A DNA stretch of 64,000 nucleotides from Chryseobacterium sp. RU37D (GTDB lineage Bacteria > Bacteroidota > Bacteroidia > Flavobacteriales > Weeksellaceae), in assembly GCF_900156075.1 (NCBI RefSeq), contig NZ_FTMM01000006.1, forward strand, positions 62,001 through 126,000, given 5' to 3'. Numbering within the stretch: position 1 is the stretch's first letter; each line of letters opens with the position of its first letter. The translations under genes were made by a program, and so were the position numbers. This document shows, one piece after another, positions 1 to 64,000 of the stretch. The notes beneath the pieces were generated by a model. It made no database searches, had not been told where the DNA came from, and saw only the letters and a list, made by a program, of their open reading frames with translations.

Positions 1-145
1 ATTATGAAAAAATTAGGAAAATAAAGTATAATCCAAAATCGTCTTAAATAATTATAAAGTACGTTAAATAAAGCCTTTGCATATACTATTCAATCTAAGT
101 GTGTCGTTTTAAAAACATTAAACAACCATTTAAAATATTAGTGTT

Positions 146-457
146 ATGAAAAAGTTAGTTTTAACAGCAGCGTTTACATTAGTCGGCGTAATCGCAGTAT
201 CGGCACAGACGGGTACTCCTCAGAACTCGTCTCAAAATCCTAATAACCAAGCGACTACTCAAGTACAACAGGACACACAGGCAACTTTGGGAATTCAAAA
301 CCAAAATACCACAGCAACAGCGGCTGCCGTGGATGTAGCTCCGGCTACTGCAACTGATGCCTCAGCAAGCGTAAGTGCAGATACAAGTCTGGAAGCAACA
401 AAACCGGCAGATGCTACAAAAGAAGAAAAGAAATCTAAAAAGAAAAAGTCAAAGTAA
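146..457 (+). CDS. Small secreted protein with Lys-rich tail
   Basis: This 103-residue protein has an N-terminal signal peptide ending near VSAQ (about residues 1-20). A low-complexity stretch rich in Thr, Asn, Gln and Ala follows, then a strongly basic end (EEKKSKKKKSK). No domain is recognised. It is probably exported to the periplasm or cell surface, where the basic tail could contact a polyanion, but that is a guess. It resembles the next gene downstream (638-883) in signal peptide, composition and tail, so the two look like tandem paralogues. A terminator follows directly, so it is probably transcribed alone. Confidence 0.75.
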   Translation: MKKLVLTAAFTLVGVIAVSAQTGTPQNSSQNPNNQATTQVQQDTQATLGIQNQNTTATAAAVDVAPATATDASASVSADTSLEATKPADATKEEKKSKKKKSK

Positions 458-482
458 GTATTTAAAAAAAGTAGAAATGAAG

Positions 483-512
483 ATCCTGAGACATAAGGTC
501 TCGGGATTTTTT
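483..512 (+). terminator. Rho-independent terminator after the first Lys-tailed gene
   Basis: A 10-bp stem (ATCCTGAGAC pairing with GTCTCGGGAT, including one G-T pair) with a 5-base loop is followed by a T run. Confidence 0.85.
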
Positions 513-637
513 ATCCTTTTACAATGTAATTTGTCTTAAATAGGTACAAATAAAATTAAAAAAAATAATTTTATTTGTTTTTAATGTGAAAATTATACTA
601 TCCTAAACACGCCAAAATTCACTAAATATTATTTATT

Positions 638-883
638 ATGAAAAAGTTAATCTTAGCAACAGTATTTGCAGTAACCATGACGGTATCGGCGCAAACAACA
701 CCAAAACAAAGAGTAGACACTACCATACCCGACACCACAAGGAATAATGATATACGGAATGATAACATGAACAACAACACTAATAACAGGGATCAGTCAA
801 AAACAACAGACACTACCGGAAATTGGAAGAACAAAAATGCCGTAAAAGGCGAAAAAAATCTAAAAAGAAAAGTAAATAGATAA
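638..883 (+). CDS. Small secreted protein, paralogue with shifted C-terminus
   Basis: This 81-residue protein has a signal peptide very similar to the 146-457 product (MKKLILA... to VSAQ). A polar Thr/Asn/Asp-rich body follows, and the end is basic (GEKNLKRKVNR). The tail is coded across a run of seven A at 852-858. With eight A the same DNA would read EKKSKKKSK and stop at 877-879, nearly matching the paralogue's tail. The present C-terminus may therefore come from a one-base deletion, a slippage variant or a sequencing error. Function is unknown. Confidence 0.7.
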   Translation: MKKLILATVFAVTMTVSAQTTPKQRVDTTIPDTTRNNDIRNDNMNNNTNNRDQSKTTDTTGNWKNKNAVKGEKNLKRKVNR

Positions 884-895
884 AATTAAAAAAGT

Positions 896-925
896 CCTGA
901 AGCACAATGTTTCAGGTTTTTTTTT
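896..925 (+). terminator. Terminator overlapping the end of the opposing gene
   Basis: CCTGAA pairs with TTCAGG around a 9-base loop and is followed by nine T. The T run and the second arm also encode the last codons and stop of the minus-strand DUF1801 gene. On the minus strand the hairpin is followed by a T run too, so it could work both ways. Confidence 0.8.
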
Positions 926-1277
926 GATCAATTTCTTTCATCCGGAAGTTCACAATTCTTATAATTAAATCTGAAGGTAAATCTTCATTTATGGGAAACT
1001 GCACGGCACCCTTCGAAAATTTGTAGTTATTTTCCTCAAAATCTTTTTCGAAATTCTTTATTCCTTCTGCTCCCGGATATAGTCCGATGTGTTTTTTATA
1101 TCCTGCAAAATAGATCAGCGGCATATTTTTATATTTAAAAGCGGGCATCTGATAACCGATATATTCTGTAATATTCTTGTGTTGGGACTGGATTAATTTT
1201 CTTAATTCTTTCAGCTTTCCTCCTATTTCAGGAAAAAGAAGAATATAGTCATCAATATTTTCAAAAGTATTTTTCAT
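912..1277 (-). CDS. DUF1801 (YdhG-like) domain protein
   Basis: This 121-residue protein matches the small DUF1801/YdhG-like fold, sometimes annotated as iron chaperone. Visible hallmarks are an N-terminal helix with FPEIGGKLKELRKLI, then YQMPAFKYKN and PLIYFAGYKKHIGLYP. Members are soluble and their biochemical role is poorly defined. The last residues (Q-K-K-T) and stop are read through the T tract and hairpin arm of the convergent terminator. No promoter motif was recognised upstream. Confidence 0.75.
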   Translation of the reverse strand: MKNTFENIDDYILLFPEIGGKLKELRKLIQSQHKNITEYIGYQMPAFKYKNMPLIYFAGYKKHIGLYPGAEGIKNFEKDFEENNYKFSKGAVQFPINEDLPSDLIIRIVNFRMKEIDQKKT

Positions 1278-1378
1278 ATCTTAAATGTAATAAATTACTT
1301 AATATGTGATTTATAAAACCTGTTAGGTTGTGAATAGAATTTTCCAACAAAAGTTCAAATAATTTTAATGAAAACAAA

Positions 1379-1403
1379 AAAGCGTTGAACAAATCAACGC
1401 TTT
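1379..1403 (-). terminator. Strong hairpin downstream of gdhA
   Basis: A perfect 10-bp stem (AAAGCGTTGA with TCAACGCTTT) and 5-base loop, followed by a T run on the minus strand. It probably backs up the gdhA terminator at 1462-1485. Confidence 0.8.
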
Positions 1404-1461
1404 CTCCTTTCACTTTTTACTTTTATCCCATTTATAATCCCGGGAACAGGTTATAATTAAA

Positions 1462-1485
1462 AAGGTCGGGAATATTCCCAACCTT
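1462..1485 (-). terminator. gdhA terminator
   Basis: A near-perfect palindrome (AAGGT, one mismatch, then GGGAATATTCCC as the core) lies just past the gdhA stop, with T-rich sequence after it on the minus strand. Confidence 0.75.
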
Positions 1486-1491
1486 CAATTT

Positions 1492-2850
1492 TTATACTAC
1501 TCCTTGAGCTAACATTGCTTCTGCAACTTTCACGAATCCAGCGATATTAGCACCTTTTACGTAGTTTACATAGCCATCTTCCTCTTTACCGTAGTCTCTG
1601 CATGCTTTATGAATCCCGATCATGATCTCCTTTAATCTTGCATCAACCTCTTCAGAAGTCCAGTTCAGACGGATTGAGTTTTGAGTCATTTCTAATCCGG
1701 AAGTGGCAACACCTCCAGCATTAGAAGCTTTACCCGGAGAGAATAATACTTTATTATCAAGGAAATAATTGATTGCATCAAGTGTTGAAGGCATATTTGC
1801 GGCCTCAGTTACACAAACGCAACCGTTCCCAACCAATACTTTAGCATCTTCAAGATCAAGCTCATTCTGAGTTGCAGAAGGGATCGCAACATCACATTTC
1901 ACTTCCCAAGGACGCTTTCCTACATAGAATTCTGCAGAAGGGTATTTTTTAGCATAATCTTCAGCTCTGTTATTACCCGAAGCTCTTAACTCTAATAAAT
2001 AATCGATTTTTTCTCCATCGATCCCGTCCTTGTCATAAATATATCCGTCTGGTCCGGAAATAGTTACTACTTTTCCACCAAGCTCGTTTACTTTTTTGAT
2101 AACTCCCCAAGCTACGTTTCCAAAACCTGAAACTGATACTACTTTATCTTTAAATGTTTGCCCAATAGTCTTAAGCATTTGCTCTGCGAAGTAAACTACC
2201 CCGTAGCCAGTAGCTTCAGGACGTATTAATGAACCTCCGTAAGCAAGACCTTTTCCTGTAAGAACTCCTGTAAACTCGTTTCTGATCTTCTTGTACTGTC
2301 CGAATAAATATCCGATTTCTCTTGCTCCTACACCGATATCTCCTGCAGGAACGTCCGTCTCAGGGCCGATGTGCTTACACATTTCTGTCATGAAAGCCTG
2401 GCAGAAACGCATCACTTCCATATCAGATTTTCCTTGTGGATCGAAATCTGAACCTCCTTTACCACCACCCATCGGAAGGGTAGTCAAAGAGTTTTTAAAT
2501 ACCTGCTCGAAAGCTAAAAATTTAAGAACAGAAAGGTTTACTGTAGGGTGAAAACGGATTCCTCCTTTATATGGCCCGATTGCAGAATTCATCTGGATTC
2601 TGAAACCTCTATTTACCTGGATTTCTCCTTTATCATCAACCCATGGAACTCTGAAAATGATTATTCTTTCAGCCTCTGCCATTCTTTCAAGAAGCTTCAT
2701 TCCCGTGTATTCCTTTTTTGTCATAATAAATGGGATTACTGTAACGGCAACTTCTTTTACGGCTTGTAAAAATTCTGGCTCATTAGGGTTTTTGGCCTCA
2801 ATTTTTGCTATAAACTCTTGTATTTTCTGGTCAATATTATATTGTTCCAT
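1492..2850 (-). CDS. gdhA: NADP-specific glutamate dehydrogenase
   Basis: Cytoplasmic enzyme that makes glutamate from 2-oxoglutarate and ammonia. The 452-residue length is typical of the hexameric bacterial family. The substrate-binding block (IGPYKGGIRFHP, about residues 91-102) and the catalytic-lysine block (PMGGGKGGSDFDPQGKS, Lys near 131) are intact. The Rossmann motif SGFGNVAWG lies near residue 241, and the conserved GxxxSNAGGVATSGLEM region is near the C-terminus. The gene stands alone behind a good TTG/TAAATTTG promoter and has two terminators. With glnN in the same window it covers ammonia assimilation. NADP preference is inferred from family resemblance. Confidence 0.97.
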   Translation of the reverse strand: MEQYNIDQKIQEFIAKIEAKNPNEPEFLQAVKEVAVTVIPFIMTKKEYTGMKLLERMAEAERIIIFRVPWVDDKGEIQVNRGFRIQMNSAIGPYKGGIRFHPTVNLSVLKFLAFEQVFKNSLTTLPMGGGKGGSDFDPQGKSDMEVMRFCQAFMTEMCKHIGPETDVPAGDIGVGAREIGYLFGQYKKIRNEFTGVLTGKGLAYGGSLIRPEATGYGVVYFAEQMLKTIGQTFKDKVVSVSGFGNVAWGVIKKVNELGGKVVTISGPDGYIYDKDGIDGEKIDYLLELRASGNNRAEDYAKKYPSAEFYVGKRPWEVKCDVAIPSATQNELDLEDAKVLVGNGCVCVTEAANMPSTLDAINYFLDNKVLFSPGKASNAGGVATSGLEMTQNSIRLNWTSEEVDARLKEIMIGIHKACRDYGKEEDGYVNYVKGANIAGFVKVAEAMLAQGVV

Positions 2851-2876
2851 ATATTAGGGTTGAATATTATTGCCAA

Positions 2877-2906
2877 CAAATTTAATTTTTTTTTCAAAAT
2901 TCACAA
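2877..2906 (-). promoter_or_regulatory. gdhA promoter (Bacteroidetes type)
   Basis: On the minus strand, TTG at 2904-2906, a 19-base spacer, then TAAATTTG at 2877-2884. The box is 26 bases from the gdhA ATG. Confidence 0.75.
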
Positions 2907-3040
2907 CACCTGAATGAATAATTGTTTAAAATTTAATAATATAATGAGTTAATATTATTAAATTGATAATTAATATACATATTTTGATAATAATTAAATT
3001 TTATCTCTAAAACAATGCAATATTAAAAAATCATTAAATC

Positions 3041-4150
3041 TCAAATTGCGGCAAATTGCCTCCCGGAAAATGATTTTACTTTCCCCAAAAGCTCCAATTC
3101 CAAAATTATGGACAGAATTTTGTGTGAAGAAAGGTCGGATTTTTCCACAAGATCATCTAAAGAAATTTGAGGATTATCATAAATTGTTTTGAATATTAAT
3201 CGTTGGTTTTCAGGTAATTGTATATCTATCTCACGGGGTGAAAATAGTTCTTCGGTTTTATGTCTCGGCTGATTAAATCCTAAATAATCCACAAGGTTTT
3301 TTATCGTAGAAATAGCCGTTGCTTTATGCTGAAATATCAGATGATTACAGCCCTGGCTCTGCTTATCTGTAATCTTCCCAGGCAACGCAAAAACCTCACG
3401 GTTATAGTGATTTGCGAAAGTTATTGTGCTTATTGATCCTCCTCCAAAAGCTGTTTCTGCAACAATGGTGGCAGGAGAAATCCCGGCAACGATTCTGTTT
3501 CTCTGGATAAAGTTTTCCCGATCGGGTTTTCTGGAAGAATTGAATTCTGTGAACAAAGCTCCTCCTTCTTCAAGGATTTTCTCTGACAGCTTTTTGTTTT
3601 TAGCGGGGTATAAAAGATGAAATCCATGAGCCAAAACGGCAGCTGTAGGTATTTGAAAATGAAGAGATTGCTCGTGAACCTCTTTGTCGATCCCTAAAGC
3701 CAGCCCGCTTATTGAAATATAATCGCAGGACTGTGTTTCTTCAAAGAAATCATGGATGAACTGTTTTCCATAGGAGGTCATATTGCGGGTTCCTACAATG
3801 CTTAGCTTTTGTCTTGAATCGTCAAAAGTTCCTTTCTCGTAAAGGATTGCAGGCGCATCATCGCATTCGTTCAGTAATTTCGGAAAGTTGGGAAGATGCC
3901 TTAAATTAATTTTAATATTATTTTTTTCGCAAAACGAAAGCTCTTTTTCTGCAAATTTCAAATGTTCAGCATTCCCGATATCTGAAATCATTTTTTTGCC
4001 GATGCCGTCAAGTTTTTTATATTCTTTTGGGGTCATTTCCCAGGCTTCTTTTGCACTTCCGAATATGCGGACAAGCTTATGGAAATTAATATCACCAATT
4101 AAATAACATTCGCGCAGGGCGATGGAGTAGAGATGTTCTTCAGAATACAT
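3041..4150 (-). CDS. dprA: DNA-processing protein DprA
   Basis: DprA/Smf binds incoming single-stranded DNA during transformation and loads RecA. The 369-residue protein has an N-terminal helix-hairpin-helix-like region, then a Rossmann-like DprA core with SIVGTRNMTSYGK and SGLALGIDKEVHEQ. Further core motifs are RNRIVAGIS and the LPG block (FALPGKITDKQSQGCN). A C-terminal winged-helix-like segment (DNPQISLDDLVEKSDLSS) follows. It is monocistronic as far as can be seen. It suggests competence potential but does not prove it, because dprA is widespread. Confidence 0.95.
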   Translation of the reverse strand: MYSEEHLYSIALRECYLIGDINFHKLVRIFGSAKEAWEMTPKEYKKLDGIGKKMISDIGNAEHLKFAEKELSFCEKNNIKINLRHLPNFPKLLNECDDAPAILYEKGTFDDSRQKLSIVGTRNMTSYGKQFIHDFFEETQSCDYISISGLALGIDKEVHEQSLHFQIPTAAVLAHGFHLLYPAKNKKLSEKILEEGGALFTEFNSSRKPDRENFIQRNRIVAGISPATIVAETAFGGGSISTITFANHYNREVFALPGKITDKQSQGCNHLIFQHKATAISTIKNLVDYLGFNQPRHKTEELFSPREIDIQLPENQRLIFKTIYDNPQISLDDLVEKSDLSSHKILSIILELELLGKVKSFSGRQFAAI

Positions 4151-4164
4151 TTGTGTTGTTTTGA

Positions 4165-4196
4165 CAAATCTAGAGAATTTAATTTTTTTAATGCAA
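4165..4196 (-). promoter_or_regulatory. dprA promoter
   Basis: On the minus strand, TTG at 4194-4196, a 21-base spacer, then TAGATTTG at 4165-4172, 14 bases from the dprA start codon. Confidence 0.7.
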
Positions 4197-4308
4197 GAAT
4201 TGCAGGATTTTTAGTTTAAAATTAAAGTATCATTGTATAATTTTTAAATGATTTGAGACAAGATTCCTATGGAATAAAAGACTTTATGTTTTTGAGATTC
4301 AGAACTAC

Positions 4309-5079
4309 TTATTTTCCTCTCAACTCATCCAGACACTCCCAGATGTCGTCTTTTTTTTTGTAAGGTAATTCCATAAAATCTTCCGGATGATTTTCTTTGT
4401 ATTCCTGCCAAAGCTTATCATCTTTTTCATTATAATAATTAGGAAATTCCCAAATGAATTTTTTCTTTTTTTCGCCTACTTTTTTAAATGAGAAGGCAAG
4501 AATGCTTCCTACAATTGCACCCGCAAGGTGAGCCTGCCAGGAAATTTTACTGGGTTCCTCAAGATTTGAAAATAATTCTTCAGGCAGCATTCCCCAAACC
4601 AAACTTCCGTAATATAAAACAACGAGCAAAGAAATAGTAAGCAGTTTCATATTCCATTTAAAAACCCCGCTGAAAAAGAGGAAAAACGCAAGGACATACA
4701 CTACACCACTCGCGCCAATAGTACAGGTATACAGATAATCACCGGTCATTATGTCAATCGGAGGAAGAAGCCAGACCAAAAACCCTGTAGCCAGCCAGCC
4801 AATGATAAAAACTTTATTGGCAACCAAAGGATAAAACTGATAGAGTAAAAACATCAGAAAAGTAATAGGGATTGAGTTTCCTATAATATGGTCTATATTT
4901 CCATGTAAAAGAGGAGAAGTGATGATTCCTAAAAGACCTTCCGGCAATAATGGAATAATCGCCCCAAAGCAACTTTCAAAAAAACCGTGTAACTGCAGGA
5001 AATAGCCAAGCCACATGGCGGCAAGCATCAGCAAAGGGTATATAATAGCTTTTTTGGAAATTACATTATTTTTAAACAT
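4309..5079 (-). CDS. Rhomboid-family intramembrane serine protease
   Basis: This 256-residue membrane protein has about six hydrophobic segments. It carries the rhomboid catalytic pair: Ser in GASG (about residue 124) and His in QAHLAGAIVG (about residue 184). The family H-x3-N motif (HIIGN, about 64-68) is also present. It should cleave within membrane helices in the inner membrane; the substrate is unknown. The C-terminal 60 residues are cytoplasm-like, with FPNYYNEKDDKLWQEYK and Lys/Glu-rich sequence. No clear operon partner. Confidence 0.93.
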   Translation of the reverse strand: MFKNNVISKKAIIYPLLMLAAMWLGYFLQLHGFFESCFGAIIPLLPEGLLGIITSPLLHGNIDHIIGNSIPITFLMFLLYQFYPLVANKVFIIGWLATGFLVWLLPPIDIMTGDYLYTCTIGASGVVYVLAFFLFFSGVFKWNMKLLTISLLVVLYYGSLVWGMLPEELFSNLEEPSKISWQAHLAGAIVGSILAFSFKKVGEKKKKFIWEFPNYYNEKDDKLWQEYKENHPEDFMELPYKKKDDIWECLDELRGK

Positions 5080-5496
5080 GAAGATTTTACGTCAAATGGA
5101 AAGCCAATGATAAATTTCGGAAAATTTGGCGATGAATTTTTGTAGGTTTTAATTTATTTAAGACAAAAAGTAATGATTTTGATCACCAGCGAAGATAATT
5201 ATCATTTTCTGTCATTTTGAAACTGTGAAAGAAACTTGTTTTTAATGAATTATATGATAAATCTGGTTAAAATTTTTATTTTCAAAGATCTTTCCTCTTG
5301 CTTAAATAGGCAACAATAACCATAGCCCCATTGTAATGGTAACGAAGCGAAACAAAAGATATAGTGGAAAGCAGGAAATTGCTCCTAAAAAGGTTAAATA
5401 AGTTTGATATAAAATGTTTCTAAGTTGCCGTTTATTTTAGAAAAATTAAATTTAATATTTTTGTACAGAATTTTGTAAAAGAAAATTTTGAACCCC
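5080..5496. other. Divergent intergenic region with a flavobacterial intergenic element
   Basis: About 415 bp between the divergent rhomboid and DUF3078 genes. It holds a candidate -7 box for DUF3078 (TATTTTTG, 5456-5463) and the element at 5321-5393 described separately. No open frame with gene-like features was seen. Confidence 0.6.
5321..5393 (+). repeat. Possible conserved flavobacterial intergenic element
   Basis: The stretch contains CATAGCCCC at its start and AAAAGATATAGTGGAAAGC followed by AGGAAATTGCTCC near its end. From memory, very similar text (AGCCCCGAT..., AAAGATATAGCGGAAAGC..., GCTCC) recurs between genes in many Flavobacteriia. I cannot run a search to confirm this. There is only one copy in the window. 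Confidence 0.4.
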
Positions 5497-6426
5497 ATGA
5501 AGAAGTTTTTGTTAATTCTCCCCCTTTTCTTAGGGATTTTCACCAATGCGCAAGTCGTAATCATCGATACCGGAGCTGTAAAAATAGACACAATCAAACA
5601 CTGGTCAGTTGTAGGAAAGCAATCTCTAATGTTTAACCAGGCAGCCTTTTCAAACTGGGTTGGCGGTGGAGCTAACAACGTAGGATGGCTTGCGGGGGTA
5701 GATTATAATATTACTTACGAAAATGATAAAGATCTTTGGGAAAATATCATCCTTCTGAATTATGGGCAAAATGATACAAAAGGAGTTGGGGTAAGAAAAA
5801 CCCAGGATGTCATTAATGTTTCTACCAACTATGGAAGGAGGGTATCAAAAAGTTGGTATCTTTCTGTAGGAGCGGGCTTTCAGTCACAGTTTTCCGCAGG
5901 TTACGAAGATGGAAATAATCCCGAAGCTAAAAAAATATCCAATTTTATGGCTCCCGGCTACCTAAATTTCGGTATGGGTATCACATACAGACCTAATGAT
6001 AATATTAATGTCACCTTAAGGCCTACCAACGCGAGATGGACTTTTGTGCTGGATAAGGAGCTCCAAACAGCCGGAATCTACGGTTTAAAAGATGATGGAG
6101 ATACGTCACTATTGCAATTCGGTTTCCTGGGAACGGCTTATTATAAGATCAAATTAATGGAAAATGTTTCTATGACCAATACAGCCTCCGTTTTCTCTAA
6201 TTATCTGGATCATCCAGACAGATTCGTTTTAGCCTACGGAATGGTGCTTAATTTAAAGGTTAATAAATTTATTTCTTCAAATATAACGGTTGATGTCTTA
6301 TATGATCATAACCAGATTCAAAAAACACAGCTGAAGCAGACCTTAGGAATTGGTTTAGCATACACTTTAAATAATGGAGTAAAGCGTTCTGACAGAAAAG
6401 ACAGTCAATGGTGGTTGAAAAAATAA
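5497..6426 (+). CDS. DUF3078 domain-containing protein
   Basis: An exported 309-residue protein, probably an outer-membrane or periplasmic beta protein. The signal peptide starts at MKKFLLILPLFLGIF and ends near NAQ. The TTG nine bases upstream is a poorer start because the signal peptide begins at the ATG. The DUF3078 signature WSVVGKQSLMFNQAAFSNWVGGG is spread over residues 38-60 (key residues W, FNQ, FSNW and GGG). Alternating hydrophobic strands follow to the end. Function is unknown. It ends at a palindromic element that doubles as its terminator. Confidence 0.85.
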   Translation: MKKFLLILPLFLGIFTNAQVVIIDTGAVKIDTIKHWSVVGKQSLMFNQAAFSNWVGGGANNVGWLAGVDYNITYENDKDLWENIILLNYGQNDTKGVGVRKTQDVINVSTNYGRRVSKSWYLSVGAGFQSQFSAGYEDGNNPEAKKISNFMAPGYLNFGMGITYRPNDNINVTLRPTNARWTFVLDKELQTAGIYGLKDDGDTSLLQFGFLGTAYYKIKLMENVSMTNTASVFSNYLDHPDRFVLAYGMVLNLKVNKFISSNITVDVLYDHNQIQKTQLKQTLGIGLAYTLNNGVKRSDRKDSQWWLKK

Positions 6427-6467
6427 TCATTATTAATTTTAACTAAATATTTATAAATATCAATACG

Positions 6468-6521
6468 AGTGGGCTTTAGCCCACTTTTTTGATAAATACA
6501 GTCAAGATTGGCTTTAGCCAA
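6468..6521. repeat. Paired CTTTAG palindromes, copy 1
   Basis: AGTGGGC-TTTA-GCCCACT at 6468-6485, followed by six T and so able to act as a terminator. After 22 bases comes TTGGC-TTTA-GCCAA at 6508-6521. The same two-part layout recurs at 29424-29474. Confidence 0.8.
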
Positions 6522-6589
6522 AATTTAAACACAAATACCACAAATATTTTTCACAAATTTCACAATCCTCTATCATGCTTCTATAAGTG

Positions 6590-6615
6590 AAACGGCTTTG
6601 TGAAGCTTAAAACAT
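6590..6615. repeat. 26-bp dispersed repeat, copy 1
   Basis: The sequence beginning AAACGGCTTTGTGA is 24/26 identical to 42483-42508. Both copies are intergenic. Confidence 0.6.
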
Positions 6616-6720
6616 TGCTATCATTCCCTGAGTGAAAACGCTCTCGCAAACGAAAAATTGGCAGAATAAACTAAACCAAAACCTCACGGCTTAACGATAA
6701 AAAAGAAAATCAAAAAACAA

Positions 6721-6744
6721 AAGCACCCCAAAATTGGAGAGCTT
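6721..6744 (-). terminator. suf cluster terminator
   Basis: AAGCACCCC and GGAGAGCTT pair around a 6-base loop with one internal mismatch. A T-rich run follows on the minus strand, just past sufD. Confidence 0.7.
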
Positions 6745-6766
6745 CATATTTATCAATTATATATTG

Positions 6767-8101
6767 TTAAAACTCTATATCCACTTCAAGTTTCTCGGCC
6801 AAAAGCTTTGAAACTTTTTCTTTTAAAGGCTCAATATCAATGTTTTGCATCGCGTCATTTGCAAATGCATATAAAAGCAATGCCTGAGCTTCTTTTTTAG
6901 AGATTCCTCTTGCTCTTAAATAGAACAATGCATCTTCATTCAATTGTCCAACCGTACAACCGTGAGAACACTTCACATCATCTGCAAAAATCTCCAACTG
7001 AGGTTTTGTATCGATTTTAGCGCCTTCGCTTAATAAAACATTGTTATTTTGCTGATAAGCATTCGTTTTCTGAGCAATTTTATCTACAAAAACTTTTCCG
7101 TTGAAAACTCCATGAGAATTTCCGTTGAAAATACCTTTGTAATTCTGATAACTTTCACAGTTAGGCTGATTGTGGTGAACCGCCGTGTGGTGATCTACCA
7201 ACTGATCTTTCCCGATAATTGTGATTCCGTTCATGAATGAATTGATATTCGATCCATTTTGAATAAAATCTAAGTTATTTCTTACTAATTTACCTCCGAA
7301 AGAGAAAGTATTCACAGTCGTTAAACTGTCTTTTTCCTGTTTTGCGAAAGTATTGTCAATTAAGTAAGAAGTATCATTATCGTTTTGTAATTTATGCCAA
7401 TCCGCTTTTGCATTCGGATACGTGAAAATTTCTGTCACGGAATTTGTCAGAACATAAGTACTATCAAAATTGTGGTGACTTTCAATAATTTCCACTTTTG
7501 CACCTTCTTCTACGATTAATAAATTTCTCGTGTTGTAGAACGTGTTTTCTTCCTGATTCTGAGAAATATAGAAAATATGAATTGGTTTTTCAATCACAAC
7601 ATTTTTAGGAACTTTCAGAAAGAAACCATACTTACAGTAAGCCTGATTCAAATTCGTGAAAGCTGATTGATCTGCAGCAATTGTATTAAAATATTTCTCG
7701 AAAACATCTCTGTGCTTCTCATCATTCAAAGCATAATTAAATGAAAGAAACTCAACATTTTCAATCGAAACTTTTGATAATTCTTTATGAAGCTTACCGT
7801 TCACGAAAGTGATCCAGTCAAAATTTTCTTCACCCAAATGCAGTTCGTCCAATTGTTCTTTGGTGATATTATGACTTTCCTTCGGGAAAAAGTTGTAACC
7901 TTTTTCAGTAATCTCCTTTAGGTTGGTATATTTGTATTCTTCGTCTTTTTTCGTAGGAAAACCAGCTTTTTCGAACCTCTGAAGAGCAGCTTTTCGATCT
8001 TCATCCAGAAATCTGTGACGAAGACTTTCCAAAAATTCATTATGGTTTTCTATAATCTGTTCTTTTAATGCCATTACTGGTATATCTGTGGTTTGCACCA
8101 T
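6767..8101 (-). CDS. sufD: Fe-S cluster assembly protein SufD
   Basis: SufD is the scaffold partner of SufB in the SufBC2D complex that builds Fe-S clusters in the cytoplasm. The 444-residue protein has the family pattern: a helical N-terminal region, a long right-handed beta-helix core, and a C-terminal helical domain. That last domain carries the typical DDVKCSHGCTVGQLNEDALFY block and the ISKKEAQALLLYAFAND motif. It is last in the suf cluster, 73 bp after sufC. An internal start at MALKEQII (position 8074) is equally plausible. Confidence 0.95.
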   Translation of the reverse strand: MVQTTDIPVMALKEQIIENHNEFLESLRHRFLDEDRKAALQRFEKAGFPTKKDEEYKYTNLKEITEKGYNFFPKESHNITKEQLDELHLGEENFDWITFVNGKLHKELSKVSIENVEFLSFNYALNDEKHRDVFEKYFNTIAADQSAFTNLNQAYCKYGFFLKVPKNVVIEKPIHIFYISQNQEENTFYNTRNLLIVEEGAKVEIIESHHNFDSTYVLTNSVTEIFTYPNAKADWHKLQNDNDTSYLIDNTFAKQEKDSLTTVNTFSFGGKLVRNNLDFIQNGSNINSFMNGITIIGKDQLVDHHTAVHHNQPNCESYQNYKGIFNGNSHGVFNGKVFVDKIAQKTNAYQQNNNVLLSEGAKIDTKPQLEIFADDVKCSHGCTVGQLNEDALFYLRARGISKKEAQALLLYAFANDAMQNIDIEPLKEKVSKLLAEKLEVDIEF

Positions 8102-8174
8102 TTTTTCTTTTTTTGTTTGGCTGAAATTGTTAAACTAAGAGATTTCTGAATCTCTGAATTTCTTAATCTTTTAA

Positions 8175-8918
8175 TTAATTTAAAAGCCAGTCGTACCCCT
8201 TTTCTTCAAGTTCTAAAGCAAGAGATTTGTCACCGGTTTTGATGATTTTTCCGTTTGCCAAAACGTGAACGAAGTCAGGTTGAATATAATTAAGCAATCT
8301 CTGATAGTGGGTAATCAAAAGAACTGCATTTCCTTCATTTTTGAAAGCATTTACACCGTCTGCGACGATTCTCAATGCATCAATATCCAATCCTGAATCT
8401 GTTTCATCAAGAATAGCCAATTTCGGATCCAGCATCATCATTTGGAAAATTTCATTTCTTTTCTTTTCACCTCCCGAAAAACCTTCGTTCAATGATCTTG
8501 AAAGGAAATCTTTTTTAATACCCAATTGCTCAGATTTTTCACGGATTAAAGCCAGCATTTCTTTTGCAGGCATATCTTCCAAGCCGTTTGCTTTTCTGTT
8601 TTCGTTCATCGCAGCTTTGATGAAGTTTGTCACAGAAACCCCCGGAATTTCTACAGGATATTGAAAAGAAAGGAAAATCCCTTTGTGTGCTCTTTCTTCA
8701 GGAGCATCTTCGATGATATCTTCGCCTCTGAAAATGATTTCTCCATCAGTAATTTCATAATCTTCTTTTCCTGCGATAACAGAAGAAAGAGTAGATTTAC
8801 CGGCTCCGTTCGGCCCCATGATAGCGTGAACTTCTCCCGGCTTTATTTCAAGATTGATACCTTTTAAAATTTCTGCGCCGTCTTCAATTTTGGCGTGCAA
8901 GTTTTTTATATTTAACAT
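8175..8918 (-). CDS. sufC: Fe-S cluster assembly ATPase SufC
   Basis: ABC-type ATPase of the SufBCD scaffold complex; it is cytoplasmic and soluble. The 247 residues include Walker A (GPNGAGKST, about residue 36), the Q-loop (SFQYPVEIPGVS), the signature LNEGFSGGEKKRNE and Walker B (LAILDETDSGLDID). The H-loop (LLITHYQRLL) is also present. SufC has no membrane partner in this family. It sits between the GxxExxY gene and sufD. Confidence 0.97.
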   Translation of the reverse strand: MLNIKNLHAKIEDGAEILKGINLEIKPGEVHAIMGPNGAGKSTLSSVIAGKEDYEITDGEIIFRGEDIIEDAPEERAHKGIFLSFQYPVEIPGVSVTNFIKAAMNENRKANGLEDMPAKEMLALIREKSEQLGIKKDFLSRSLNEGFSGGEKKRNEIFQMMMLDPKLAILDETDSGLDIDALRIVADGVNAFKNEGNAVLLITHYQRLLNYIQPDFVHVLANGKIIKTGDKSLALELEEKGYDWLLN

Positions 8919-9030
8919 ACATTCAAATTTATCGCAAGGTCAAACTTTGAGTATATCCTTTGTAACACTAAACCACAATTAACAAAGGCATCAACGCTAG
9001 CGAATGAAATATTATTTTTTAATTTTTATT

Positions 9031-9050
9031 TTAAACATTAAGAATTTAAG
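9031..9050. repeat. Left direct repeat flanking the GxxExxY gene
   Basis: A 20-bp sequence starting TTAAACATTAAG matches 9598-9618 except for a single inserted base in the right copy. The two copies bracket the GxxExxY gene. Confidence 0.65.
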
Positions 9051-9150
9051 TTAATTCTAATGTATAATTTCTTTTTAAGCAAATCAATAAATTGATTTTA
9101 ATTAAGATATTTAAGGTCTTTGTAATTCTTAATTCCTGAATATTTAAAAG

Positions 9151-9555
9151 TCATTCAGGAAGTTTTGCAAAATATTCATTTATTAAAGGAACTGTCGATT
9201 TTGTGATATTATCCGTGTAAAAATTAATTAAAAGACCTTGAGGCTTTTTCAAAATTTTCATATATGTCATCAATTGAGCCTGATGAACCGGCAATAAACT
9301 TTCAACAGTTTTGATCTCTATAACAATTGTTTTATTCACTAATAAATCAACTTTTAACGGAGTTTCAATCTCAATTTTTCCATAATTGATTTTGGTGCTA
9401 ATTTGTTGATCAACTAAAAATCCCTTTTCTCTTAATTCATATGCTAAACACATTTCATAAACACTTTCCAGCAAGCCAGGCCCTAGTTCTTTGTGAACTC
9501 TAATGGCGCATCCTACAATATCATAGGAAAGTTGTGTTACTTGTGCTTTTGTCAT
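9151..9555 (-). CDS. GxxExxY protein (PD-(D/E)XK nuclease-like)
   Basis: This 134-residue protein has the family-naming motif GLLESVY near residue 26. It also has a nuclease-like core: Asp in VDLL and EIK in VIEIKTVE, then VHQAQLMTYMKIL. The fold belongs to the PD-(D/E)XK nuclease group, but no biochemical function is established for the family. It is oddly placed, splitting sufB from sufC on the same strand, and its flanks carry a near-identical 20/21-bp direct repeat. I read it as an inserted accessory gene; a role in Fe-S assembly is unlikely. Confidence 0.9.
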   Translation of the reverse strand: MTKAQVTQLSYDIVGCAIRVHKELGPGLLESVYEMCLAYELREKGFLVDQQISTKINYGKIEIETPLKVDLLVNKTIVIEIKTVESLLPVHQAQLMTYMKILKKPQGLLINFYTDNITKSTVPLINEYFAKLPE

Positions 9556-9597
9556 CTTAATTTTCTTAAAAAGAATTGATTCATCAATTCCTTAATA

Positions 9598-9618
9598 TTA
9601 AACATGTAAGAATTTAAG
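9598..9618. repeat. Right direct repeat flanking the GxxExxY gene
   Basis: Matches 9031-9050 with one extra G. A degenerate inverted copy (read on the minus strand as TAAACATTAAGGAATTAAG) lies close by at about 9629-9647. Confidence 0.65.
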
Positions 9619-9654
9619 AGAATAAAAACTTAATTCCTTAATGTTTAAAATATA

Positions 9655-11103
9655 TTAACCCACAGAACCTTCTAATGAAATTTCAAGTAATTTCTGAGCT
9701 TCAATAGCAAACTCCATTGGTAATTTATTCAAAACTTCTTTACTGAAACCGTTTACGATCAAAGCGATTGCTCTTTCCGTATCGATTCCTCTTTGGTTGC
9801 AGTAGAAAATCTGATCTTCCCCGATTTTTGAAGTCGTAGCCTCGTGCTCCAATTGTGCAGAAGGATCTTTGATTTCAATGTAAGGGAAAGTATGTGCTCC
9901 ACATTCATTACCCATTAGCAAAGAGTCACACTGAGAGAAGTTTCTCGCTCCTTTTGCAGTCGGCATTACTTTTACCAGACCTCTGTATGAATTCTGAGAT
10001 TTTCCTGCAGAAATACCTTTAGAAATAATCGTAGATTTCGTATTCTTTCCGATGTGGATCATTTTTGTTCCTGTATCTGCATATTGGTGATTGTTCGTTA
10101 CAGCGATAGAGTAGAACTCACCGATTGAGTTATCACCTTTTAAGATACAAGACGGATATTTCCAAGTTACAGCAGAGCCTGTTTCGACTTGTGTCCAGGA
10201 GATTTTTGCATTTCTTTCGCAAAGTCCTCTTTTCGTTACGAAATTGAAAACTCCACCTTTTCCTTCCTCATTTCCCGGATACCAGTTTTGTACGGTTGAA
10301 TATTTAATTTCAGCATTATCCATTGCGATCAGCTCAACAACCGCAGCGTGAAGCTGGTTTTCATCTCTCGACGGTGCTGTACAGCCTTCAAGATAAGAAA
10401 CATAACTTCCTTCGTCTGCAATAACAAGCGTTCTTTCAAACTGACCTGTTCCTGCCTGGTTGATACGGAAATAAGTAGACAATTCCATCGGGCATCTTAC
10501 ACCTTTTGGAATGTAGCAGAAACTTCCGTCAGAAAACACTGCGGAATTCAAAGCTGCATAGAAATTATCCCCTCTGGGAACTACTTTCCCAATATATTTT
10601 CTTACTAAATCCGGGTGGTTTTTAATGGCCTCAGAAATGGAGCAGAAAATAATCCCTTTTTCCGCCAATGTATCCTGGAATGTGGTTTTTACTGAAACAG
10701 AGTCCATTACAATATCCACCGCTACTCCAGAAAGTCTTTTCTGCTCTTCGATATTGATCCCTAATTTTTCAAAAGTTTTGATTAGTTCAGGATCAACTTC
10801 GTCCAGACTGGCCAGCTCAGGCTTTACTTTCGGTGCTGCATAATATCTGATGGCTTGAAAATCCGGTTTTTCATATTTAATGTTTGCCCATTCCGGTTCT
10901 ACCATTTTCAACCAGATTCTGAAAGATTCCAAGCGCCATTCTGTCATCCATTCAGGCTCTTCTTTTTTAGCAGAAATCGCACGGATAACATCTTCATTTA
11001 AACCCGTCGGGAAATCTTCGTAATCTATTTTAGTTTCCCAGCCGAATTCATATTTTTTATTTTCTAGATCGACTCTTAGATCGTCTTCAGTATATTTACT
11101 CAT
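9655..11103 (-). CDS. sufB: Fe-S cluster assembly protein SufB
   Basis: Core scaffold subunit on which Suf clusters are built. The 482-residue protein is very typical of the family. It shows [16 protein letters not shown], the [18 protein letters not shown] block, and [22 protein letters not shown]. It also has [17 protein letters not shown] and the C-terminal [19 protein letters not shown]. It is the second gene of the suf cluster after the A-type carrier. A GxxExxY gene separates it from sufC. Confidence 0.97.
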
Positions 11104-11107
11104 TTTA

Positions 11108-11133
11108 TTAGATTTTAGATATTAGATTTTAGA
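11108..11133. repeat. Short tandem repeat in the sufA-sufB spacer
   Basis: Two exact copies of TTAGATTTTAGA (11108-11119 and 11122-11133) lie just upstream of the sufB start. They may only be low-complexity intergenic DNA. Confidence 0.6.
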
Positions 11134-11183
11134 TGTTAGTTTTGTCATATGCTGATTTCCAACCTCTAGGCTCTAATTTCTAA

Positions 11184-11513
11184 TTATAAAGAAAAACTCT
11201 CACCACAACCACACGTTCTGGATGCGTTTGGATTGTTGAAAACAAATCCTTTTCCGTTTAAACCTCCTGAATATTCAAGAGTCGTTCCCGCTAAATAGAG
11301 AATTGATTTTTTATCTACAACAATTTTAATATTATTGTCTTCAAAAATTTGATCTGTGTCTGCTTTTTGGTTATCAAACTTCAAAACATATTCTAAACCA
11401 GAGCACCCTCCGCTTTTTACCCCCACTCTTATATAATCTTCAGCAGGGTTGAAGCCTTCCTCCGTCATCAGCAGGATGGCTTTTGCCTTTGCTTGATCTG
11501 ATACTTTTATCAT
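11184..11513 (-). CDS. sufA: A-type Fe-S carrier protein (SufA/IscA family)
   Basis: A 109-residue HesB/IscA-like protein that carries Fe-S clusters from the scaffold to target apoproteins. The three conserved cysteines are visible: Cys in KSGGCSGLEY (about residue 38) and the C-terminal pair in SRTCGCGESF. It is first in the suf cluster with a candidate -7 box upstream. The symbol sufA is inferred from operon position; erpA or iscA are alternative names for the same family. Confidence 0.92.
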   Translation of the reverse strand: MIKVSDQAKAKAILLMTEEGFNPAEDYIRVGVKSGGCSGLEYVLKFDNQKADTDQIFEDNNIKIVVDKKSILYLAGTTLEYSGGLNGKGFVFNNPNASRTCGCGESFSL

Positions 11514-11541
11514 TGTATTTATTTAGAATGATTTAATAGTG

Positions 11542-11549
11542 CAAAAATA
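11542..11549 (-). promoter_or_regulatory. Candidate -7 box of the suf operon
   Basis: TATTTTTG on the minus strand, 28 bases from the sufA start. No TTG element at a normal distance was found. Confidence 0.5.
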
Positions 11550-11613
11550 CGAACAATAATTAGGAAATAAAAATCAGCAATTTTATTTTATCGATTTTTA
11601 TCATTGATGGCTT

Positions 11614-11621
11614 TAACTTTG
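11614..11621 (+). promoter_or_regulatory. Candidate -7 box of the GLPGLI gene
   Basis: TAACTTTG, 38 bases before the ATG. No matching upstream TTG was seen, so support is weak. Confidence 0.35.
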
Positions 11622-11659
11622 CTAATATTTTGAAATCCAAATAATAAATTAAACCGATA

Positions 11660-12523
11660 ATGAAAAAAATTGGCATCATTGCTTTAGGGCTGTTCATGCA
11701 GGCTATTTTTGCACAAACCAACCGCTTTGTGTATCAGGTGACCATGAAGCCGGACGCATCAAATAAAAATGATATTAAAACTGAAAACGCCTATTTGGAT
11801 ATTTCCCCGGAAAAATCAGTTTTCTACTCTGAAAACAGGATCAAAAGGGATTCTATCATACAGAATGCTTTTCAGGGAGGCGGCGGAAGAGGAAGCATCA
11901 ATAGGGAACAGATGGAAGGTTTAAGATCGGTCATCAATTATTCTATCGAAAAAGATAAAAAAAATCAGAAAATATTTTATAAGGACAGGATTGGAAGGGA
12001 TGTTTATACTTACGAGGAAGACCGCCCGATCGACTGGAAAATTTCTTCTGAAACAATGAAAATCGGGGAATATAAAGTTCAGAAGGCTGAAACGGATTTT
12101 GGAGGAAGAAAATGGACGGCTTGGTTTACCACCGATCTTCCTTATCAGGACGGACCGTATAAATTCGGAGGGCTTCCGGGTCTTATTGTAAAAGTGGAAG
12201 ATGATAAAGGAGAATATTCTTTTGATTTAATGAAAAATTATAAGATTGCTGATTTTCCTACTTTGAATCAATTGGGAAATACAATTAAAGTAAAAAGAGC
12301 TGATTTTATAAAACAACAGAAAAAATTCATCGAAGATCCAATGTCTTTCATGACCCAGGGCGGTGGCTTTATGCAAACAAGAGTAGGCCGCGCTGGCGGC
12401 GGAGGGATCACTGCTGAAAGAATTGGCAATGGAAACCAAAATCCTGCAGATATGAGAAAAAGAATGGAGGAAAGAGTTAAAGATGAAGCAAAAAGAAATA
12501 GTAATCCAATCGAACTGCAATAA
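11660..12523 (+). CDS. GLPGLI family protein
   Basis: An exported 287-residue protein with a signal peptide ending at IFAQ. It carries the signature GGLPGLIVKVED near residue 177 that gives the family its name. The family is largely confined to Bacteroidetes and its function is unknown; a cell-envelope location is likely. A Gly-rich stretch (GGGGRG and AGGGG) and a basic C-terminal region (MRKRMEERVKDEAKR) are present. It is transcribed alone and ends at a bidirectional terminator. Confidence 0.93.
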   Translation: MKKIGIIALGLFMQAIFAQTNRFVYQVTMKPDASNKNDIKTENAYLDISPEKSVFYSENRIKRDSIIQNAFQGGGGRGSINREQMEGLRSVINYSIEKDKKNQKIFYKDRIGRDVYTYEEDRPIDWKISSETMKIGEYKVQKAETDFGGRKWTAWFTTDLPYQDGPYKFGGLPGLIVKVEDDKGEYSFDLMKNYKIADFPTLNQLGNTIKVKRADFIKQQKKFIEDPMSFMTQGGGFMQTRVGRAGGGGITAERIGNGNQNPADMRKRMEERVKDEAKRNSNPIELQ

Positions 12524-12529
12524 AACAAA

Positions 12530-12557
12530 ACCCTGAGGAATTTCTTCAGGGTAAATT
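12530..12557. terminator. Bidirectional terminator between convergent genes
   Basis: ACCCTGA pairs with TCAGGGT, extended inward by three more pairs. T-rich sequence lies on both sides, so it can serve the GLPGLI gene (+) and the metallopeptidase gene (-). Confidence 0.8.
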
Positions 12558-12575
12558 TTTTAATAATGTTTTACA

Positions 12576-13427
12576 TTATTTTAAAAGCTGATTAAAAGTA
12601 TCGCCTTCTCTGATGTCTCCGGTATTATAGCCTTTCATGAACCATTCTTTACGCTGTGCGGAGGATCCATGGGTGAAGCTTTCCTGATTGACATACCCCT
12701 GCGATCTTCTTTGGATGTTATCGTCTCCAACAGCTTCGGCAGCTTCTATGGCAGACTGGATATCTCCGGGTTCTAAAATGTGTTTTTCCGAATCTGTTCT
12801 TTTAGCCCAGACTCCGGCATAAAAATCTGCCTGGAGTTCCGTTGCTACAGAAACCCTATTCATTTCGGCTTCAGAATATCTTCCGCTTCTTCTCAACTGA
12901 TCTACTTTTTGCGTTGTTCCTAAAAGAGTTTGTACGTGATGTCCTACTTCATGAGCTAAAACATAAGCTACGGTGAATTCTGTAACCTGAGCTCCAAATC
13001 TTTGTTGTAGCTCATTAAAAAAACTCATATCCATATAAACGGATTGATCTGCCGGGCAATAAAAAGGCCCCATTGCAGATTGTGCTGTTCCACACCCTGA
13101 TTGTGTAGTTTCAGAGAAAAGAATAATTTTTGGAGGAGTGTAAGACATTCCGTTTTCTTTGAAAATCTGATTCCAGGTAATAATGTTCCATTTTCCCATC
13201 ATGTCAACCATTTCGCCGATTTTCTTATCACTTTCCGTCATTTCTCTCTGTTCCGTTCTTGGTGAGCCAGAATCTGCCCCGGATGAAAGAATTGCGGAGG
13301 GATCACCTCCCAGAAAAAATATGATTGCAGCAATAATGATTGTTCCCAATCCGCCCCCTACAACGGCTCCACCGCCTAGTCCGCGTCTGTCTTCCACATT
13401 ACCGCCTCTGTCGTCAGTCCATTTCAT
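12576..13427 (-). CDS. Neutral zinc metallopeptidase (YpfJ/KPN_02809 family)
   Basis: This 283-residue protein has a short cytoplasmic start (MKWTDDRGGNVEDRRG), one membrane segment (about 25-45, Gly- and Ile-rich) and an extracytoplasmic domain. The zinc site AHEVGHHVQTLLG (HEVGH) and the partner acidic segment ELQADFYAGVWA identify the family. A Cys pair (SGCGTAQ...FYCPAD) lies before the active site. Substrates are unknown. An imperfect -7 box (TAAATTTA) lies 21 bases upstream. Confidence 0.92.
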   Translation of the reverse strand: MKWTDDRGGNVEDRRGLGGGAVVGGGLGTIIIAAIIFFLGGDPSAILSSGADSGSPRTEQREMTESDKKIGEMVDMMGKWNIITWNQIFKENGMSYTPPKIILFSETTQSGCGTAQSAMGPFYCPADQSVYMDMSFFNELQQRFGAQVTEFTVAYVLAHEVGHHVQTLLGTTQKVDQLRRSGRYSEAEMNRVSVATELQADFYAGVWAKRTDSEKHILEPGDIQSAIEAAEAVGDDNIQRRSQGYVNQESFTHGSSAQRKEWFMKGYNTGDIREGDTFNQLLK

Positions 13428-13505
13428 AGTTTGTATTTATTTTATATGTAAATTTAGAAATTTAATGAATACATTCTGTGAAAGGAGAAAATATTTTATA
13501 ATTAA

Positions 13506-15590
13506 TTATCTATTAAGCTGATTTTTTTTCAACCAGTATGAAGTAGATTGGTAGGCTGAAATAGTTTGATCAACAAGGTTTTTATTTTGGTCTTGAGTTT
13601 TTAAATATTTTTCATCATAATAAATATTAAACTCAGATGTTAAGCTGCTTTTTTGTTGGGTTAAAGCATATTGTTTTACTTTTCTCAAAGGTGAAATTAC
13701 AGTTAAATAATTATCTTTTACAAACCCCAAATCCTGATAGGTTGCAATGTAAGCTTTTGGTTGAAATCCTTTTTCAAAAACATCCTGGCCTAAAAATTTT
13801 GACTGATAATTAAAATTTAAAAGTCCGAAAAGAGTAGGCATTACATCAATCTGCGAGATGGTTTCGGAGAATTTTTGCGGCTGAATAAAACCTTCCGAGA
13901 AAATCATGGCTGGAATTCTGTATTTATCCATCGGAAGCTCTGTATCTCCAGCACTTGAAGCGCAGTGGTCTGCGATGATTACAAAAACAGTATTTTTATA
14001 CCAGTCCTGTTTTTTTGCCATTTCGAAGAACTTGCGGAGAGAATAATCGGTATATTTTACGCCACCTTCACGGGATTTTGCATTTCCAGGAATATCAATT
14101 CTTCCATCCGGATACGTAAAAGGCCTATGATTGGAAACTGTCATCCAGTGATTGAAAAAAGGTTTTCCGGATTTTGCTTCGATATTCATGGTCTGGATTG
14201 CTTTCTTAGCCATATCTTCATCGGCAACGCCCCAAACATTGGCAAAGGTAATTTCTTCGGGCTTGAAATTATTCCTATCAACAATTCCGTAGCCATTTCC
14301 GACAAAGAAATCCTGCATATTATCGAAATAGCTATATCCACCGTATAAAAATTTTACATCATAACCTTTTGATTTGAATACACTTCCCGTCGTAAATTTA
14401 TTTTTATTATTTTCTCTTTTAATAATGCTTTCTCCTGCAGTCGGAGGTATGCAAAGTGTTAATGCTTCCAAACCGCGGACGGTTCTGTTTCCTGTCGCAT
14501 AAAGATTGGTAAACATTAGAGAACGATCTGCAAGGCTGTCTAAAAATGGTGTTATCTTTTCCTTATTTCCATAATGTTCCAGAAAATCTGCGGATAAACT
14601 TTCGATAGAAATCAATACCACATTTTTCTTTAATTCTGACTTGTTGGAAATGATATTTCTCGTTAAGACTGGCTGTGAAAACTGGCTTAAAAATATTTTT
14701 TCTGCTTTTTCCTGATTGATTTCGGGGTAAAATTGGAAATAATCCAGTTCGTTGTGGGTAAATGCCCAATAGAATTTCGGAAGTCCATTCGCTTGTATTT
14801 CTTGTGCAAAAACGCTTCTTCCTTTAATTTTTGTTGTGAAATTAAGCCCCACAAAACTTATTCCTACCAAAACCAGAAAGCTTCCAAGCAGGATGAATTT
14901 TTGTTTCAGATTTGGGAGATTCTGAAGCTCTTTTTTTGTTTTTTTAAAAATGAAGAAAGTGATTGAGCCTGCAACAGCGAAAATAACCAGAAATAAAGGA
15001 ATTACAGGGTAACTTTCTATAATATTTCCGATCACCTCATTGGTATAAATAAGGTAATCAACAGCAATAAAATTATATCTTAAACCAAATTCATTATAAA
15101 AGAAATATTCGCTTACCGCATTGAAAACTATGATTAAAATATATAAAAATATAGTAATGAAGTACAATATATTCCTTATTTTATTTCTCTTTTCAGGCAA
15201 GAAAAACATTAATGAAAAGAAAACTACTTTTATCCCAATAAAAGCTAACGCGATTTCTGCTACAGAACCTCCGTATTGTTTAAAAATATTGTTCGGAATC
15301 AGAAGAATGTATAAAAATAACAGAAGTAAAGCTCCTAAAATAATCTGTCCATAAGGCTTCTGATATTTTGAGTTTGATAAAAATAAAAAATAGAGCGCAA
15401 GAAACGGACATGTTAAAATAAAAACAAAAACATCATTCAGTACCCCGACGAGTAAGATTTTCAACGTTTCAAAAACGCCAAAACTAACGGTAGTAATGGG
15501 GTGAAAAAAGAATATCATCCTCACAATTAAAGAAATGATAAGATAAAATCCCGCCAGGTACAGGAAGGGTTTTATTTTTTGAGATAACAT
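13506..15590 (-). CDS. LTA synthase-like membrane sulfatase
   Basis: A 694-residue inner-membrane protein with about five N-terminal transmembrane helices (residues 10-245) and a large alkaline-phosphatase/sulfatase-fold domain. Metal-site Glu330 (VVLISIESLSADF), the likely catalytic Thr370 (GNRTVRGLEAL) and the metal-binding IIADHC block are in place. LTA synthases transfer glycerol-phosphate, but this cell type has no lipoteichoic acid. In Gram-negatives, related proteins transfer head groups such as phosphoethanolamine or glycerol phosphate to envelope glycans or lipids. The substrate here cannot be told. Confidence 0.9.
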   Translation of the reverse strand: MLSQKIKPFLYLAGFYLIISLIVRMIFFFHPITTVSFGVFETLKILLVGVLNDVFVFILTCPFLALYFLFLSNSKYQKPYGQIILGALLLLFLYILLIPNNIFKQYGGSVAEIALAFIGIKVVFFSLMFFLPEKRNKIRNILYFITIFLYILIIVFNAVSEYFFYNEFGLRYNFIAVDYLIYTNEVIGNIIESYPVIPLFLVIFAVAGSITFFIFKKTKKELQNLPNLKQKFILLGSFLVLVGISFVGLNFTTKIKGRSVFAQEIQANGLPKFYWAFTHNELDYFQFYPEINQEKAEKIFLSQFSQPVLTRNIISNKSELKKNVVLISIESLSADFLEHYGNKEKITPFLDSLADRSLMFTNLYATGNRTVRGLEALTLCIPPTAGESIIKRENNKNKFTTGSVFKSKGYDVKFLYGGYSYFDNMQDFFVGNGYGIVDRNNFKPEEITFANVWGVADEDMAKKAIQTMNIEAKSGKPFFNHWMTVSNHRPFTYPDGRIDIPGNAKSREGGVKYTDYSLRKFFEMAKKQDWYKNTVFVIIADHCASSAGDTELPMDKYRIPAMIFSEGFIQPQKFSETISQIDVMPTLFGLLNFNYQSKFLGQDVFEKGFQPKAYIATYQDLGFVKDNYLTVISPLRKVKQYALTQQKSSLTSEFNIYYDEKYLKTQDQNKNLVDQTISAYQSTSYWLKKNQLNR

Positions 15591-15611
15591 GACCTAAATT
15601 TTTAATTTATA

Positions 15612-15619
15612 CAAATATA
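15612..15619 (-). promoter_or_regulatory. Candidate -7 box of the LTA-synthase-like gene
   Basis: TATATTTG on the minus strand, 21 bases from the start codon. No TTG at the usual spacing. Confidence 0.5.
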
Positions 15620-15773
15620 GTTTTTAAACCTATTTGTTTGGGATAAAAAGTTAAAACTTGCCGTTAATTAGAATTTTATAAATATTTAAAATAAAATTAA
15701 AATATTCATATTTATAAAAAATGATCTGTATTAACAATCTCTTAAGGTATATTTTATATAAAATCTGGTAAAA

Positions 15774-16292
15774 TTACGAATGTCCAAATCCGATATTTCC
15801 TTTTTTCCCGGAAAGATTTTTCCTGAAATCTATCATTCTTAAAGCTGTTACTGCTGCTTCAACTCCTTTATTTCCTAAGTCGCCGCCGCTTCTTGCTATA
15901 GACTGTTCTTTGGTATCATCTGTTAATACACAGAAAATGGTAGGAGTATCTGTCATGATGTTGCAGTCTTTTATTCCCTGCGCTACAGCAGAGCAGACAT
16001 AGTCGAAATGCGGTGTTTCTCCTCTTATCACACATCCGATGGATATTACTGCGTCATATTTACGCTCTTTACAAAGCTGCATGCTTGCATAGTTTAATTC
16101 AAAAGCTCCCGGAACAGGAAAAAGTTTAATATTTTCAGATTTTACACCTTCTTTTTGAAGGATTTCCAGCGCTGCATCACGAAGATTGTAGGTTACAAAA
16201 TCATTCCACTCAGAAAAAACAATGCCGATAGAAAATTCATCGGCATTGGTTATATTAAGTGGCTTGTAATCAGAAAGATTAACTGTTGCCAT
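15774..16292 (-). CDS. ribH: 6,7-dimethyl-8-ribityllumazine synthase
   Basis: Penultimate enzyme of riboflavin synthesis, joining the ribityl pyrimidine with the butanone phosphate to give lumazine. The 172 residues include the substrate loop (VPGAFELNYA), the CVIRGETPHFDYV motif with the catalytic His, and the C-terminal RSGGDLGNKGVEAA. It lies 7 bp after the TPR protein gene and is probably co-transcribed with it. No FMN riboswitch was seen. Confidence 0.96.
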   Translation of the reverse strand: MATVNLSDYKPLNITNADEFSIGIVFSEWNDFVTYNLRDAALEILQKEGVKSENIKLFPVPGAFELNYASMQLCKERKYDAVISIGCVIRGETPHFDYVCSAVAQGIKDCNIMTDTPTIFCVLTDDTKEQSIARSGGDLGNKGVEAAVTALRMIDFRKNLSGKKGNIGFGHS

Positions 16293-16299
16293 TGTTTGT

Positions 16300-16995
16300 T
16301 TAGTAATATTTAGTCATTTCAATATAAGAATCAGACATTCCGTTGTCGTAGTCCTGATATTTTTCGTCAATTGTAGCAAAATACTTTTTAGCTTCAGCTT
16401 TTTTGTTTAATCCTAAGGCTAAAATACCGGCTTTCCTTGTAAAATAATAAGTAATGTAAGGATTTTCAGTTGCAGAGGCTGCTTTGTCTAATAATTGTAA
16501 AGCTTCATCGTTCTTATTAAGGCCAGATTTTGCATCAGCCATTGCTCCGTACTTCATCGCCATCAAAGTTTTATTATCAGATGAAAAACCGTCTAAAAGA
16601 TCATAAGCCTCCTGGAATTTTCCTTCTTTGAACTTTAGCATACCTGCATTATAAGCGGAAAGCTTACCAATATTCGTTCCGGAATATTCATTATAAGTTC
16701 CTAGAAAACCGGGGTTTGCGGCAGATTTCCCTCCCAAAGCTTCTTTATCTTTACCATCAGTAAGGTTTTTTTGTGCAGCAAGGAAGCTTTTTACAGCTTC
16801 AGCATTTTTCGGAGTTACAACGAATTGTCTGTAACCGAAGAAACCAAGAACGGCCAAAATAAGAATACCAAAAACAATACCTATCTGTTTTGAATATTTT
16901 TCAAGAAATCTTTCTGTGTTTAGAGCTTCTCTGTCAAGATCTTTGAAAAACTCTACTGTTTCTTTACCTTCTTGCTCGTTTGTAAGTTTTGCCAT
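16300..16995 (-). CDS. Membrane-anchored tetratricopeptide-repeat protein
   Basis: This 231-residue protein has a cytoplasmic N-terminus, one transmembrane helix (about residues 37-55, VFGILILAVLGFFGY) and a periplasmic helical-repeat domain of TPR type. Repeat-like units include FKEGKFQEAYDLLDGF and ALQLLDKAA. The layout resembles YfgM-like proteins that act with the periplasmic chaperone network, but this is only architectural similarity. It is the first gene of a two-gene unit with ribH and has a good promoter. Confidence 0.85.
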   Translation of the reverse strand: MAKLTNEQEGKETVEFFKDLDREALNTERFLEKYSKQIGIVFGILILAVLGFFGYRQFVVTPKNAEAVKSFLAAQKNLTDGKDKEALGGKSAANPGFLGTYNEYSGTNIGKLSAYNAGMLKFKEGKFQEAYDLLDGFSSDNKTLMAMKYGAMADAKSGLNKNDEALQLLDKAASATENPYITYYFTRKAGILALGLNKKAEAKKYFATIDEKYQDYDNGMSDSYIEMTKYY

Positions 16996-17016
16996 AAATT
17001 ATTAAAAATTGAAATG

Positions 17017-17046
17017 CAAATTTAATTGTTTCTGAATGATTTACAA
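17017..17046 (-). promoter_or_regulatory. Promoter of the TPR-ribH unit
   Basis: On the minus strand, TTG at 17044-17046, a 19-base spacer, and TAAATTTG at 17017-17024. It lies 21 bases from the start codon. Confidence 0.75.
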
Positions 17047-17140
17047 AATACTTTGTGTTTATTATTGATTTTATTTGAAGAATTGAAGTGAATTGTTAAT
17101 TGTGAGTAAGTGAATTTTCAATTTTCAATTGGAAAAAATG

Positions 17141-17228
17141 TTTCGACAAGCTCATCATGGCAATGCAAATAATTTACCTTTATATTAATACATATAGTAT
17201 TAGAGATGCCATGCTGAGCCTGCCGAAG
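17141..17228. repeat. Inverted-repeat element with TAGTATTAG core, copy 1
   Basis: Two 22-bp arms (starting TTTCGACAAGCTCA and ending TGAGCCTGCCGAAG) are 18/22 complementary. They enclose a 43-bp centre containing CATATAGTATTAG. The layout matches 42567-42639. Confidence 0.75.
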
Positions 17229-17243
17229 CATCCATATTTTTAG

Positions 17244-17780
17244 TTAATATTCTAAAATATGATAAACTTCTGCATTGAATTTCTTTAATTTCTCCTCGCC
17301 GTTCAAATCTTTCAAACTAATCAGAAAGCTGAATTGTGAGACTGTTGCCCCTTGCTTTTCAACCAATTTTGCAGCGGCCTCTGTAGTTCCTCCTGTTGCG
17401 AGAAGATCATCGTGTATCAGAACCCGTTGTCCTTGCTTTATTTGTCCTTCGCGGGTTTCAATTATCGCGCTGCCATATTCTAGATAGTATTTTTCTGAAA
17501 CCACCGGAGGTGGAAGTTTTCCTGCTTTTCTGATTAAGATAAATGGTACTTCCAGAGCTACCGCAATGGCAATTCCGAAAAGATAGCCTCGGCTTTCGAT
17601 ACCGCAAACTGCATCTACTTTTCCTTTGCTGAAGGTTATTAAGTCTGCGATAACATCTTCATAAAGCTTTGGATCTAAAAAAATAGGGGAAATGTCTTTA
17701 AACTGAATTCCCGGAATCGGAAAATCAGGAATATTTTCTATTGTTTCCTCTAATTTTTTTATTAATTCCTGCGATGCCAT
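17244..17780 (-). CDS. apt: Adenine phosphoribosyltransferase
   Basis: Salvages adenine to AMP using PRPP in the cytoplasm. The 178-residue protein shows the type I PRTase fold. Visible motifs are IPGIQFKDISPIF near the N-terminus, IESRGYLFG, the RKAGKLPPP flexible-loop block and the PRPP motif VLIHDDLLATGGT. It starts one base after the stop of the lipoprotein gene upstream, so the two are very likely co-transcribed. prs, which makes PRPP, is elsewhere in the window. Confidence 0.96.
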   Translation of the reverse strand: MASQELIKKLEETIENIPDFPIPGIQFKDISPIFLDPKLYEDVIADLITFSKGKVDAVCGIESRGYLFGIAIAVALEVPFILIRKAGKLPPPVVSEKYYLEYGSAIIETREGQIKQGQRVLIHDDLLATGGTTEAAAKLVEKQGATVSQFSFLISLKDLNGEEKLKKFNAEVYHILEY

Positions 17781-17781
17781 C

Positions 17782-18981
17782 TTATGGATTGATTTTGTAA
17801 CTGGAAATTTTCCAGTCTCCGTTTACATTTTTAAGACCGAAAGTTACTTTCAGGGAAGTTGTTTTTCCATTTTTATCGGTTACATCATAGGTTGCATTTA
17901 CGCTGGCTATATTGGCATTCGTTGCATTGGCTGTAATGTTTTTTACGCTTACATTTTTCACTGAACCGAATCCTGAGGTAGGGTTGGCAAAAGATTCATA
18001 GCTTCCCCAGCTTGGGTTGCTTGATGAGCTGTATGCTGCTTTTAGGTTTTGAGAGCTTACATTATTCAGAAATCCTGATACGACATTTTTAGGGTCTGCG
18101 GTAGGCTGTTTTGGTGTGGCTGGTGTTGTTGTAGGTGTTGCATTAGGATCTGCGGATGAAGGTGTTGTTGTTCCTGTATTATTTGGTTCAATTATGGAAG
18201 GGTCTTGTTTTACCGCTGTTGAGTCTACTTTTGGTGCAGTAGGGATTTTTAACAATGAAGAGTTTACATCCAGACCGATTTTTGTCATTTTAAAAGTTTT
18301 CGTCGTCGTTTTTACCGAAACAGTAATGTCGATCTTATTGTCAAGAACTTTTGCTGCAGGAATTGAAGAAAATTTTAAGTTAAATCCTTTAAAATTATTA
18401 TCCTGCATCAGGTTTTTTGCGGTAGAAAGCTTTACTCCGTTACTAAAAACTTCAAGAGTTGCTTCAAGGCCGGCTCCTGTAAAGGCTATTGGGTTACCTG
18501 CATTGTCCACCAATCTCGGAATAATCTGTATGGCAGTAGGTGCTCCTGAACCATCATCTCCGGTAGGTTTTGTTATAATGCTTAATGAGTTTGCTTTTAC
18601 GTCATTCGGATCGCTTTCTTTTGCTTTGTCATCTCCGAAGATATTCATCTCTCCTAATGAAGGAGGGGCTGTACTTGCCCATTCGATGCCGTTTTTCTGA
18701 GCCACCTGATCTGCCATAGTCATGATTTCAGGAACTTTCTTCCCGTTAATCAGTTGTCCGAGAGCTTTTAGCTCTGCAATATCTCCTTCAGCTTCTACTC
18801 CAAAAGTTTTTAGGATATATAGGGCTTCATTAAATTTAATTTGCTTGATGGTAGGAAGACTTGCTGTCATATCGTTAATACTCGACTGTAATGTTTTTGT
18901 ATTGCTAGCATCTACATGATCCTTCTTACATGCCATGAAGGGCAATAAGCTGAGAATGAGTATAAAAGAAAACTTTTTCAT
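17782..18981 (-). CDS. Lipoprotein with C-terminal NTF2-like domain
   Basis: A 399-residue predicted lipoprotein; the signal peptide ends at the lipobox FMAC with Cys18. The start is set at MKKFSF, because the -7 box at 18999-19006 lies upstream of it and overlaps the longer reading. The middle is a beta-rich region. A Pro/Thr-rich linker (TTTPSSADPNATPTTTP) follows. The C-terminal 100 residues resemble small NTF2/DUF4878-like domains (VVSGFLNN near the start, NGDWKISSYKI at the end). Function is unknown. It shares a transcript with apt. Confidence 0.75.
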   Translation of the reverse strand: MKKFSFILILSLLPFMACKKDHVDASNTKTLQSSINDMTASLPTIKQIKFNEALYILKTFGVEAEGDIAELKALGQLINGKKVPEIMTMADQVAQKNGIEWASTAPPSLGEMNIFGDDKAKESDPNDVKANSLSIITKPTGDDGSGAPTAIQIIPRLVDNAGNPIAFTGAGLEATLEVFSNGVKLSTAKNLMQDNNFKGFNLKFSSIPAAKVLDNKIDITVSVKTTTKTFKMTKIGLDVNSSLLKIPTAPKVDSTAVKQDPSIIEPNNTGTTTPSSADPNATPTTTPATPKQPTADPKNVVSGFLNNVSSQNLKAAYSSSSNPSWGSYESFANPTSGFGSVKNVSVKNITANATNANIASVNATYDVTDKNGKTTSLKVTFGLKNVNGDWKISSYKINP

Positions 18982-18998
18982 TTTAGTTCGGTTTAGCA

Positions 18999-19006
18999 CA
19001 AAAATA
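18999..19006 (-). promoter_or_regulatory. -7 box of the lipoprotein-apt unit
   Basis: TATTTTTG on the minus strand, 17 bases from the MKKFSF start. It lies in the T-rich tail of the preceding gene's terminator. Confidence 0.55.
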
Positions 19007-19035
19007 ATAAAACCTTTAATAATAGAAGGTTTTAT
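19007..19035 (-). terminator. Terminator overlapping a stop codon and the next promoter
   Basis: A 10-bp stem (ATAAAACCTT with AAGGTTTTAT) whose outer arm includes the TAA stop of the upstream gene. On the minus strand its T-rich tail runs into the TATTTTTG box of the next unit. Confidence 0.75.
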
Positions 19036-20045
19036 TTTTCATTTTGTTGTTCTTTTAAATCAGTTCCGAAGTATGAACTGAAAATATTCTGCATATTCTG
19101 AAATTCAGGGTCTTTCCAATATTCTGTAATATAATGGCTTGAATAGGTGTCAAATTTTATTTTCTCTAAATTATTCTCATTACGAAAGCTGATTTCCGTA
19201 GGGTAAAAATTTTCATAAACAATAATTGTATTATAATTCGGCTCAGTTTTATGTTTAAGATGAAGGAAAAGTATTTTATTATATTCCAAAAGGTCTTTAA
19301 TAGTTTTCGGAGAATTTTTCTCATAAGCTATATTCAGGATGCTTTTAAAATCAAAAAACCGGTATCCAAATAATGCAAATTCCTTTTTTTGAAGAGCTTC
19401 TCCTGTGATTTCTATTTCATCTTTTCGATCTCCCTTTAACTGTGTGAATTTAGTTTTTTTATTTTCTTTGTAGTCATCTATATTTGCAACATCTTCTATT
19501 TCTGGAATTTTTAAGAAGGTATTGTAGTCCCAAGAATCTGTTTTCTTTCTGTCTTCTAAAAGATTTTGCAACCTGAAAACCCTATACTGTTCAATGCGTG
19601 AGCTTTTTAGCTTTTTTGTTTTATTATCAAAAATATATGTGACAATCCCATCTGTAAAACTGCTCAATCTGTTATTTACAGTGACATAAGAATTAAAATT
19701 ACCCTTTACAAAAATATATTTTGAAGGTTTGCTGTTTTTAATTACAACGGTTTCAATATCTTTAACATTATCAATAATTTTAATGACATGCTGATTGAAA
19801 TCCGCATAAGAAAGTGTGGCCACCGGAAAGTTGTTGTATATCAGCTGGAATTTCTCCTGTTCCGGTTTTAAGGATTGCTTATCAATTTTACCATCAATAT
19901 CTGAATAAGCCAGAATATTTCCATCTTTTCCAAAAACTGAAACCTTTGGAAGGGGTTTATTAGTTCTTTCGGAAATGAAGGTGATAGTTTGAGCATTGAA
20001 AAAGCTTATCAATAAAATGAATAAAAATGAAATTTTTTTTTCCAT
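19032..20045 (-). CDS. Exported protein of unknown function
   Basis: A 337-residue protein with a signal peptide ending at FNAQ. The N-terminal region (ERTNKPLPKVSVFGKDGN, then SDIDGKI) looks like a short carboxypeptidase-regulatory-like or CNA-B-like beta domain, as often found at the start of Bacteroidetes envelope proteins. The rest, with charged beta-rich sequence, matches no family I recognise. It lies downstream of the act operon but is separated from it by a terminator, so it is probably independent. No promoter motif was identified. Confidence 0.7.
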   Translation of the reverse strand: MEKKISFLFILLISFFNAQTITFISERTNKPLPKVSVFGKDGNILAYSDIDGKIDKQSLKPEQEKFQLIYNNFPVATLSYADFNQHVIKIIDNVKDIETVVIKNSKPSKYIFVKGNFNSYVTVNNRLSSFTDGIVTYIFDNKTKKLKSSRIEQYRVFRLQNLLEDRKKTDSWDYNTFLKIPEIEDVANIDDYKENKKTKFTQLKGDRKDEIEITGEALQKKEFALFGYRFFDFKSILNIAYEKNSPKTIKDLLEYNKILFLHLKHKTEPNYNTIIVYENFYPTEISFRNENNLEKIKFDTYSSHYITEYWKDPEFQNMQNIFSSYFGTDLKEQQNEK

Positions 20046-20141
20046 TACAATTTGTTTTATTTACTTGATTAAAATTAGACCTTAATTGTAAGACGAGCAA
20101 AAAGAATAAGGTTGCCTGGAAATTTTTTCCCTGCACAGCAC

Positions 20142-20176
20142 AAAAAAAGACCGATTATTACAATCAGTCTTTTTTG
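20142..20176 (-). terminator. act operon terminator
   Basis: AAGAC and GATT arms pair with AATC and GTCTT, with one mismatch. A run of T follows on either strand. It sits just past actF. Confidence 0.75.
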
Positions 20177-20197
20177 TTTATTTATTGTTACAAGTCC

Positions 20198-21529
20198 TTA
20201 GAAAGGATACTCATAAATTTCAGATTCGTGTAAGAATGGGTTTCCTGTAGGAATAAGCTTAAGTTTGGATAAAGCTGTAAGTACAGTAAACATGAATAAT
20301 CCAGCTACGAATAATATTGCTCCGGCTACCAACAAGAATACTTCCGGAGTGTTCCAGTATGGCCCTACTGTTCCCGGCATTACCATGTTGAAGTAATCTA
20401 GGATATGACCGCAGATAACTACTATCGCCATTGTTGTAACAACTTTATAGTTTCTTTTGATGCTGCTGCTTACTAATACTAATAGTGGTAACAAAAAGTT
20501 AACGATAAGCATTGGTAAGAAAGTAGGTGAGTAGTGCTGGAATCTTCCAAAGAAATAGTTTACCTCTTCCGGAACGTTTGCATACCAATAAAGCATGAAC
20601 TGAGCGAACCATGTATACGTCCAAAGCATACTGGTAGCGAAAAGGAATACTCCCAAATCGTGCAAGTGATTATCATTGAACTGAGGTAAGAAACCATTTT
20701 TCTTTAAATAAACACTTAGTAAGATGATTACTGCGATACCACTTGACAGGCAACTAACCATTGAATACCAGATATACATTGTAGAATACCAGTGAGGGTC
20801 AATAGACATCAACCAGTCCCAAGCCCAAGCTGCAGAAGCAAATCCGAAGAATGCGATATATCCTACTGCCCATCTGTAAAGCATTTGATACTCAACTTTA
20901 GATTTAGTCTCATCCACTTTTTTAGATTGAGCTTTTAATTTCCAAGAGAAGAAAGAAGCACCTAAAACATAGATGAAAGTTCTTATTGCATAGAAAGGTA
21001 TATTTAAGAATCTTTTCTTTTCAAATAAGATCACGTCGAAATGAGCAGAATTTGGGTCTGTCAAATCAGGATCCATCCAATGGAATAAGTGAGCGTTGTG
21101 AGTAATGTTCAGAATCATCAAGATGATCAAGATAGCACCTCCGTAAGGGATGTAAGAAGCAATAGCTTCCATTACTCTTGTAATGATGATCGGCCATCCT
21201 GCGTGAGCAGCATGCTGAATACAGTAGAAAAACAGTACAGCACAGCTAACTCCGAAGAAAAATACAGCTACAAAATGTATTGCCGCTAAAGGCTGGTTGT
21301 GTACCTGAAGTTCAGCATGCTCTAGGTGAGCTGCATGATCTTGAGGACCTACCATTTCACTTGAATGTGTAGGAGCAGTATGACCAGAAGCATGAACAGC
21401 CTCCATCATTTGTTCTATTTTTTCAGTAGAAATTCCTTTGTTCATAAAGAAACCAATACCGAATAAAACTAAACCTACAACAAGAAGGATTATAGAAGTT
21501 GATTTTAATTTTGGTGAAAAACTATACAT
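20198..21529 (-). CDS. actF: Alternative complex III subunit ActF
   Basis: Quinol:cytochrome c oxidoreductase membrane subunit. The 443-residue polytopic protein has about ten helices. Typical blocks are AAWAWDWLMSIDPHWYST, WFAQFMLYWYANVPEEV and LPLLVLVSSSIKRN. ActF is an NrfD-like homologue of ActC without the Fe-S link. Between helices 1 and 2 (about residues 46-78) there is a His-rich segment (ASGHTAPTHSS and DHAAHLEHAE), which stands out. It is the last gene of actABCDEF. No cytochrome oxidase genes follow it here. Confidence 0.93.
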   Translation of the reverse strand: MYSFSPKLKSTSIILLVVGLVLFGIGFFMNKGISTEKIEQMMEAVHASGHTAPTHSSEMVGPQDHAAHLEHAELQVHNQPLAAIHFVAVFFFGVSCAVLFFYCIQHAAHAGWPIIITRVMEAIASYIPYGGAILIILMILNITHNAHLFHWMDPDLTDPNSAHFDVILFEKKRFLNIPFYAIRTFIYVLGASFFSWKLKAQSKKVDETKSKVEYQMLYRWAVGYIAFFGFASAAWAWDWLMSIDPHWYSTMYIWYSMVSCLSSGIAVIILLSVYLKKNGFLPQFNDNHLHDLGVFLFATSMLWTYTWFAQFMLYWYANVPEEVNYFFGRFQHYSPTFLPMLIVNFLLPLLVLVSSSIKRNYKVVTTMAIVVICGHILDYFNMVMPGTVGPYWNTPEVFLLVAGAILFVAGLFMFTVLTALSKLKLIPTGNPFLHESEIYEYPF

Positions 21530-21537
21530 TTCTTTTC

Positions 21538-22236
21538 TTATTTTTTAGTTTCGGTAGTAGTAGTTTCAGGTTTTGCTTCCGCCGTTGTTGTCGCTGTAGC
21601 TGCTGCCGGTGCTGCTGCTCCTTTTTTGAAGGCGCTTATCACATACATTGCTACTCTCCATCTGTCTCCTGCGTTCAATTGTCCCGCATAAGAACCCATT
21701 GCGTTTCTACCGTTTGTTAATACATAATGAACAGATCCTACAGTAATTTCTCTGTCTGCATAGTTTGGTACACCAGAGAATGCTCCAGATTGAACAATTG
21801 GTCCCTGTCCATCTCCACCTATACCATGACAAGCCGAACACGTTTTTTCGAATAGTAATTTTCCTCTTTCGATATCTTTAGCTGCATTAGCAGAATTCAA
21901 AGGAGAAGCAGTTATTGTTTTTGAAGCATTATAACCTGCGTTATACTCATCAACATTTTTCGGAAGTAATCCTTCTTCAAAAACGCCGTCTTTGTTTTGT
22001 GGAACTGATCCTTCTACCGGAGAAAGACCTGTTGCAAAATTATTTTTAACAAAAGCAGGGATTTCGTTTTCATGATCTGAGTATGCATCCTGAGCTTTCA
22101 TCAATGGATCGTAAGCTACAGGGAAGTACATATCAGGAAAATATACTAATGGTACGTTTTCTTTTGGTCCGCAAGAATTAAGTAAAACTGTTGTTAAACC
22201 TAAAATTGCTGTAATTCTTAATACATTCTTTTTCAT
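21538..22236 (-). CDS. actE: Alternative complex III monohaem cytochrome c ActE
   Basis: A 232-residue lipoprotein (lipobox LNSC, Cys22) with one class I cytochrome c haem site, CSACHGIGGDG, and a distal GSYAGQLNAGDRW region with the likely axial Met in NAMGSY. It should pass electrons from alternative complex III to a soluble cytochrome or the terminal oxidase. The C-terminus is a low-complexity Ala/Thr/Glu/Lys tail. It sits 8 bp upstream of actF and just after actD. Confidence 0.92.
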   Translation of the reverse strand: MKKNVLRITAILGLTTVLLNSCGPKENVPLVYFPDMYFPVAYDPLMKAQDAYSDHENEIPAFVKNNFATGLSPVEGSVPQNKDGVFEEGLLPKNVDEYNAGYNASKTITASPLNSANAAKDIERGKLLFEKTCSACHGIGGDGQGPIVQSGAFSGVPNYADREITVGSVHYVLTNGRNAMGSYAGQLNAGDRWRVAMYVISAFKKGAAAPAAATATTTAEAKPETTTTETKK

Positions 22237-22237
22237 T

Positions 22238-22759
22238 TTAAGCGTCTTTAACAGTTATTTCTTCAACTCCAGTTTCAATTAGTAACTGTTTTACAGATTC
22301 TACATCCTCAGTTACGAATTCCATCATGAATTTATCGTCCGTTGTTCTCGGGTCTGGGTTTTGTGCAGGAGCTCCAGGATACATTTTGTTTCTTACCAAG
22401 AAAGTTAATGACATCATGTGAGCAGCACAGAATACCATAAGCTCGAACATTGGTACTACGAATGCAGGCATGTTGTGTCCCCAGTCGAAAGCTGGTTTAC
22501 CCCCAATGTTTTGAGGCCAGTCGTGATTCATCACATACCAAGTAAGAGTAGCACCGATAGTAACCCCATAACAAGCATAGATGAAAGCGGCATCAGAAAT
22601 TCTAGTTTTCTTTAAACCTAAAGCTTTGTCTAGCCCGTGAACCGGAAACGGAGTATAAACTTCGTTGATTGCGATTCCTTTATCATTGAATGCTTTAACG
22701 CCGTTCATTAAATCGTCGTCGTCAGCATAAAGTCCGTATACAATTTTAGTGGTGCTCAT
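22238..22759 (-). CDS. actD: Alternative complex III subunit ActD (DUF3341)
   Basis: A 173-residue membrane subunit with two central transmembrane helices, FIYACYGVTIGATLTW and MFELMVFCAAHMMSL. The N-terminal soluble region begins STTKIVYGLYADDD and contains EVYTPFPVHGLD. The ActD family start (MSTTK) is preferred to an upstream Met in MKLIKQKKEM; that longer form would overlap actC by 41 bp. With the chosen start the overlap with the actC stop is 14 bp, implying translational coupling. Confidence 0.9.
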   Translation of the reverse strand: MSTTKIVYGLYADDDDLMNGVKAFNDKGIAINEVYTPFPVHGLDKALGLKKTRISDAAFIYACYGVTIGATLTWYVMNHDWPQNIGGKPAFDWGHNMPAFVVPMFELMVFCAAHMMSLTFLVRNKMYPGAPAQNPDPRTTDDKFMMEFVTEDVESVKQLLIETGVEEITVKDA

Positions 22760-24143
22760 CTCCTTCTTTTGCTTTATAAGTTTCACCTGAGATTTTCAAA
22801 ATCGATTTTAATTCAGCCTGTGCAATTACAGGGAATGTTCTTGCGTATAATAAGAATAATACAGAGAAGAATCCGATAGTTCCTAAGTATACACCCACAT
22901 CAATGATCGTTGGCTTAAACATAGTCCAAGATCCTGGTAAGTAATCTCTGGAAAGGTTGATAACGATGATATCAAAACGCTCAAACCACATACCGATATT
23001 GATGATCAATGCAACGATAAATGTCCAGATAATGTTCGTTCTAAGTCTCTTGAACCAGAAAGAAGCCGGAACAACAAGGTTACAGATAATTAATGACCAG
23101 AAAGCCCACCAATAAGGTCCTGTTGCAGCACCTGGAGATAGATATGTAAAGTCTTCGAATCTGGATCCAGAATACCATCCGATGAAATATTCAGTTGCAT
23201 AAGCTACAGTAACCATACCACCAGTAAGGATGATTACGATGTTCATAATTTCGATATGATACATTGTAATATATTCTTCCAAGTGACAAACTTTTCTTGC
23301 AACTAACAATAGAGTCTGTACCATTGCAAATCCTGAGAAGATCGCACCAGCTACGAAGTAAGGAGGGTAGATTGTAGAGTGCCATCCTTTAATAACCGAA
23401 GTTGCGAAGTCAAAAGATACGGTAGTGTGTACTGAGAATACAAGTGGAGTTGCCAAACCTGCAAGAACTAAAGAAAGTTCTTCGAATCTTTGCCAATGTT
23501 TTGCTTTACCACCCCAACCGAATGCAAGGAATGTATAAATTTTCTTAGTCCAAGGAGTTTTAGCTCTGTCTCTGATCATTGCAAAGTCAGGGATCAATCC
23601 CATGAACCAGAATACTGTTGATACTGAGAAATACGTAGAGATTGCAAATACGTCCCAAAGTAGAGGAGAGTTGAAGTTCCCCCAAAGAGAACCGAATTGG
23701 TTTGGTAAAGGGAATACCCAATATCCTACCCAAACTCTACCCATGTGGATTACAGGGAAGATTGCTGCCTGTACAACCGCAAAGATCGTCATCGCCTCTG
23801 CAGATCTGTTTACAGACATTCTCCATCTCTGTCTAAATAATAATAATACTGCGGAGATAAGTGTTCCGGCGTGACCGATACCTACCCACCATACGAAGTT
23901 GGTGATATCCCAACCCCAGTTAATAGTTCTGTTAAGTCCCCATGCTCCAATACCTGTTCCGATAGTATAAGCGATACAACCGAACCCATATAAGAATAGA
24001 ACTAAGGCAGCATACAATGAAATCCACCATAATTTACCTGCTCTTTCTTCGATAGGTCGTGCAATATCCTCTGTGATATCGTGATAAGTTTTGTGACCAA
24101 TAATTAGAGGTTCCCTTATCGGAGCTTCGTAATGTCCTGACAT
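22746..24143 (-). CDS. actC: Alternative complex III quinol-site subunit ActC (NrfD family)
   Basis: A 465-residue polytopic membrane protein of the NrfD/PsrC family with about ten helices. It is thought to hold the quinol-oxidising site next to ActB. Visible blocks include WDITNFVWWVGIGHAGTLIS, the SVHTTVSFDFATSV segment, and FMGLIPDFAMIRDRAKTPW. The C-terminal KEGDEHH overlaps the actD start. Context, with a multihaem cytochrome and an Fe-S protein, fixes it as ActC rather than a nitrite or polysulfide reductase subunit. Confidence 0.95.
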   Translation of the reverse strand: MSGHYEAPIREPLIIGHKTYHDITEDIARPIEERAGKLWWISLYAALVLFLYGFGCIAYTIGTGIGAWGLNRTINWGWDITNFVWWVGIGHAGTLISAVLLLFRQRWRMSVNRSAEAMTIFAVVQAAIFPVIHMGRVWVGYWVFPLPNQFGSLWGNFNSPLLWDVFAISTYFSVSTVFWFMGLIPDFAMIRDRAKTPWTKKIYTFLAFGWGGKAKHWQRFEELSLVLAGLATPLVFSVHTTVSFDFATSVIKGWHSTIYPPYFVAGAIFSGFAMVQTLLLVARKVCHLEEYITMYHIEIMNIVIILTGGMVTVAYATEYFIGWYSGSRFEDFTYLSPGAATGPYWWAFWSLIICNLVVPASFWFKRLRTNIIWTFIVALIINIGMWFERFDIIVINLSRDYLPGSWTMFKPTIIDVGVYLGTIGFFSVLFLLYARTFPVIAQAELKSILKISGETYKAKEGDEHH

Positions 24144-24168
24144 TTTTTACCTATTTATTATTTAAACT

Positions 24169-27100
24169 TTATTTTTCTACTCTGTTTCTTACTTTAGTGT
24201 GATAGAACACATTTGGTTTTGTTCCGATCTCTTCTAGTAAATAATATCTTCTGTTGTCAGCATATTGCTTTCTAACCTCAGATTCTTTGTCATTCATGTC
24301 TCCAAACTTGATAGAACCTGTAGAACAAGCTTTAGAACAAGCTGTCTGGAACTCTCCGTCTTTCACGATTCTATTCTCTTTTTTAGCTTCAAGAATAGTA
24401 GTCTGAGTCATTTGGATACACATTGAACATTTCTCCATAACCCCTCTCGTTCTTACCACTACGTCTGGGTTTAGAACCATTCTTCCAAGATCGTTATTCA
24501 TGTTGAAATCGAACTTGTCGTTCAGATTATAAGTAAACCAGTTGAAACGTCTTACTTTGTAAGGACAGTTGTTTGCACAATATCTAGTACCGATACATCT
24601 GTTGTAAGCCATGTGGTTTTGACCTTGCTTACCGTGTGAAGTAGCCGCTACAGGACATACAGTTTCACAAGGTGCGTGGTTACAGTGCTGACACATTACC
24701 GGCTGGAAGATTACATCTGGATTATCAGCAGGGTGGTTCAATGCACCCCCTTCTTTGTTGAATGCTGTTCCGTATAATTCAGGAACTGCCATTCCTTCTT
24801 TTAATCCTTCATATACTTCGACTTTTTGTCTTGAAGAATAGTAACGGTCGATTCTTAACCAGTACATATCTCTCGACATTCTAATCTCGTCTTTACCTAC
24901 AACAGGAACGTTGTTTTCTGCCTGGCAAGCAATAATACATGCTCCACAACCAGTACAAGAGTTCAGGTCGATTGATAGGTTGAAATGAGGTCCGTCCGTA
25001 TCATCAAAAGCATCCCAAAGATCAATTTTTCTTGCAGGAAGAGCTCCACTGATCGTATGATATTCCAAAGGCTTATTCCATCCGTTGTGCTCATCATCAA
25101 ATGCTACGTTTAAGAAATCAGCCAAAGGAACTTCTTTAGCAATTTCGTAACGTCCCATTAATGTATTTTGAAGCTGGATACCCGCAAATTCGTGGTCTTC
25201 TCCTGTTTTCTCGATTTTAACATTAGAAACAACTAAGTTAGAACCATCGAATAACGGATAAGCATTTACCCCTGTATCAGCTGTTGCTCCTGAGTTTTTC
25301 TTACCATAACCAAGTGCAAGACCTACAGATCCGTCCGCTTGTCCCGGCTGTACAAATACAGGAACATCTTTTATTGTAACTCCGTTTACAGTAAGGTTTA
25401 CGATAGAACCGTCCAACTGCATTCTCGCGTTAAGATCGTTATCAATACCTAATCTTTCTGCGTCTTTCGGAGACATTGTCAAGTAGTTATCCCAAGACAT
25501 TCTTGTGATCGGATCAGGTAATTCCTGCAACCAAGGGTTGTTTGCCTGAGTTCCGTCTCCCATTGCTGTCTTAGTATATAATACCAATTCTAGATCTGAA
25601 GGTTTGAAACCACTTACTTCAGCAACTGCCTGAGCACCGTTTCCTCCTACATACGATAATGTTGTAGCATTTGAAGAAACATTGATGCCGTTATATAAGG
25701 CTTTGTTGAAAGAAGTTCCTCCTAAAATAGAAGAAGCATTCGCTTTTAAATAATCATAGTAGTTATTAGCAGCATTATTTTTACCATTTTTCCAAACCAA
25801 TAGAGATTCTTCGATCTGTCTTGATTTGTAGATTTTCTGGATCGTAGGCTGCATTAATGAATATACTCCTGTTTGGGGCTCAATATCACCCCAAGACTCC
25901 AACCAGTTGGCTACAGGAATTACAGCTTTCGCTGCTTTGTACATTTCATTTTTCTTATCAGCAACTGCGATTACGTAAGGAACTTTTGATAAAGATTTTT
26001 TAAAATCTTCACCTTTGTTGTAAGAGTAAATTGGATCTACATTGTTAGCGATCAATACACCAACCTGTCCTCCGTTTACCCATCCAATGAATTCCTCGAA
26101 TCTTGCTTTATCGAAATCTTTTAGGAAGTTTGCTTTACCAGTGAAAGCTACTGAACCTAATTTTTGGTTAATTAAATGAGCTAAAACCTGAGCACCTTTA
26201 GAACCATCTGCGAAAACAACAGCTTTGCTGCCTTTTGCCTGTAATTCTTTAGCAATTTCGTTAGCCATTTTATCTGATGAACCACCACCAACGATTGCAT
26301 TGTAAACTTCAACCAATGTTTTGTTTACTGCACTTGGCTTTAATCTGATTCTTTCGTCAGCATTAGCTCCTGTTAAAGACATATTGGATTCAACCTGAAC
26401 GTGTCTCAACATATTTTTTCCCGGAGTTCTTGCCACTGCGTAAGAAGATTCTAGCCCTCCCGCATTGTAGTCTCCTAAGAAATCAGCCTGGAATGCAACC
26501 ACCAATTCAGTTCCCTTAAGATCATAAACCGGTAATGCTCTTGTTCCGAAAACTTCCTGAGCTGCGTCTAATGCAGCAGCATAAGGATAAGCATCATAAG
26601 TTACTAATTCTGCCGTAGGATATTTAGCTTTAAAATCAGCAAATAATTTTTTGAAAGTAGGAGATGCAAAAGAATGTGATAATAATACGATTCTTTTACC
26701 TGCAGCTTTGGCTTCTTCCAATCCTTTGATCACAAAACTATCTACTTTATCGAAAGTTTCGTCTTTACCTTCAAGTTTAGGCTGCTTTACTTTATCGTTA
26801 TCATAAAGAGAAAGGACACTTGCCTGAGCTCTTGCGTTAGTTTTACCTAAATCGCCGGCTGCCGGGTTTGGTTCAATTTTGATAGGTCTTCCTTCTCTTG
26901 TCTTTACTAAAACGCTTGCAAAATCGAAACCGTCGAAATAAGTTGAAGCGTAATAGTTCGGAATCCCCGGAATGATGTCATGCGGCTTTACCACATAAGG
27001 AATCGTTTTGATTACCGGAGCTTCACAGGCAGCTAATGTTACGGCTGCAGTAGAGAAACCTAATAGTTTTAAGAAATCTCTTCTTGAAGTGGCAGAACCG

Positions 27101-27231
27101 TTCTTTTCCGCATCTTCAAGGAAATCTTCTACCGGAATTTCTTCCTGGAACTCTTTCTGAGCCAGCTTATTGTTCAAAGCCGGATCTTTAAGTTCATGAA
27201 TACTTCTGAATTGTATTTTGTTTGAAGCCAT
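24169..27231 (-). CDS. actB: Alternative complex III Fe-S subunit ActB
   Basis: A 1020-residue fusion. The N-terminal part is a molybdopterin-oxidoreductase-like domain (to about 700), which in ActB proteins is usually cofactor-free. The C-terminal part is a ferredoxin-like domain with four cysteine clusters: CTGCGACIIAC, CQHCNHAPCETVC, CIGTRYCANNC and CSMCIQ with CSKAC. The N-terminus has a twin-arginine-like signal (SRRDFLK, Arg 50-51) far from the start, followed by a lipobox-like LAAC (Cys69). This is the TAT-variant form. It needs Fe-S clusters, which the Suf system could supply. Confidence 0.96.
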   Translation of the reverse strand: MASNKIQFRSIHELKDPALNNKLAQKEFQEEIPVEDFLEDAEKNGSATSRRDFLKLLGFSTAAVTLAACEAPVIKTIPYVVKPHDIIPGIPNYYASTYFDGFDFASVLVKTREGRPIKIEPNPAAGDLGKTNARAQASVLSLYDNDKVKQPKLEGKDETFDKVDSFVIKGLEEAKAAGKRIVLLSHSFASPTFKKLFADFKAKYPTAELVTYDAYPYAAALDAAQEVFGTRALPVYDLKGTELVVAFQADFLGDYNAGGLESSYAVARTPGKNMLRHVQVESNMSLTGANADERIRLKPSAVNKTLVEVYNAIVGGGSSDKMANEIAKELQAKGSKAVVFADGSKGAQVLAHLINQKLGSVAFTGKANFLKDFDKARFEEFIGWVNGGQVGVLIANNVDPIYSYNKGEDFKKSLSKVPYVIAVADKKNEMYKAAKAVIPVANWLESWGDIEPQTGVYSLMQPTIQKIYKSRQIEESLLVWKNGKNNAANNYYDYLKANASSILGGTSFNKALYNGINVSSNATTLSYVGGNGAQAVAEVSGFKPSDLELVLYTKTAMGDGTQANNPWLQELPDPITRMSWDNYLTMSPKDAERLGIDNDLNARMQLDGSIVNLTVNGVTIKDVPVFVQPGQADGSVGLALGYGKKNSGATADTGVNAYPLFDGSNLVVSNVKIEKTGEDHEFAGIQLQNTLMGRYEIAKEVPLADFLNVAFDDEHNGWNKPLEYHTISGALPARKIDLWDAFDDTDGPHFNLSIDLNSCTGCGACIIACQAENNVPVVGKDEIRMSRDMYWLRIDRYYSSRQKVEVYEGLKEGMAVPELYGTAFNKEGGALNHPADNPDVIFQPVMCQHCNHAPCETVCPVAATSHGKQGQNHMAYNRCIGTRYCANNCPYKVRRFNWFTYNLNDKFDFNMNNDLGRMVLNPDVVVRTRGVMEKCSMCIQMTQTTILEAKKENRIVKDGEFQTACSKACSTGSIKFGDMNDKESEVRKQYADNRRYYLLEEIGTKPNVFYHTKVRNRVEK

Positions 27232-27253
27232 TTATACTTCTAATTTTTAGTTA

Positions 27254-28618
27254 TTAATAATGACATTTACCACACTCAAGACCTCCAATAGCATCTACCG
27301 TAATCTTACCACCATCTTTAGGGTATTGTTTTTTCAACTTGTCGTGTAGATTTTTGAAGTATTCTTTATTATAACCGTTGTTCATGTCAACTTCTGTAGT
27401 TCTGTGACACTCGATACACCATCCCATTGTGAAGTCATTCGCCATTTGTACAACATTCATTGTGTCGATTTTACCGTGACAAGCTTTACAAACAACATCG
27501 ATTTTGTTGTTAGGATTCTTTTTGTTGAAAGAATTGATAATTGCCTGCTCACCTGCTACTACGTGCTGAGAATGGTTGAAGTATACGAAGTCTGGCATGT
27601 TGTGGATTCTTGTCCATTCAACCGGCTCAGTTTTTCCTGTGTATTGTTGTTTTGCAGGATCCCAGCCTGTATGTTTGTATATTTCCTGAATCTGACTGTC
27701 ATAAAATGCCTTATCTTTCCCAGGCTCCATATAATGTGCTGCGTTGTATTCGGAAATCGTTCTGTGGCAGTTCATACAAACGTTCATAGAAGGGATTTCG
27801 GATACTTTTCCGTATTTAGCACTAGAGTGACAAAGCTGACAGTCAATTTTTTGTTCTCCAGCGTGGATTTTGTGAGAGAAATAGATAGGTTGTTCTGGCT
27901 TATATCCTTTGTAAACCCCGATCCACATGATCCAGTTCCAAATTCCATAAGTGGCTAACAGTGCAAGGATTGCGATTAATCCTTTACCTACATAGTGATA
28001 TTTTTGATAGATTTCACTGAAAGATTTTACCCTTGTTTCGTTAAGCCCTGCTAAGTCTTCAGATTGCCCTAATTTTACTAGTTGTCTCAGTTTAATTAAG
28101 ATCCAGACTAATAAAGCTGCAATGGCTAAAAGTGAAATGATTACTACGTTTGTAGTCGTGTTGTTTGCCGGTGCAGCAGCTGCTGTATCCGTTGCTGTTG
28201 CATCTTTTTTTGCATCTGCAGCAGGTTCCGGAGCCGGAGGATTAGTTGTGTAAGCTAAGATGTCGTCGATATCCTTATCTGAAAGATTTGGAAAAAGTTG
28301 CATCTCAGTCTTATTGAATTTTGCAAAGATCTCATTGGCGTACTTGTCGCCAGATTCTCTGACTTCTTTGTTGTTTTTGATCCACTTATGAAGCCACGCT
28401 GTATCTTTGCCGCCTTCTGTCTTAACTCGTTCTACCACACCTTTTAAAGGAGGTCCTACAACTTGTTTGTCTAGTGCGTGACATGCAGTACAATTCGCTT
28501 TGAAAAGTTTCTCACCATTCTTAGGATCGCCGTCTTGCCCGTAAATTGAAGCACTGGTTGATAACAATAAGCCTATTGCGATCAACGTTTGTCTATAATG
28601 CTTTCTCCAACTAATCAT
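27254..28618 (-). CDS. actA: Alternative complex III multihaem cytochrome ActA
   Basis: A 454-residue protein that appears to join two cytochrome parts. The N-terminal monohaem domain has CTACH at about residues 43-47, after a signal-like segment. Ala/Pro-rich linkers and two transmembrane segments (about 157-175 and 210-230) follow. The C-terminal region has five more sites: CQLCH, CMNCH, CKACH, CIECH and CGKCH. Six CxxCH motifs in total suggest up to six haems. It is the first gene of the act operon. Confidence 0.94.
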   Translation of the reverse strand: MISWRKHYRQTLIAIGLLLSTSASIYGQDGDPKNGEKLFKANCTACHALDKQVVGPPLKGVVERVKTEGGKDTAWLHKWIKNNKEVRESGDKYANEIFAKFNKTEMQLFPNLSDKDIDDILAYTTNPPAPEPAADAKKDATATDTAAAAPANNTTTNVVIISLLAIAALLVWILIKLRQLVKLGQSEDLAGLNETRVKSFSEIYQKYHYVGKGLIAILALLATYGIWNWIMWIGVYKGYKPEQPIYFSHKIHAGEQKIDCQLCHSSAKYGKVSEIPSMNVCMNCHRTISEYNAAHYMEPGKDKAFYDSQIQEIYKHTGWDPAKQQYTGKTEPVEWTRIHNMPDFVYFNHSQHVVAGEQAIINSFNKKNPNNKIDVVCKACHGKIDTMNVVQMANDFTMGWCIECHRTTEVDMNNGYNKEYFKNLHDKLKKQYPKDGGKITVDAIGGLECGKCHY

Positions 28619-28665
28619 TTAAATTATCTTATGTTAGTAAAATATTGAACATTCAATCAATTCGG

Positions 28666-28673
28666 CAAAAATA
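28666..28673 (-). promoter_or_regulatory. Candidate -7 box of the act operon
   Basis: TATTTTTG on the minus strand, 47 bases from the actA start. No TTG at the expected spacing. Confidence 0.45.
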
Positions 28674-28756
28674 ATATTTTTAACAGGAATTTAACGGTAT
28701 ATCTAAAGGGGAAAATGTCATTTACGTATAATTTGTACTGATTCTAAATAACCATG

Positions 28757-28788
28757 TTTGGTATAATTTTTTAATTTATATAAATTTG
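28757..28788 (+). promoter_or_regulatory. Promoter of the SPOR-like gene
   Basis: TTTG at 28757-28760, a 20-base spacer, and TAAATTTG at 28781-28788. It lies 15 bases from the ATG. This is the clearest promoter in the window. Confidence 0.8.
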
Positions 28789-28803
28789 CGGAAACAAGTT
28801 TAA

Positions 28804-29343
28804 ATGAGAAATTTGATCAAAATATTTTCGGTAGTATCATTATTGAGCTTTTATAGCATTGGTGCTCAGCAGGTTGTAAAGAAAGATACCCTCTCCGGAA
28901 CCGAACTCGTAATGACGATGGATTCTAAAGTGAGTAGCGCTTTGGAAAATCTTGAGGAAAAATGCTCCAAAGTGGCTTCCACAAAAGGGCCAAGAGATAG
29001 TGATGGGGATTATACTCCTTTCAAACCAACCAAAATTTATGTTCCGAACAGGGAACTTACCAATGCGGAAATCTGTAAAAAAAATCCCAGGATTTTAGGC
29101 TATAAAATCCAGATCACTACAGTGAAAAGCAATGATGAAGCGAATGAGGTAAAATCTTATTTCCGAAAAAGATTTCCGAATTTAAAGGTTGAAACAGATG
29201 CTTCTTTAAGGCCGAATTATAAAATCCTTGCCGGAAGCTATTTTACAAAACAAAGTGCGGCCTCTGATCTTGCAAAAGTGCGTGAATATTTCAAATCGGC
29301 AATTGCCGTACAGTATAGGATTTTCTGTGCAGAAGCGAAATAA
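28804..29343 (+). CDS. Exported SPOR-domain protein
   Basis: A 179-residue protein with a signal peptide ending at IGAQ. The C-terminal half looks like a SPOR domain: GYKIQITTVKSNDEANEVK, then FPNLKVETDASLRPNYKIL, and AGSYFTKQSAASDLAKVRE. SPOR domains bind peptidoglycan stripped of stem peptides, usually at division sites. Two Cys residues in the middle (KCSK and ICKKN) and one near the end could form disulfides. It is transcribed alone and ends at a strong terminator. Confidence 0.85.
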   Translation: MRNLIKIFSVVSLLSFYSIGAQQVVKKDTLSGTELVMTMDSKVSSALENLEEKCSKVASTKGPRDSDGDYTPFKPTKIYVPNRELTNAEICKKNPRILGYKIQITTVKSNDEANEVKSYFRKRFPNLKVETDASLRPNYKILAGSYFTKQSAASDLAKVREYFKSAIAVQYRIFCAEAK

Positions 29344-29370
29344 AAACAGATTAAAATGTTACAAAAAATC

Positions 29371-29399
29371 AAAGTCGGGAAATATTTCTCGACTTTTTT
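29371..29399 (+). terminator. Terminator of the SPOR-like gene
   Basis: AAAGTCG pairs with CGACTTT and the stem continues inward for several bases. A run of T follows. Confidence 0.85.
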
Positions 29400-29423
29400 A
29401 TTAATTTGAATTTATATCATATG

Positions 29424-29474
29424 AGCGGACTTTAGTCCGCTTTAAAATTAAAATGATCAATGTGGCTTTAGCCA
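29424..29474. repeat. Paired CTTTAG palindromes, copy 2
   Basis: AGCGGAC-TTTA-GTCCGCT at 29424-29441, a 21-base spacer, then TGGC-TTTA-GCCA at 29463-29474. The layout matches 6468-6521 and the context is again between convergent genes. Confidence 0.8.
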
Positions 29475-29487
29475 AAACTTAAATTCT

Positions 29488-30759
29488 TTAGTAGTATTGG
29501 TTTAAAAACCAGAAAAATTCTGTCATTCTTAAATAATTATTCGTTACGAGGTATGTGAATAATATGCAGAAAATTGCAGTGAAAAAAGATAGCATTTTTG
29601 GAGAATCTTTATAAGCACAAAACAGCCAGCCCAAGAGTAGAGGATAGGCAAAAACAAAGTGCCCGCCGTAGATATAAGCCGTGTGAAGACCAAATTTCAT
29701 TATGCAGTGAATGATGATGTCAACCAAAAATGAAATCATGACCACCTGAACCAGCTTATTCTTAAAATTCGTAAAATAACTCCAACAAACTAAAGCTAAC
29801 AAAATGATGATAAAAATATAAGAAATCCACGATGAATAGACATCCATTACGATTCCTTTAAATTCAAAACCATCTGCTTTTTTATCCCGGATTATAAAAT
29901 TTGAAAACAGGATATTTCCTCCAAAGAAATAGGAAAGTATCATATCCCAGATAGGAATAGTTTTTACATTAGAAAATTTTTCGTACTGTTGGCTGGTTTT
30001 GTTAAAAATCTGTTTGTATTTAAAATCAATTCTGTTGAGATATAGTAAAATAAAACAAATGATAGTTAAAGCAATTCTAAAAAAAAGATTCCCAAAATTT
30101 TTCCAATTTTTAAAAATTCCTTTTTCAAAAGCAACCGGGATAAAAATTTTGGACATATTCGTAATGGTCACCCCGCCGATAGAAATACCCGAAAATGCCA
30201 ATGCCAGCACCGGAATTTTTTGTTCTTTTTTTAATTTTATTGCAGAGTAATGATGAAATAAAGCCAATAAAAACAAGGTATAAGTGAAATTTTCCGGGGT
30301 GAAGGAAAGTAAAAGCGTAGTTGAAAACGATCCGAAAAACAAAACCAGTAAAATACTGATGAGTAACGGAAGCTGAATAATATTTTTTAAGTATTTGAAA
30401 ACCTGAAGAACGCTTAAGCTTATCGCAAGATTGCTAAACCAGGCTAGTGCAAAACGAAAATTGGCATCCATTTTTCCATCTGAAAAAAATAAAGCTGATT
30501 CTCTGATCCAGTTAAAAAAATAATATGAAAATGGGTGCCTTTCAAAACTTCCTCCAGAGAGTACAATTGCCCTGTTGTCAAAGCTGAAGTACGCATCATA
30601 AGGTATTCTGTTATCAAAAATTATCTTATAATGGATCGCAATGTAAGAACCCAGACATCCGTAACAAACCAGGAAAACCAAAAAAATCACCAACTCAATA
30701 CCTGTCGATGGGAAGATTAGCGTAAAGAAATCAATGAATTTTTTTTTGAATTTTGACAC
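29488..30759 (-). CDS. Polytopic membrane protein (possibly DUF6080)
   Basis: A 423-residue integral membrane protein with about ten hydrophobic helices. An N-terminal loop contains DAYFSFDNRAIVLSGGSFE and PFSYYFFNWIRE. The general layout (acidic first loop, many helices) recalls GT-C-fold glycosyltransferases. From memory it also resembles proteins labelled DUF6080 in Chryseobacterium. Neither can be confirmed here. It has its own -7 box, placed in the tail of the preceding terminator. Confidence 0.65.
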   Translation of the reverse strand: MSKFKKKFIDFFTLIFPSTGIELVIFLVFLVCYGCLGSYIAIHYKIIFDNRIPYDAYFSFDNRAIVLSGGSFERHPFSYYFFNWIRESALFFSDGKMDANFRFALAWFSNLAISLSVLQVFKYLKNIIQLPLLISILLVLFFGSFSTTLLLSFTPENFTYTLFLLALFHHYSAIKLKKEQKIPVLALAFSGISIGGVTITNMSKIFIPVAFEKGIFKNWKNFGNLFFRIALTIICFILLYLNRIDFKYKQIFNKTSQQYEKFSNVKTIPIWDMILSYFFGGNILFSNFIIRDKKADGFEFKGIVMDVYSSWISYIFIIILLALVCWSYFTNFKNKLVQVVMISFLVDIIIHCIMKFGLHTAYIYGGHFVFAYPLLLGWLFCAYKDSPKMLSFFTAIFCILFTYLVTNNYLRMTEFFWFLNQYY

Positions 30760-30774
30760 GGATTAAGGTTTCTG

Positions 30775-30782
30775 CAAAAATA
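30775..30782 (-). promoter_or_regulatory. -7 box of the polytopic membrane protein gene
   Basis: TATTTTTG on the minus strand, 15 bases from the start codon, within the T-rich tail after the terminator of the T9SS cargo gene. Confidence 0.55.
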
Positions 30783-30812
30783 AAATAAAAAACCCACCTT
30801 TGAGGTGAGTTT
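30783..30812 (-). terminator. Terminator of the T9SS cargo gene
   Basis: ACCCACCT pairs with AGGTGAGT (one mismatch, loop of three). A T run follows on the minus strand. Confidence 0.75.
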
Positions 30813-30835
30813 AGTGTAAATATATTTTGTAATTA

Positions 30836-31684
30836 TTATTCTTTGATAACTTTTTCGGAAGATGAAGTTCCGTCTGTGAATTCCACCTGCATCAGATATG
30901 TTCCTTTTGGAAGCGAAGATATGTTGATTTTACTTCCAGAAGATCTTGAAATAGATTTACCTGTGAGGTCTGTAATGCTTGAAGATTTAATTTTTTTATC
31001 TGTTTTAATATTGATTTCTCCTTTTGTAGGATTAGGATAAATATTTATCGATTTTGCTTTTGTTCCAACATCGTTTGTTCCCAATGTAGAAGCCGAAACC
31101 AGTACATCATCTATTATGGCCACATCCGCATCATTTCCTACATATCGGAACCTAATCTGAACATTAGCCTGCCCTGCATACGCCGATAAGCCTCTTTGAA
31201 CAGTAACAATATTATCATTATATAAATCAGTATCCGGGTCGCCATCACCATCATCAATAAATCCTGTTTCTGCATCATCATTCCATAATGTGGTCCAGGT
31301 AGTTCCTCCGTTTGTGGAAATCTCGGCAAACAAATCTCCTGCATCATTAACAATCATATAAGAATATCCTAGGACAACCTTAAAACTTAGAACAGGAGAT
31401 GTTGTTCCAACTAAGCTAAAGGATGGGGTTACTAAATTTGCTGTATTTGGAGATGCTATCCAATTAATTGAAGCAGATTTAAGACCGGATATGGTATACT
31501 CAGCCTGTCCCGCGGCATTAAAATTGACAGTAGTAAAATCCCATGCTCTACTCGCATTAGTATTTGTTCTTGTCCATCCTGTAGGAGGAAAAACTGAACC
31601 CTCAAAATTTTCTGATAATAAGGTCTGGGCTTGCACTAAAACTAGAGTTGATAATAACCCTAAAGAAAGTAATAGTTTTTTCAT
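30836..31684 (-). CDS. T9SS-secreted protein with type A sorting domain
   Basis: A 282-residue protein exported first by Sec (signal ends at VQAQ) and then probably by the type IX system. The C-terminal 75 residues form a type A sorting domain: IYPNPTKGEINIKTD, TDLTGKSI, LPKGTYLMQVE and a basic end SEKVIKE. The body resembles a choice-of-anchor/cleaved-adhesin jelly-roll domain (LLSENFEGSVFPPTGWTR, then AWDFT). The domain is common in secreted peptidases and adhesins; with nothing else attached, an adhesin or binding role is possible. Confidence 0.88.
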   Translation of the reverse strand: MKKLLLSLGLLSTLVLVQAQTLLSENFEGSVFPPTGWTRTNTNASRAWDFTTVNFNAAGQAEYTISGLKSASINWIASPNTANLVTPSFSLVGTTSPVLSFKVVLGYSYMIVNDAGDLFAEISTNGGTTWTTLWNDDAETGFIDDGDGDPDTDLYNDNIVTVQRGLSAYAGQANVQIRFRYVGNDADVAIIDDVLVSASTLGTNDVGTKAKSINIYPNPTKGEINIKTDKKIKSSSITDLTGKSISRSSGSKINISSLPKGTYLMQVEFTDGTSSSEKVIKE

Positions 31685-31762
31685 ATTTTTTTCTAATTTT
31701 ATATAAAAATATGAAAAAATATGATTTCTTGATTTTGAATTTTGTTAAAAATATAAATTTTA

Positions 31763-33304
31763 TTATGAACTACAAGAGAGCATTGAACATCCCGAAATAT
31801 CATCATAATTGGAAGGCCTTTTTGCTGAAAATTCTGGATAAATTGTATGGTACGGATTTTCTAATGCGTGCGTTAATCTTTGCAGCATTTCGGTTTTTCC
31901 TTCGTTAATTTCTTCGATGCATTGATATAAAAGATAATTTCTTAATATGAATTTCGGGTTTGTCTTGTGCATAAGGTCTAAAGACTGTTTACTTGAAATA
32001 ATATTTTTTTCTAATCTAGACATGTATTTTTTAATAAAATCTTCTAGTTTGGAAATCTTTTCATCATTTAAAAAAATGTAAGAAACATTTTCAAACTGAA
32101 CCCTTAAGTCTTTTTGATCATCATATTTTTCAAGTTCATTAAAAAATAAGGTATAGTCAAGCTGGAGTTCCTGCATGAGCCCCTGCCAAGCAGTGAAAAA
32201 ATGTTCATCACTTTTTAAAAGCTGATCAAACCCGAATTTTTTGCACAGCATTTTATCATGAGACTCCCAGAAATAACTTCCATAATCATTTAAAATATCT
32301 TCCAGAAATTTTTCATCCTGAATCAGCGGATGAAGGACATTAGCTAATTGCCAAAGGTTCCATTGAGAAATTTGTCCCTGTTTTCCGAAGGCATATCTCC
32401 TTCCGGGAAGATCAGTGGTATTAGGTGTAAAACTTAAATCATATTCATCCATCATTGAGTAGGGGCCGTAATCAATCGTTAAGCCCAAAATCGACATATT
32501 ATCGGTATTCATTACTCCATGCACAAAACCGACTCTGTACCATTCGACCATTAAATCAGCTGTTCTTTTGGAAACATTTTCGAAAAAATCTTTATATTTC
32601 TGAACACCTTCTGAAGTGATTTCCGGATAATAATTTTTGATGGTAAAATCTACAAGATCCTGTAATGTTTTGTACTCTCTTTGGGCAGACATTAATTCAA
32701 AATGCCCAAAACGCAAAAAACTTTCTGCGGTTCTGATCACTACAGCACCTTTTTCATCCTGAGGATTCCCGTTATACATTATATCCCTTACTACATCCTC
32801 ACCAGTGAAGGCTAAACTTAAGGCTCGGGTGGTAGGTACTCCCAAATGAAACATGGCTTCACTCATAAGATATTCACGAACAGAAGACCTCAGCACAGCT
32901 CTTCCGTCTGCATGTCTGGAGTAAGGGGTTGCACCTGCACCTTTCCATTGAATTTCGGTTTTTTGTCCGGATTTATTTGTGATCTCCCCGGCGAGGATTG
33001 CTCTTCCGTCTCCCAATTGCCCTGCCCAGTTTCCGAATTGATGGCCTGCGTAGGCTGTGGAATAGGCTTTGATATTTTCGGGAAGGTTATTGCCGACTAA
33101 GAGATCCAGATCTTTTTCTTCAAATTTTCCAAGCCCAATCTCTTCGGAAAGCTTTTCATTGAAAATAATTAATTGAGGCTGATTAAACCCAGCGGGTTTT
33201 ATGGTAGCAAATAAAACTTTTGGAGTATTTCTCTGCATCGGGTTGCCGGAAAAATCTCCAGGAAATATTTTTATAAAGGGTTGTTCTATCTTGTCAATAT
33301 TCAT
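31763..33304 (-). CDS. selO: Protein adenylyltransferase SelO
   Basis: SelO (YdiU family) is a pseudokinase-fold enzyme that transfers AMP to protein Ser/Thr/Tyr residues, linked to oxidative stress. The 513-residue protein shows AYAGHQFGNWAGQLGDGRA, KGAGATPYSRHADGRAVLRS, TRALSLAFTGE, and the active-site block GVMNTDNMSILGLTIDYGP. The C-terminus ends CSMLSCSS with the conserved Cys. The -7 box ends only four bases from the ATG, so the mRNA may be leaderless. Confidence 0.95.
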   Translation of the reverse strand: MNIDKIEQPFIKIFPGDFSGNPMQRNTPKVLFATIKPAGFNQPQLIIFNEKLSEEIGLGKFEEKDLDLLVGNNLPENIKAYSTAYAGHQFGNWAGQLGDGRAILAGEITNKSGQKTEIQWKGAGATPYSRHADGRAVLRSSVREYLMSEAMFHLGVPTTRALSLAFTGEDVVRDIMYNGNPQDEKGAVVIRTAESFLRFGHFELMSAQREYKTLQDLVDFTIKNYYPEITSEGVQKYKDFFENVSKRTADLMVEWYRVGFVHGVMNTDNMSILGLTIDYGPYSMMDEYDLSFTPNTTDLPGRRYAFGKQGQISQWNLWQLANVLHPLIQDEKFLEDILNDYGSYFWESHDKMLCKKFGFDQLLKSDEHFFTAWQGLMQELQLDYTLFFNELEKYDDQKDLRVQFENVSYIFLNDEKISKLEDFIKKYMSRLEKNIISSKQSLDLMHKTNPKFILRNYLLYQCIEEINEGKTEMLQRLTHALENPYHTIYPEFSAKRPSNYDDISGCSMLSCSS

Positions 33305-33308
33305 ACTT

Positions 33309-33342
33309 CAAAGGTATTAATTATAAAAGAAAGACCTTCCAA
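33309..33342 (-). promoter_or_regulatory. selO promoter, apparently leaderless
   Basis: On the minus strand, TTG at 33340-33342, a 23-base spacer, then TACCTTTG at 33309-33316. Only four bases separate the box from the ATG. The TTG falls in the loop of the pbp1a terminator. Confidence 0.6.
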
Positions 33343-33358
33343 ATAATTGAAAGGTCTT
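33331..33358 (-). terminator. Terminator of the ricT-gldH-pbp1a operon
   Basis: AAGACCTT and AAGGTCTT form a perfect 8-bp stem with a 12-base loop. A T-rich tail follows on the minus strand. Confidence 0.75.
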
Positions 33359-33378
33359 GTGTATTTCTAAAAGAGAGG

Positions 33379-35760
33379 TTATTTATTATTAAAATCTATA
33401 TCTTCTCCTGTATTCAGATTTTCGTTGATATTTTCTTCTTTTTTACCGGAATTGTTCCTAGGTACTGTTGGTTCTACGCGTTTTGGATTTTTAATTTCAT
33501 CGATTGTTTGTAAACCTCCATCATCTCCGTAGCCTGATCCAATTCCTTTAAGATCCGAGCATCCGTCTTTCCATCCTGATGGTTTTACAAATTTATCATC
33601 AGGTGATATTCCTAGCGTTTTATCTGCCCATACCTTTTTCATAAAGATTGCCCAGATTGGTAATGCCATTTTTGCCCCCTGGCCTTCACCGGTTCCGAAG
33701 AAGTGGGTAGCTCTGTCTTCCCATCCAACCCAGGCTCCAGTTGCCAGTTTTGGAGTGATTCCCATAAACCAACCATCCGAGTTGTTCTGGGTAGTACCTG
33801 TTTTTCCAGCAATTTCCACATCTTTAGAAATTCCTTTTCTGCCTAATTCCCCGGATGCGGTACCATATTGTGCAACACCTTTCATTAATTCGATCATGGT
33901 GTAGGCATAGATTGGGTTCATTACTTCTTTTGGTTCTACATTTACCTCTTTGATAACTCTACCGTTGGCATCTTCAATTCTCCAGATCATTTCAGGCTTA
34001 TTGTAGTTACCATAGTTAGCAAAAGTACTGTATGCTCCCAACATCTCATAGATAGTAATGTCTGATGAACCTAGAGCAATCGTATTATTTCTCGGAATAT
34101 CTTCTGTAACTCCAAGATCTCTTGCTGTCTGGATAACGGCATCCACACCAGTCATTTCTATAAGCCTTGCTGCAACAGGGTTTTGAGAGTGTGCTAAAGC
34201 ATCTTTTAAAGTAAGCATTCCTCCTCTTCCGGGAACATGCCATCCTTTATGATCATAAGTTCCGTTTGAAACGGCAGAACAAGGGGTCATTCCTAATTTC
34301 ATAATTGCAGTAGCATATACGAAAGGTTTGAAGGTTGAGCCTACCTGCCTTTTTCCTTGTTTAATATGGTCGTATTGGAAGTGCTGCCAGTCGATACCGC
34401 CGACCCATGCTTTAATTTCACCCGTTCCCGGAACCATAGACATTAAACCTGCCTGTGCAATTTGTTTGTGATATCTTATAGAATCCCAGGGAGACATTTC
34501 TACTTCCTCTTCTCCAGCCCAGGTAAAACGGGATGTCTTAGTAGGCTTTTTGAATTCCAACATAATAGAATCTTCAGAAACTCCAGCCCTTTTCAATTGT
34601 TTGTAACGGCCGGTTCTCTTCATGGCCTGAACCATTACGCTATTAATTTGTTTATCGGTTAAGTAATAGAAGGGTCTGTTTTTTCTGCCTCTTTGCTCGG
34701 CATCAAATCTTTTTTGCAGATCTGTCAAGTGTTCTCTTATTGCTTCTTCTGCATATTTCTGCATTTTGGAATCAAGAGTGACATATATTTTTAAACCGTC
34801 CTTGTAAAGGTTTAATTTTTTACCGTTTTCTTTTTCGTAATCTTTAAGATAATTATCGATTTCCTTTTTTAGATAGAACTTATAATATGCAGAATAATCA
34901 TCATTAATATTCTTAATTGGGTGATAATCCAAAGTAATAGGTGTTTCTGCAGCTTTATCAAAAGTAGCCTGATCAATGTATCCTGTCTTAAGCATTTGAT
35001 CCAACACAACGTTCCTTCTTGCTTTTGCTTTTTCAGGGTTTCTCATTGGATTATTCTTTACCGGATTTTCCAGCATTGCAACAAACATTGCCGCTTCAGG
35101 TAGGGTAAGCTCAGAAGTTTTTTTGTTAAAATAAACCCTTGAGGCCATTTCAATACCGTTAGCATTATATAAGAAGTCAAATTTGTTGAAATATAAAGTA
35201 ACTATCTCTTCTTTCGTATATCTTTTTTCAAGACTTACGGCTACGACCCATTCTTTTAGTTTTTGAAATGCTCTCTGTAATTTATTTTGAGATGCTCCTC
35301 CTGTGAAAAGTAATTTTGCAAGCTGCTGAGTGATTGTAGAACCACCCCCTCGTCCTCCTCCGTAAACAACTGCTCTGGCAACGGATTGTAAATCGATCCC
35401 AGAATGCTCTTTAAAGCGTTCATCTTCTTTAGCCTGCAAAGCGTAAACAAGATAAGGAGGAAGGTCTTTATAGATAACCGGCTGTGTTTTTTCTTTTTCA
35501 AACTTACCTAATAGGACGCCGTCTGAAGAGTAGATTTCAGAGGCGACATAAATATCCGGATTTTCAAGCTCTTTCACATCAGGCATTTCTCCAAGAAAAC
35601 CTTGAGAAACAGCAAAGAAAAGCCCTGAAATTCCTAAGATAATAGCAATAAGACCAATCCAGATGAAACTTATCCATTTTTTCCAAGCGGTATTTTTCTT
35701 TTTGGGAGGAAGAGGAAAAGTTTTCCCTTTATTTCCTGTGTTTTGTTTGTTTTCTTCCAT
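33379..35760 (-). CDS. Class A penicillin-binding protein (PBP1a type)
   Basis: A 793-residue bifunctional cell-wall synthase. One membrane anchor lies at about residues 31-52. A GT51 glycosyltransferase domain follows (KEDERFKEHSGID with the catalytic Glu, GGSTITQQLAKLLF, and SLEKRYTKEEIVTLYFNK). The transpeptidase domain has GSTFKPFVYA, the SxN motif SQNPVA and KTGTTQN. The C-terminus is a polar low-complexity tail. It starts 6 bp after gldH in an operon led by ricT. Gene naming varies (mrcA/ponA), so none is assigned. Confidence 0.95.
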   Translation of the reverse strand: MEENKQNTGNKGKTFPLPPKKKNTAWKKWISFIWIGLIAIILGISGLFFAVSQGFLGEMPDVKELENPDIYVASEIYSSDGVLLGKFEKEKTQPVIYKDLPPYLVYALQAKEDERFKEHSGIDLQSVARAVVYGGGRGGGSTITQQLAKLLFTGGASQNKLQRAFQKLKEWVVAVSLEKRYTKEEIVTLYFNKFDFLYNANGIEMASRVYFNKKTSELTLPEAAMFVAMLENPVKNNPMRNPEKAKARRNVVLDQMLKTGYIDQATFDKAAETPITLDYHPIKNINDDYSAYYKFYLKKEIDNYLKDYEKENGKKLNLYKDGLKIYVTLDSKMQKYAEEAIREHLTDLQKRFDAEQRGRKNRPFYYLTDKQINSVMVQAMKRTGRYKQLKRAGVSEDSIMLEFKKPTKTSRFTWAGEEEVEMSPWDSIRYHKQIAQAGLMSMVPGTGEIKAWVGGIDWQHFQYDHIKQGKRQVGSTFKPFVYATAIMKLGMTPCSAVSNGTYDHKGWHVPGRGGMLTLKDALAHSQNPVAARLIEMTGVDAVIQTARDLGVTEDIPRNNTIALGSSDITIYEMLGAYSTFANYGNYNKPEMIWRIEDANGRVIKEVNVEPKEVMNPIYAYTMIELMKGVAQYGTASGELGRKGISKDVEIAGKTGTTQNNSDGWFMGITPKLATGAWVGWEDRATHFFGTGEGQGAKMALPIWAIFMKKVWADKTLGISPDDKFVKPSGWKDGCSDLKGIGSGYGDDGGLQTIDEIKNPKRVEPTVPRNNSGKKEENINENLNTGEDIDFNNK

Positions 35761-35766
35761 TTATGA

Positions 35767-36231
35767 TTACGGTTTAGCCGTTTCAATTTTTACTCCAATG
35801 TCCTCAATTCCCGGAAGGTTGTCGTTTCTCATCGCCTGTTTTACACCGATTTCGTATTTACCTTTTGCCAGAAATCTATAGTTCAGCTTATACTGAAATA
35901 AAGTTTCCTTCGTGTCACCAAATCCTGTACCAAGCCATTCACCGTTGGGTTTTGCCAGTACGTAGTTTAACGTATCCGTTTGCTTTTTCTTACTTTGAAG
36001 GTTGGTAAAACTTACAATAAACCTTATATTACTATAAGGATATTCATTGTTATTTCTTACAACAAATATAATATTTTTAGGATTTTGCGAATCTGAAATT
36101 TCAAGATTAAATTTTTGTTCACTTTTCTTATTCCATTTATTATCAACGGAATTCATGATAACTTCTCCTTCTGAAGAAGAGTTGCAGCTTAAGAAAAGGA
36201 TAAGACTAAATAATCCTAAAATTTTACGCAT
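35767..36231 (-). CDS. gldH: Gliding motility lipoprotein GldH
   Basis: A 154-residue lipoprotein (lipobox FLSC, Cys16) with a beta-rich body. In Flavobacterium johnsoniae GldH is needed for gliding and is tied to the type IX secretion machinery. Recognised by size, lipobox and NNEYPYSNIRFIVSF-type sequence together with its ricT and pbp1a neighbours. Its start overlaps the end of ricT by 8 bp, so translation is probably coupled. A T9SS cargo protein is coded nearby. Confidence 0.85.
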   Translation of the reverse strand: MRKILGLFSLILFLSCNSSSEGEVIMNSVDNKWNKKSEQKFNLEISDSQNPKNIIFVVRNNNEYPYSNIRFIVSFTNLQSKKKQTDTLNYVLAKPNGEWLGTGFGDTKETLFQYKLNYRFLAKGKYEIGVKQAMRNDNLPGIEDIGVKIETAKP

Positions 36232-37582
36232 TGTTGTCTTTTTTTGGAGGAAATTTTTTTTTGAATTTTTTCTTGTTCGGGATAGGTTTTTTTTCAGCGG
36301 CAGGACCTGTTGCAGCGTCTACTTTTTCCAGCTGGGGCTTTTGAGGCTTTTGCTGCCTGTCCTGTTTCTGAGGTATTTCATTTTTTTCGGAATGGTCTTG
36401 TCTTTCAGGCCTGTTGTAGTTTTTCTTCTGGCCTTGCTGATTTTGATTGTTATTAGACCTGTTTTGATTTTTATTCTTGTTATTTCCTCTGTTTTTCTTC
36501 TCGAAACGGTCTACATTATTTTCTTGAATAAGGTCAATACTTGTAAACGGAGCATCCGGCTGTTTCAGATCTTCAAGGGGAAGGGTTTTTTCGCCGCGTT
36601 TGTTTTTTGAGATTAATTTTTTAACCAGATCAATATCAAAATCGTACCATGCGATAGAATTTTCTACATAGGCAAACCACATTTTCTTTTTGAAAACGTC
36701 GATTTTAATGCAGAAGGCTTTTCCTTTTTCCGTATCTAATGTTGTTGAAGAAGAAGGGAAATGGCTTAATGTATCAAGATAACTGTCTAATTCATAATTA
36801 AGACAACATTTAAGCTTACCGCACTGTCCTGCCAGCTTTTGAGGGTTGATGCTCAATTGCTGATATCTTGCGACATTGGTATTTACAGACCTGAAATCTG
36901 TCAGCCATGTCGAACAGCATAGTTCTCTTCCACAAGACCCGATTCCACCTACTTTTGCGGCTTCCTGTCTGAAACCAATTTGTTTCATATCGATTTTTGT
37001 ACGGAAAGCACCAGCATAATCTTTAATTAACTGCCGGAAATCTATACGGTTATCTGCGGTATAATAAAACGTAACTTTTGAAGCATCTCCCTGATATTCT
37101 ACATCTGTGATCTTCATCTCAAGACCCAGCCTGTGAGCTATTTTTCGAGCTTCTATCTTTACGCCGTCTTCTTTTTTTCTTGCTTCCTGCCATACTTCCA
37201 GATCTTTCTGGTTGGCTTGTCTGTATATTTTAAGGGCAGATTCTTCAGAAAATTTTTTCTTTTTCATCTGAATTTTTACCAATTCTCCGGTGAGACTTAC
37301 CACACCTACATCGTGTCCGGGACTTGATTCTACAGTGACTACACTACCTATGTGTAATGGAATATTATTTATATTCTTATAAAACGATTTTCTGTCATTT
37401 TTAAATCTAACTTCTACATAATCACACCTGTTCGGTGTGGGGTTGTTGATGTTAGAAAGCCAGTCAAAAACACTTAATTTATAACTATTACCACAGGTAT
37501 TTACATTTTCACAGCCATTCGCGGTCTTCTTTGGTCCGCAGGAATGTGTAGAATCGCCGGATGTTTTACATCCACAACTCAT
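36224..37582 (-). CDS. ricT: PSP1-domain protein, RicT family
   Basis: A 452-residue protein with the PSP1 C-terminal domain at about residues 50-290. Cys motifs are abundant: an N-terminal CGCKTSG and CGPKK cluster, CGRELCCS and CGKLKCCL. In Bacillus, RicT forms a complex with RicA/RicF that carries two Fe-S clusters and affects RNA processing; the same role here is inferred. The last 120 residues are Lys/Asn/Gln-rich, disordered and absent from Bacillus RicT. It is the first gene of the operon with gldH and pbp1a. Confidence 0.9.
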   Translation of the reverse strand: MSCGCKTSGDSTHSCGPKKTANGCENVNTCGNSYKLSVFDWLSNINNPTPNRCDYVEVRFKNDRKSFYKNINNIPLHIGSVVTVESSPGHDVGVVSLTGELVKIQMKKKKFSEESALKIYRQANQKDLEVWQEARKKEDGVKIEARKIAHRLGLEMKITDVEYQGDASKVTFYYTADNRIDFRQLIKDYAGAFRTKIDMKQIGFRQEAAKVGGIGSCGRELCCSTWLTDFRSVNTNVARYQQLSINPQKLAGQCGKLKCCLNYELDSYLDTLSHFPSSSTTLDTEKGKAFCIKIDVFKKKMWFAYVENSIAWYDFDIDLVKKLISKNKRGEKTLPLEDLKQPDAPFTSIDLIQENNVDRFEKKNRGNNKNKNQNRSNNNQNQQGQKKNYNRPERQDHSEKNEIPQKQDRQQKPQKPQLEKVDAATGPAAEKKPIPNKKKFKKKFPPKKDNNA

Positions 37583-37602
37583 ATATTATATATTTAATCT
37601 TG

Positions 37603-37610
37603 CAAATTTA
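37603..37610 (-). promoter_or_regulatory. -7 box of the ricT operon
   Basis: TAAATTTG on the minus strand, 20 bases from the ricT start codon. No TTG at the standard spacing. Confidence 0.55.
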
Positions 37611-37829
37611 TGATTTTTATCTTTAAGTGGTCTAAAATAATCAAATAATAAGAAATTGAGATGTTTAAGGTTAAACAAATTTTAATATTTAATCATTTAA
37701 ACTTCTTAAAGACTTAATAGACATTATTTTAAGGTTTTTTCTTGGGCAAATGTTATTTCAAACATAGTTTTCTTTGTTTATATTGTTTAAAAATTTATGA
37801 TTTATTAACAGGTATAACCAAAATAATTT

Positions 37830-37837
37830 TATATTTG
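37830..37837 (+). promoter_or_regulatory. -7 box of the FadL-GDSL unit
   Basis: TATATTTG, 18 bases before the ATG of the FadL-like gene. No clear TTG partner. Confidence 0.55.
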
Positions 37838-37855
37838 ATACTATAATAATAGTCT

Positions 37856-39091
37856 ATGAAAAAAATTTTAGTATCAACTGCATTATTGACAGGGGTTTTA
37901 TCTTACGCAGGAGGCTTCAGAGTATCTCTCCAAGGGGTGAAACAATTGGCAATGGCTCACACGAGTGCACATGCTGAAGATGCAAGTGTGGCTTTCTTTA
38001 ACCCTGCAGGTATGTCATTTATTCCTTCGAAACTAAGCGTCGTTGCAGGAGGATTTGGAGCAAGTAACAAAATTACTTTTCAAAATTTGAATACTTTACA
38101 GAGTACAGAAACTGATAATCCGGTGGGAACTCCTATTTATGCAGCCATTGCTTACAAAGCGACAGATAAATTGTCGGTAGGATTCAGCTTTTCAACACCT
38201 TTCGGAAGTACTATTGAATGGCCAAACGATTGGGAAGGAAAAGAAATGGTTCAAAAACTTGAGCTGAAAAGCTACTATTTCCAGCCTATGGTTTCCTATA
38301 AATTTAATGACTGGTTTGCTTTTGGGGCAAGCTATATCTATGCAAGAGGAAAAGTAAACTGGGACAAAGCTATTACTCAATTCGGAGGGCAGCTTAATCT
38401 TGATAGCAAGGCGAGCGGGCATGGTTACGGCTTCGGTTTTTATTTCAGACCTGACCCAAAACTGGATGTGAGTATCGCTTACCGTTCTCCTATTGATATG
38501 AAAGCTAAAGACGGAAAAGCTACCTTCCAGTTCCCTTCAGCCTCTATTTATCCTTTGTTGGGGCTAGATACAAGCGGGAAAGACGGTTTTTCCGCAACTT
38601 TACCTTTGGTTGAAGAATATACAATCGGTTTAACGTATAAAATAACTCCAAAATGGTTGGTTTCAGCTGACTTCAACTATCACGGATGGGAAAGGTACAG
38701 TAAGCTGACCCTTGATTTTGCTAATGCTCCTGTTGGAAATCAACCATCAGATCCTACAATTTCTGTTTCTCCTAAAAATTTCAGAAACTCCAAAACATTC
38801 AGATTGGGAACTCAATATGCTTTCTCTAATATGATCTACGGACGTTTAGGGGCTTATTATGATGAATCCCCATATTCTGATGAAAACTTTATTCCTGAGA
38901 CCCCTTCATTCAATACATACGTCGTAACCGGCGGGGTTGGATTTAAATTAAAACAATTCGGAGTGGACGTTGCAGGAGGATATGCAATGCCTCAGGCCAG
39001 AGATGTGAAGAATGCAGGGCTTGGTTTCTATGGGCAGGCTAAGGCAACAGCATTCTATCTAGGTTTAGGATTATCTTATAACCCTTTTTAA
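37856..39091 (+). CDS. OmpP1/FadL-family outer-membrane porin
   Basis: A 411-residue outer-membrane beta-barrel with a signal peptide ending near SYAGG. The N-terminal hatch-like segment (VKQLAMAHTSAHAEDASVA, then FFNPAGMSFIP) is diagnostic of the FadL/TodX family of hydrophobic-substrate channels. The rest is alternating barrel strands, ending in an aromatic residue (YNPF). It is followed 10 bp later by a GDSL lipoprotein gene, suggesting that a lipid or ester is released outside and taken up here. Confidence 0.93.
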   Translation: MKKILVSTALLTGVLSYAGGFRVSLQGVKQLAMAHTSAHAEDASVAFFNPAGMSFIPSKLSVVAGGFGASNKITFQNLNTLQSTETDNPVGTPIYAAIAYKATDKLSVGFSFSTPFGSTIEWPNDWEGKEMVQKLELKSYYFQPMVSYKFNDWFAFGASYIYARGKVNWDKAITQFGGQLNLDSKASGHGYGFGFYFRPDPKLDVSIAYRSPIDMKAKDGKATFQFPSASIYPLLGLDTSGKDGFSATLPLVEEYTIGLTYKITPKWLVSADFNYHGWERYSKLTLDFANAPVGNQPSDPTISVSPKNFRNSKTFRLGTQYAFSNMIYGRLGAYYDESPYSDENFIPETPSFNTYVVTGGVGFKLKQFGVDVAGGYAMPQARDVKNAGLGFYGQAKATAFYLGLGLSYNPF

Positions 39092-39101
39092 TTGACAGAC
39101 T

Positions 39102-40661
39102 ATGAAAAAAATTATAATTTCTACATTCGCTATTTCCGCACTACTTTTTACCACGAGCTGCGAGGATGATTTTGATACAGATGTGAAAGATATTGTCGTG
39201 ACTTCAGGGGAAGCGAACTTTTCCAAATATGTTGCGTTAGGAAATTCTCTTACTTCAGGGTATAGAGACGGTGCTTTATATTCTGACGGACAAAATGAAT
39301 CTTATCCTTCAATGATTGCTAATCAAATGAAGCTTGCAGGAGGTGGAGATTTTAAGCAACCTTTAATGCCGAACAATATCGGAGGGTTCAACAATCTTCC
39401 TGGTTTTGCTGGAAAACTTACTCTCCAAGTGGTTAATGGATCATTAACTCCCGTTCCAAGCACGCCGGGAGGTGCTTTGGATAATGTGTCCGCAGGAAGG
39501 CCTTATCAGAATATGGGTGTGCCGGGAGCAAAATCTTATCATTTGGTAGCTCCAGGATATGGAAACATGGCTGGGCTTGCAACAGGAACTGCGAATCCTT
39601 ATTTTGTAAGGTTTGCTTCATCCGCAACTACTTCTGTTCTGGCTGATGCAATGTCTCAGACTCCTACATTTTTCTCTCTTTGGATAGGTAGCAATGATGT
39701 ATTATTATATGCAACAAGCGGAGGAACAAACTCTACAACTGTAGGGGGCGTTACAACTTATACGGCAGCAACAGTTCAAACAGGAAATACAAACCCAGCA
39801 ACCTATAAATCAAATGATATTTCTGATCCAAATGTTGTAGCAGGTTCTGTAAAAGCTGTTTTAGATGGACTTAAAAGTGTAGGGACAACCAAAGGTGTTA
39901 TTGCAAACGTACCATATGTTACTTCAATTCCTTACTTTACAACGGTTCCTTATAATCCTCTTACTCCTGCGGCATTGGGAGCAAATCTTACAACACTTAA
40001 TCAAAGTTTATACGGGCCTTTGAAGCAGGCACTTACTGCTTTTGGAGCTGGAGACAGAATTAATCTGCTTTCTGCAACCTCTAATAATCCTGTTTTAATT
40101 AAAGACGAATCTCTTACAAATCTTTCAGCACAGCTTACTGCTGCATTGACACCTTCTTTAGGATTGCCTACAGCTACAGCTTTCGGACAGATTTTCGGAC
40201 AGGCAAGACAGGCTACCTCGGAGGATTATATCCTTCTTACGTCAAGCTCGGTGATTGCGAGTACGGCTCCGGGAGCACCTGTTCCAGTGAATGTTTACGG
40301 AATTTCTTATCCGTTACAAAATCAGCATGTCTTAACAAAAACCGAAGCAGCTTATGTAAAAACTGCTATCGATGCTTACAACGGCTCGATAAAAACACTT
40401 GCAGATACATACGGGCTGGCTTTTGTGGATGCTAATGCTAAAATGGTTGAGCTGAACAGTACATCAGGGATCACTTTTGACGGTGTAAAATACACTGCTA
40501 AGTTCGTAAGCGGTGGTGCTTTCTCTCTTGATGGGGTTCACCTTACCGGAAGAGGCTACGCTATTGTTGCTAATGAATTTATTAAAGCAATTAATATGAA
40601 ATATAAGTCTACACTTCCACAGGTAGACGCCAATAAATATTCCGGGGTAAAATTCCCTTAA
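39102..40661 (+). CDS. SGNH/GDSL hydrolase lipoprotein
   Basis: A 519-residue lipoprotein (lipobox TTSC, Cys20) of the SGNH/GDSL esterase family. Block I is YVALGNSLTSGYRDG with the nucleophile Ser. Block III is WIGSNDVLLYA with the catalytic Asn. Block V is SLDGVHLTGRGYAIV with the DxxH pair. The acidic Glu/Asp residues right after Cys20 may affect surface sorting. It pairs with a FadL-like porin, so it probably cleaves lipids or acyl esters at the outer membrane. It ends at a strong terminator. Confidence 0.92.
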   Translation: MKKIIISTFAISALLFTTSCEDDFDTDVKDIVVTSGEANFSKYVALGNSLTSGYRDGALYSDGQNESYPSMIANQMKLAGGGDFKQPLMPNNIGGFNNLPGFAGKLTLQVVNGSLTPVPSTPGGALDNVSAGRPYQNMGVPGAKSYHLVAPGYGNMAGLATGTANPYFVRFASSATTSVLADAMSQTPTFFSLWIGSNDVLLYATSGGTNSTTVGGVTTYTAATVQTGNTNPATYKSNDISDPNVVAGSVKAVLDGLKSVGTTKGVIANVPYVTSIPYFTTVPYNPLTPAALGANLTTLNQSLYGPLKQALTAFGAGDRINLLSATSNNPVLIKDESLTNLSAQLTAALTPSLGLPTATAFGQIFGQARQATSEDYILLTSSSVIASTAPGAPVPVNVYGISYPLQNQHVLTKTEAAYVKTAIDAYNGSIKTLADTYGLAFVDANAKMVELNSTSGITFDGVKYTAKFVSGGAFSLDGVHLTGRGYAIVANEFIKAINMKYKSTLPQVDANKYSGVKFP

Positions 40662-40687
40662 TATTTAGATAAATAAAAACTTACAGG

Positions 40688-40717
40688 CCACAAGACTAAT
40701 TCTTGTGGTTTTTTTTT
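40688..40717 (+). terminator. Terminator of the FadL-GDSL unit
   Basis: CCACAAGA and TCTTGTGG form a perfect 8-bp stem with a 5-base loop, followed by nine T. The last T is the first base of the prs -7 box. Confidence 0.9.
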
Positions 40718-40724
40718 AAATTTG
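40717..40724 (+). promoter_or_regulatory. -7 box of prs
   Basis: TAAATTTG starts at the last T of the preceding terminator tail and ends 21 bases before the ATG. Confidence 0.6.
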
Positions 40725-40745
40725 CACAATCTTTAAAAAGTTAAA

Positions 40746-41684
40746 ATGGCCGATCAATTAAGTTATCTATTTTGTACAAGGACGAGTAAGGACTTGGCAG
40801 AGAAAATTGCCCAGTATTATGGGAAAGAATTAGGAAAAATCAACTTTCAGGAGTTCAGCGATGGCGAATTTGAGCCAGTTCTTGATGAGTCTGTAAGGGG
40901 AGGAAGAGTTTTCCTGATTGGATCTACATTCCCTCCGGCAGACAATCTTTTAGAGCTTCTGTTAATGATTGATGCTGCGAAAAGAGCTTCTGCTAAAAGC
41001 ATTACAGTAGTACTTCCTTATTTCGGGCTTGCAAGACAAGACAGAAAAGACAAGCCAAGAGCACCAATCGGTGCCAAATTGGTTGCCAATCTTTTAACGG
41101 CAGCGGGAGCGACAAGAATCATGACCATGGACCTTCATGCAGACCAGATTCAGGGATTCTTTGAAATCCCGGTAGACCATTTGTATGCTTCTTCCATCTT
41201 CGTTGATTATATCAGAAATCTTAATCTGGACAATCTTACCATTGCCTCTCCGGACATGGGAGGTGCAAAAAGAGCAAAAAACTATGCAGGACATCTTGGT
41301 GCAGAAGTTGTAATTGCCTATAAAGAAAGAAAAAAAGCAAACGTAGTAGAAGAAATGTTCCTTATTGGAGATGTAGAAGGTAAAAACGTTATCCTTATTG
41401 ATGACATGATTGATACGGCAGGGACTCTTTGCAAAGCTGCAGATATCTTAATGGAAAAAGGAGCTATGACGGTAAGAGCAATGGCAACCCACGGGGTGCT
41501 TTCAGGGAAGGCTTATGAGAATATTGAAAACTCAAAATTATTGGAAGTTATTGTAACTGACTCAATCCCTGTAAAAAATAATTTGTCATCTAAAATAAAA
41601 GTGCTATCTTGCGCCCCATTATTTGCAGACGTTATGAAGATGGTTCACGAGCATCAGTCAATTAGTAGCAAGTTTGTTATTTAA
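40746..41684 (+). CDS. prs: Ribose-phosphate pyrophosphokinase
   Basis: Makes PRPP from ribose 5-phosphate and ATP in the cytoplasm, supplying purine, pyrimidine, His, Trp and NAD synthesis as well as apt. The 312-residue protein has the class I features: FQEFSDGEFEPVLDESVRG, the RQDRKDKPRAPIGAKLVAN loop, MDLHADQIQGFF and the PRPP motif NVILIDDMIDTAGTL. It is followed by rplY after 55 bp, with no terminator between, so they are probably co-transcribed. Confidence 0.97.
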   Translation: MADQLSYLFCTRTSKDLAEKIAQYYGKELGKINFQEFSDGEFEPVLDESVRGGRVFLIGSTFPPADNLLELLLMIDAAKRASAKSITVVLPYFGLARQDRKDKPRAPIGAKLVANLLTAAGATRIMTMDLHADQIQGFFEIPVDHLYASSIFVDYIRNLNLDNLTIASPDMGGAKRAKNYAGHLGAEVVIAYKERKKANVVEEMFLIGDVEGKNVILIDDMIDTAGTLCKAADILMEKGAMTVRAMATHGVLSGKAYENIENSKLLEVIVTDSIPVKNNLSSKIKVLSCAPLFADVMKMVHEHQSISSKFVI

Positions 41685-41739
41685 TTGATATTCAAAAGTT
41701 TGCGGGTTTAATTTGAAACAAAATTTTAAATTTTTATAA

Positions 41740-42381
41740 ATGAAATCTATTACAATTCAAGGTACAAAAAGAGAAAGCGTGGGCAAAAAGTCTACAAAAG
41801 CTTTACGTGATGCTGAATTAGTTCCTTGTGTTGTTTACGGAGGTGGCGAACCATTGAACTTCTCTGCAGAAGAGAAAGCATTCAAAGGGTTGGTATACAC
41901 TCCTGAAGCACACACGGTATCTATTGAGGTTGAGGGTCAAACAATTCCGGCTGTTCTTCAGGATATTCAGTTTCACCCGATTACAGACAAAATTCTTCAC
42001 GTTGATTTCTATCAGTTAGCTGACGATAAGCCAGTTATCATGGAAGTTCCTGTAAGAATCACTGGTCGTTCTAAAGGGGTTGTTGCTGGTGGTGTTTTAC
42101 GTCAGTCTTTCAGAAAATTGAAAGTAAAAGCTATCCCGGCTAATTTACCAGACGAGATCGTTGTAGATGTTACTCCATTAAGAATCGGTAACAAACTTTA
42201 CATTGGTGCTATCAAAACTGAAGGATATTCTTTTATGCACCCTGACAACGCAGTAGTAGTTGCTGTTAAGATGTCTAGAAATGCAATGAAAGGGGGTGCA
42301 GCAGCTCAGGATGATGAGGATGAAGAAGAAGTTGCAACTGAAGGAACAGCTCCTGAAGCAGCAGAAACTGCAGCAGAATAA
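41740..42381 (+). CDS. rplY: Ribosomal protein bL25 (Ctc form)
   Basis: A 213-residue long form of ribosomal protein L25, with an N-terminal L25 domain that binds 5S rRNA and a C-terminal Ctc (TL5-like) beta domain. Motifs are [40 protein letters not shown] and the [10 protein letters not shown] segment. The tail is strongly acidic and Ala-rich ([12 protein letters not shown]). A prs-rplY arrangement is common in Bacteroidetes. It ends at a good terminator. Confidence 0.96.
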
Positions 42382-42405
42382 GAATTACGTATTTAAAAAT
42401 ACCGA

Positions 42406-42432
42406 AACCTGTCAATTTTTGGCAGGTTTTTT
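42406..42432 (+). terminator. Terminator of prs-rplY
   Basis: AACCTGTC and GGCAGGTT form an 8-bp stem with one G-T pair and a 7-base loop. A T run follows. Confidence 0.85.
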
Positions 42433-42482
42433 CTGTTTAAAAATAGAAAAAGAATTAAAATCTTCGTGATCGTTTATAAATA

Positions 42483-42508
42483 AAACGGCTTTGTGAGGCT
42501 AAAAACAT
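42483..42508. repeat. 26-bp dispersed repeat, copy 2
   Basis: Matches 6590-6615 at 24 of 26 positions. Confidence 0.6.
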
Positions 42509-42566
42509 AAAGTAATCAAAAAAACTTCGTGATCATTGTGTTCAAATTTTTTTAAATTATAAAAGG

Positions 42567-42639
42567 TTTCGACAAACTCAACCTGACACCGTCAAATCAT
42601 ACATTTAGTATTAGATTTGTCAGTCTGAGCCTGTCGAAG
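42567..42639. repeat. Inverted-repeat element with TAGTATTAG core, copy 2
   Basis: Arms TTTCGACAAACTCA... and ...TGAGCCTGTCGAAG are complementary at 17 of 22 positions. The centre contains CATTTAGTATTAG, matching the core at 17191-17203. Confidence 0.75.
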
Positions 42640-42763
42640 ACTGCATTAAAATTATCCATTCCTAACGATCTTTTAACATCAAACGCATAAAAGTATATTT
42701 CACATCGAATCTTTCTATCAACCAACAACAATCAACTCTCGATCACAATCCGAAAAAAAGCTG

Positions 42764-42771
42764 TAAATTTG
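42764..42771 (+). promoter_or_regulatory. -7 box of sufS
   Basis: TAAATTTG, 41 bases before the sufS ATG. No TTG partner at normal spacing. Confidence 0.5.
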
Positions 42772-42812
42772 AAGAGTTCTAAATAAGAACGTTTAATTTT
42801 AAAATTTAATAA

Positions 42813-44033
42813 ATGTTTGACATTCAGGAAATAAGAAGTCAGTTTACTATATTAGGCAGGGAAGTGAACGGTAAACCATTGGTTTACTTAGACAATGCAG
42901 CGACATCTCAAAAGCCGGACTCTGTTTTAGAAGTTTGGAATAATTATTATACAGATTTAAATGCTAATGTTCACAGGGGAATCCATACCCTGAGCCAATT
43001 GGCAACTGAAGAAATGGAGCTTTCAAGGATAAAAATCCAGAAATTCATTAATGCAAAACATGATTTTGAAGTAATTTTTACAAAAGGAACAACGGAAGGA
43101 CTGAATCTCATATCTTATATTTTAACACAAAAATTAAAAAAAGACGATGAGATCATTATTTCTTATCTTGAGCACCATTCAAATATCGTTCCCTGGCAGC
43201 TGCTTTGTGAGCGAACCGGGGCTAAATTAAAAGTAATTCCAATCGATGAAAACGGGATTCTCCAGCTTGATATATTCGATCAATTATTAAGCGAAAAGAC
43301 AAAGGTTGTTTCTGTAAATCAGGTCTCCAACGCATTGGGAATTGTAAACCCCATTGAAGAGATCATTTTAAAAACCAGGAAGAATTCTGGTGCTTATATT
43401 GTAATAGATGGCGCCCAGTCTGCCCCGCATTTTACGATTGATGTTCAGAAAATGGACTGTGATTTCTTCGTATTCTCCGGTCATAAGATGTATGCCCCAA
43501 TGGGAACCGGGGTTTTATATGGAAAGCACGCTGTCCTTGAAGATTTACCTCCTTTTCATGGGGGTGGGGAGATGATTGCAACCTGCTCTTTTGACGGGAC
43601 AACTTACGCAGGATTACCTTTCAAATATGAAGCAGGAACACCAAATGTAGGAGGAAATATCGCTTTGGGATCGGCTATTGATTTTATTCAAAAAATAGGA
43701 CAGGAAAATATTCAGCATCATGAGAACGCTTTACTGGAATATGCTCAGAAAAAGCTTTTAGAGCTTGAGGGGATTAAGATTTATGGTGAAAAAGCCAACA
43801 GAACGGGTGTTGTTTCTTTCAACCTTAAGGAAATCGGGATTGCTTCGGATGTTGGCATGATACTCGATAAATTAGGCGTTGCCGTAAGAACCGGACATCA
43901 CTGTACACAACCAATCATGGAGTTTTTCCATATTGCAGGAACGGTGAGAGCAAGTTTTGCGATTTACAATACTTTTGAAGAAATTGATGTTTTGGTGGAG
44001 GGCGTGAAAAAAGCACAACGTATGTTGAGTTAA
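42813..44033 (+). CDS. sufS: Cysteine desulfurase SufS
   Basis: PLP enzyme that takes sulfur from cysteine for Suf Fe-S assembly. The 406-residue class II desulfurase has VHRGIHTLSQLAT, EHHSNIVPWQLL, the PLP-lysine block FVFSGHKMYAPMGTG, and the short active-site loop RTGHHCTQP with the catalytic Cys. The short loop form favours SufS over IscS. It is coded far from sufABCD and on the other strand, with its own promoter and terminator. No sufE or sufU is adjacent. Confidence 0.94.
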   Translation: MFDIQEIRSQFTILGREVNGKPLVYLDNAATSQKPDSVLEVWNNYYTDLNANVHRGIHTLSQLATEEMELSRIKIQKFINAKHDFEVIFTKGTTEGLNLISYILTQKLKKDDEIIISYLEHHSNIVPWQLLCERTGAKLKVIPIDENGILQLDIFDQLLSEKTKVVSVNQVSNALGIVNPIEEIILKTRKNSGAYIVIDGAQSAPHFTIDVQKMDCDFFVFSGHKMYAPMGTGVLYGKHAVLEDLPPFHGGGEMIATCSFDGTTYAGLPFKYEAGTPNVGGNIALGSAIDFIQKIGQENIQHHENALLEYAQKKLLELEGIKIYGEKANRTGVVSFNLKEIGIASDVGMILDKLGVAVRTGHHCTQPIMEFFHIAGTVRASFAIYNTFEEIDVLVEGVKKAQRMLS

Positions 44034-44057
44034 AAGATTTAAAATAAATAAATTATA

Positions 44058-44088
44058 AATCACCTCTGAAAACTCGGAGGTGATTTTT
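44058..44088 (+). terminator. sufS terminator
   Basis: AATCACCTC and GAGGTGATT form a 9-bp stem, followed by T residues. Confidence 0.85.
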
Positions 44089-44111
44089 ATTTGAAACTTT
44101 ATCCTACATTC

Positions 44112-44294
44112 TGCACTCTTTATTTATGAGATTCTACGTATTGGAAGAACTTGATCAAATTTTAACTTAAAAAAGATCTGAAAAGCATGCTTCTATTTCC
44201 AATCGGTTATAGAGATACTAATAACGACTGGTTGGTAAACCTTACCAATGTAAGAACGTTAAAAGAAGATTTCGTTACAGAAGAAATCATCTAA
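44112..44294 (+). pseudogene. Decayed C-terminal remnant of a nitroreductase-family gene
   Basis: The last 35 codons (44187-44294) read MLLFPIGYRDTNNDWLVN and on to VRTLKEDFVTEEII. This closely resembles the C-terminus of NAD(P)H-dependent nitroreductases in Bacteroidetes (LPLGYRDxxNDWLVN...VRK..EDFVTE, from memory). The same frame continues upstream as LKKDLKS, then an in-frame TAA at 44163-44165, then DSTYWKNLIKF, then a TGA. A shifted frame may continue the match to about 44112. The catalytic and FMN-binding body is missing. The intact terminator at 44310 remains. Confidence 0.6.
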
Positions 44295-44309
44295 TTATTT
44301 TACTTATAG

Positions 44310-44343
44310 AAAACACCCCTCAGGAATTGAAAAGGTGTTTTAA
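44310..44343 (+). terminator. Terminator retained after the nitroreductase remnant
   Basis: AAAACACC and GGTGTTTT form an 8-bp stem with a 16-base loop. The tail is T-rich but short. Confidence 0.65.
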
Positions 44344-44383
44344 TTATCGTAACTAAACCTTTAGAGTCTCAATAGTATAAAAA

Positions 44384-45415
44384 TTAAAAGGTCGGTTTCC
44401 AATCAACAACCGCCCTGATAAACGCTTCCGCATTTTCAATAGGAATATTTGGCAAAATTCCGTGTCCTAAATTCGCGATATATCTATCCTTTCCAAAACG
44501 GTTGATCATTTCTGTTACCATTTTTTTTATCGCTTCAGGGGTCGAATGCAGTCTTGCAGGATCAAAATTCCCTTGAAGGGTCATGGTATGATTAGTCAAT
44601 GTTCTTGCGAACTCCGGAGTGATCGTCCAGTCAACACCTAAAGCTGAAATCGGAGACTGTATCATATCTTCCAAAGCAAACCAGCATCCTTTTCCAAAAA
44701 CAACGACATGAGTAAGCGGACTTAATGCTTCAACAATCTGATTGATGTATTTCAATGAAAACTCCTTATAATCCTCAGGAGAAAGCATTCCCCCCCAAGA
44801 ATCAAATACCTGAACTGCAGAAACACCTTTTTCAACTTTTCTCTTCAAATAAGCAATGGTAGTATCTGTAATTTTTTGAAGTAGCAAATGAGCTGCTTCA
44901 GGCTGTTTGAAGCAGAACGATTTAGCAATATCAAAAGCTTTGCTTCCTTTTCCTTCTACACAGTAGCAAAGGATCGTCCAAGGAGAACCCGCAAATCCGA
45001 TTAACGGAATTTCTTTGTCTAATTTTTGCAATGTTAATTCAATGGCATCAAAAACATATCCCAATGTGTCATTCACGTCAGGAACTACAACATTCTGAAC
45101 CTGTTTCAGCGTTCTAATAGGGGTGTCCAGCCATGGTCCGACAGATTCTTTCATCTTAAAATCAATGCCCATCGCCTGTGGAACTACCAGAATATCAGAG
45201 AATAAAATAGCAGCATCCAAGGGAAATCTCCTGATAGGCTGTATTGTGATTTCAGAGGCTAGCTCAGGAGTCTGGCATCTTGTGAAAAAATCATATTTGT
45301 CACGAAGAGCAATAAATTCCGGCAGATATCTTCCGGCTTGTCTCATCATCCAAACGGGCGGTCTTTCAACGGTTTCTCCGCGAAGAGCTTTCAAATATAG
45401 GTCGTTCTTAATCAT
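44384..45415 (-). CDS. hemE: Uroporphyrinogen decarboxylase
   Basis: Converts uroporphyrinogen III to coproporphyrinogen III. The 343-residue protein begins at [14 protein letters not shown], the usual family start; seven extra upstream residues are possible but unlikely. The signature [17 protein letters not shown] is intact, as are [12 protein letters not shown] and [12 protein letters not shown]. The C-terminal block [16 protein letters not shown] is recognisable as NLGHG. It is the last gene of hemA-hemC-hemD-hemE. Its SWGGML region is coded over seven G in a row. Confidence 0.96.
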
Positions 45416-45468
45416 AATAAATAGAGGGCTTGTCAAGAAAATATGACAATTAAAATTTTAAATTTTGG

Positions 45469-46140
45469 TTACAATTTTCTTTTAATTAAGTCTAGAATAG
45501 AAATTAGATTATTTCCTTCTGAAGTAAAAATAGAATTTGAAGTATATTTTTTCAATTCGTTGGAAGTTGTTTTTCCTATAGAAAAAAGTATCATCCTATC
45601 AAAAGAATTTTGTTTTGCAAAACTACGAACTCCACTCGGACTAAAAAATACAGCAGCATGATATTTTTCAGTTATTAAAGGATTGAGTTCTTCCGTATGA
45701 TAAGCTATAACTTTTTTATAATTAATGTTTTGCAGGGGTAGGTTTTGGTCAAGAACGTCTAATGCTATATTTCCGCAGAAATGTAGGAAATTTTCATGCT
45801 GGCAATGTCTGGTAATAAATTTGGAAAGTGTCTCCGCATTTCTCAAAATTTTAAAGGTTCCGAAACCGTGCTTTCTTAATTCGCGTTTTGTTTTTTCTCC
45901 GACACAATAGATTTTATTAAAATTTTTTGCCGTGAAATCTTCGTTCGGTTTAAAACCATTTTTAAAAAAAGAAGAAACACCATTCACGCTGGTAAAAATC
46001 AGGGAATAATTTTTAAGATCAAATGGCTTTACTTTTATAGAAGTTATATTAATTACCTCAACACAATCAGTCAAAATATTCTCCCCTAATTCTCTGGATA
46101 TTATAGAACGGTCTATATTTTTAGTAAATAAGATTTTCAT
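45469..46140 (-). CDS. hemD: Uroporphyrinogen-III synthase
   Basis: A 223-residue protein that cyclises hydroxymethylbilane to uroporphyrinogen III. HemD sequences diverge strongly, so the call rests on size, the two-lobed HemD-like pattern (LIFTSVNGVSSFFKNG near residue 50, VFFSPSGVRSFAKQN near residue 165) and its place between hemC and hemE. The spacing is 31 bp from hemC. Confidence 0.9.
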   Translation of the reverse strand: MKILFTKNIDRSIISRELGENILTDCVEVINITSIKVKPFDLKNYSLIFTSVNGVSSFFKNGFKPNEDFTAKNFNKIYCVGEKTKRELRKHGFGTFKILRNAETLSKFITRHCQHENFLHFCGNIALDVLDQNLPLQNINYKKVIAYHTEELNPLITEKYHAAVFFSPSGVRSFAKQNSFDRMILFSIGKTTSNELKKYTSNSIFTSEGNNLISILDLIKRKL

Positions 46141-46171
46141 GTTTTGAGGCTAGAAACTGGATAAAGTTTTT

Positions 46172-47080
46172 TTAAATCTGATTTTTAATTTCAGCCATCA
46201 ATTCTTTTCCACCGTTTTCCAGGACTGCTTTTGCAAATTTCTTTCCGTAATTTTCTTCATCATTATAAATGAAGTTTTCGTCTGTAGCAATGCAGTTTTT
46301 GCCATCCAATGAACAAAGTGCCGCCTTGAAGCGGATCTGATTATCAAAAAGCTCCGCAAAAGCTCCGATTGGTGCAGTACAGCCTCCCTCAAGGGTATTC
46401 AGAAAGTTTCTTTCTATTTCTACGCAGATCTGGGTTTTTTTATGATTGATCTGTTTTACGATATTGTTGATTTCTTCCTTTTCAGAATGTCCGGCAATGG
46501 TTATTACACCTTGTGACGCAGCGGGGATTAAAAATGGCAGCATCTCGTATTCAATGTCCATTTTCATTCTTTTAATTCCGGCTAAAGATAATATAGTGGC
46601 ATCAAAATCTCCTTCTTCCAATTTCTGAAGACGGGTCTGAATATTTCCACGAATGTCTGAAAATTCGGCATTAGGGAAGTTTTTTAGCCAGAAAGCTCTT
46701 CGTCTTAAGCTGCTTGTGGCCAATTTAAGCTCATGGAATTCCTTATTTCTCGCAGATTCTTTTCTGATCAGGACATCCTGAGGGAAATCTCTCTCCAGAT
46801 GAGCTATCAGTTCTATTTTTTCAGGAAGAACTGTAGGAACGTCTTTCAATGAATGTACGGCAATATCAATCTGATCATTGAGCAAAGCAATGTCCAGATC
46901 TCTGGTAAAAATACCTGTAATTCCTAAAGAATAAAGCGGCTGATTAAGATTCTTGTCGCCGGAAGATATGATAGGAACAATTTCCGTAAGATAATTATTG
47001 TTTTGAAGATGCCTAGCAACTTCTCTCGCTTGCCAAAGTGCAAGTGCGGAATTTCTGGTTCCGATTCTAATGCTTTTCAT
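46172..47080 (-). CDS. hemC: Hydroxymethylbilane synthase (porphobilinogen deaminase)
   Basis: Polymerises four porphobilinogens in the haem pathway. The 302-residue protein starts at MKSIRIGTRNSALALWQA. An eight-codon longer start would overlap hemA more and lacks family similarity. The cofactor-attachment Cys lies in LEGGCTAPIGA. Substrate residues are present in AVHSLKDVPT and SSLRRRAFW. The start overlaps the end of hemA by 14 bp, so translation is probably coupled. Confidence 0.96.
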   Translation of the reverse strand: MKSIRIGTRNSALALWQAREVARHLQNNNYLTEIVPIISSGDKNLNQPLYSLGITGIFTRDLDIALLNDQIDIAVHSLKDVPTVLPEKIELIAHLERDFPQDVLIRKESARNKEFHELKLATSSLRRRAFWLKNFPNAEFSDIRGNIQTRLQKLEEGDFDATILSLAGIKRMKMDIEYEMLPFLIPAASQGVITIAGHSEKEEINNIVKQINHKKTQICVEIERNFLNTLEGGCTAPIGAFAELFDNQIRFKAALCSLDGKNCIATDENFIYNDEENYGKKFAKAVLENGGKELMAEIKNQI

Positions 47081-48341
47081 TGAATTCGTTGTTTGGTTGT
47101 TCAACTAATATTTCGTGCATTAATTTACTAATTTCTTCGGCTTTTAACGGATTATCTATTATATATTTTGCAAAACGGTTGGTAATTTTCTGAATCATTT
47201 TATCGGAAAGTTCCATGTCCGTGATGTTTATGTATTTATTTTTTTTGTAAAAATTATGCATTTCGTTGCGTTCCATATTCTTCAGAACCGCTTTGAAATG
47301 ATGGATATTTGGGGCAAGTTTTCGTTTTTTTTCCCACTCAAGAAAGTCTCTTGTCAATTCCTTGATAATTTTTTCTGCTTTTGGTATTTCTTTTTCTCTC
47401 TGCTGAATGGTCTCCTGGATTTGTTTTGAAAGCTCATCAATATCAACTAACGTCACATTTTCGTTTTCCAGGATATTTTTATCAACGTTATTCGGAATTG
47501 AAAGATCAATTACCAGAGTTTCCTTTCCGTTCGGGAAATGAGATTTGTTGACAATCGGGTGTTTTGCTCCTGTAGCTACGATAAGGATGTCCGTACTTTT
47601 CAGCTCGTGGTCAAAATCAGCGTAATTGATATGAGGAATATTATATTTCTCCGAAATTTTTGCAGCTGTTTCCTGAGTCCGGTTGGCAATTTTAATTTTA
47701 GGCTGATAAACATGCTTTACAAGATTCTCAACCGTATTTTGCCCAATTTCTCCAACGCCAAGCAAAAGAATATTTTTTTCAGTGATTCTCTTTTGATTGT
47801 TTAAAATATAATGAACCGCAGCATAAGAAACCGAAGCTGCTCCATTGGAAATTCCTGTTTCGTTTTTAATTCTTTTTGAAATCTGAATGGCGGAATTAAT
47901 GGCCCTTTCCAGATAAGGATTAGAATTTTGTCTCTCTTTCTTAAAACGGTTGTAAGCTTTTTTGATTTGGCCAATGATTTCAAAATCACCGATGATCTGG
48001 CTTTCCAAACCTGCAGCTACTCTGAACAGATGGGTTAACGCTTCTTCTTTAGTGAGAATATTGGCAAACTGTAAAAAATCCATCAGATTGACCCCGATTG
48101 TTTTGCAATATTCTTCGGCGACCAAAAGATAATTGGGAGATGTGGTGTAGATCTCGGTTCTGTTACAGGTAGAAACTACAAACGCGTCTCCCAGGTCTTC
48201 TTCATGAATTCGGGTGACAAAATTTTTAATATTTTCATCAAAAAATGCAAACTTTCCTCTTGTCTCAACATCAGCCTTTTCGAAGCTGACAGAAAGTACG
48301 GCAAAATTCGACGTTTGATGTATGTTTGAATACTGTAACAT
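47067..48341 (-). CDS. hemA: Glutamyl-tRNA reductase
   Basis: First committed enzyme of C5-pathway tetrapyrrole synthesis, reducing glutamyl-tRNA to glutamate-1-semialdehyde. The 424-residue protein has the catalytic Cys in VSTCNRTEIY, the GLESQIIGDFEI block, the NADPH motif LLGVGEIGQNT, and a C-terminal dimerisation region. It is first in the hem operon. The -7 box lies eight bases from the ATG, so the mRNA leader is only a few bases. Confidence 0.96.
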   Translation of the reverse strand: MLQYSNIHQTSNFAVLSVSFEKADVETRGKFAFFDENIKNFVTRIHEEDLGDAFVVSTCNRTEIYTTSPNYLLVAEEYCKTIGVNLMDFLQFANILTKEEALTHLFRVAAGLESQIIGDFEIIGQIKKAYNRFKKERQNSNPYLERAINSAIQISKRIKNETGISNGAASVSYAAVHYILNNQKRITEKNILLLGVGEIGQNTVENLVKHVYQPKIKIANRTQETAAKISEKYNIPHINYADFDHELKSTDILIVATGAKHPIVNKSHFPNGKETLVIDLSIPNNVDKNILENENVTLVDIDELSKQIQETIQQREKEIPKAEKIIKELTRDFLEWEKKRKLAPNIHHFKAVLKNMERNEMHNFYKKNKYINITDMELSDKMIQKITNRFAKYIIDNPLKAEEISKLMHEILVEQPNNEFNEKH

Positions 48342-48349
48342 AAGCTATG

Positions 48350-48357
48350 CAAATTTA
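48350..48357 (-). promoter_or_regulatory. -7 box of the hem operon
   Basis: TAAATTTG on the minus strand, eight bases from the hemA ATG, implying a nearly leaderless transcript. No TTG partner at normal spacing. Confidence 0.5.
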
Positions 48358-48745
48358 CATTTTTTTAGTTAATCGTTTTCTGATATTGTATATGATAATT
48401 ATCGTAAAAAACTATTTTGAGTTGGTTCTAAATAAAGAGAGCGAGTTTAGTTTTAAAATTTTGGGTTAAATGTTTTGGATCTGTTGTCTTTGGTGAAAGT
48501 TGATAAAATTGTTGTATTTGCGATATTAAAATACAATTTATTATTTAAATTTTTAATATTTATCAATTAATAGAGAATTATTGTTTAGCTGTATCAAAGC
48601 TTTTGGCTTTTTGCATCCCGCTTCACGATTGAGCTTATCTTAATTCTAATTGAGATCAATTTTCGTAAATATCTAAAGTAAAAGTTAATAAGGGCTTTAA
48701 AATTTTAATAAAATTTTAACCAAATTATATGCTTGAGGAATTTCT
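48358..48745. other. Divergent intergenic region between hemA and mreB
   Basis: About 390 bp of AT-rich DNA between two divergent operons. One small inverted repeat (TTGTATTT at about 48513-48520 with AAATACAA at about 48529-48536) was seen. No gene, riboswitch or known repeat was recognised. Confidence 0.5.
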
Positions 48746-48771
48746 TTGGTCGTCTTAAATTTATATCTTTG
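48746..48771 (+). promoter_or_regulatory. Candidate promoter of the rod-shape operon
   Basis: TTG at 48746-48748 and TATCTTTG at 48764-48771, spacer 15 (shorter than usual). The box lies 28 bases before the mreB ATG. Confidence 0.5.
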
Positions 48772-48799
48772 TAAATCTTTAAAAAATCAGAAGGAAAAT

Positions 48800-49825
48800 A
48801 TGAGTTTATTCGATATGTTTACGCAAGAGATTGCGATAGACCTTGGTACTGCCAACACCCTTATCATCCATAATAATAAAATTGTTATTGATCAGCCGTC
48901 AATTGTTGCAATTGAGCGTTCTACAGGGAGACCAATTGCCGTCGGTGAGCAGGCGAAACATATGCAGGGTAAAACTCACGAGGATATTAAAACAATTCGT
49001 CCTTTGAAGGATGGGGTAATTGCTGACTTCCACGCTTCTGAACACATGATCAAAGAATTTATCAAGAAAATTCCGGGAATTAAAGGTAAATTCATTCAGC
49101 CTGCGTTAAAAATCGTGATCTGTATTCCTTCCGGTATTACTGAAGTTGAAAAAAGAGCGGTAAGAGATTCTGCTCAGAAAGTAAATGCTAAAGAAGTTCG
49201 TTTGATTTACGAGCCAATGGCTGCCGCTATCGGGGTTGGAATTGATGTACAAAAACCTGAAGGCAACATGATCATCGATATAGGAGGTGGTACTACAGAA
49301 ATTGCCGTAGTTGCTTTGGGAGGTATAGTTTGTGATAAATCTGTGAAAATTGCAGGGGATGTATTTACAAACGACATCGCTTATTACCTGAGAACTCACC
49401 ACAACCTTTACATTGGTGAAAGAACTGCTGAGAGAATCAAAATTGAAGTTGGTTCTGCTGTGGAAGATCTTGATGTTGATATTGAAGATATACCGGTACA
49501 AGGTAGAGACCTTATCACGGGTAAGCCGAAAGAAATTATGGTTGGGTATAAAGAGATTGCAAGAGCTTTGGACAAATCTATCATCAGAATTGAAGATGCA
49601 GTAATGGAAACCCTTTCTCTTACTCCTCCGGAATTAGCTGCCGATATTTACAAAACAGGTATTTATCTTGCAGGTGGAGGGGCTTTATTGAGAGGTCTTG
49701 CCGACAGATTACACAAAAAAACTGGCCTTCCTGTATTTGTTGCAGAAGACCCGTTGAGGGCTGTAGTTCGCGGAACAGGTATTGCGCTTAAGAATATGGA
49801 TAAATTCAATTTCTTAATTAAATAA
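48800..49825 (+). CDS. mreB: Rod shape-determining protein MreB
   Basis: Actin-like filament protein that steers the elongasome. The 341-residue reading from MSLFDMFTQEIAIDLGTANT is the standard family start. A TTG reading 54 bp upstream would begin within the probable promoter. The nucleotide motifs EIAIDLGTANT, the IIDIGGGTTEIAVVALGG block and GIYLAGGGALLRGL are intact. A purine-rich AGAAGGAAA precedes the ATG. It is the first gene of mreB-mreC-mreD-mrdA-rodA. Confidence 0.97.
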   Translation: MSLFDMFTQEIAIDLGTANTLIIHNNKIVIDQPSIVAIERSTGRPIAVGEQAKHMQGKTHEDIKTIRPLKDGVIADFHASEHMIKEFIKKIPGIKGKFIQPALKIVICIPSGITEVEKRAVRDSAQKVNAKEVRLIYEPMAAAIGVGIDVQKPEGNMIIDIGGGTTEIAVVALGGIVCDKSVKIAGDVFTNDIAYYLRTHHNLYIGERTAERIKIEVGSAVEDLDVDIEDIPVQGRDLITGKPKEIMVGYKEIARALDKSIIRIEDAVMETLSLTPPELAADIYKTGIYLAGGGALLRGLADRLHKKTGLPVFVAEDPLRAVVRGTGIALKNMDKFNFLIK

Positions 49826-49853
49826 TTCTATAACCTTTTACGAACACATCTGA

Positions 49854-50708
49854 ATGGGATTTTTGCTGAGATTATTTTCGAAGAACGCGCTTTTTGTCTT
49901 CTTTATATTTCTGCAAATTATTGCTCTGGTTCTGATATTCTCTAAAAATGCCATGCAAAGATCCTGGATCGCAGGCCAGTCGGCCGCACTTAATTCATGG
50001 GTTTCGGGTTATATTGATGAAGGGGTGTCTTATCTAAAATTAAAGCAGATCAATGAAGATCTTGTGGCTCAGAATAAAGCTTTGATGGTAGAACTCTACG
50101 GAAAACAAGGAGCGGCGAATCCTCAATTCAGAAAAGTTCATGATACTTTGGGGGGGGGGCAGATCTATACTTTTGTTGATGGTGAGATCGTTTTTAATAG
50201 TATCAATAGAAGAAACAACTATTTTACGATAAATAGGGGTAGAAGAGACGGCGTTTTTCCTCAGATGGGAGTAATGGCACCAAAAGGTATTGCAGGAATA
50301 GTAATCAATTCTACAGATAGTTACGCGTTGGTTCAATCAATTTTAAGTGTTAATAAAATCAGGATTAATGCATCTTTAAAAAATTCCGGTTATTTCGGAA
50401 CATTGACATGGGGTGGTGATAACTCCAGGGTAATGCACTTGGCCGATATTCCTAAGTATGTTGCTTTAAAAGTAGGAGATACCATTGTAACAGATGGTAA
50501 GTCTGCGATATTCCCGAAGGGGGTAATGATTGGTACAATAGCGGGTTATTCCGTGGATAATAAAACAGGATTTTGGGATATTTCAGTTGAATTAAGTGAA
50601 AAAATGGGAGCTTTGAACAAAGTTTACGTCGTAAAAAATCTTAAAAAAGCTGAGGTGCAAAAAATTCAGGATACAATGCAAGCTGTAATAAAAAAGGAAA
50701 ATGATTAG
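49854..50708 (+). CDS. mreC: Rod shape-determining protein MreC
   Basis: A 284-residue periplasmic elongasome organiser with an N-terminal membrane anchor (about residues 12-31). A coiled coil (YLKLKQINEDLVAQNKALM, about 62-80) and a beta-barrel MreC domain (VMAPKGIAGIVINST, then VGDTIVTDGKSAIFPKG) follow. Codons for DTLGGGQIY contain ten G in a row (50150-50159), very unusual in this AT-rich DNA. It overlaps mreD by 8 bp. Confidence 0.95.
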   Translation: MGFLLRLFSKNALFVFFIFLQIIALVLIFSKNAMQRSWIAGQSAALNSWVSGYIDEGVSYLKLKQINEDLVAQNKALMVELYGKQGAANPQFRKVHDTLGGGQIYTFVDGEIVFNSINRRNNYFTINRGRRDGVFPQMGVMAPKGIAGIVINSTDSYALVQSILSVNKIRINASLKNSGYFGTLTWGGDNSRVMHLADIPKYVALKVGDTIVTDGKSAIFPKGVMIGTIAGYSVDNKTGFWDISVELSEKMGALNKVYVVKNLKKAEVQKIQDTMQAVIKKEND

Positions 50709-51207
50709 CAGGACTTTATTTACGGACATCTTAATCATGATTTTTCTGGTTGCATTACAAATTTTTGTATTGAACAGGATTACCTTTTTCGGGAAATATA
50801 CCCCAGTGCTGTATCCTGTGTTTGTCATGTTTTATCCTTTTTTCAGAAATAAATTTCAGTTTTTGGCTTTAAGTTTTCTGATCGGATTGTCGGTAGACGC
50901 GTTCCTCTATTCATGGGGAATCAATGCATTTGCAACGACTTTGATTGCTTATTTCAGAACCTTGATTTTCAGAACATCTACAGATACTTCCACAGACTTT
51001 TTCTCTTTCCAGTCTCTGCAATGGGGACAATTTTTACTGTTTTTATTCTCCAGTATCTTTTTACATCAGCTTTTAGTACAATATATAGAGTTCTTTAAGT
51101 TTAGTAGGTTTTTTGAAATATTATTTAATGTATTGGTAACTAGTGTAATTTCGTTTATATTTATAGTTATTTACGCATTAATATTTAAAATCAAACAAAA
51201 AGTTTGA
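50701..51207 (+). CDS. mreD: Rod shape-determining protein MreD
   Basis: A 168-residue membrane protein with about five or six helices. MreD links MreC to the MrdA-RodA pair. It is identified by position, size and hydrophobic pattern, with the conserved-type segment SFLIGLSVDAFLYSWGINAF. It starts within the last codons of mreC and its TGA overlaps the TTG start of mrdA (TTGA). Confidence 0.92.
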   Translation: MISRTLFTDILIMIFLVALQIFVLNRITFFGKYTPVLYPVFVMFYPFFRNKFQFLALSFLIGLSVDAFLYSWGINAFATTLIAYFRTLIFRTSTDTSTDFFSFQSLQWGQFLLFLFSSIFLHQLLVQYIEFFKFSRFFEILFNVLVTSVISFIFIVIYALIFKIKQKV

Positions 51208-53240
51208 ATACACGATACTTTAAAATCTTTTCCGTCCTTGTCACAATTGCCTTGATTTTCGTGGCAAGACTGGCTTATTTGCAGTTATTTACAGACCGTT
51301 ATGCTTTAAATGCGGCCAATACTTCCATTAAAATTGAATACGTTATTCCGCAGAGAGGAGTAATTTTTGACAGAAATGGAAAAATCATGGTAGGAAACCA
51401 ACCCGCCTATGAAATATCATTCACACAAGCTTTAATGAAACCCGATTTTGATACCATTGGTTTTTGTAATTTAATGAAAATCCCAAAAACTGATTTTATT
51501 AATAAGATAAAGACAATCAAAAAAGAAAAATATTATTCCAAACTGAATCCCATGACCTTCATGAAAGACCTTAGCAGGGAAGATATTGCAAGGGTTCAAG
51601 AAATTATATTTAAATATCCCGCTTTCAGTATTGTACAAAGACCTCAGAGACAATATGAAGTCTCTACTTCCGGAAACCTTCTAGGATATACAAGTGAAGT
51701 AAATGAAAGGGAAATTAAAAAAGATTCAATCTATTATCTACCGGGAGATTTCATCGGAAAATCAGGGGTTGAGAAATCTTATGAAAAAGAGCTTCGAGGT
51801 GTAAAAGGAATGAAATATATCCAGAAAGACATCAAGCTTCGAAATATTGGTTCTTATAAAAATGGAACATTGGATAAAGATGTAATCACGGGAAAGGATA
51901 TTACATTAACGATCGACTATGACTTACAAAGAATGGCCGAAGAAATGCTCGTTAACAAGCACGGAGCAATTGTTGCCATTGACCCAAATAATGGTGAAGT
52001 TCTGGTAGCTGCAACCGGACCAGATATTGACCCAAATCTTTTCACAGGCCCTAATAAGTCTAAAAACCTGTATGCTCTTTCAAAAGATACAATTTATGAA
52101 AATAAGCCGACGTTTGACAGGTCGCTTCAGGCAGCTTATCCTCCGGGGTCAACTTTCAAGTTATTAACAGCTTTATCTGCACTGCAGATGGGCGTAATGG
52201 ATGAAAAAACTATTTTTCCTTGTGGAGGAGGGTTTTATTATAGAGGACTGAGAATTAAAGGACATGGCGGGGCAGATCCACTGATTCCGGCCATCCAGGT
52301 TTCCAGTAACTGCTATTTTTCGTATGCTTATTTAGCAATTTTAAATAAATATCCGGGAAATCCTTCAAAAGGTGTAGATGAATGGAAAAAAATCATGAGT
52401 AGCTTCGGTGTAGGCGAATTTTTAAATAATGACTTTGCGGTTGGAGCTAAAGGCAGAATCCCTTCCGGAGAGTTCTACGAAAAAAGAATGGCTACAATTC
52501 TTAAGGCAAGCGGTTCCACCAAAGATCCTAAAAACTGGGATCCTCTGGCTACCGGAGCCGTTTTCAACGGAATGGGGCAGGGCGATGTATTGGTAACACC
52601 TCTTCAATTGGCCAACTATGTTGCAGCTATTGCAAACAAAGGCTGGTATTATACTCCACACATCGTAAAATCCATTGACGGAAAACCGAATCCTGATCCA
52701 AAATTTAAAAAGAAACACCAGACTTTAGTTGATAAAAAACATTTTGAACCTGTATTAAAAGGAATGGAAGCCGTAGTTTTAAGAGGTACGGCGCACGGTT
52801 TGAAATCAAATGACTTTACTCAATTAGCGAAAACAGGTACAGCACAGGTTCCGCAAGGAAAAGATAATTCTATTTTTGTGTTAATTGCTCCGGCAGATAA
52901 ACCTAAGATTGTTGTGGCGGCCGTAATGGAGCACGCGGGATTCGGAGCTACATGGGCCGGGCCTGCGGCAACGGTAATTGCAGAAAAATATATTACTGGA
53001 GATTTAAAGCGTGAGAATCTTTACAAAAAAATGACATCAGCCAGCTTTATGCCGGAATATAAAAGGCAATGGGTTGTCGATTTGAAACGTAAAGGATTGT
53101 ACAAAGATCCAGCTTTGGATTCCGTAAAACAAAAAAAAATTCAGGATAGTCTTAATTTTATTAAAGAACAAAAAGTAAAGCTGCAGAAACAGATAGACCT
53201 CGAAACAAAGAATAAAAATACAAAACCTGCTAAGCCATGA
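51204..53240 (+). CDS. mrdA: Penicillin-binding protein 2 (elongasome transpeptidase)
   Basis: A 678-residue class B PBP that cross-links peptidoglycan during elongation with RodA. It has one N-terminal membrane anchor, a PBP dimerisation domain (IEYVIPQRGVIFDRNGK) and a transpeptidase domain with YPPGSTFKLLTAL (catalytic Ser), SSNCYF and AKTGTAQVPQ. The start is a TTG that overlaps the mreD TGA as TTGA; no suitable ATG lies nearby. The C-terminal tail is Lys-rich. Confidence 0.95.
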   Translation: MNTRYFKIFSVLVTIALIFVARLAYLQLFTDRYALNAANTSIKIEYVIPQRGVIFDRNGKIMVGNQPAYEISFTQALMKPDFDTIGFCNLMKIPKTDFINKIKTIKKEKYYSKLNPMTFMKDLSREDIARVQEIIFKYPAFSIVQRPQRQYEVSTSGNLLGYTSEVNEREIKKDSIYYLPGDFIGKSGVEKSYEKELRGVKGMKYIQKDIKLRNIGSYKNGTLDKDVITGKDITLTIDYDLQRMAEEMLVNKHGAIVAIDPNNGEVLVAATGPDIDPNLFTGPNKSKNLYALSKDTIYENKPTFDRSLQAAYPPGSTFKLLTALSALQMGVMDEKTIFPCGGGFYYRGLRIKGHGGADPLIPAIQVSSNCYFSYAYLAILNKYPGNPSKGVDEWKKIMSSFGVGEFLNNDFAVGAKGRIPSGEFYEKRMATILKASGSTKDPKNWDPLATGAVFNGMGQGDVLVTPLQLANYVAAIANKGWYYTPHIVKSIDGKPNPDPKFKKKHQTLVDKKHFEPVLKGMEAVVLRGTAHGLKSNDFTQLAKTGTAQVPQGKDNSIFVLIAPADKPKIVVAAVMEHAGFGATWAGPAATVIAEKYITGDLKRENLYKKMTSASFMPEYKRQWVVDLKRKGLYKDPALDSVKQKKIQDSLNFIKEQKVKLQKQIDLETKNKNTKPAKP

Positions 53241-54466
53241 AATGGACAGAAGGAATAGATAAATTAGGTCTTGGACTGTATTTCCTGCTTTGCGTTTTTG
53301 CTATAGCAAACATCTACAGTGTGGATCAGAAATTAGGAGAAAAGCAATTGATTTTCTTCTGTATTTCTTTGTTTGTAGGATTGGTCATTTTTGTGGGGCG
53401 AAGCAAGTTCTTCGAGAATATGGCGGGTATTATTTATATCGGAGGTGTATTGCTTCTGATTGGGCTTTTTCCTTTTGGTAAAGAAATCCTCGGGCAGAAA
53501 AACTGGTACAAATTCGGAAGCTTTACCATGCAGCCGGTGGAATTTGCAAAGATCGGAACTGCTTTGATGCTGGCCAATTACGTTTCGGGACCTGAATTTA
53601 ATTTAAGCAACAGAAAATCGCTTTTAACAACATTAGCTATTGTCGGAATTCCGGCAGTGGTTGTCCTTGCTATTCCGGATGTAGGCTCCATGTTGGTTTT
53701 CATAGCGTTTTTTATTGCATTATACCGTGAGGGACTAAGTGGAATTCTTTTCGGTATCGGATTCCTTTTTGCCGGCGTTTTCCTAATTTCTCTGGCGATA
53801 AATCCAATTTATGTGTCTGGAACCATTATCCTGATTATCGGCGGCTGGATTGCCCTGAATTATTATAAAATGTCTTGGAATGTCATTTCAATTTCGGGAA
53901 TTGTAGGCTCGATTATACTTTTGTGCGGATTGGCTTTTGGTTCGCCATATATTTTAACCAAACTACCGAAGCACCAAAGAGAACGGATTGAGGTGTTATA
54001 TAAAGGTGAGAAAGCTTTTAGAGATACTTCCGGTTATAATTTACTTTATTCAAAAACGGCAATCGGTTCTGGCGGTCTTTTAGGAAAGGGTTATCGTGAA
54101 GGATCGGTGACTCAGGGGAAATTTGTTCCAGAGCAGGAAACCGATTATATTTTCTGTACGGTAGGCGAAGAATGGGGCTTTGCAGGAAGTGCAATTCTCA
54201 TTCTTTGTTATATGATTTATATCGGGAGGGTTTACTATCTCGCGGAACAGCAGAAATCTACTTTTAATCGTGTTTTCGGATATTGCTTTGCTTCCATTCT
54301 GTTAATGCACTTTACGATCAATTTAGGAATGGTTATGGGGCTTTTTCCTACGGTTGGGATTCCATTGCCTTACTTCAGTTATGGGGGGAGTTCATTGCTT
54401 GCCTTTTCGATCATGACTTTTATTTTCTTTAAATTAAATTATTCGGATAAGAATAGTTTGGTATAG
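53237..54466 (+). CDS. rodA: Peptidoglycan glycosyltransferase RodA
   Basis: A 409-residue SEDS-family membrane protein that polymerises glycan strands with MrdA. It has about ten helices and the SEDS signatures AIPDVGSMLVF, TDYIFCTVGEEWGFAG and FPTVGIPLPYFSYGGSS. The ATG overlaps the mrdA stop as ATGA, so translation is coupled. It is the last gene of the rod operon. I saw no clear terminator after it. Confidence 0.96.
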   Translation: MKWTEGIDKLGLGLYFLLCVFAIANIYSVDQKLGEKQLIFFCISLFVGLVIFVGRSKFFENMAGIIYIGGVLLLIGLFPFGKEILGQKNWYKFGSFTMQPVEFAKIGTALMLANYVSGPEFNLSNRKSLLTTLAIVGIPAVVVLAIPDVGSMLVFIAFFIALYREGLSGILFGIGFLFAGVFLISLAINPIYVSGTIILIIGGWIALNYYKMSWNVISISGIVGSIILLCGLAFGSPYILTKLPKHQRERIEVLYKGEKAFRDTSGYNLLYSKTAIGSGGLLGKGYREGSVTQGKFVPEQETDYIFCTVGEEWGFAGSAILILCYMIYIGRVYYLAEQQKSTFNRVFGYCFASILLMHFTINLGMVMGLFPTVGIPLPYFSYGGSSLLAFSIMTFIFFKLNYSDKNSLV

Positions 54467-54531
54467 AAAGTTGGAAGTTGGGGAGTGGAAGTTTATATTA
54501 TTCTACTTTAGTTTATATCTAAATAAATCTA

Positions 54532-54556
54532 CGTAATCTGCAAAATCAGCGAGAGA
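54532..54556. repeat. Dispersed intergenic repeat, copy 1
   Basis: CGTAATCTGCAAAATCA followed by a GAGAGA end. The same text recurs at 61456-61480. Confidence 0.6.
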
Positions 54557-54585
54557 TATACTTTTAATTTAAATCATAAAGTCTT

Positions 54586-55161
54586 ATGAAAGAATCATAT
54601 ATTCTAGATCAAACTTTCGAAAATGCAGACTTTTCCCAAATTCAAAAAGGCGAATACGAAAACTGTACCTTCACAAATTGCAATTTTGAATATTCAGATC
54701 TTTCCGGATATAATTTTAATGATTGTGAATTTATCGGTTGTAATCTGAGCATGGCAAAACTGTTTTCGACGGCATTCCGAGATGTGAATTTTAAGGAATG
54801 TAAAATGCTTGGATTGCAGTTTAATGATTGTAATGAATTCGGATTGTCATTTAAGCTTGAAGGCTGCGCTTTGAATAATTCTATTTTTTATAAGACTTCA
54901 ATGAAGAAAACTATTTTTAAAAATTCAAGATTAATAGAAGCTGATTTCACAGAATGCGACTTATCTAATGCTGTCTTCACTAGCTGTGATCTTTCCGGAG
55001 CTGTTTTCGATAATACAAACCTTGAAAAAACAGATTTCAGGACTTCTTTCAACTATTCAATAGCCCCTTCAAAAAACCGGCTTAGAAAGGCTAAATTTTC
55101 GCTTTCAGAAGTCTACGGTCTTCTCCATACTTTCGATATTGAGATTGATAAGAATGGATGA
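54586..55161 (+). CDS. Pentapeptide-repeat protein
   Basis: A 191-residue protein made mainly of pentapeptide repeats of the A(D/N)LXX type. Runs such as NADFSQIQKGEYENCTF, then SDLSGYNFND, and SNAVFTSCDLSGAVFDNTN indicate a right-handed quadrilateral beta-helix. Many Cys residues are present (e.g. FTNCNFEYS). Some relatives (Qnr/MfpA-like) protect DNA gyrase, but most have unknown function, and nothing here supports a specific role. Promoter not recognised. Confidence 0.88.
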   Translation: MKESYILDQTFENADFSQIQKGEYENCTFTNCNFEYSDLSGYNFNDCEFIGCNLSMAKLFSTAFRDVNFKECKMLGLQFNDCNEFGLSFKLEGCALNNSIFYKTSMKKTIFKNSRLIEADFTECDLSNAVFTSCDLSGAVFDNTNLEKTDFRTSFNYSIAPSKNRLRKAKFSLSEVYGLLHTFDIEIDKNG

Positions 55162-55236
55162 ATTTGAGACTGGGAGGTTTTAACCGATCTTGGCTGATGT
55201 TCCCAAAATCAGCACTTCAAAATGCAAACAATAAAA

Positions 55237-55261
55237 AAACCATCAAAAATCTTGATGGTTT
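55237..55261 (-). terminator. Terminator of the NlpC/P60 gene
   Basis: AAACCATCAA and TTGATGGTTT form a perfect 10-bp stem with a 5-base loop. T-rich tails on both sides suggest it can work in either direction. Confidence 0.85.
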
Positions 55262-55285
55262 CATTATTTAAATCTATTATTAAAA

Positions 55286-55996
55286 TTAAAAATTTGTTCC
55301 GTTGGATATACTTGTAGAAGCAAAATTATTGTAAGTCTCTCCGTTTTCGTTAATCATTCTTTTTCCGAACCTGTATTTAGGACCCCAGTAAGAGTCATTA
55401 AGCGAAGAAATCATTACTCCTCTTGAAGTTGCTGCGTGAATAAACTTCACCTCACCATCTTCTGTTACACTTTCTACAATACCAACGTGAGAAATTCTTC
55501 TTCCATGAGAAAAGAAAATCAAATCTCCTTTCTTAAGGTTATCTTTTTCAATTCTTTCACCTTCCTGAGCCTGAGACGCTGCTACTCTTGGTAAACTAAG
55601 GCCTGCCGCTGCCCCAAAAACTGAAAGAACAAAAGCTGAACAGTCGATACCGTTTCTTGTCATCCCCCCATATCTGTAAGGTGTTCCAAGATAAGTTTCT
55701 GCTTCTGTAAGGATATTGTCAATGGTTTTATTATATCTGATTGCTTTTGCAACCTCAGAATTTTTGATTGTATTTTTTGCGTTGGCAATAGAAGCTGCTT
55801 TTTCAGCAAGGAATGAATTGATCAGCTGCTGCTTATCTATCTCCATTTTCTTTGTATCTATAGAAGCTAGTTTGGCATCTGTTTTGTATCCTTTAATGTA
55901 AGTTGCTGGTTTTGAAACTACATAGTTTGTAACGCATGATTGTAACGACATTGTAGATACGAAAGCAACTAAATAAAACAAAACTCTTTTCTTCAT
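55286..55996 (-). CDS. NlpC/P60 (C40) peptidoglycan hydrolase lipoprotein
   Basis: A 236-residue lipoprotein (lipobox LQSC, Cys21) with a C-terminal NlpC/P60 domain. The catalytic Cys lies in GMTRNGIDCSAFVLS, His in RRISHVGIVE, and the third residue in FIHAATSRGV. Such enzymes cut peptide stems in peptidoglycan, typically between D-Glu and diaminopimelate. The start MKKRVLFYLV is chosen because it begins a standard lipoprotein signal; a 17-residue longer reading is less likely. Confidence 0.92.
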   Translation of the reverse strand: MKKRVLFYLVAFVSTMSLQSCVTNYVVSKPATYIKGYKTDAKLASIDTKKMEIDKQQLINSFLAEKAASIANAKNTIKNSEVAKAIRYNKTIDNILTEAETYLGTPYRYGGMTRNGIDCSAFVLSVFGAAAGLSLPRVAASQAQEGERIEKDNLKKGDLIFFSHGRRISHVGIVESVTEDGEVKFIHAATSRGVMISSLNDSYWGPKYRFGKRMINENGETYNNFASTSISNGTNF

Positions 55997-56049
55997 ATAT
56001 ATTTGATTATCCGTGTTAAAAAAAGGAATACTTATTTTCAAAAGCACTA

Positions 56050-56057
56050 CAAAAATA
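56050..56057 (-). promoter_or_regulatory. -7 box of the NlpC/P60 gene
   Basis: TATTTTTG on the minus strand, 53 bases from the chosen start. It lies upstream of both possible start codons. Confidence 0.45.
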
Positions 56058-56150
56058 TGTATTCCAAATAAAAGGGCTTTGATTATGATTATTATCAGGT
56101 TCTGTTTTTAACACATTTTAACATATTGTTTAAGTATGTTAAAAAAAAAC

Positions 56151-56192
56151 AAACCGCAACGGCCTATTTTTGGTGAGTGTGCGGTTTTTTTT
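56151..56192. terminator. Hairpin with T tracts upstream of the NlpC/P60 gene
   Basis: AAACCGCA and TGCGGTTT form an 8-bp stem around a 21-base loop. Runs of T occur on both strands. It could be a second terminator for glnN. Confidence 0.6.
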
Positions 56193-56286
56193 ATTAAGAT
56201 TTTTTAACAAAATACTTCGATTTTCTTCTATAAATGAGAGTTTCAGATTTGAGCTCTAATTTTTTCAAACTGTTAATAAATCAAAA

Positions 56287-56313
56287 AAACTCCCCGGAAA
56301 TACCGAAGAGTTT
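56287..56313 (-). terminator. glnN terminator
   Basis: AAACTC and GAGTTT arms plus an inner CGG/CCG pair set, with a T run on the minus strand. Confidence 0.7.
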
Positions 56314-56337
56314 CACTAATATGGAACTTTACAACTG

Positions 56338-58533
56338 TTATTTTGTAAACAGCATTTCTCTGTATTTTGTCATTGGCCAAAGCTCATCATCTACCATCAT
56401 CTCAAGATCATCCGAAGCTTCCCTGATGGAATCAAATAATGGTTTAACCTTATTACAGTAATCTTCTGCCTGCTTCTGGCTATCAGAAACCGCTTTTGCT
56501 GCTTCTCTGGCTTTAATTAGGTCTTCAACACCTAATTTGATCTTAGATACATTTTCAGAGATGCTTGCAATTAAGCTCATCTGTTCTTTTGCTAAAGATT
56601 TGAATTCTTTATCTCCGAAAATTTCTTTAAGACCTTTTACGTTTTCGATCAGTCTGTTTTGATAGTTTAAAGCTGAAGGAATGATGTGGTTTCTTGCAAT
56701 ATCACTTAACACTCTTGCTTCAATATCGATCACAGTAGAATATTTTTCTAATTTGATTTCATTTCTAGCCTCAACTTCTCTGTGTGTGAAAATTCCCATT
56801 TCTTCGTAAAGAGCCAAGAATTTTTTATCCATTTCTTGTTTAAGAGCTTCAGGAGTAGTTTTCAAGTTGTTCAAACTTCTCTTTTTGGCTTCTTTTGCCC
56901 AATCATCAGAATATCCATCACCTTCAAACATGATATTTTTACACTGCTTGATGTACTCTCTCAATACGTTGAAGATTGCTTCGTCTTTTTTAAGACCAGT
57001 TTCAATTAATGCATCAACTTCTTTTTTGAAATCGTTTAATTGTTTAGCGGCGATGGTATTCATTACCGTCATCGATTCTGCGCAGTTTGCTGAGGAGCCT
57101 ACTGCTCTGATCTCGAATTTATTTCCAGTAAATGCAAATGGAGAAGTTCTGTTTCTGTCGGTATTATCCAACAAGATTTCAGGAATTTTTCCAACAACAT
57201 TCAATTTTAATTCAGTTTTTTCTTCAGGAGAAAGTTTTCCGTTGGTTACTTTTTCAAGTTCTTCCAACACGCTGAACAATTGGCTTCCAATGAATACAGA
57301 AATAATTGCTGGTGGAGCTTCGTTTGCACCCAATCTGTGGTCATTGCTTGCAGATGCGATACTTGCTCTTAAAAGATCAGCGTATTCGTGAACTGCTTTA
57401 ATTGTATTAACGAAGAACGTTAAGAACTGTAAGTTTTTCTTAGGATTTTTTCCCGGGCTTAAAAGGTTTTCACCGGTATCAGTTGCCAAAGACCAGTTGT
57501 TATGCTTTCCACTTCCGTTTACTCCTGCGAATGGTTTTTCGTGGAATAAAATATGGAAGTGATGTCTGTGAGCGATTCTTGCCATAATGTCCATCAACAA
57601 AGAGTTGTGGTCTACAGCAACGTTTACTTCTTCAAACATTGGAGCCAGCTCGAATTGGTTTGGTGCAACCTCGTTGTGTCTTGTCGTTACAGGAATACCT
57701 AATTTCATACATTCGATTTCCAACTCTTTCATGAAGTTCATTACCCTTGTAGGAATTGAACCGAAATAATGGTCATCCAATTGCTGTCCTTTTGCAGGAG
57801 AATGTCCTAGCAAAGTTTTCCCAGTTAATACAAGGTCTGGACGAGATTGATATAATGCTGAATCTACCAAGAAATATTCTTGCTCCCAACCTAAAGTAGG
57901 AGTTACTTTCGTTACGTTTTTGTCGAAATACTGCATTACGTTGGTTGCAGCTTCGTCTACCGCGTTCAATGCTCTTAAAAGAGGCGCTTTATAATCTAAA
58001 GTTTCTCCGGTATAAGAGATGAAAATGGAAGGAATACAAAGTGTAGTTCCCATAATAAATGCCGGAGATGTAGGATCCCAGGCTGTATAACCTCTCGCTT
58101 CGAAAGTGTTTCTGATACCTCCATTCGGGAAAGAAGATGCATCTGGCTCCTGCTGAATCAATAAGTTTCCGCTGAATCTTTCAATTGCTCTTCCTCCTTC
58201 TATCGGAGTGAAGAATGAATCATGCTTTTCTGCAGTACTTCCTGTTAATGGCTGAAACCAGTGAGTGTAGTGAGTTACCCCTTTGCTCATTGCCCAGTCT
58301 TTCATTGCTACCGCTACTTGGTCTGCAATGTGTCTTTGGATTTTAGTTCCTTTTTTCATTGCATCCAAAATAGATTGGAATGCTTCTTTTGTTAAATATT
58401 CTCTCATTGTTTCTTCTGAGAAAACATTCTGACAGAATAATTCTGACAATTTTACAGGAACTTCAACGGAATTATCTCTTCTAAAGTCCTTGAATGGTAA
58501 AGTTTCTAACGCTTTGAATCTTAAAGTTGACAT
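56338..58533 (-). CDS. glnN: Glutamine synthetase type III
   Basis: A 731-residue large-subunit glutamine synthetase typical of Bacteroidetes. It forms glutamine from glutamate, ammonia and ATP. Family blocks are TPTLGWEQEYFLVD, the RHNEVAPNQFELAP motif, GVNGSGKHNNWSLATD and RLGANEAPPAI. A long helical C-terminal region follows (from about residue 560), as usual for GSIII. With gdhA it covers the main ammonia-assimilation routes. Confidence 0.97.
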   Translation of the reverse strand: MSTLRFKALETLPFKDFRRDNSVEVPVKLSELFCQNVFSEETMREYLTKEAFQSILDAMKKGTKIQRHIADQVAVAMKDWAMSKGVTHYTHWFQPLTGSTAEKHDSFFTPIEGGRAIERFSGNLLIQQEPDASSFPNGGIRNTFEARGYTAWDPTSPAFIMGTTLCIPSIFISYTGETLDYKAPLLRALNAVDEAATNVMQYFDKNVTKVTPTLGWEQEYFLVDSALYQSRPDLVLTGKTLLGHSPAKGQQLDDHYFGSIPTRVMNFMKELEIECMKLGIPVTTRHNEVAPNQFELAPMFEEVNVAVDHNSLLMDIMARIAHRHHFHILFHEKPFAGVNGSGKHNNWSLATDTGENLLSPGKNPKKNLQFLTFFVNTIKAVHEYADLLRASIASASNDHRLGANEAPPAIISVFIGSQLFSVLEELEKVTNGKLSPEEKTELKLNVVGKIPEILLDNTDRNRTSPFAFTGNKFEIRAVGSSANCAESMTVMNTIAAKQLNDFKKEVDALIETGLKKDEAIFNVLREYIKQCKNIMFEGDGYSDDWAKEAKKRSLNNLKTTPEALKQEMDKKFLALYEEMGIFTHREVEARNEIKLEKYSTVIDIEARVLSDIARNHIIPSALNYQNRLIENVKGLKEIFGDKEFKSLAKEQMSLIASISENVSKIKLGVEDLIKAREAAKAVSDSQKQAEDYCNKVKPLFDSIREASDDLEMMVDDELWPMTKYREMLFTK

Positions 58534-58554
58534 ATTAGATTAATTTTTACTAGA

Positions 58555-58562
58555 CAAATTTA
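58555..58562 (-). promoter_or_regulatory. -7 box of glnN
   Basis: TAAATTTG on the minus strand, 21 bases from the glnN start. No TTG partner at normal spacing. Confidence 0.55.
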
Positions 58563-58786
58563 CAAAAAAAATGAATTGAAAAATTTTTTACCCCAAAAAT
58601 TTAAGGGGTGTTTTGAAATTTAACTAGATTATTAACGTTGATTTGAATTTTGATAGGGGTGAAATGGGTTTCAATACTTAATTTTGAATTTTTCGTTAAT
58701 TAAAAACGATTCTCTGAAAAAATATACTATATAATTAGGATAGAATTTATGAAATTAGAACGGATGTACTCTAATTTTCTTCCACT

Positions 58787-58915
58787 GTTATTCTGAACAA
58801 AGTGAAGAATCTCTTAATTACAATAATTCCATACAGTGTCATTCCGGTAGGAATCTAAATATAGTATTAGGAAGAATACGGAAAGATTCGAGCCTGGATG
58901 CTTTCAGCACGACAA
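58787..58915. repeat. Composite repeat with TAGTATTAG core, copy 3
   Basis: Contains TTCTGAACAAAGTGAAGAAT, then GTCATTCCGGTAGGAATCT, then AATATAGTATTAG (58858-58870), and later GATGCTTTCAGCACGACAAA. The core matches those at 17191-17203 and 42602-42614, but the arms differ and pair poorly. Confidence 0.55.
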
Positions 58916-59030
58916 ACTTTGTGGAAATGCGTTTTAAGATTGCTTCTTTACTTCGTTCAGCGCAATAATATTAATGAATGTAAAGATTATGTTAAATTGC
59001 TTATTAAAAATAAATTGAGCGGAGATTTTG

Positions 59031-59038
59031 TATATTTG
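59031..59038 (+). promoter_or_regulatory. -7 box of the DUF6909 gene
   Basis: TATATTTG, 15 bases before the MTNSRARE start. It places transcription downstream of the longer possible reading. Confidence 0.55.
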
Positions 59039-59053
59039 TGTGAAATTTATTTT

Positions 59054-60745
59054 ATGACAAATTCTAGAGCAAGAGAAACAACGGAAGCAATTGAAAGATT
59101 GTATATTTCTATGAGACACCTCTTTTACAGAGGTTTTTTTAAACCCAGCGGTGTTTCAGGAGAGAGCATAAGAAGTTTGTTAAAAACCATTAATCCTGAG
59201 ATTTACGGAAGCATGAATATTCCGAGCAAACTGGAGCTGGATGGTTTGATGTATGTGTTGGACAGGCTTCCGGAGGGAATTGAAGAATGCGCTTTTATTC
59301 ATCTGACATCGGATGAGGGGTTTGATAAAGGAAGTTTCGAACCTATTGTTCCTAAAAAGAGAAGAAGAAATTGTTACAGAATCGACGAACACCAAATGAA
59401 TATTGAAGTTCTTTTGGGTCGTTCAGAGATTTATGATATTCTTACACACCTTACATTTTTATTTATAGAAGCAGACAAAGTGAGAAATCTGGCTTTCATC
59501 CAAGATGAAAACTGGAAACCGACACGTGCTTTTAAAATTATCGAAGAGGTGGTAAAAGGCGAAAAGAAATTCAGCAGAAAGGAAAAAGAGGTAGCTTTAA
59601 TTCATTTGTCTTCATTAATAGGAAGAACTTTTGAAGAAACATTAAATGCTTACAATACTTTCGGAGACGACAATAATCCGGATCGTTTATTTAAAATCAT
59701 CTACAACTTAGGAAAAGTAAGTCTGGAAGATGCAAAACAGACGAGAGAAAGAGAAATTCATTTCAGTTCTATCTTAAAGGAAAGAGTCGGACACCATTAT
59801 TTTGGAGAAAAATGGGCGAATAAAGTGAAAGATGTTTTATTTGAAAACAATCTTCACATGCGTCCTTTACACATTATTTCTGCAAATATGCACTCAGTGA
59901 AAAATATGCTGTATGCAAATGATGCTTTAAAGAAAAAAGATAACAACGAAGTAGATTACAAACTGTACGGAGAAATTTCTGATAAAAAAGAACTTCGTGA
60001 TAAAGTTTCTAAATATGCATTGGAAGAAGGTTTAATTTATATTAATGACAAGAGCGGAAGTAATATTGATGTTCAGATCATTGATTTAAGCAAAACCAAT
60101 CTTAAAAATACCCCCTTCCACAGTATTAAGTTTGGCGGAGATGATGTAATTATGGTTTTCGATTACGCTTTCGGTGAACAGGCTTATGAGGTAATGGACG
60201 AATTATTAAGACCTTACGAACATAAAGGAGAAGTTTACATGATGAAAGTAAAATCTGTTTCCATTATGGGTAAAGCGGGAATTTTGGCAGGTGGAAAAGG
60301 TGATATTATGATCCCGACTTCGCATATTTTTGAAGGAACGGCAGATAATTACCCTTTTGAAAATGCTTTAAAAATGGCAGATTTCCACGACGATGAATTA
60401 AAGGCTTTCGAAGGTCCGATGATTACGGTTTTAGGAACATCGCTTCAAAACAGAGATATCCTTTCTTATTTTATGAATACTTCTTGGAAAGCTATTGGTC
60501 TTGAAATGGAAGGGGCTCATTACCAAAAAGCAATTCAGGTGGCGTCTAAAATCAGACATCATATTTCACCGGATCTGTTTGTGATGTATGCGTATTATGC
60601 TTCGGATAATCCTTTGGAAACGGGAAGTACACTTTCTTCAGGCGGTTTAGGTTTAACAGGTGTAAAACCAACGTATCTTATTACTTTAAGAATCTTAGAA
60701 AAGATTTTACAAAGCGGAAAGAAAGAAGTTTCTGCTAAAAAATAA
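59054..60745 (+). CDS. DUF6909-like protein with nucleoside-phosphorylase-like C-terminal half
   Basis: A 563-residue cytoplasmic protein, from memory matching the Bacteroidetes DUF6909 family. The N-terminal 300 residues are helical and charged (ETTEAIERLYISMRHLFYRG near the start). The last 230 residues resemble the nucleoside phosphorylase/AMP nucleosidase fold: VFDYAFGEQAYEVMDELL, then SIMGKAGILAGGKGDIMIP, TVLGTSLQNRD, and GLEMEGAHYQKA, where EMEG matches the nucleoside-binding Glu motif. A role in nucleoside or nucleotide hydrolysis is inferred only. Start chosen after the -7 box. Confidence 0.75.
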   Translation: MTNSRARETTEAIERLYISMRHLFYRGFFKPSGVSGESIRSLLKTINPEIYGSMNIPSKLELDGLMYVLDRLPEGIEECAFIHLTSDEGFDKGSFEPIVPKKRRRNCYRIDEHQMNIEVLLGRSEIYDILTHLTFLFIEADKVRNLAFIQDENWKPTRAFKIIEEVVKGEKKFSRKEKEVALIHLSSLIGRTFEETLNAYNTFGDDNNPDRLFKIIYNLGKVSLEDAKQTREREIHFSSILKERVGHHYFGEKWANKVKDVLFENNLHMRPLHIISANMHSVKNMLYANDALKKKDNNEVDYKLYGEISDKKELRDKVSKYALEEGLIYINDKSGSNIDVQIIDLSKTNLKNTPFHSIKFGGDDVIMVFDYAFGEQAYEVMDELLRPYEHKGEVYMMKVKSVSIMGKAGILAGGKGDIMIPTSHIFEGTADNYPFENALKMADFHDDELKAFEGPMITVLGTSLQNRDILSYFMNTSWKAIGLEMEGAHYQKAIQVASKIRHHISPDLFVMYAYYASDNPLETGSTLSSGGLGLTGVKPTYLITLRILEKILQSGKKEVSAKK

Positions 60746-60769
60746 ATTGATTATTTCAATTAATAATTT

Positions 60770-60804
60770 AATCCTTCAAGGTTTCAAAACTTTGAAGGAT
60801 TTTT
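60770..60804 (+). terminator. Terminator of the DUF6909 gene
   Basis: AATCCTTCAA and TTGAAGGATT form a perfect 10-bp stem with a 12-base loop. The T tail contains the next gene's TTG element. Confidence 0.85.
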
Positions 60805-60831
60805 GTTTGTGTTTAAGAAAACTTATCTTTA
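60803..60831 (+). promoter_or_regulatory. Candidate promoter of the DinB-like gene
   Basis: TTG at 60803-60805, an 18-base spacer, and TATCTTTA (last base differs from consensus) at 60824-60831. It lies 16 bases before the ATG. Confidence 0.5.
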
Positions 60832-60847
60832 AGAAAATTAAAAGAAA

Positions 60848-61312
60848 ATGAACACAACATCACAATTAGCCAAAAGATTTCGGGAAGTTATGTTGGATGG
60901 TTTATGGATTGCGAATACCAATTTTAAAGATCAGCTTAAAGATGTGACTTGGGAGCAGGCAACCACAAAAGTTGGTTCTTTAAACACCATTGCCATGCTT
61001 ACTTTTCATATTGATTATTATATTGTTGGATTAATTAATGTTTTTGAAGGAGGTGAATTAGAAATCAGAGATCAATATAGTTTTGATCTTACTCTGATTG
61101 AATCTCAGAAGCAGTGGGAGAGTCTTTTAGGTAAACTTTGGAATGATTCTGAAAATTTCGCAAAAATACTAGAACAAATGTCTGATTCTAAAATGAATGA
61201 TGTTTTTGTCGATGAAAAGTACGGAACATATTTAAGGAATATCGATGGCATGATTGAACATGCATATTATCATTTAGGACAAATTACTTTGATTAAAAAA
61301 TTTTTGGTATAA
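60848..61312 (+). CDS. DinB-like (DUF1572 type) protein
   Basis: A 154-residue, four-helix-type protein. The metal-site histidines expected of the DinB/YfiT superfamily are present: His in LTFHIDYYIVG (about residue 54) and the pair in IEHAYYHLGQI (about residues 138-142). Members are metal-binding and some act as thiol transferases, but this protein's substrate is unknown. It is short of any partner genes. Confidence 0.85.
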   Translation: MNTTSQLAKRFREVMLDGLWIANTNFKDQLKDVTWEQATTKVGSLNTIAMLTFHIDYYIVGLINVFEGGELEIRDQYSFDLTLIESQKQWESLLGKLWNDSENFAKILEQMSDSKMNDVFVDEKYGTYLRNIDGMIEHAYYHLGQITLIKKFLV

Positions 61313-61455
61313 ACAACAAATTAGACTAATTTTTTTCACGAATCATACGAATTTATTTATGTTTAAATTGTGTAAAGATTTGTGATATTCGTGCTAAATT
61401 TTAATCTCTCGCAGATTGAGCAAATCTCGCAGATGTTTGAGTAAAATAAATTCTG

Positions 61456-61480
61456 CGTAATCTGCAAAATCAATGAGAGA
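61456..61480. repeat. Dispersed intergenic repeat, copy 2
   Basis: CGTAATCTGCAAAATCA followed by ATGAGAGA, matching 54532-54556. Related text (TCTCGCAGAT) lies just upstream. Confidence 0.6.
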
Positions 61481-61535
61481 AATTTAATAATCAAATAGGT
61501 TAATCTAACCCAAAACTTCAATAATAACTCCACAT

Positions 61536-61566
61536 TTGAGGTTCTTATTTAAATTACATACCTTTA
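61536..61566 (+). promoter_or_regulatory. Promoter of the M1 peptidase gene
   Basis: TTG at 61536-61538, a 20-base spacer, then TACCTTTA at 61559-61566 (one base off consensus). It lies 20 bases before the ATG. Confidence 0.6.
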
Positions 61567-61586
61567 GAAAAAATAAAAAAGGTCAA

Positions 61587-63422
61587 ATGAAAAAATCGAC
61601 AGCAATCCTGTTTGCGTTTATCATTTCTCAGTTTCAGGCTCAGCAAGGGGCTTATTATCAGCAGAGTGCGAAGTACAAGATGGACATAGATGTAAACGCT
61701 GAAAAATTTACTTACGAAGGAAAACAAACATTAGAATACACCAATAATTCACCCGACGAGCTTAATGTTGTTTATTTCCATTTGTATTGGAATGCCTTTA
61801 AGCCCAATTCCATGATGGATCAAAGAGTGGCTTCTAAAGGAAAAAATGGAGATTCAAGATTGCAGAAAGACGGCGTTTCAAGATTAGCTTCCATTCCGAA
61901 AGATCAGGAAGGCGCACAAAATATTCACTGGATCAGACAGAACGGAAAAGATTTAAAGTTTGAAGTTCAGGAAACAATCATGAAAGTGTATCTGGCAGAA
62001 CCGATTAAGCCCAATTCCACGGCAATTTTCACAATGGATTGGGATGCTGTAATTCCTCAACAAATCAGAAGAAGCGGAAGAAATAACAAAGAAGGTGTTG
62101 ATATGACAATGACGCAATGGTATCCGAAAATCGCAGAATATGACTACGACGGATGGGCAACTTTCGATTATATCGGAAGAGAATTTCATGAGCCGTTTTC
62201 AGATTTTGATGTGACCATTAAAATCAACAAAGACTATGTAGTAGGAGCAGGAGGAATTCTTGAAAACTCGACAGAAGTAAAAGGCTACGATACAAATGCA
62301 AAAATCAAGGCTGATAAAAATAAATCAATATGGCGATGGACGGCGAAAAATATGCTTGATTTTGCCTGGAGTGCAGATAAAGATTATGTTGTGAAAAGCT
62401 TTGATGTTCCGCAAGGCCCGAAAGTTTTCATGGTATATCAAAATAATGATAAAACAAAGGTTTGGGAGCAGGCTCAGCCATACATAACGAAATATTTCCA
62501 GCTGATGAACTCTCATTTCGGAAAATATATCTATCCGACTTACGCATTCATTCAAGGTGGAGATGGTGGAATGGAATACGGGATGTGTACGATGATTTTA
62601 GGTGAAGCAAAAGACATTAAAGACTTGATGGGCTTAATGGCTCACGAAGGAGCACACTCCTGGTATCAGCAGATGCTGGCGACAAACGAATCGATGCGCC
62701 CGTGGATGGATGAAGGGTTTACAAGCTATGCAGAATCATATGTCATGTCTCAATTGTTTCCAAAAGATCTTCCCAATCCGTTTATGGAAAAGCTAAATGC
62801 ATACAGAGATTTCATTAAAAAAGGAATCGAAGAACCTGCAGTCTGGCTGGGCGATCACCATGATAATGGAACTTCCTATACTTATGCTTCTTATGTGAAA
62901 GGAGAGCTGTATTTGGTACAGCTGGGGTATATCATGGGCGAGCAGAATTTAGCCGAAACATTAAAGCAGTATTATGATCAATGGGCAATGAAACATCCGT
63001 CTGATAGAGATTTCCTGCATATCGCACAGAAAGTTTCGGGAATGGATCTGAAATGGTTCCAGAATTATTGGATCAATACCACAAAAACCATCAATTACGG
63101 AATCAAAGAAGTAAAATACGATGCAAAATCCACAACCATCACATTAGTAAATAATGGAGGAGTTCCGATGCCGATTGATTTTAGTGTGATGACCACGGAT
63201 AAGAAAATCGTAACCTACCAGATTCCTTTAAATATGACGCATACATGGAAAGAAAAAGATGCCTACGGAGAGTTTAAAACAATGCCTTACTGGCCTTGGA
63301 CACAGAAGGAATACATGATTACGATTCCTTATACAAAATCACAATTGTCCGTTCTGGGAATTGATTTCAGCCAGAGAATTGCTGATGTGAATATGGAAGA
63401 TAATTTTGTTGAAGTGAAATAA
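61587..63422 (+). CDS. Exported M1-family metallopeptidase
   Basis: A 611-residue zinc aminopeptidase-like protein with a signal peptide ending near FQAQ. The exopeptidase block is GGDGGMEYG. The zinc site is HEGAH followed 18 residues later by Glu in DEGFTSYAE. The start MKKSTAILFAF begins the signal peptide. A TTG start 51 bp upstream would lie in the promoter and is rejected. It probably degrades peptides in the periplasm or at the surface. A terminator follows. Confidence 0.93.
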   Translation: MKKSTAILFAFIISQFQAQQGAYYQQSAKYKMDIDVNAEKFTYEGKQTLEYTNNSPDELNVVYFHLYWNAFKPNSMMDQRVASKGKNGDSRLQKDGVSRLASIPKDQEGAQNIHWIRQNGKDLKFEVQETIMKVYLAEPIKPNSTAIFTMDWDAVIPQQIRRSGRNNKEGVDMTMTQWYPKIAEYDYDGWATFDYIGREFHEPFSDFDVTIKINKDYVVGAGGILENSTEVKGYDTNAKIKADKNKSIWRWTAKNMLDFAWSADKDYVVKSFDVPQGPKVFMVYQNNDKTKVWEQAQPYITKYFQLMNSHFGKYIYPTYAFIQGGDGGMEYGMCTMILGEAKDIKDLMGLMAHEGAHSWYQQMLATNESMRPWMDEGFTSYAESYVMSQLFPKDLPNPFMEKLNAYRDFIKKGIEEPAVWLGDHHDNGTSYTYASYVKGELYLVQLGYIMGEQNLAETLKQYYDQWAMKHPSDRDFLHIAQKVSGMDLKWFQNYWINTTKTINYGIKEVKYDAKSTTITLVNNGGVPMPIDFSVMTTDKKIVTYQIPLNMTHTWKEKDAYGEFKTMPYWPWTQKEYMITIPYTKSQLSVLGIDFSQRIADVNMEDNFVEVK

Positions 63423-63443
63423 TTATACTTGAATAGTGAAATA

Positions 63444-63473
63444 AAATCCCGCAGATAAACTACGGGATTTTTT
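63444..63473 (+). terminator. Terminator of the M1 peptidase gene
   Basis: AAATCCCG and CGGGATTT form a perfect 8-bp stem with an 11-base loop and a T tail. Confidence 0.85.
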
Positions 63474-63652
63474 ATCAGGTTATTTATTTAAAACCCGGCT
63501 ATCAGTTGGGAACAAACCTTGTGTTCGTCGCGTCAAAATTTAATTTTTAATAAGAAACTAATTCGCAATTCTTCTTAAAATCCTTAATTTTAATCCCTAA
63601 AACTAAATAGGCTTAATATGTTAATAAAAAGCTCTATTCGAAAAACAAATAA

Positions 63653-64000
63653 ATGAATTCAATTGTAATAAACATAGGAAACAGCAATATCAGATTCGGG
63701 CTTTTTGATGATGACAATTGTGATATTTCGTGGATAATCAATACGAAACCTTACAGAACGGCGGACGAATTGTATGTCCAGATGCTTATGCTGTACCAGA
63801 CTTATAAGGTTGAACCTAAAGAAATCAACAAAGTAATTATCGGATCAGTTGTTCCCCAGCTTACCAAAGTAATGAGCTCCGCAATCAAGAAAATCCATGG
63901 GATACTTCCTGTCATTGTTGATAGAAACACTCCTTCCGGAGTACAGGCAAAGTCTAAGCAGATGGGAACGGATATCTATGCAAATCTCGTTGCTGCCCAT
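63653..64000 (+). CDS. coaX: Type III pantothenate kinase, 5' part
   Basis: First step of coenzyme A synthesis, phosphorylating pantothenate. The first 116 residues are present before the window ends. They begin MNSIVINIGNSNIRFGLFDD, the phosphate-binding ASKHA motif of CoaX. IGSVVPQLTKVM and MGTDIYANLVAAH are also present. The frame is open to the last base. CoaX usually has about 240-260 residues, so roughly half is missing. Confidence 0.93.
   Translation, partial: MNSIVINIGNSNIRFGLFDDDNCDISWIINTKPYRTADELYVQMLMLYQTYKVEPKEINKVIIGSVVPQLTKVMSSAIKKIHGILPVIVDRNTPSGVQAKSKQMGTDIYANLVAAH

Follow-up and report, generated by a model that had tools for sequence, protein, structure and literature searches.

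The window, the whole 64-kb stretch of DNA analysed here, carries sufB (11103-9655; TIGR01980, NF008773), a GxxExxY gene (9555-9151) and sufC (8918-8175; TIGR01978) in that order on the minus strand, as identified by ORF calls and profile searches. The GxxExxY gene encodes 134 aa and matches TIGR04256 (E=1.2e-39; 135.3 bits, cut-off 35) and PF13366 PDDEXK_3 (E=1.5e-37). The preliminary description had reported a same-strand GxxExxY gene between sufB and sufC flanked by a repeat of about 20 bp, and both were found as claimed. The direct repeat, TTAAACAT(G)TAAGAATTTAAG, lies at 9031-9050 and 9598-9618. Inverted-repeat searches and shuffle tests revealed a longer inverted pair of 26 bp, 92 % complementary, with one arm on the sufC side (9027-9052, plus strand; TATTTTAAACATTAAGAATTTAAGTT) and the other on the sufB side (9627-9652; TATTTTAAACATTAAGGAATTAAGTT as read on the minus strand). 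Together with the predicted RNA fold, these termini delimit a minus-strand unit of 626 bp, arm to arm, at 9027-9652, displacing the borders of 9051-9618 originally proposed. The sufC-side arm matches the sufB-side end both directly and inversely because the latter is a small palindrome, whose inner half (9598-9618, plus strand, also seen by reading the sequence) supplies the second copy of the direct repeat; a target-site duplication was rejected as the origin of the direct repeat for this reason. Two inner hairpins were seen in the sequence, namely AAATCAAT/ATTGATTT at 9081-9098, which is common to the short dispersed elements described below, and GAATTGAT/ATCAATTC at 9573-9590 on the start-codon side, with another inverted pair nearby. 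Directly upstream of sufC (8927-9013, minus strand), the right end of another, S-type GxxExxY unit has been left behind, identified by eye from its match to the right terminal repeat that intact S-type units carry at this junction elsewhere in the genus. An Rfam search at 8800-9800 gave no match.

Shuffling the two spacers equalled the direct match in 20 of 2000 trials and the inverted match in 15 of 2000, so each repeat, taken by itself, departs only modestly from what AT-rich spacers give by chance. The repeats at sufB-sufC are nonetheless more than chance, because the arm pattern recurs in both window and genome. Five matches to AACATTAAGRANTTAAG (≤2 mismatches) were present in the 64-kb window against 0.30 expected, and TTAAACATTAAGAATTTAAG (≤3 mismatches) had 23 matches in the whole genome against six for the reversed control, several of them forming facing pairs about 100 bp apart. 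The repeat thus also occurs elsewhere, in support of the initial interpretation, and the refuting possibility of random AT-rich text was not borne out, given recurrence above the control.

sufB was found in 148 of 148 genomes of the genus, and all 148 junctions were read. An orthologue of the window gene (82-100 % identity) was present in 15, broken remnants in two (G003 and G004), a different GxxExxY lineage in 17 and no GxxExxY gene in 114, a count that includes G075, whose sufC start was not reached. The gene is therefore not in the same place in all relatives; its presence throughout had initially been named as an argument against insertion. The proposed insertion between duplicated ends survives in part: a flanked unit exists and those 114 sites lack the gene, but the ends are inverted, not direct. 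Members of the other lineage share 33-42 % identity with the window protein and have their own inverted ends of about 90 bp; four of the 17 genes aligned in two pieces, consistent with frameshifts. S-type units, whose ends measure about 90 bp, fill the entire spacer, and the S-type right end persists upstream of sufC in many genomes, the window included. A same-strand ORF of about 500 bp, GNAT acetyltransferase-like by eye, occupies the spacer in many relatives (L070, L071, L073, L074, L080, L081, L083-L085 and others).

Among 143 junctions read, 15 without a GxxExxY gene keep at least one arm of the window type (A-type), and five of these keep both. They include solo palindromes (G076, G039 and G019) and entire units devoid of the gene (G129 and G107), which look like deletion products; at those arm-bearing sites, 'empty' consequently means lost, whilst other gene-less sites may be either lost or never occupied ones. 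Deletion scars, in the form of a palindrome or a partial gene, were seen at several gene-less sites. Gene-bearing units yielded no resolvable target-site duplication; at sufB-sufC, the spacers are too divergent for one to be made out.

The tree of the 15 gene copies and the rpoB tree had their main groups in common by eye, with the window genome (G000) placed differently. The GxxExxY gene displayed a dN/dS of 0.059 at a median dS of 0.92 (91 pairs of 14 genes, G014 being left out for length), compared with 0.015 for sufB. With a branching broadly like that of rpoB and a dN/dS of about 0.06, the sufB-sufC copy is old, inherited and maintained. A recent copy-in was rejected on the broad agreement with rpoB, which was judged by eye and not by a formal congruence test, and on the deletion scars at several gene-less sites.

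A bracket test was applied to GxxExxY loci across the phylum, in which the 200 bp upstream of each gene was compared with the reverse complement of the 200 bp downstream (60 shuffles each, threshold z>4). The 113 loci comprised 80 from named genomes, 30 from a phylum-wide draw and three of the window genome; three lacked 200-bp flanks, leaving 110 testable. Brackets were identified around 93 of the 110 GxxExxY genes but around only 3 of 247 ORFs neighbouring them. By group, they were found at 3/3 loci of the window genome, 9/10 A-type loci, 58/67 loci of other close relatives and 23/30 of the phylum draw, with 17 genes lacking a bracket at this threshold. The 80 named-genome loci are not 80 independent cases because they represent ten contexts only, whereas the phylum draw holds one locus per genome. 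Under a cross-locus null, only 18 of 109 loci exceeded the 99th percentile; this null is inflated because related loci share arms, and the per-locus shuffles and neighbouring ORFs were used after it. RAYT-like (Y1) genes of the window genome served as a positive control and were bracketed in four of four cases. In four paralogue-rich genomes, 18 of 25 GxxExxY genes were bracketed, each with its own word (28 of 30 loci entered, two partial ones being left out; three were too short, and the phylum draw had already included two of the 25). Units in these genomes measured about 440-760 bp. Paralogues within one genome shared at most 75 % DNA identity, so no recent burst is seen. Of 247 genomes sampled across the phylum, 122 had a GxxExxY match; phage records yielded no match to the protein and plasmid records eight, all below 60 % identity. 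Four-helix-bundle (TIGR02436) genes were also bracketed at z>4 in 13 of 30 loci (L320-L349), with iterated arms of other words such as AGTATCAAGAT, and brackets are therefore not unique to the GxxExxY nuclease.

The arms follow a common design of approximately 7-mers repeated every 8-14 bases. The words differ by lineage: ACATTAAG.AATTAAG in the window type, ACCATTAAG in the 65 % relatives and CGCAAAGGCGC in L002, with ACCACAGAGG.ACACAGAG and CACGGAG or CACAGAT in other families. The L002-type arm had no match within the window. Across 39 arms we counted 208 near-repeats of 7-mers against 19.1 in shuffled sequences (shuffle maximum 59), and 26 of the arms exceeded 95 % of their own shuffles. 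The A/P subfamily was found in ten unrelated contexts, seven with a TTTAAAC(C)ATTAAG-type bracket, two without a bracket and one not testable; the same kind of arm around the gene in seven of ten unrelated contexts indicates that gene and arms move together. In P-type units, the arm provides the upstream gene with its final codons and stop. A/P-type units were co-directional with both neighbours at 73 of 75 loci (75 of 80 had both neighbours). Outside this group co-directionality was weak (23/29 and 16/23, against 24/39 controls), leaving insertion solely into co-directional operons unsupported as a general rule.

Short elements with the same arms but no gene are dispersed in carrier genomes and follow the gene. 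The exact A-type arm pattern was present in 40 of 148 genomes, with the control near zero and up to 25 dispersed arms per genome. At least five arms, a count that includes the unit's own two, were carried by 14 of 15 carriers of the gene and 5 of 128 non-carriers in the sufB tree, and phylogenetic generalized least squares (PGLS) on that tree gave a slope of 2.07 +/- 0.17 for arm count against gene (p=8e-24; 143 genomes). Phylogenetic regression on an independent rpoB tree of 29 genomes (30 asked for, G039 being without a match) gave a slope of 1.46 (p=6e-4). The 143-genome test is less biased because the rpoB set was chosen around carriers, but the sufB tree adjoins the gene and five of the 148 genomes are absent from it. 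Gene presence and arm number are linked, yet the gene need not have moved every copy. Five genomes (G115, G001, G076, G074 and G065) have 5-21 arms without an A-type gene at sufB-sufC, and G079 has the gene and two arms only. G115 (21 arms) and G001 (14 arms) carry an S-type gene at sufB-sufC instead of the A-type; their arms are possibly orphaned repeats after gene loss.

The short elements share the layout of the gene-bearing ends, minus the gene, and gene-less derivatives also lie in place at sufB-sufC in G129 and G107. Among the matches listed, the full-length short element of the window genome has relatives in the same genomes (28 genomes). Copies in the window genome, G115, G076 and G074 are divergent palindromic elements of about 110 bp. 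In G071, G062, G141 and G047 (L190-L208), an A-type core lies inside a MITE of about 270 bp whose outer ends are different (GGATCAATTTCAAAACTTGGGGAG); at L197, reading by eye showed an apparent duplication of 8 bp (ATTATTTT). In G033 (L350-L358, L400), a 212-bp non-coding element with an A-type arm and the end AGAGCCTGTTTAAATTTACC was near-identical in 9 of 10 copies read. The location of arms inside ordinary MITEs in two lineages indicates that the copies there spread by ordinary transposition. The 212-bp element of G033 is a recently active MITE.

The spacer between rfbB and rfbA (names assigned by eye) was compared with that of 28 relatives. In the window genome it is 350 bp long and holds a short A-type element (G000:C41:123700-124900, L405). 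Among the relatives (L447-L474), the spacer was a clean 24-37 bp in 18 and 92 bp in one; G143 and G045 had a third GxxExxY lineage there, G001 a four-helix-bundle gene and six others a further ORF. By eye, the 350-bp spacer looks in its outer portions like the ends of the G143 unit, so the short element seems to sit in the remains of an older unit. This spacer is a second insertion hot spot besides sufB-sufC.

Across 61 members of the protein family, D70 and K82 were invariant and E80, Q94 and Y98 were conserved in at least 90 %. At the sequence level, the residues of a putative PD-(D/E)XK/RecB-type site are thus conserved, corresponding to the D, ExK and QxxxY motifs of Cas4/RecB-type enzymes. 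A structure model (pLDDT 96.2) had as its best PDB structural match SSO0001 (E=8.4e-5), a Cas4 protein; further matches included AdnAB, lambda exonuclease and others at E≥0.01. These matches place the protein in the RecB/Cas4 branch of PD-(D/E)XK nucleases. A PDB sequence search returned one weak match only (4qe0, E=0.81). Pfam matches of the window protein were limited to PF13366 and Cas4, the latter below the gathering cut-off (21.5 vs 22.7 bits), with no HUH/Y1 transposase (PF01797). PADLOC returned weak Cas4 matches. The window protein has two cysteines only.

The inverted-repeat architecture around most sampled GxxExxY genes suggests that they belong to an element, selfish or domesticated, of a type that is little known. 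The sufB-sufC unit may well be a compact REPtron-like unit, comprising a small PD-(D/E)XK (RecB/Cas4-like) nuclease gene, arms of iterated words of about 7 bp and dispersed gene-less copies of its ends, a reading that we hold about as strongly as we doubt it. It builds on what was observed, namely the brackets, iterated arms that have spread together with the gene to unrelated loci, the joint occurrence of the gene and dispersed arms, the conservation of residues of catalytic type and long purifying selection, and adds that the GxxExxY protein would act on, move or process the repeats. The protein would recognize its own arms, either as DNA or as single-strand hairpins, and the putative nuclease would cut there; cutting might then enable low-rate copying of the unit or its short derivatives into the spacers of operons. 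The sufB-sufC copy would be an old inherited insertion that recombination or deletion between its palindromes has removed on repeated occasions. The suggestion that the gene spreads as a passenger is not favoured, since arms accompany it at unrelated loci and it is under strong purifying selection. More tentatively, and with doubt outweighing belief, GxxExxY genes across Bacteroidetes could form the autonomous core of a distinct class of elements bracketed by repeats, in which a small RecB/Cas4-like nuclease with its own iterated arm word places copies of itself or of short derivatives in operon spacers; a sister class with the same layout and a different protein would then be made up of four-helix-bundle genes.

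Ranked second, after the REPtron-like unit, is an RNA element like the intervening sequences (IVS) of 23S rRNA, whose terminal stem would be cut from the mRNA by RNase III, explaining its persistence in operons, with the protein poorly expressed or an accessory passenger. The RNA fold predicted for the unit joins its two ends in a long stem that encloses the ORF (z=-4.55, 20 shuffles), and the 28-bp terminal stem of the Coxiella IVS, which encodes S23p, is cut by RNase III (PMC4990558). The co-directionality of A/P-type units and the bracketed four-helix-bundle genes, one of which occupies the same rfbB-rfbA spacer in G001, point the same way. However, arms of A-type units paired no better within loci than across them (7028 of 20000 permutations reached the observed value), S-type arms being marginal (1067 of 20000), so compensatory pairing was unsupported and the arms are conserved as sequence, not only as pairs. 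The weak co-directionality outside the A/P group and the strong purifying selection on the protein also count against an RNA element, which we consider unlikely.

Rather improbable is a passenger gene caught between two IS-end or MITE copies and moved by a transposase encoded elsewhere. The presence of the same arms inside ordinary MITEs in two lineages is consistent with such capture, but inspection by eye found none of those MITEs' outer ends at sufB-sufC, and brackets also surround GxxExxY genes of lineages whose arm words are unrelated. The four RAYT-like genes of the window genome have different palindromes, and these Y1/RAYT genes were accordingly rejected as movers of A-type arms. Each of the four (L186-L189) has its own palindromes. 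Least probable of all is an ordinary cellular gene, for example for DNA repair or defence, with incidental terminators or REP-type spacers as flanking palindromes, for although long maintenance in one operon under purifying selection and the weak PADLOC Cas4 matches would suit it, presence is patchy, several unrelated GxxExxY lineages share one spacer, the same arms recur at unrelated loci and the bracket rate far exceeds that of neighbouring ORFs.

GxxExxY proteins are commonly annotated but lack an assigned function. The passage found on them in the literature searched concerns neither function nor repeats, a search for PDDEXK_3 gave no match, and neither PF13366 nor TIGR04256 was among the matches listed for these accessions and related terms. 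If the REPtron-like reading is correct and the protein acts on its arms, the family would gain a function and a second, unrelated enzyme class would join the domesticated repeat-moving systems known from RAYTs. As each GxxExxY gene has its own arm word, recognition is testable pair by pair.

Compared with known systems, the GxxExxY protein resembles Cas4/RecB-type nucleases in fold and residues but is shorter, falls below the Pfam Cas4 cut-off and, in the window, has just the two cysteines. Inverted termini and dispersed non-autonomous copies are shared with MITEs and IS elements; unlike these, the unit lacks a transposase, has no resolved target-site duplication and is an old inherited copy. 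As in the 23S rRNA IVS (PMC4990558), a single small gene lies in a sporadically occurring unit with complementary ends. In contrast to that IVS, the unit sits in the protein operon sufB-sufC and not in rRNA, has no Rfam match, encodes a nuclease-fold family under strong selection and has A-type arms that pair without co-variation. RAYT/REP systems comprise a palindrome-bordered gene that is vertically inherited and maintained, with repeats commoner in genomes that have the gene (PMC8049555, PMC8266576). The GxxExxY gene is likewise bordered by cognate palindromes, inherited and maintained, and its dispersed repeats are commoner where the gene is present, with the caveat that some copies are MITE-borne. 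It differs in that its arms are iterated 7-mers (approximately) bracketing the gene, with dispersed arms numbering at most 25 per genome and not hundreds, and in that its enzyme is a PD-(D/E)XK nuclease and not HUH/Y1, the four Y1 genes of the genome lying elsewhere. On account of this enzyme, we do not class the GxxExxY system as a RAYT, though REPtrons are its closest counterpart in organization.
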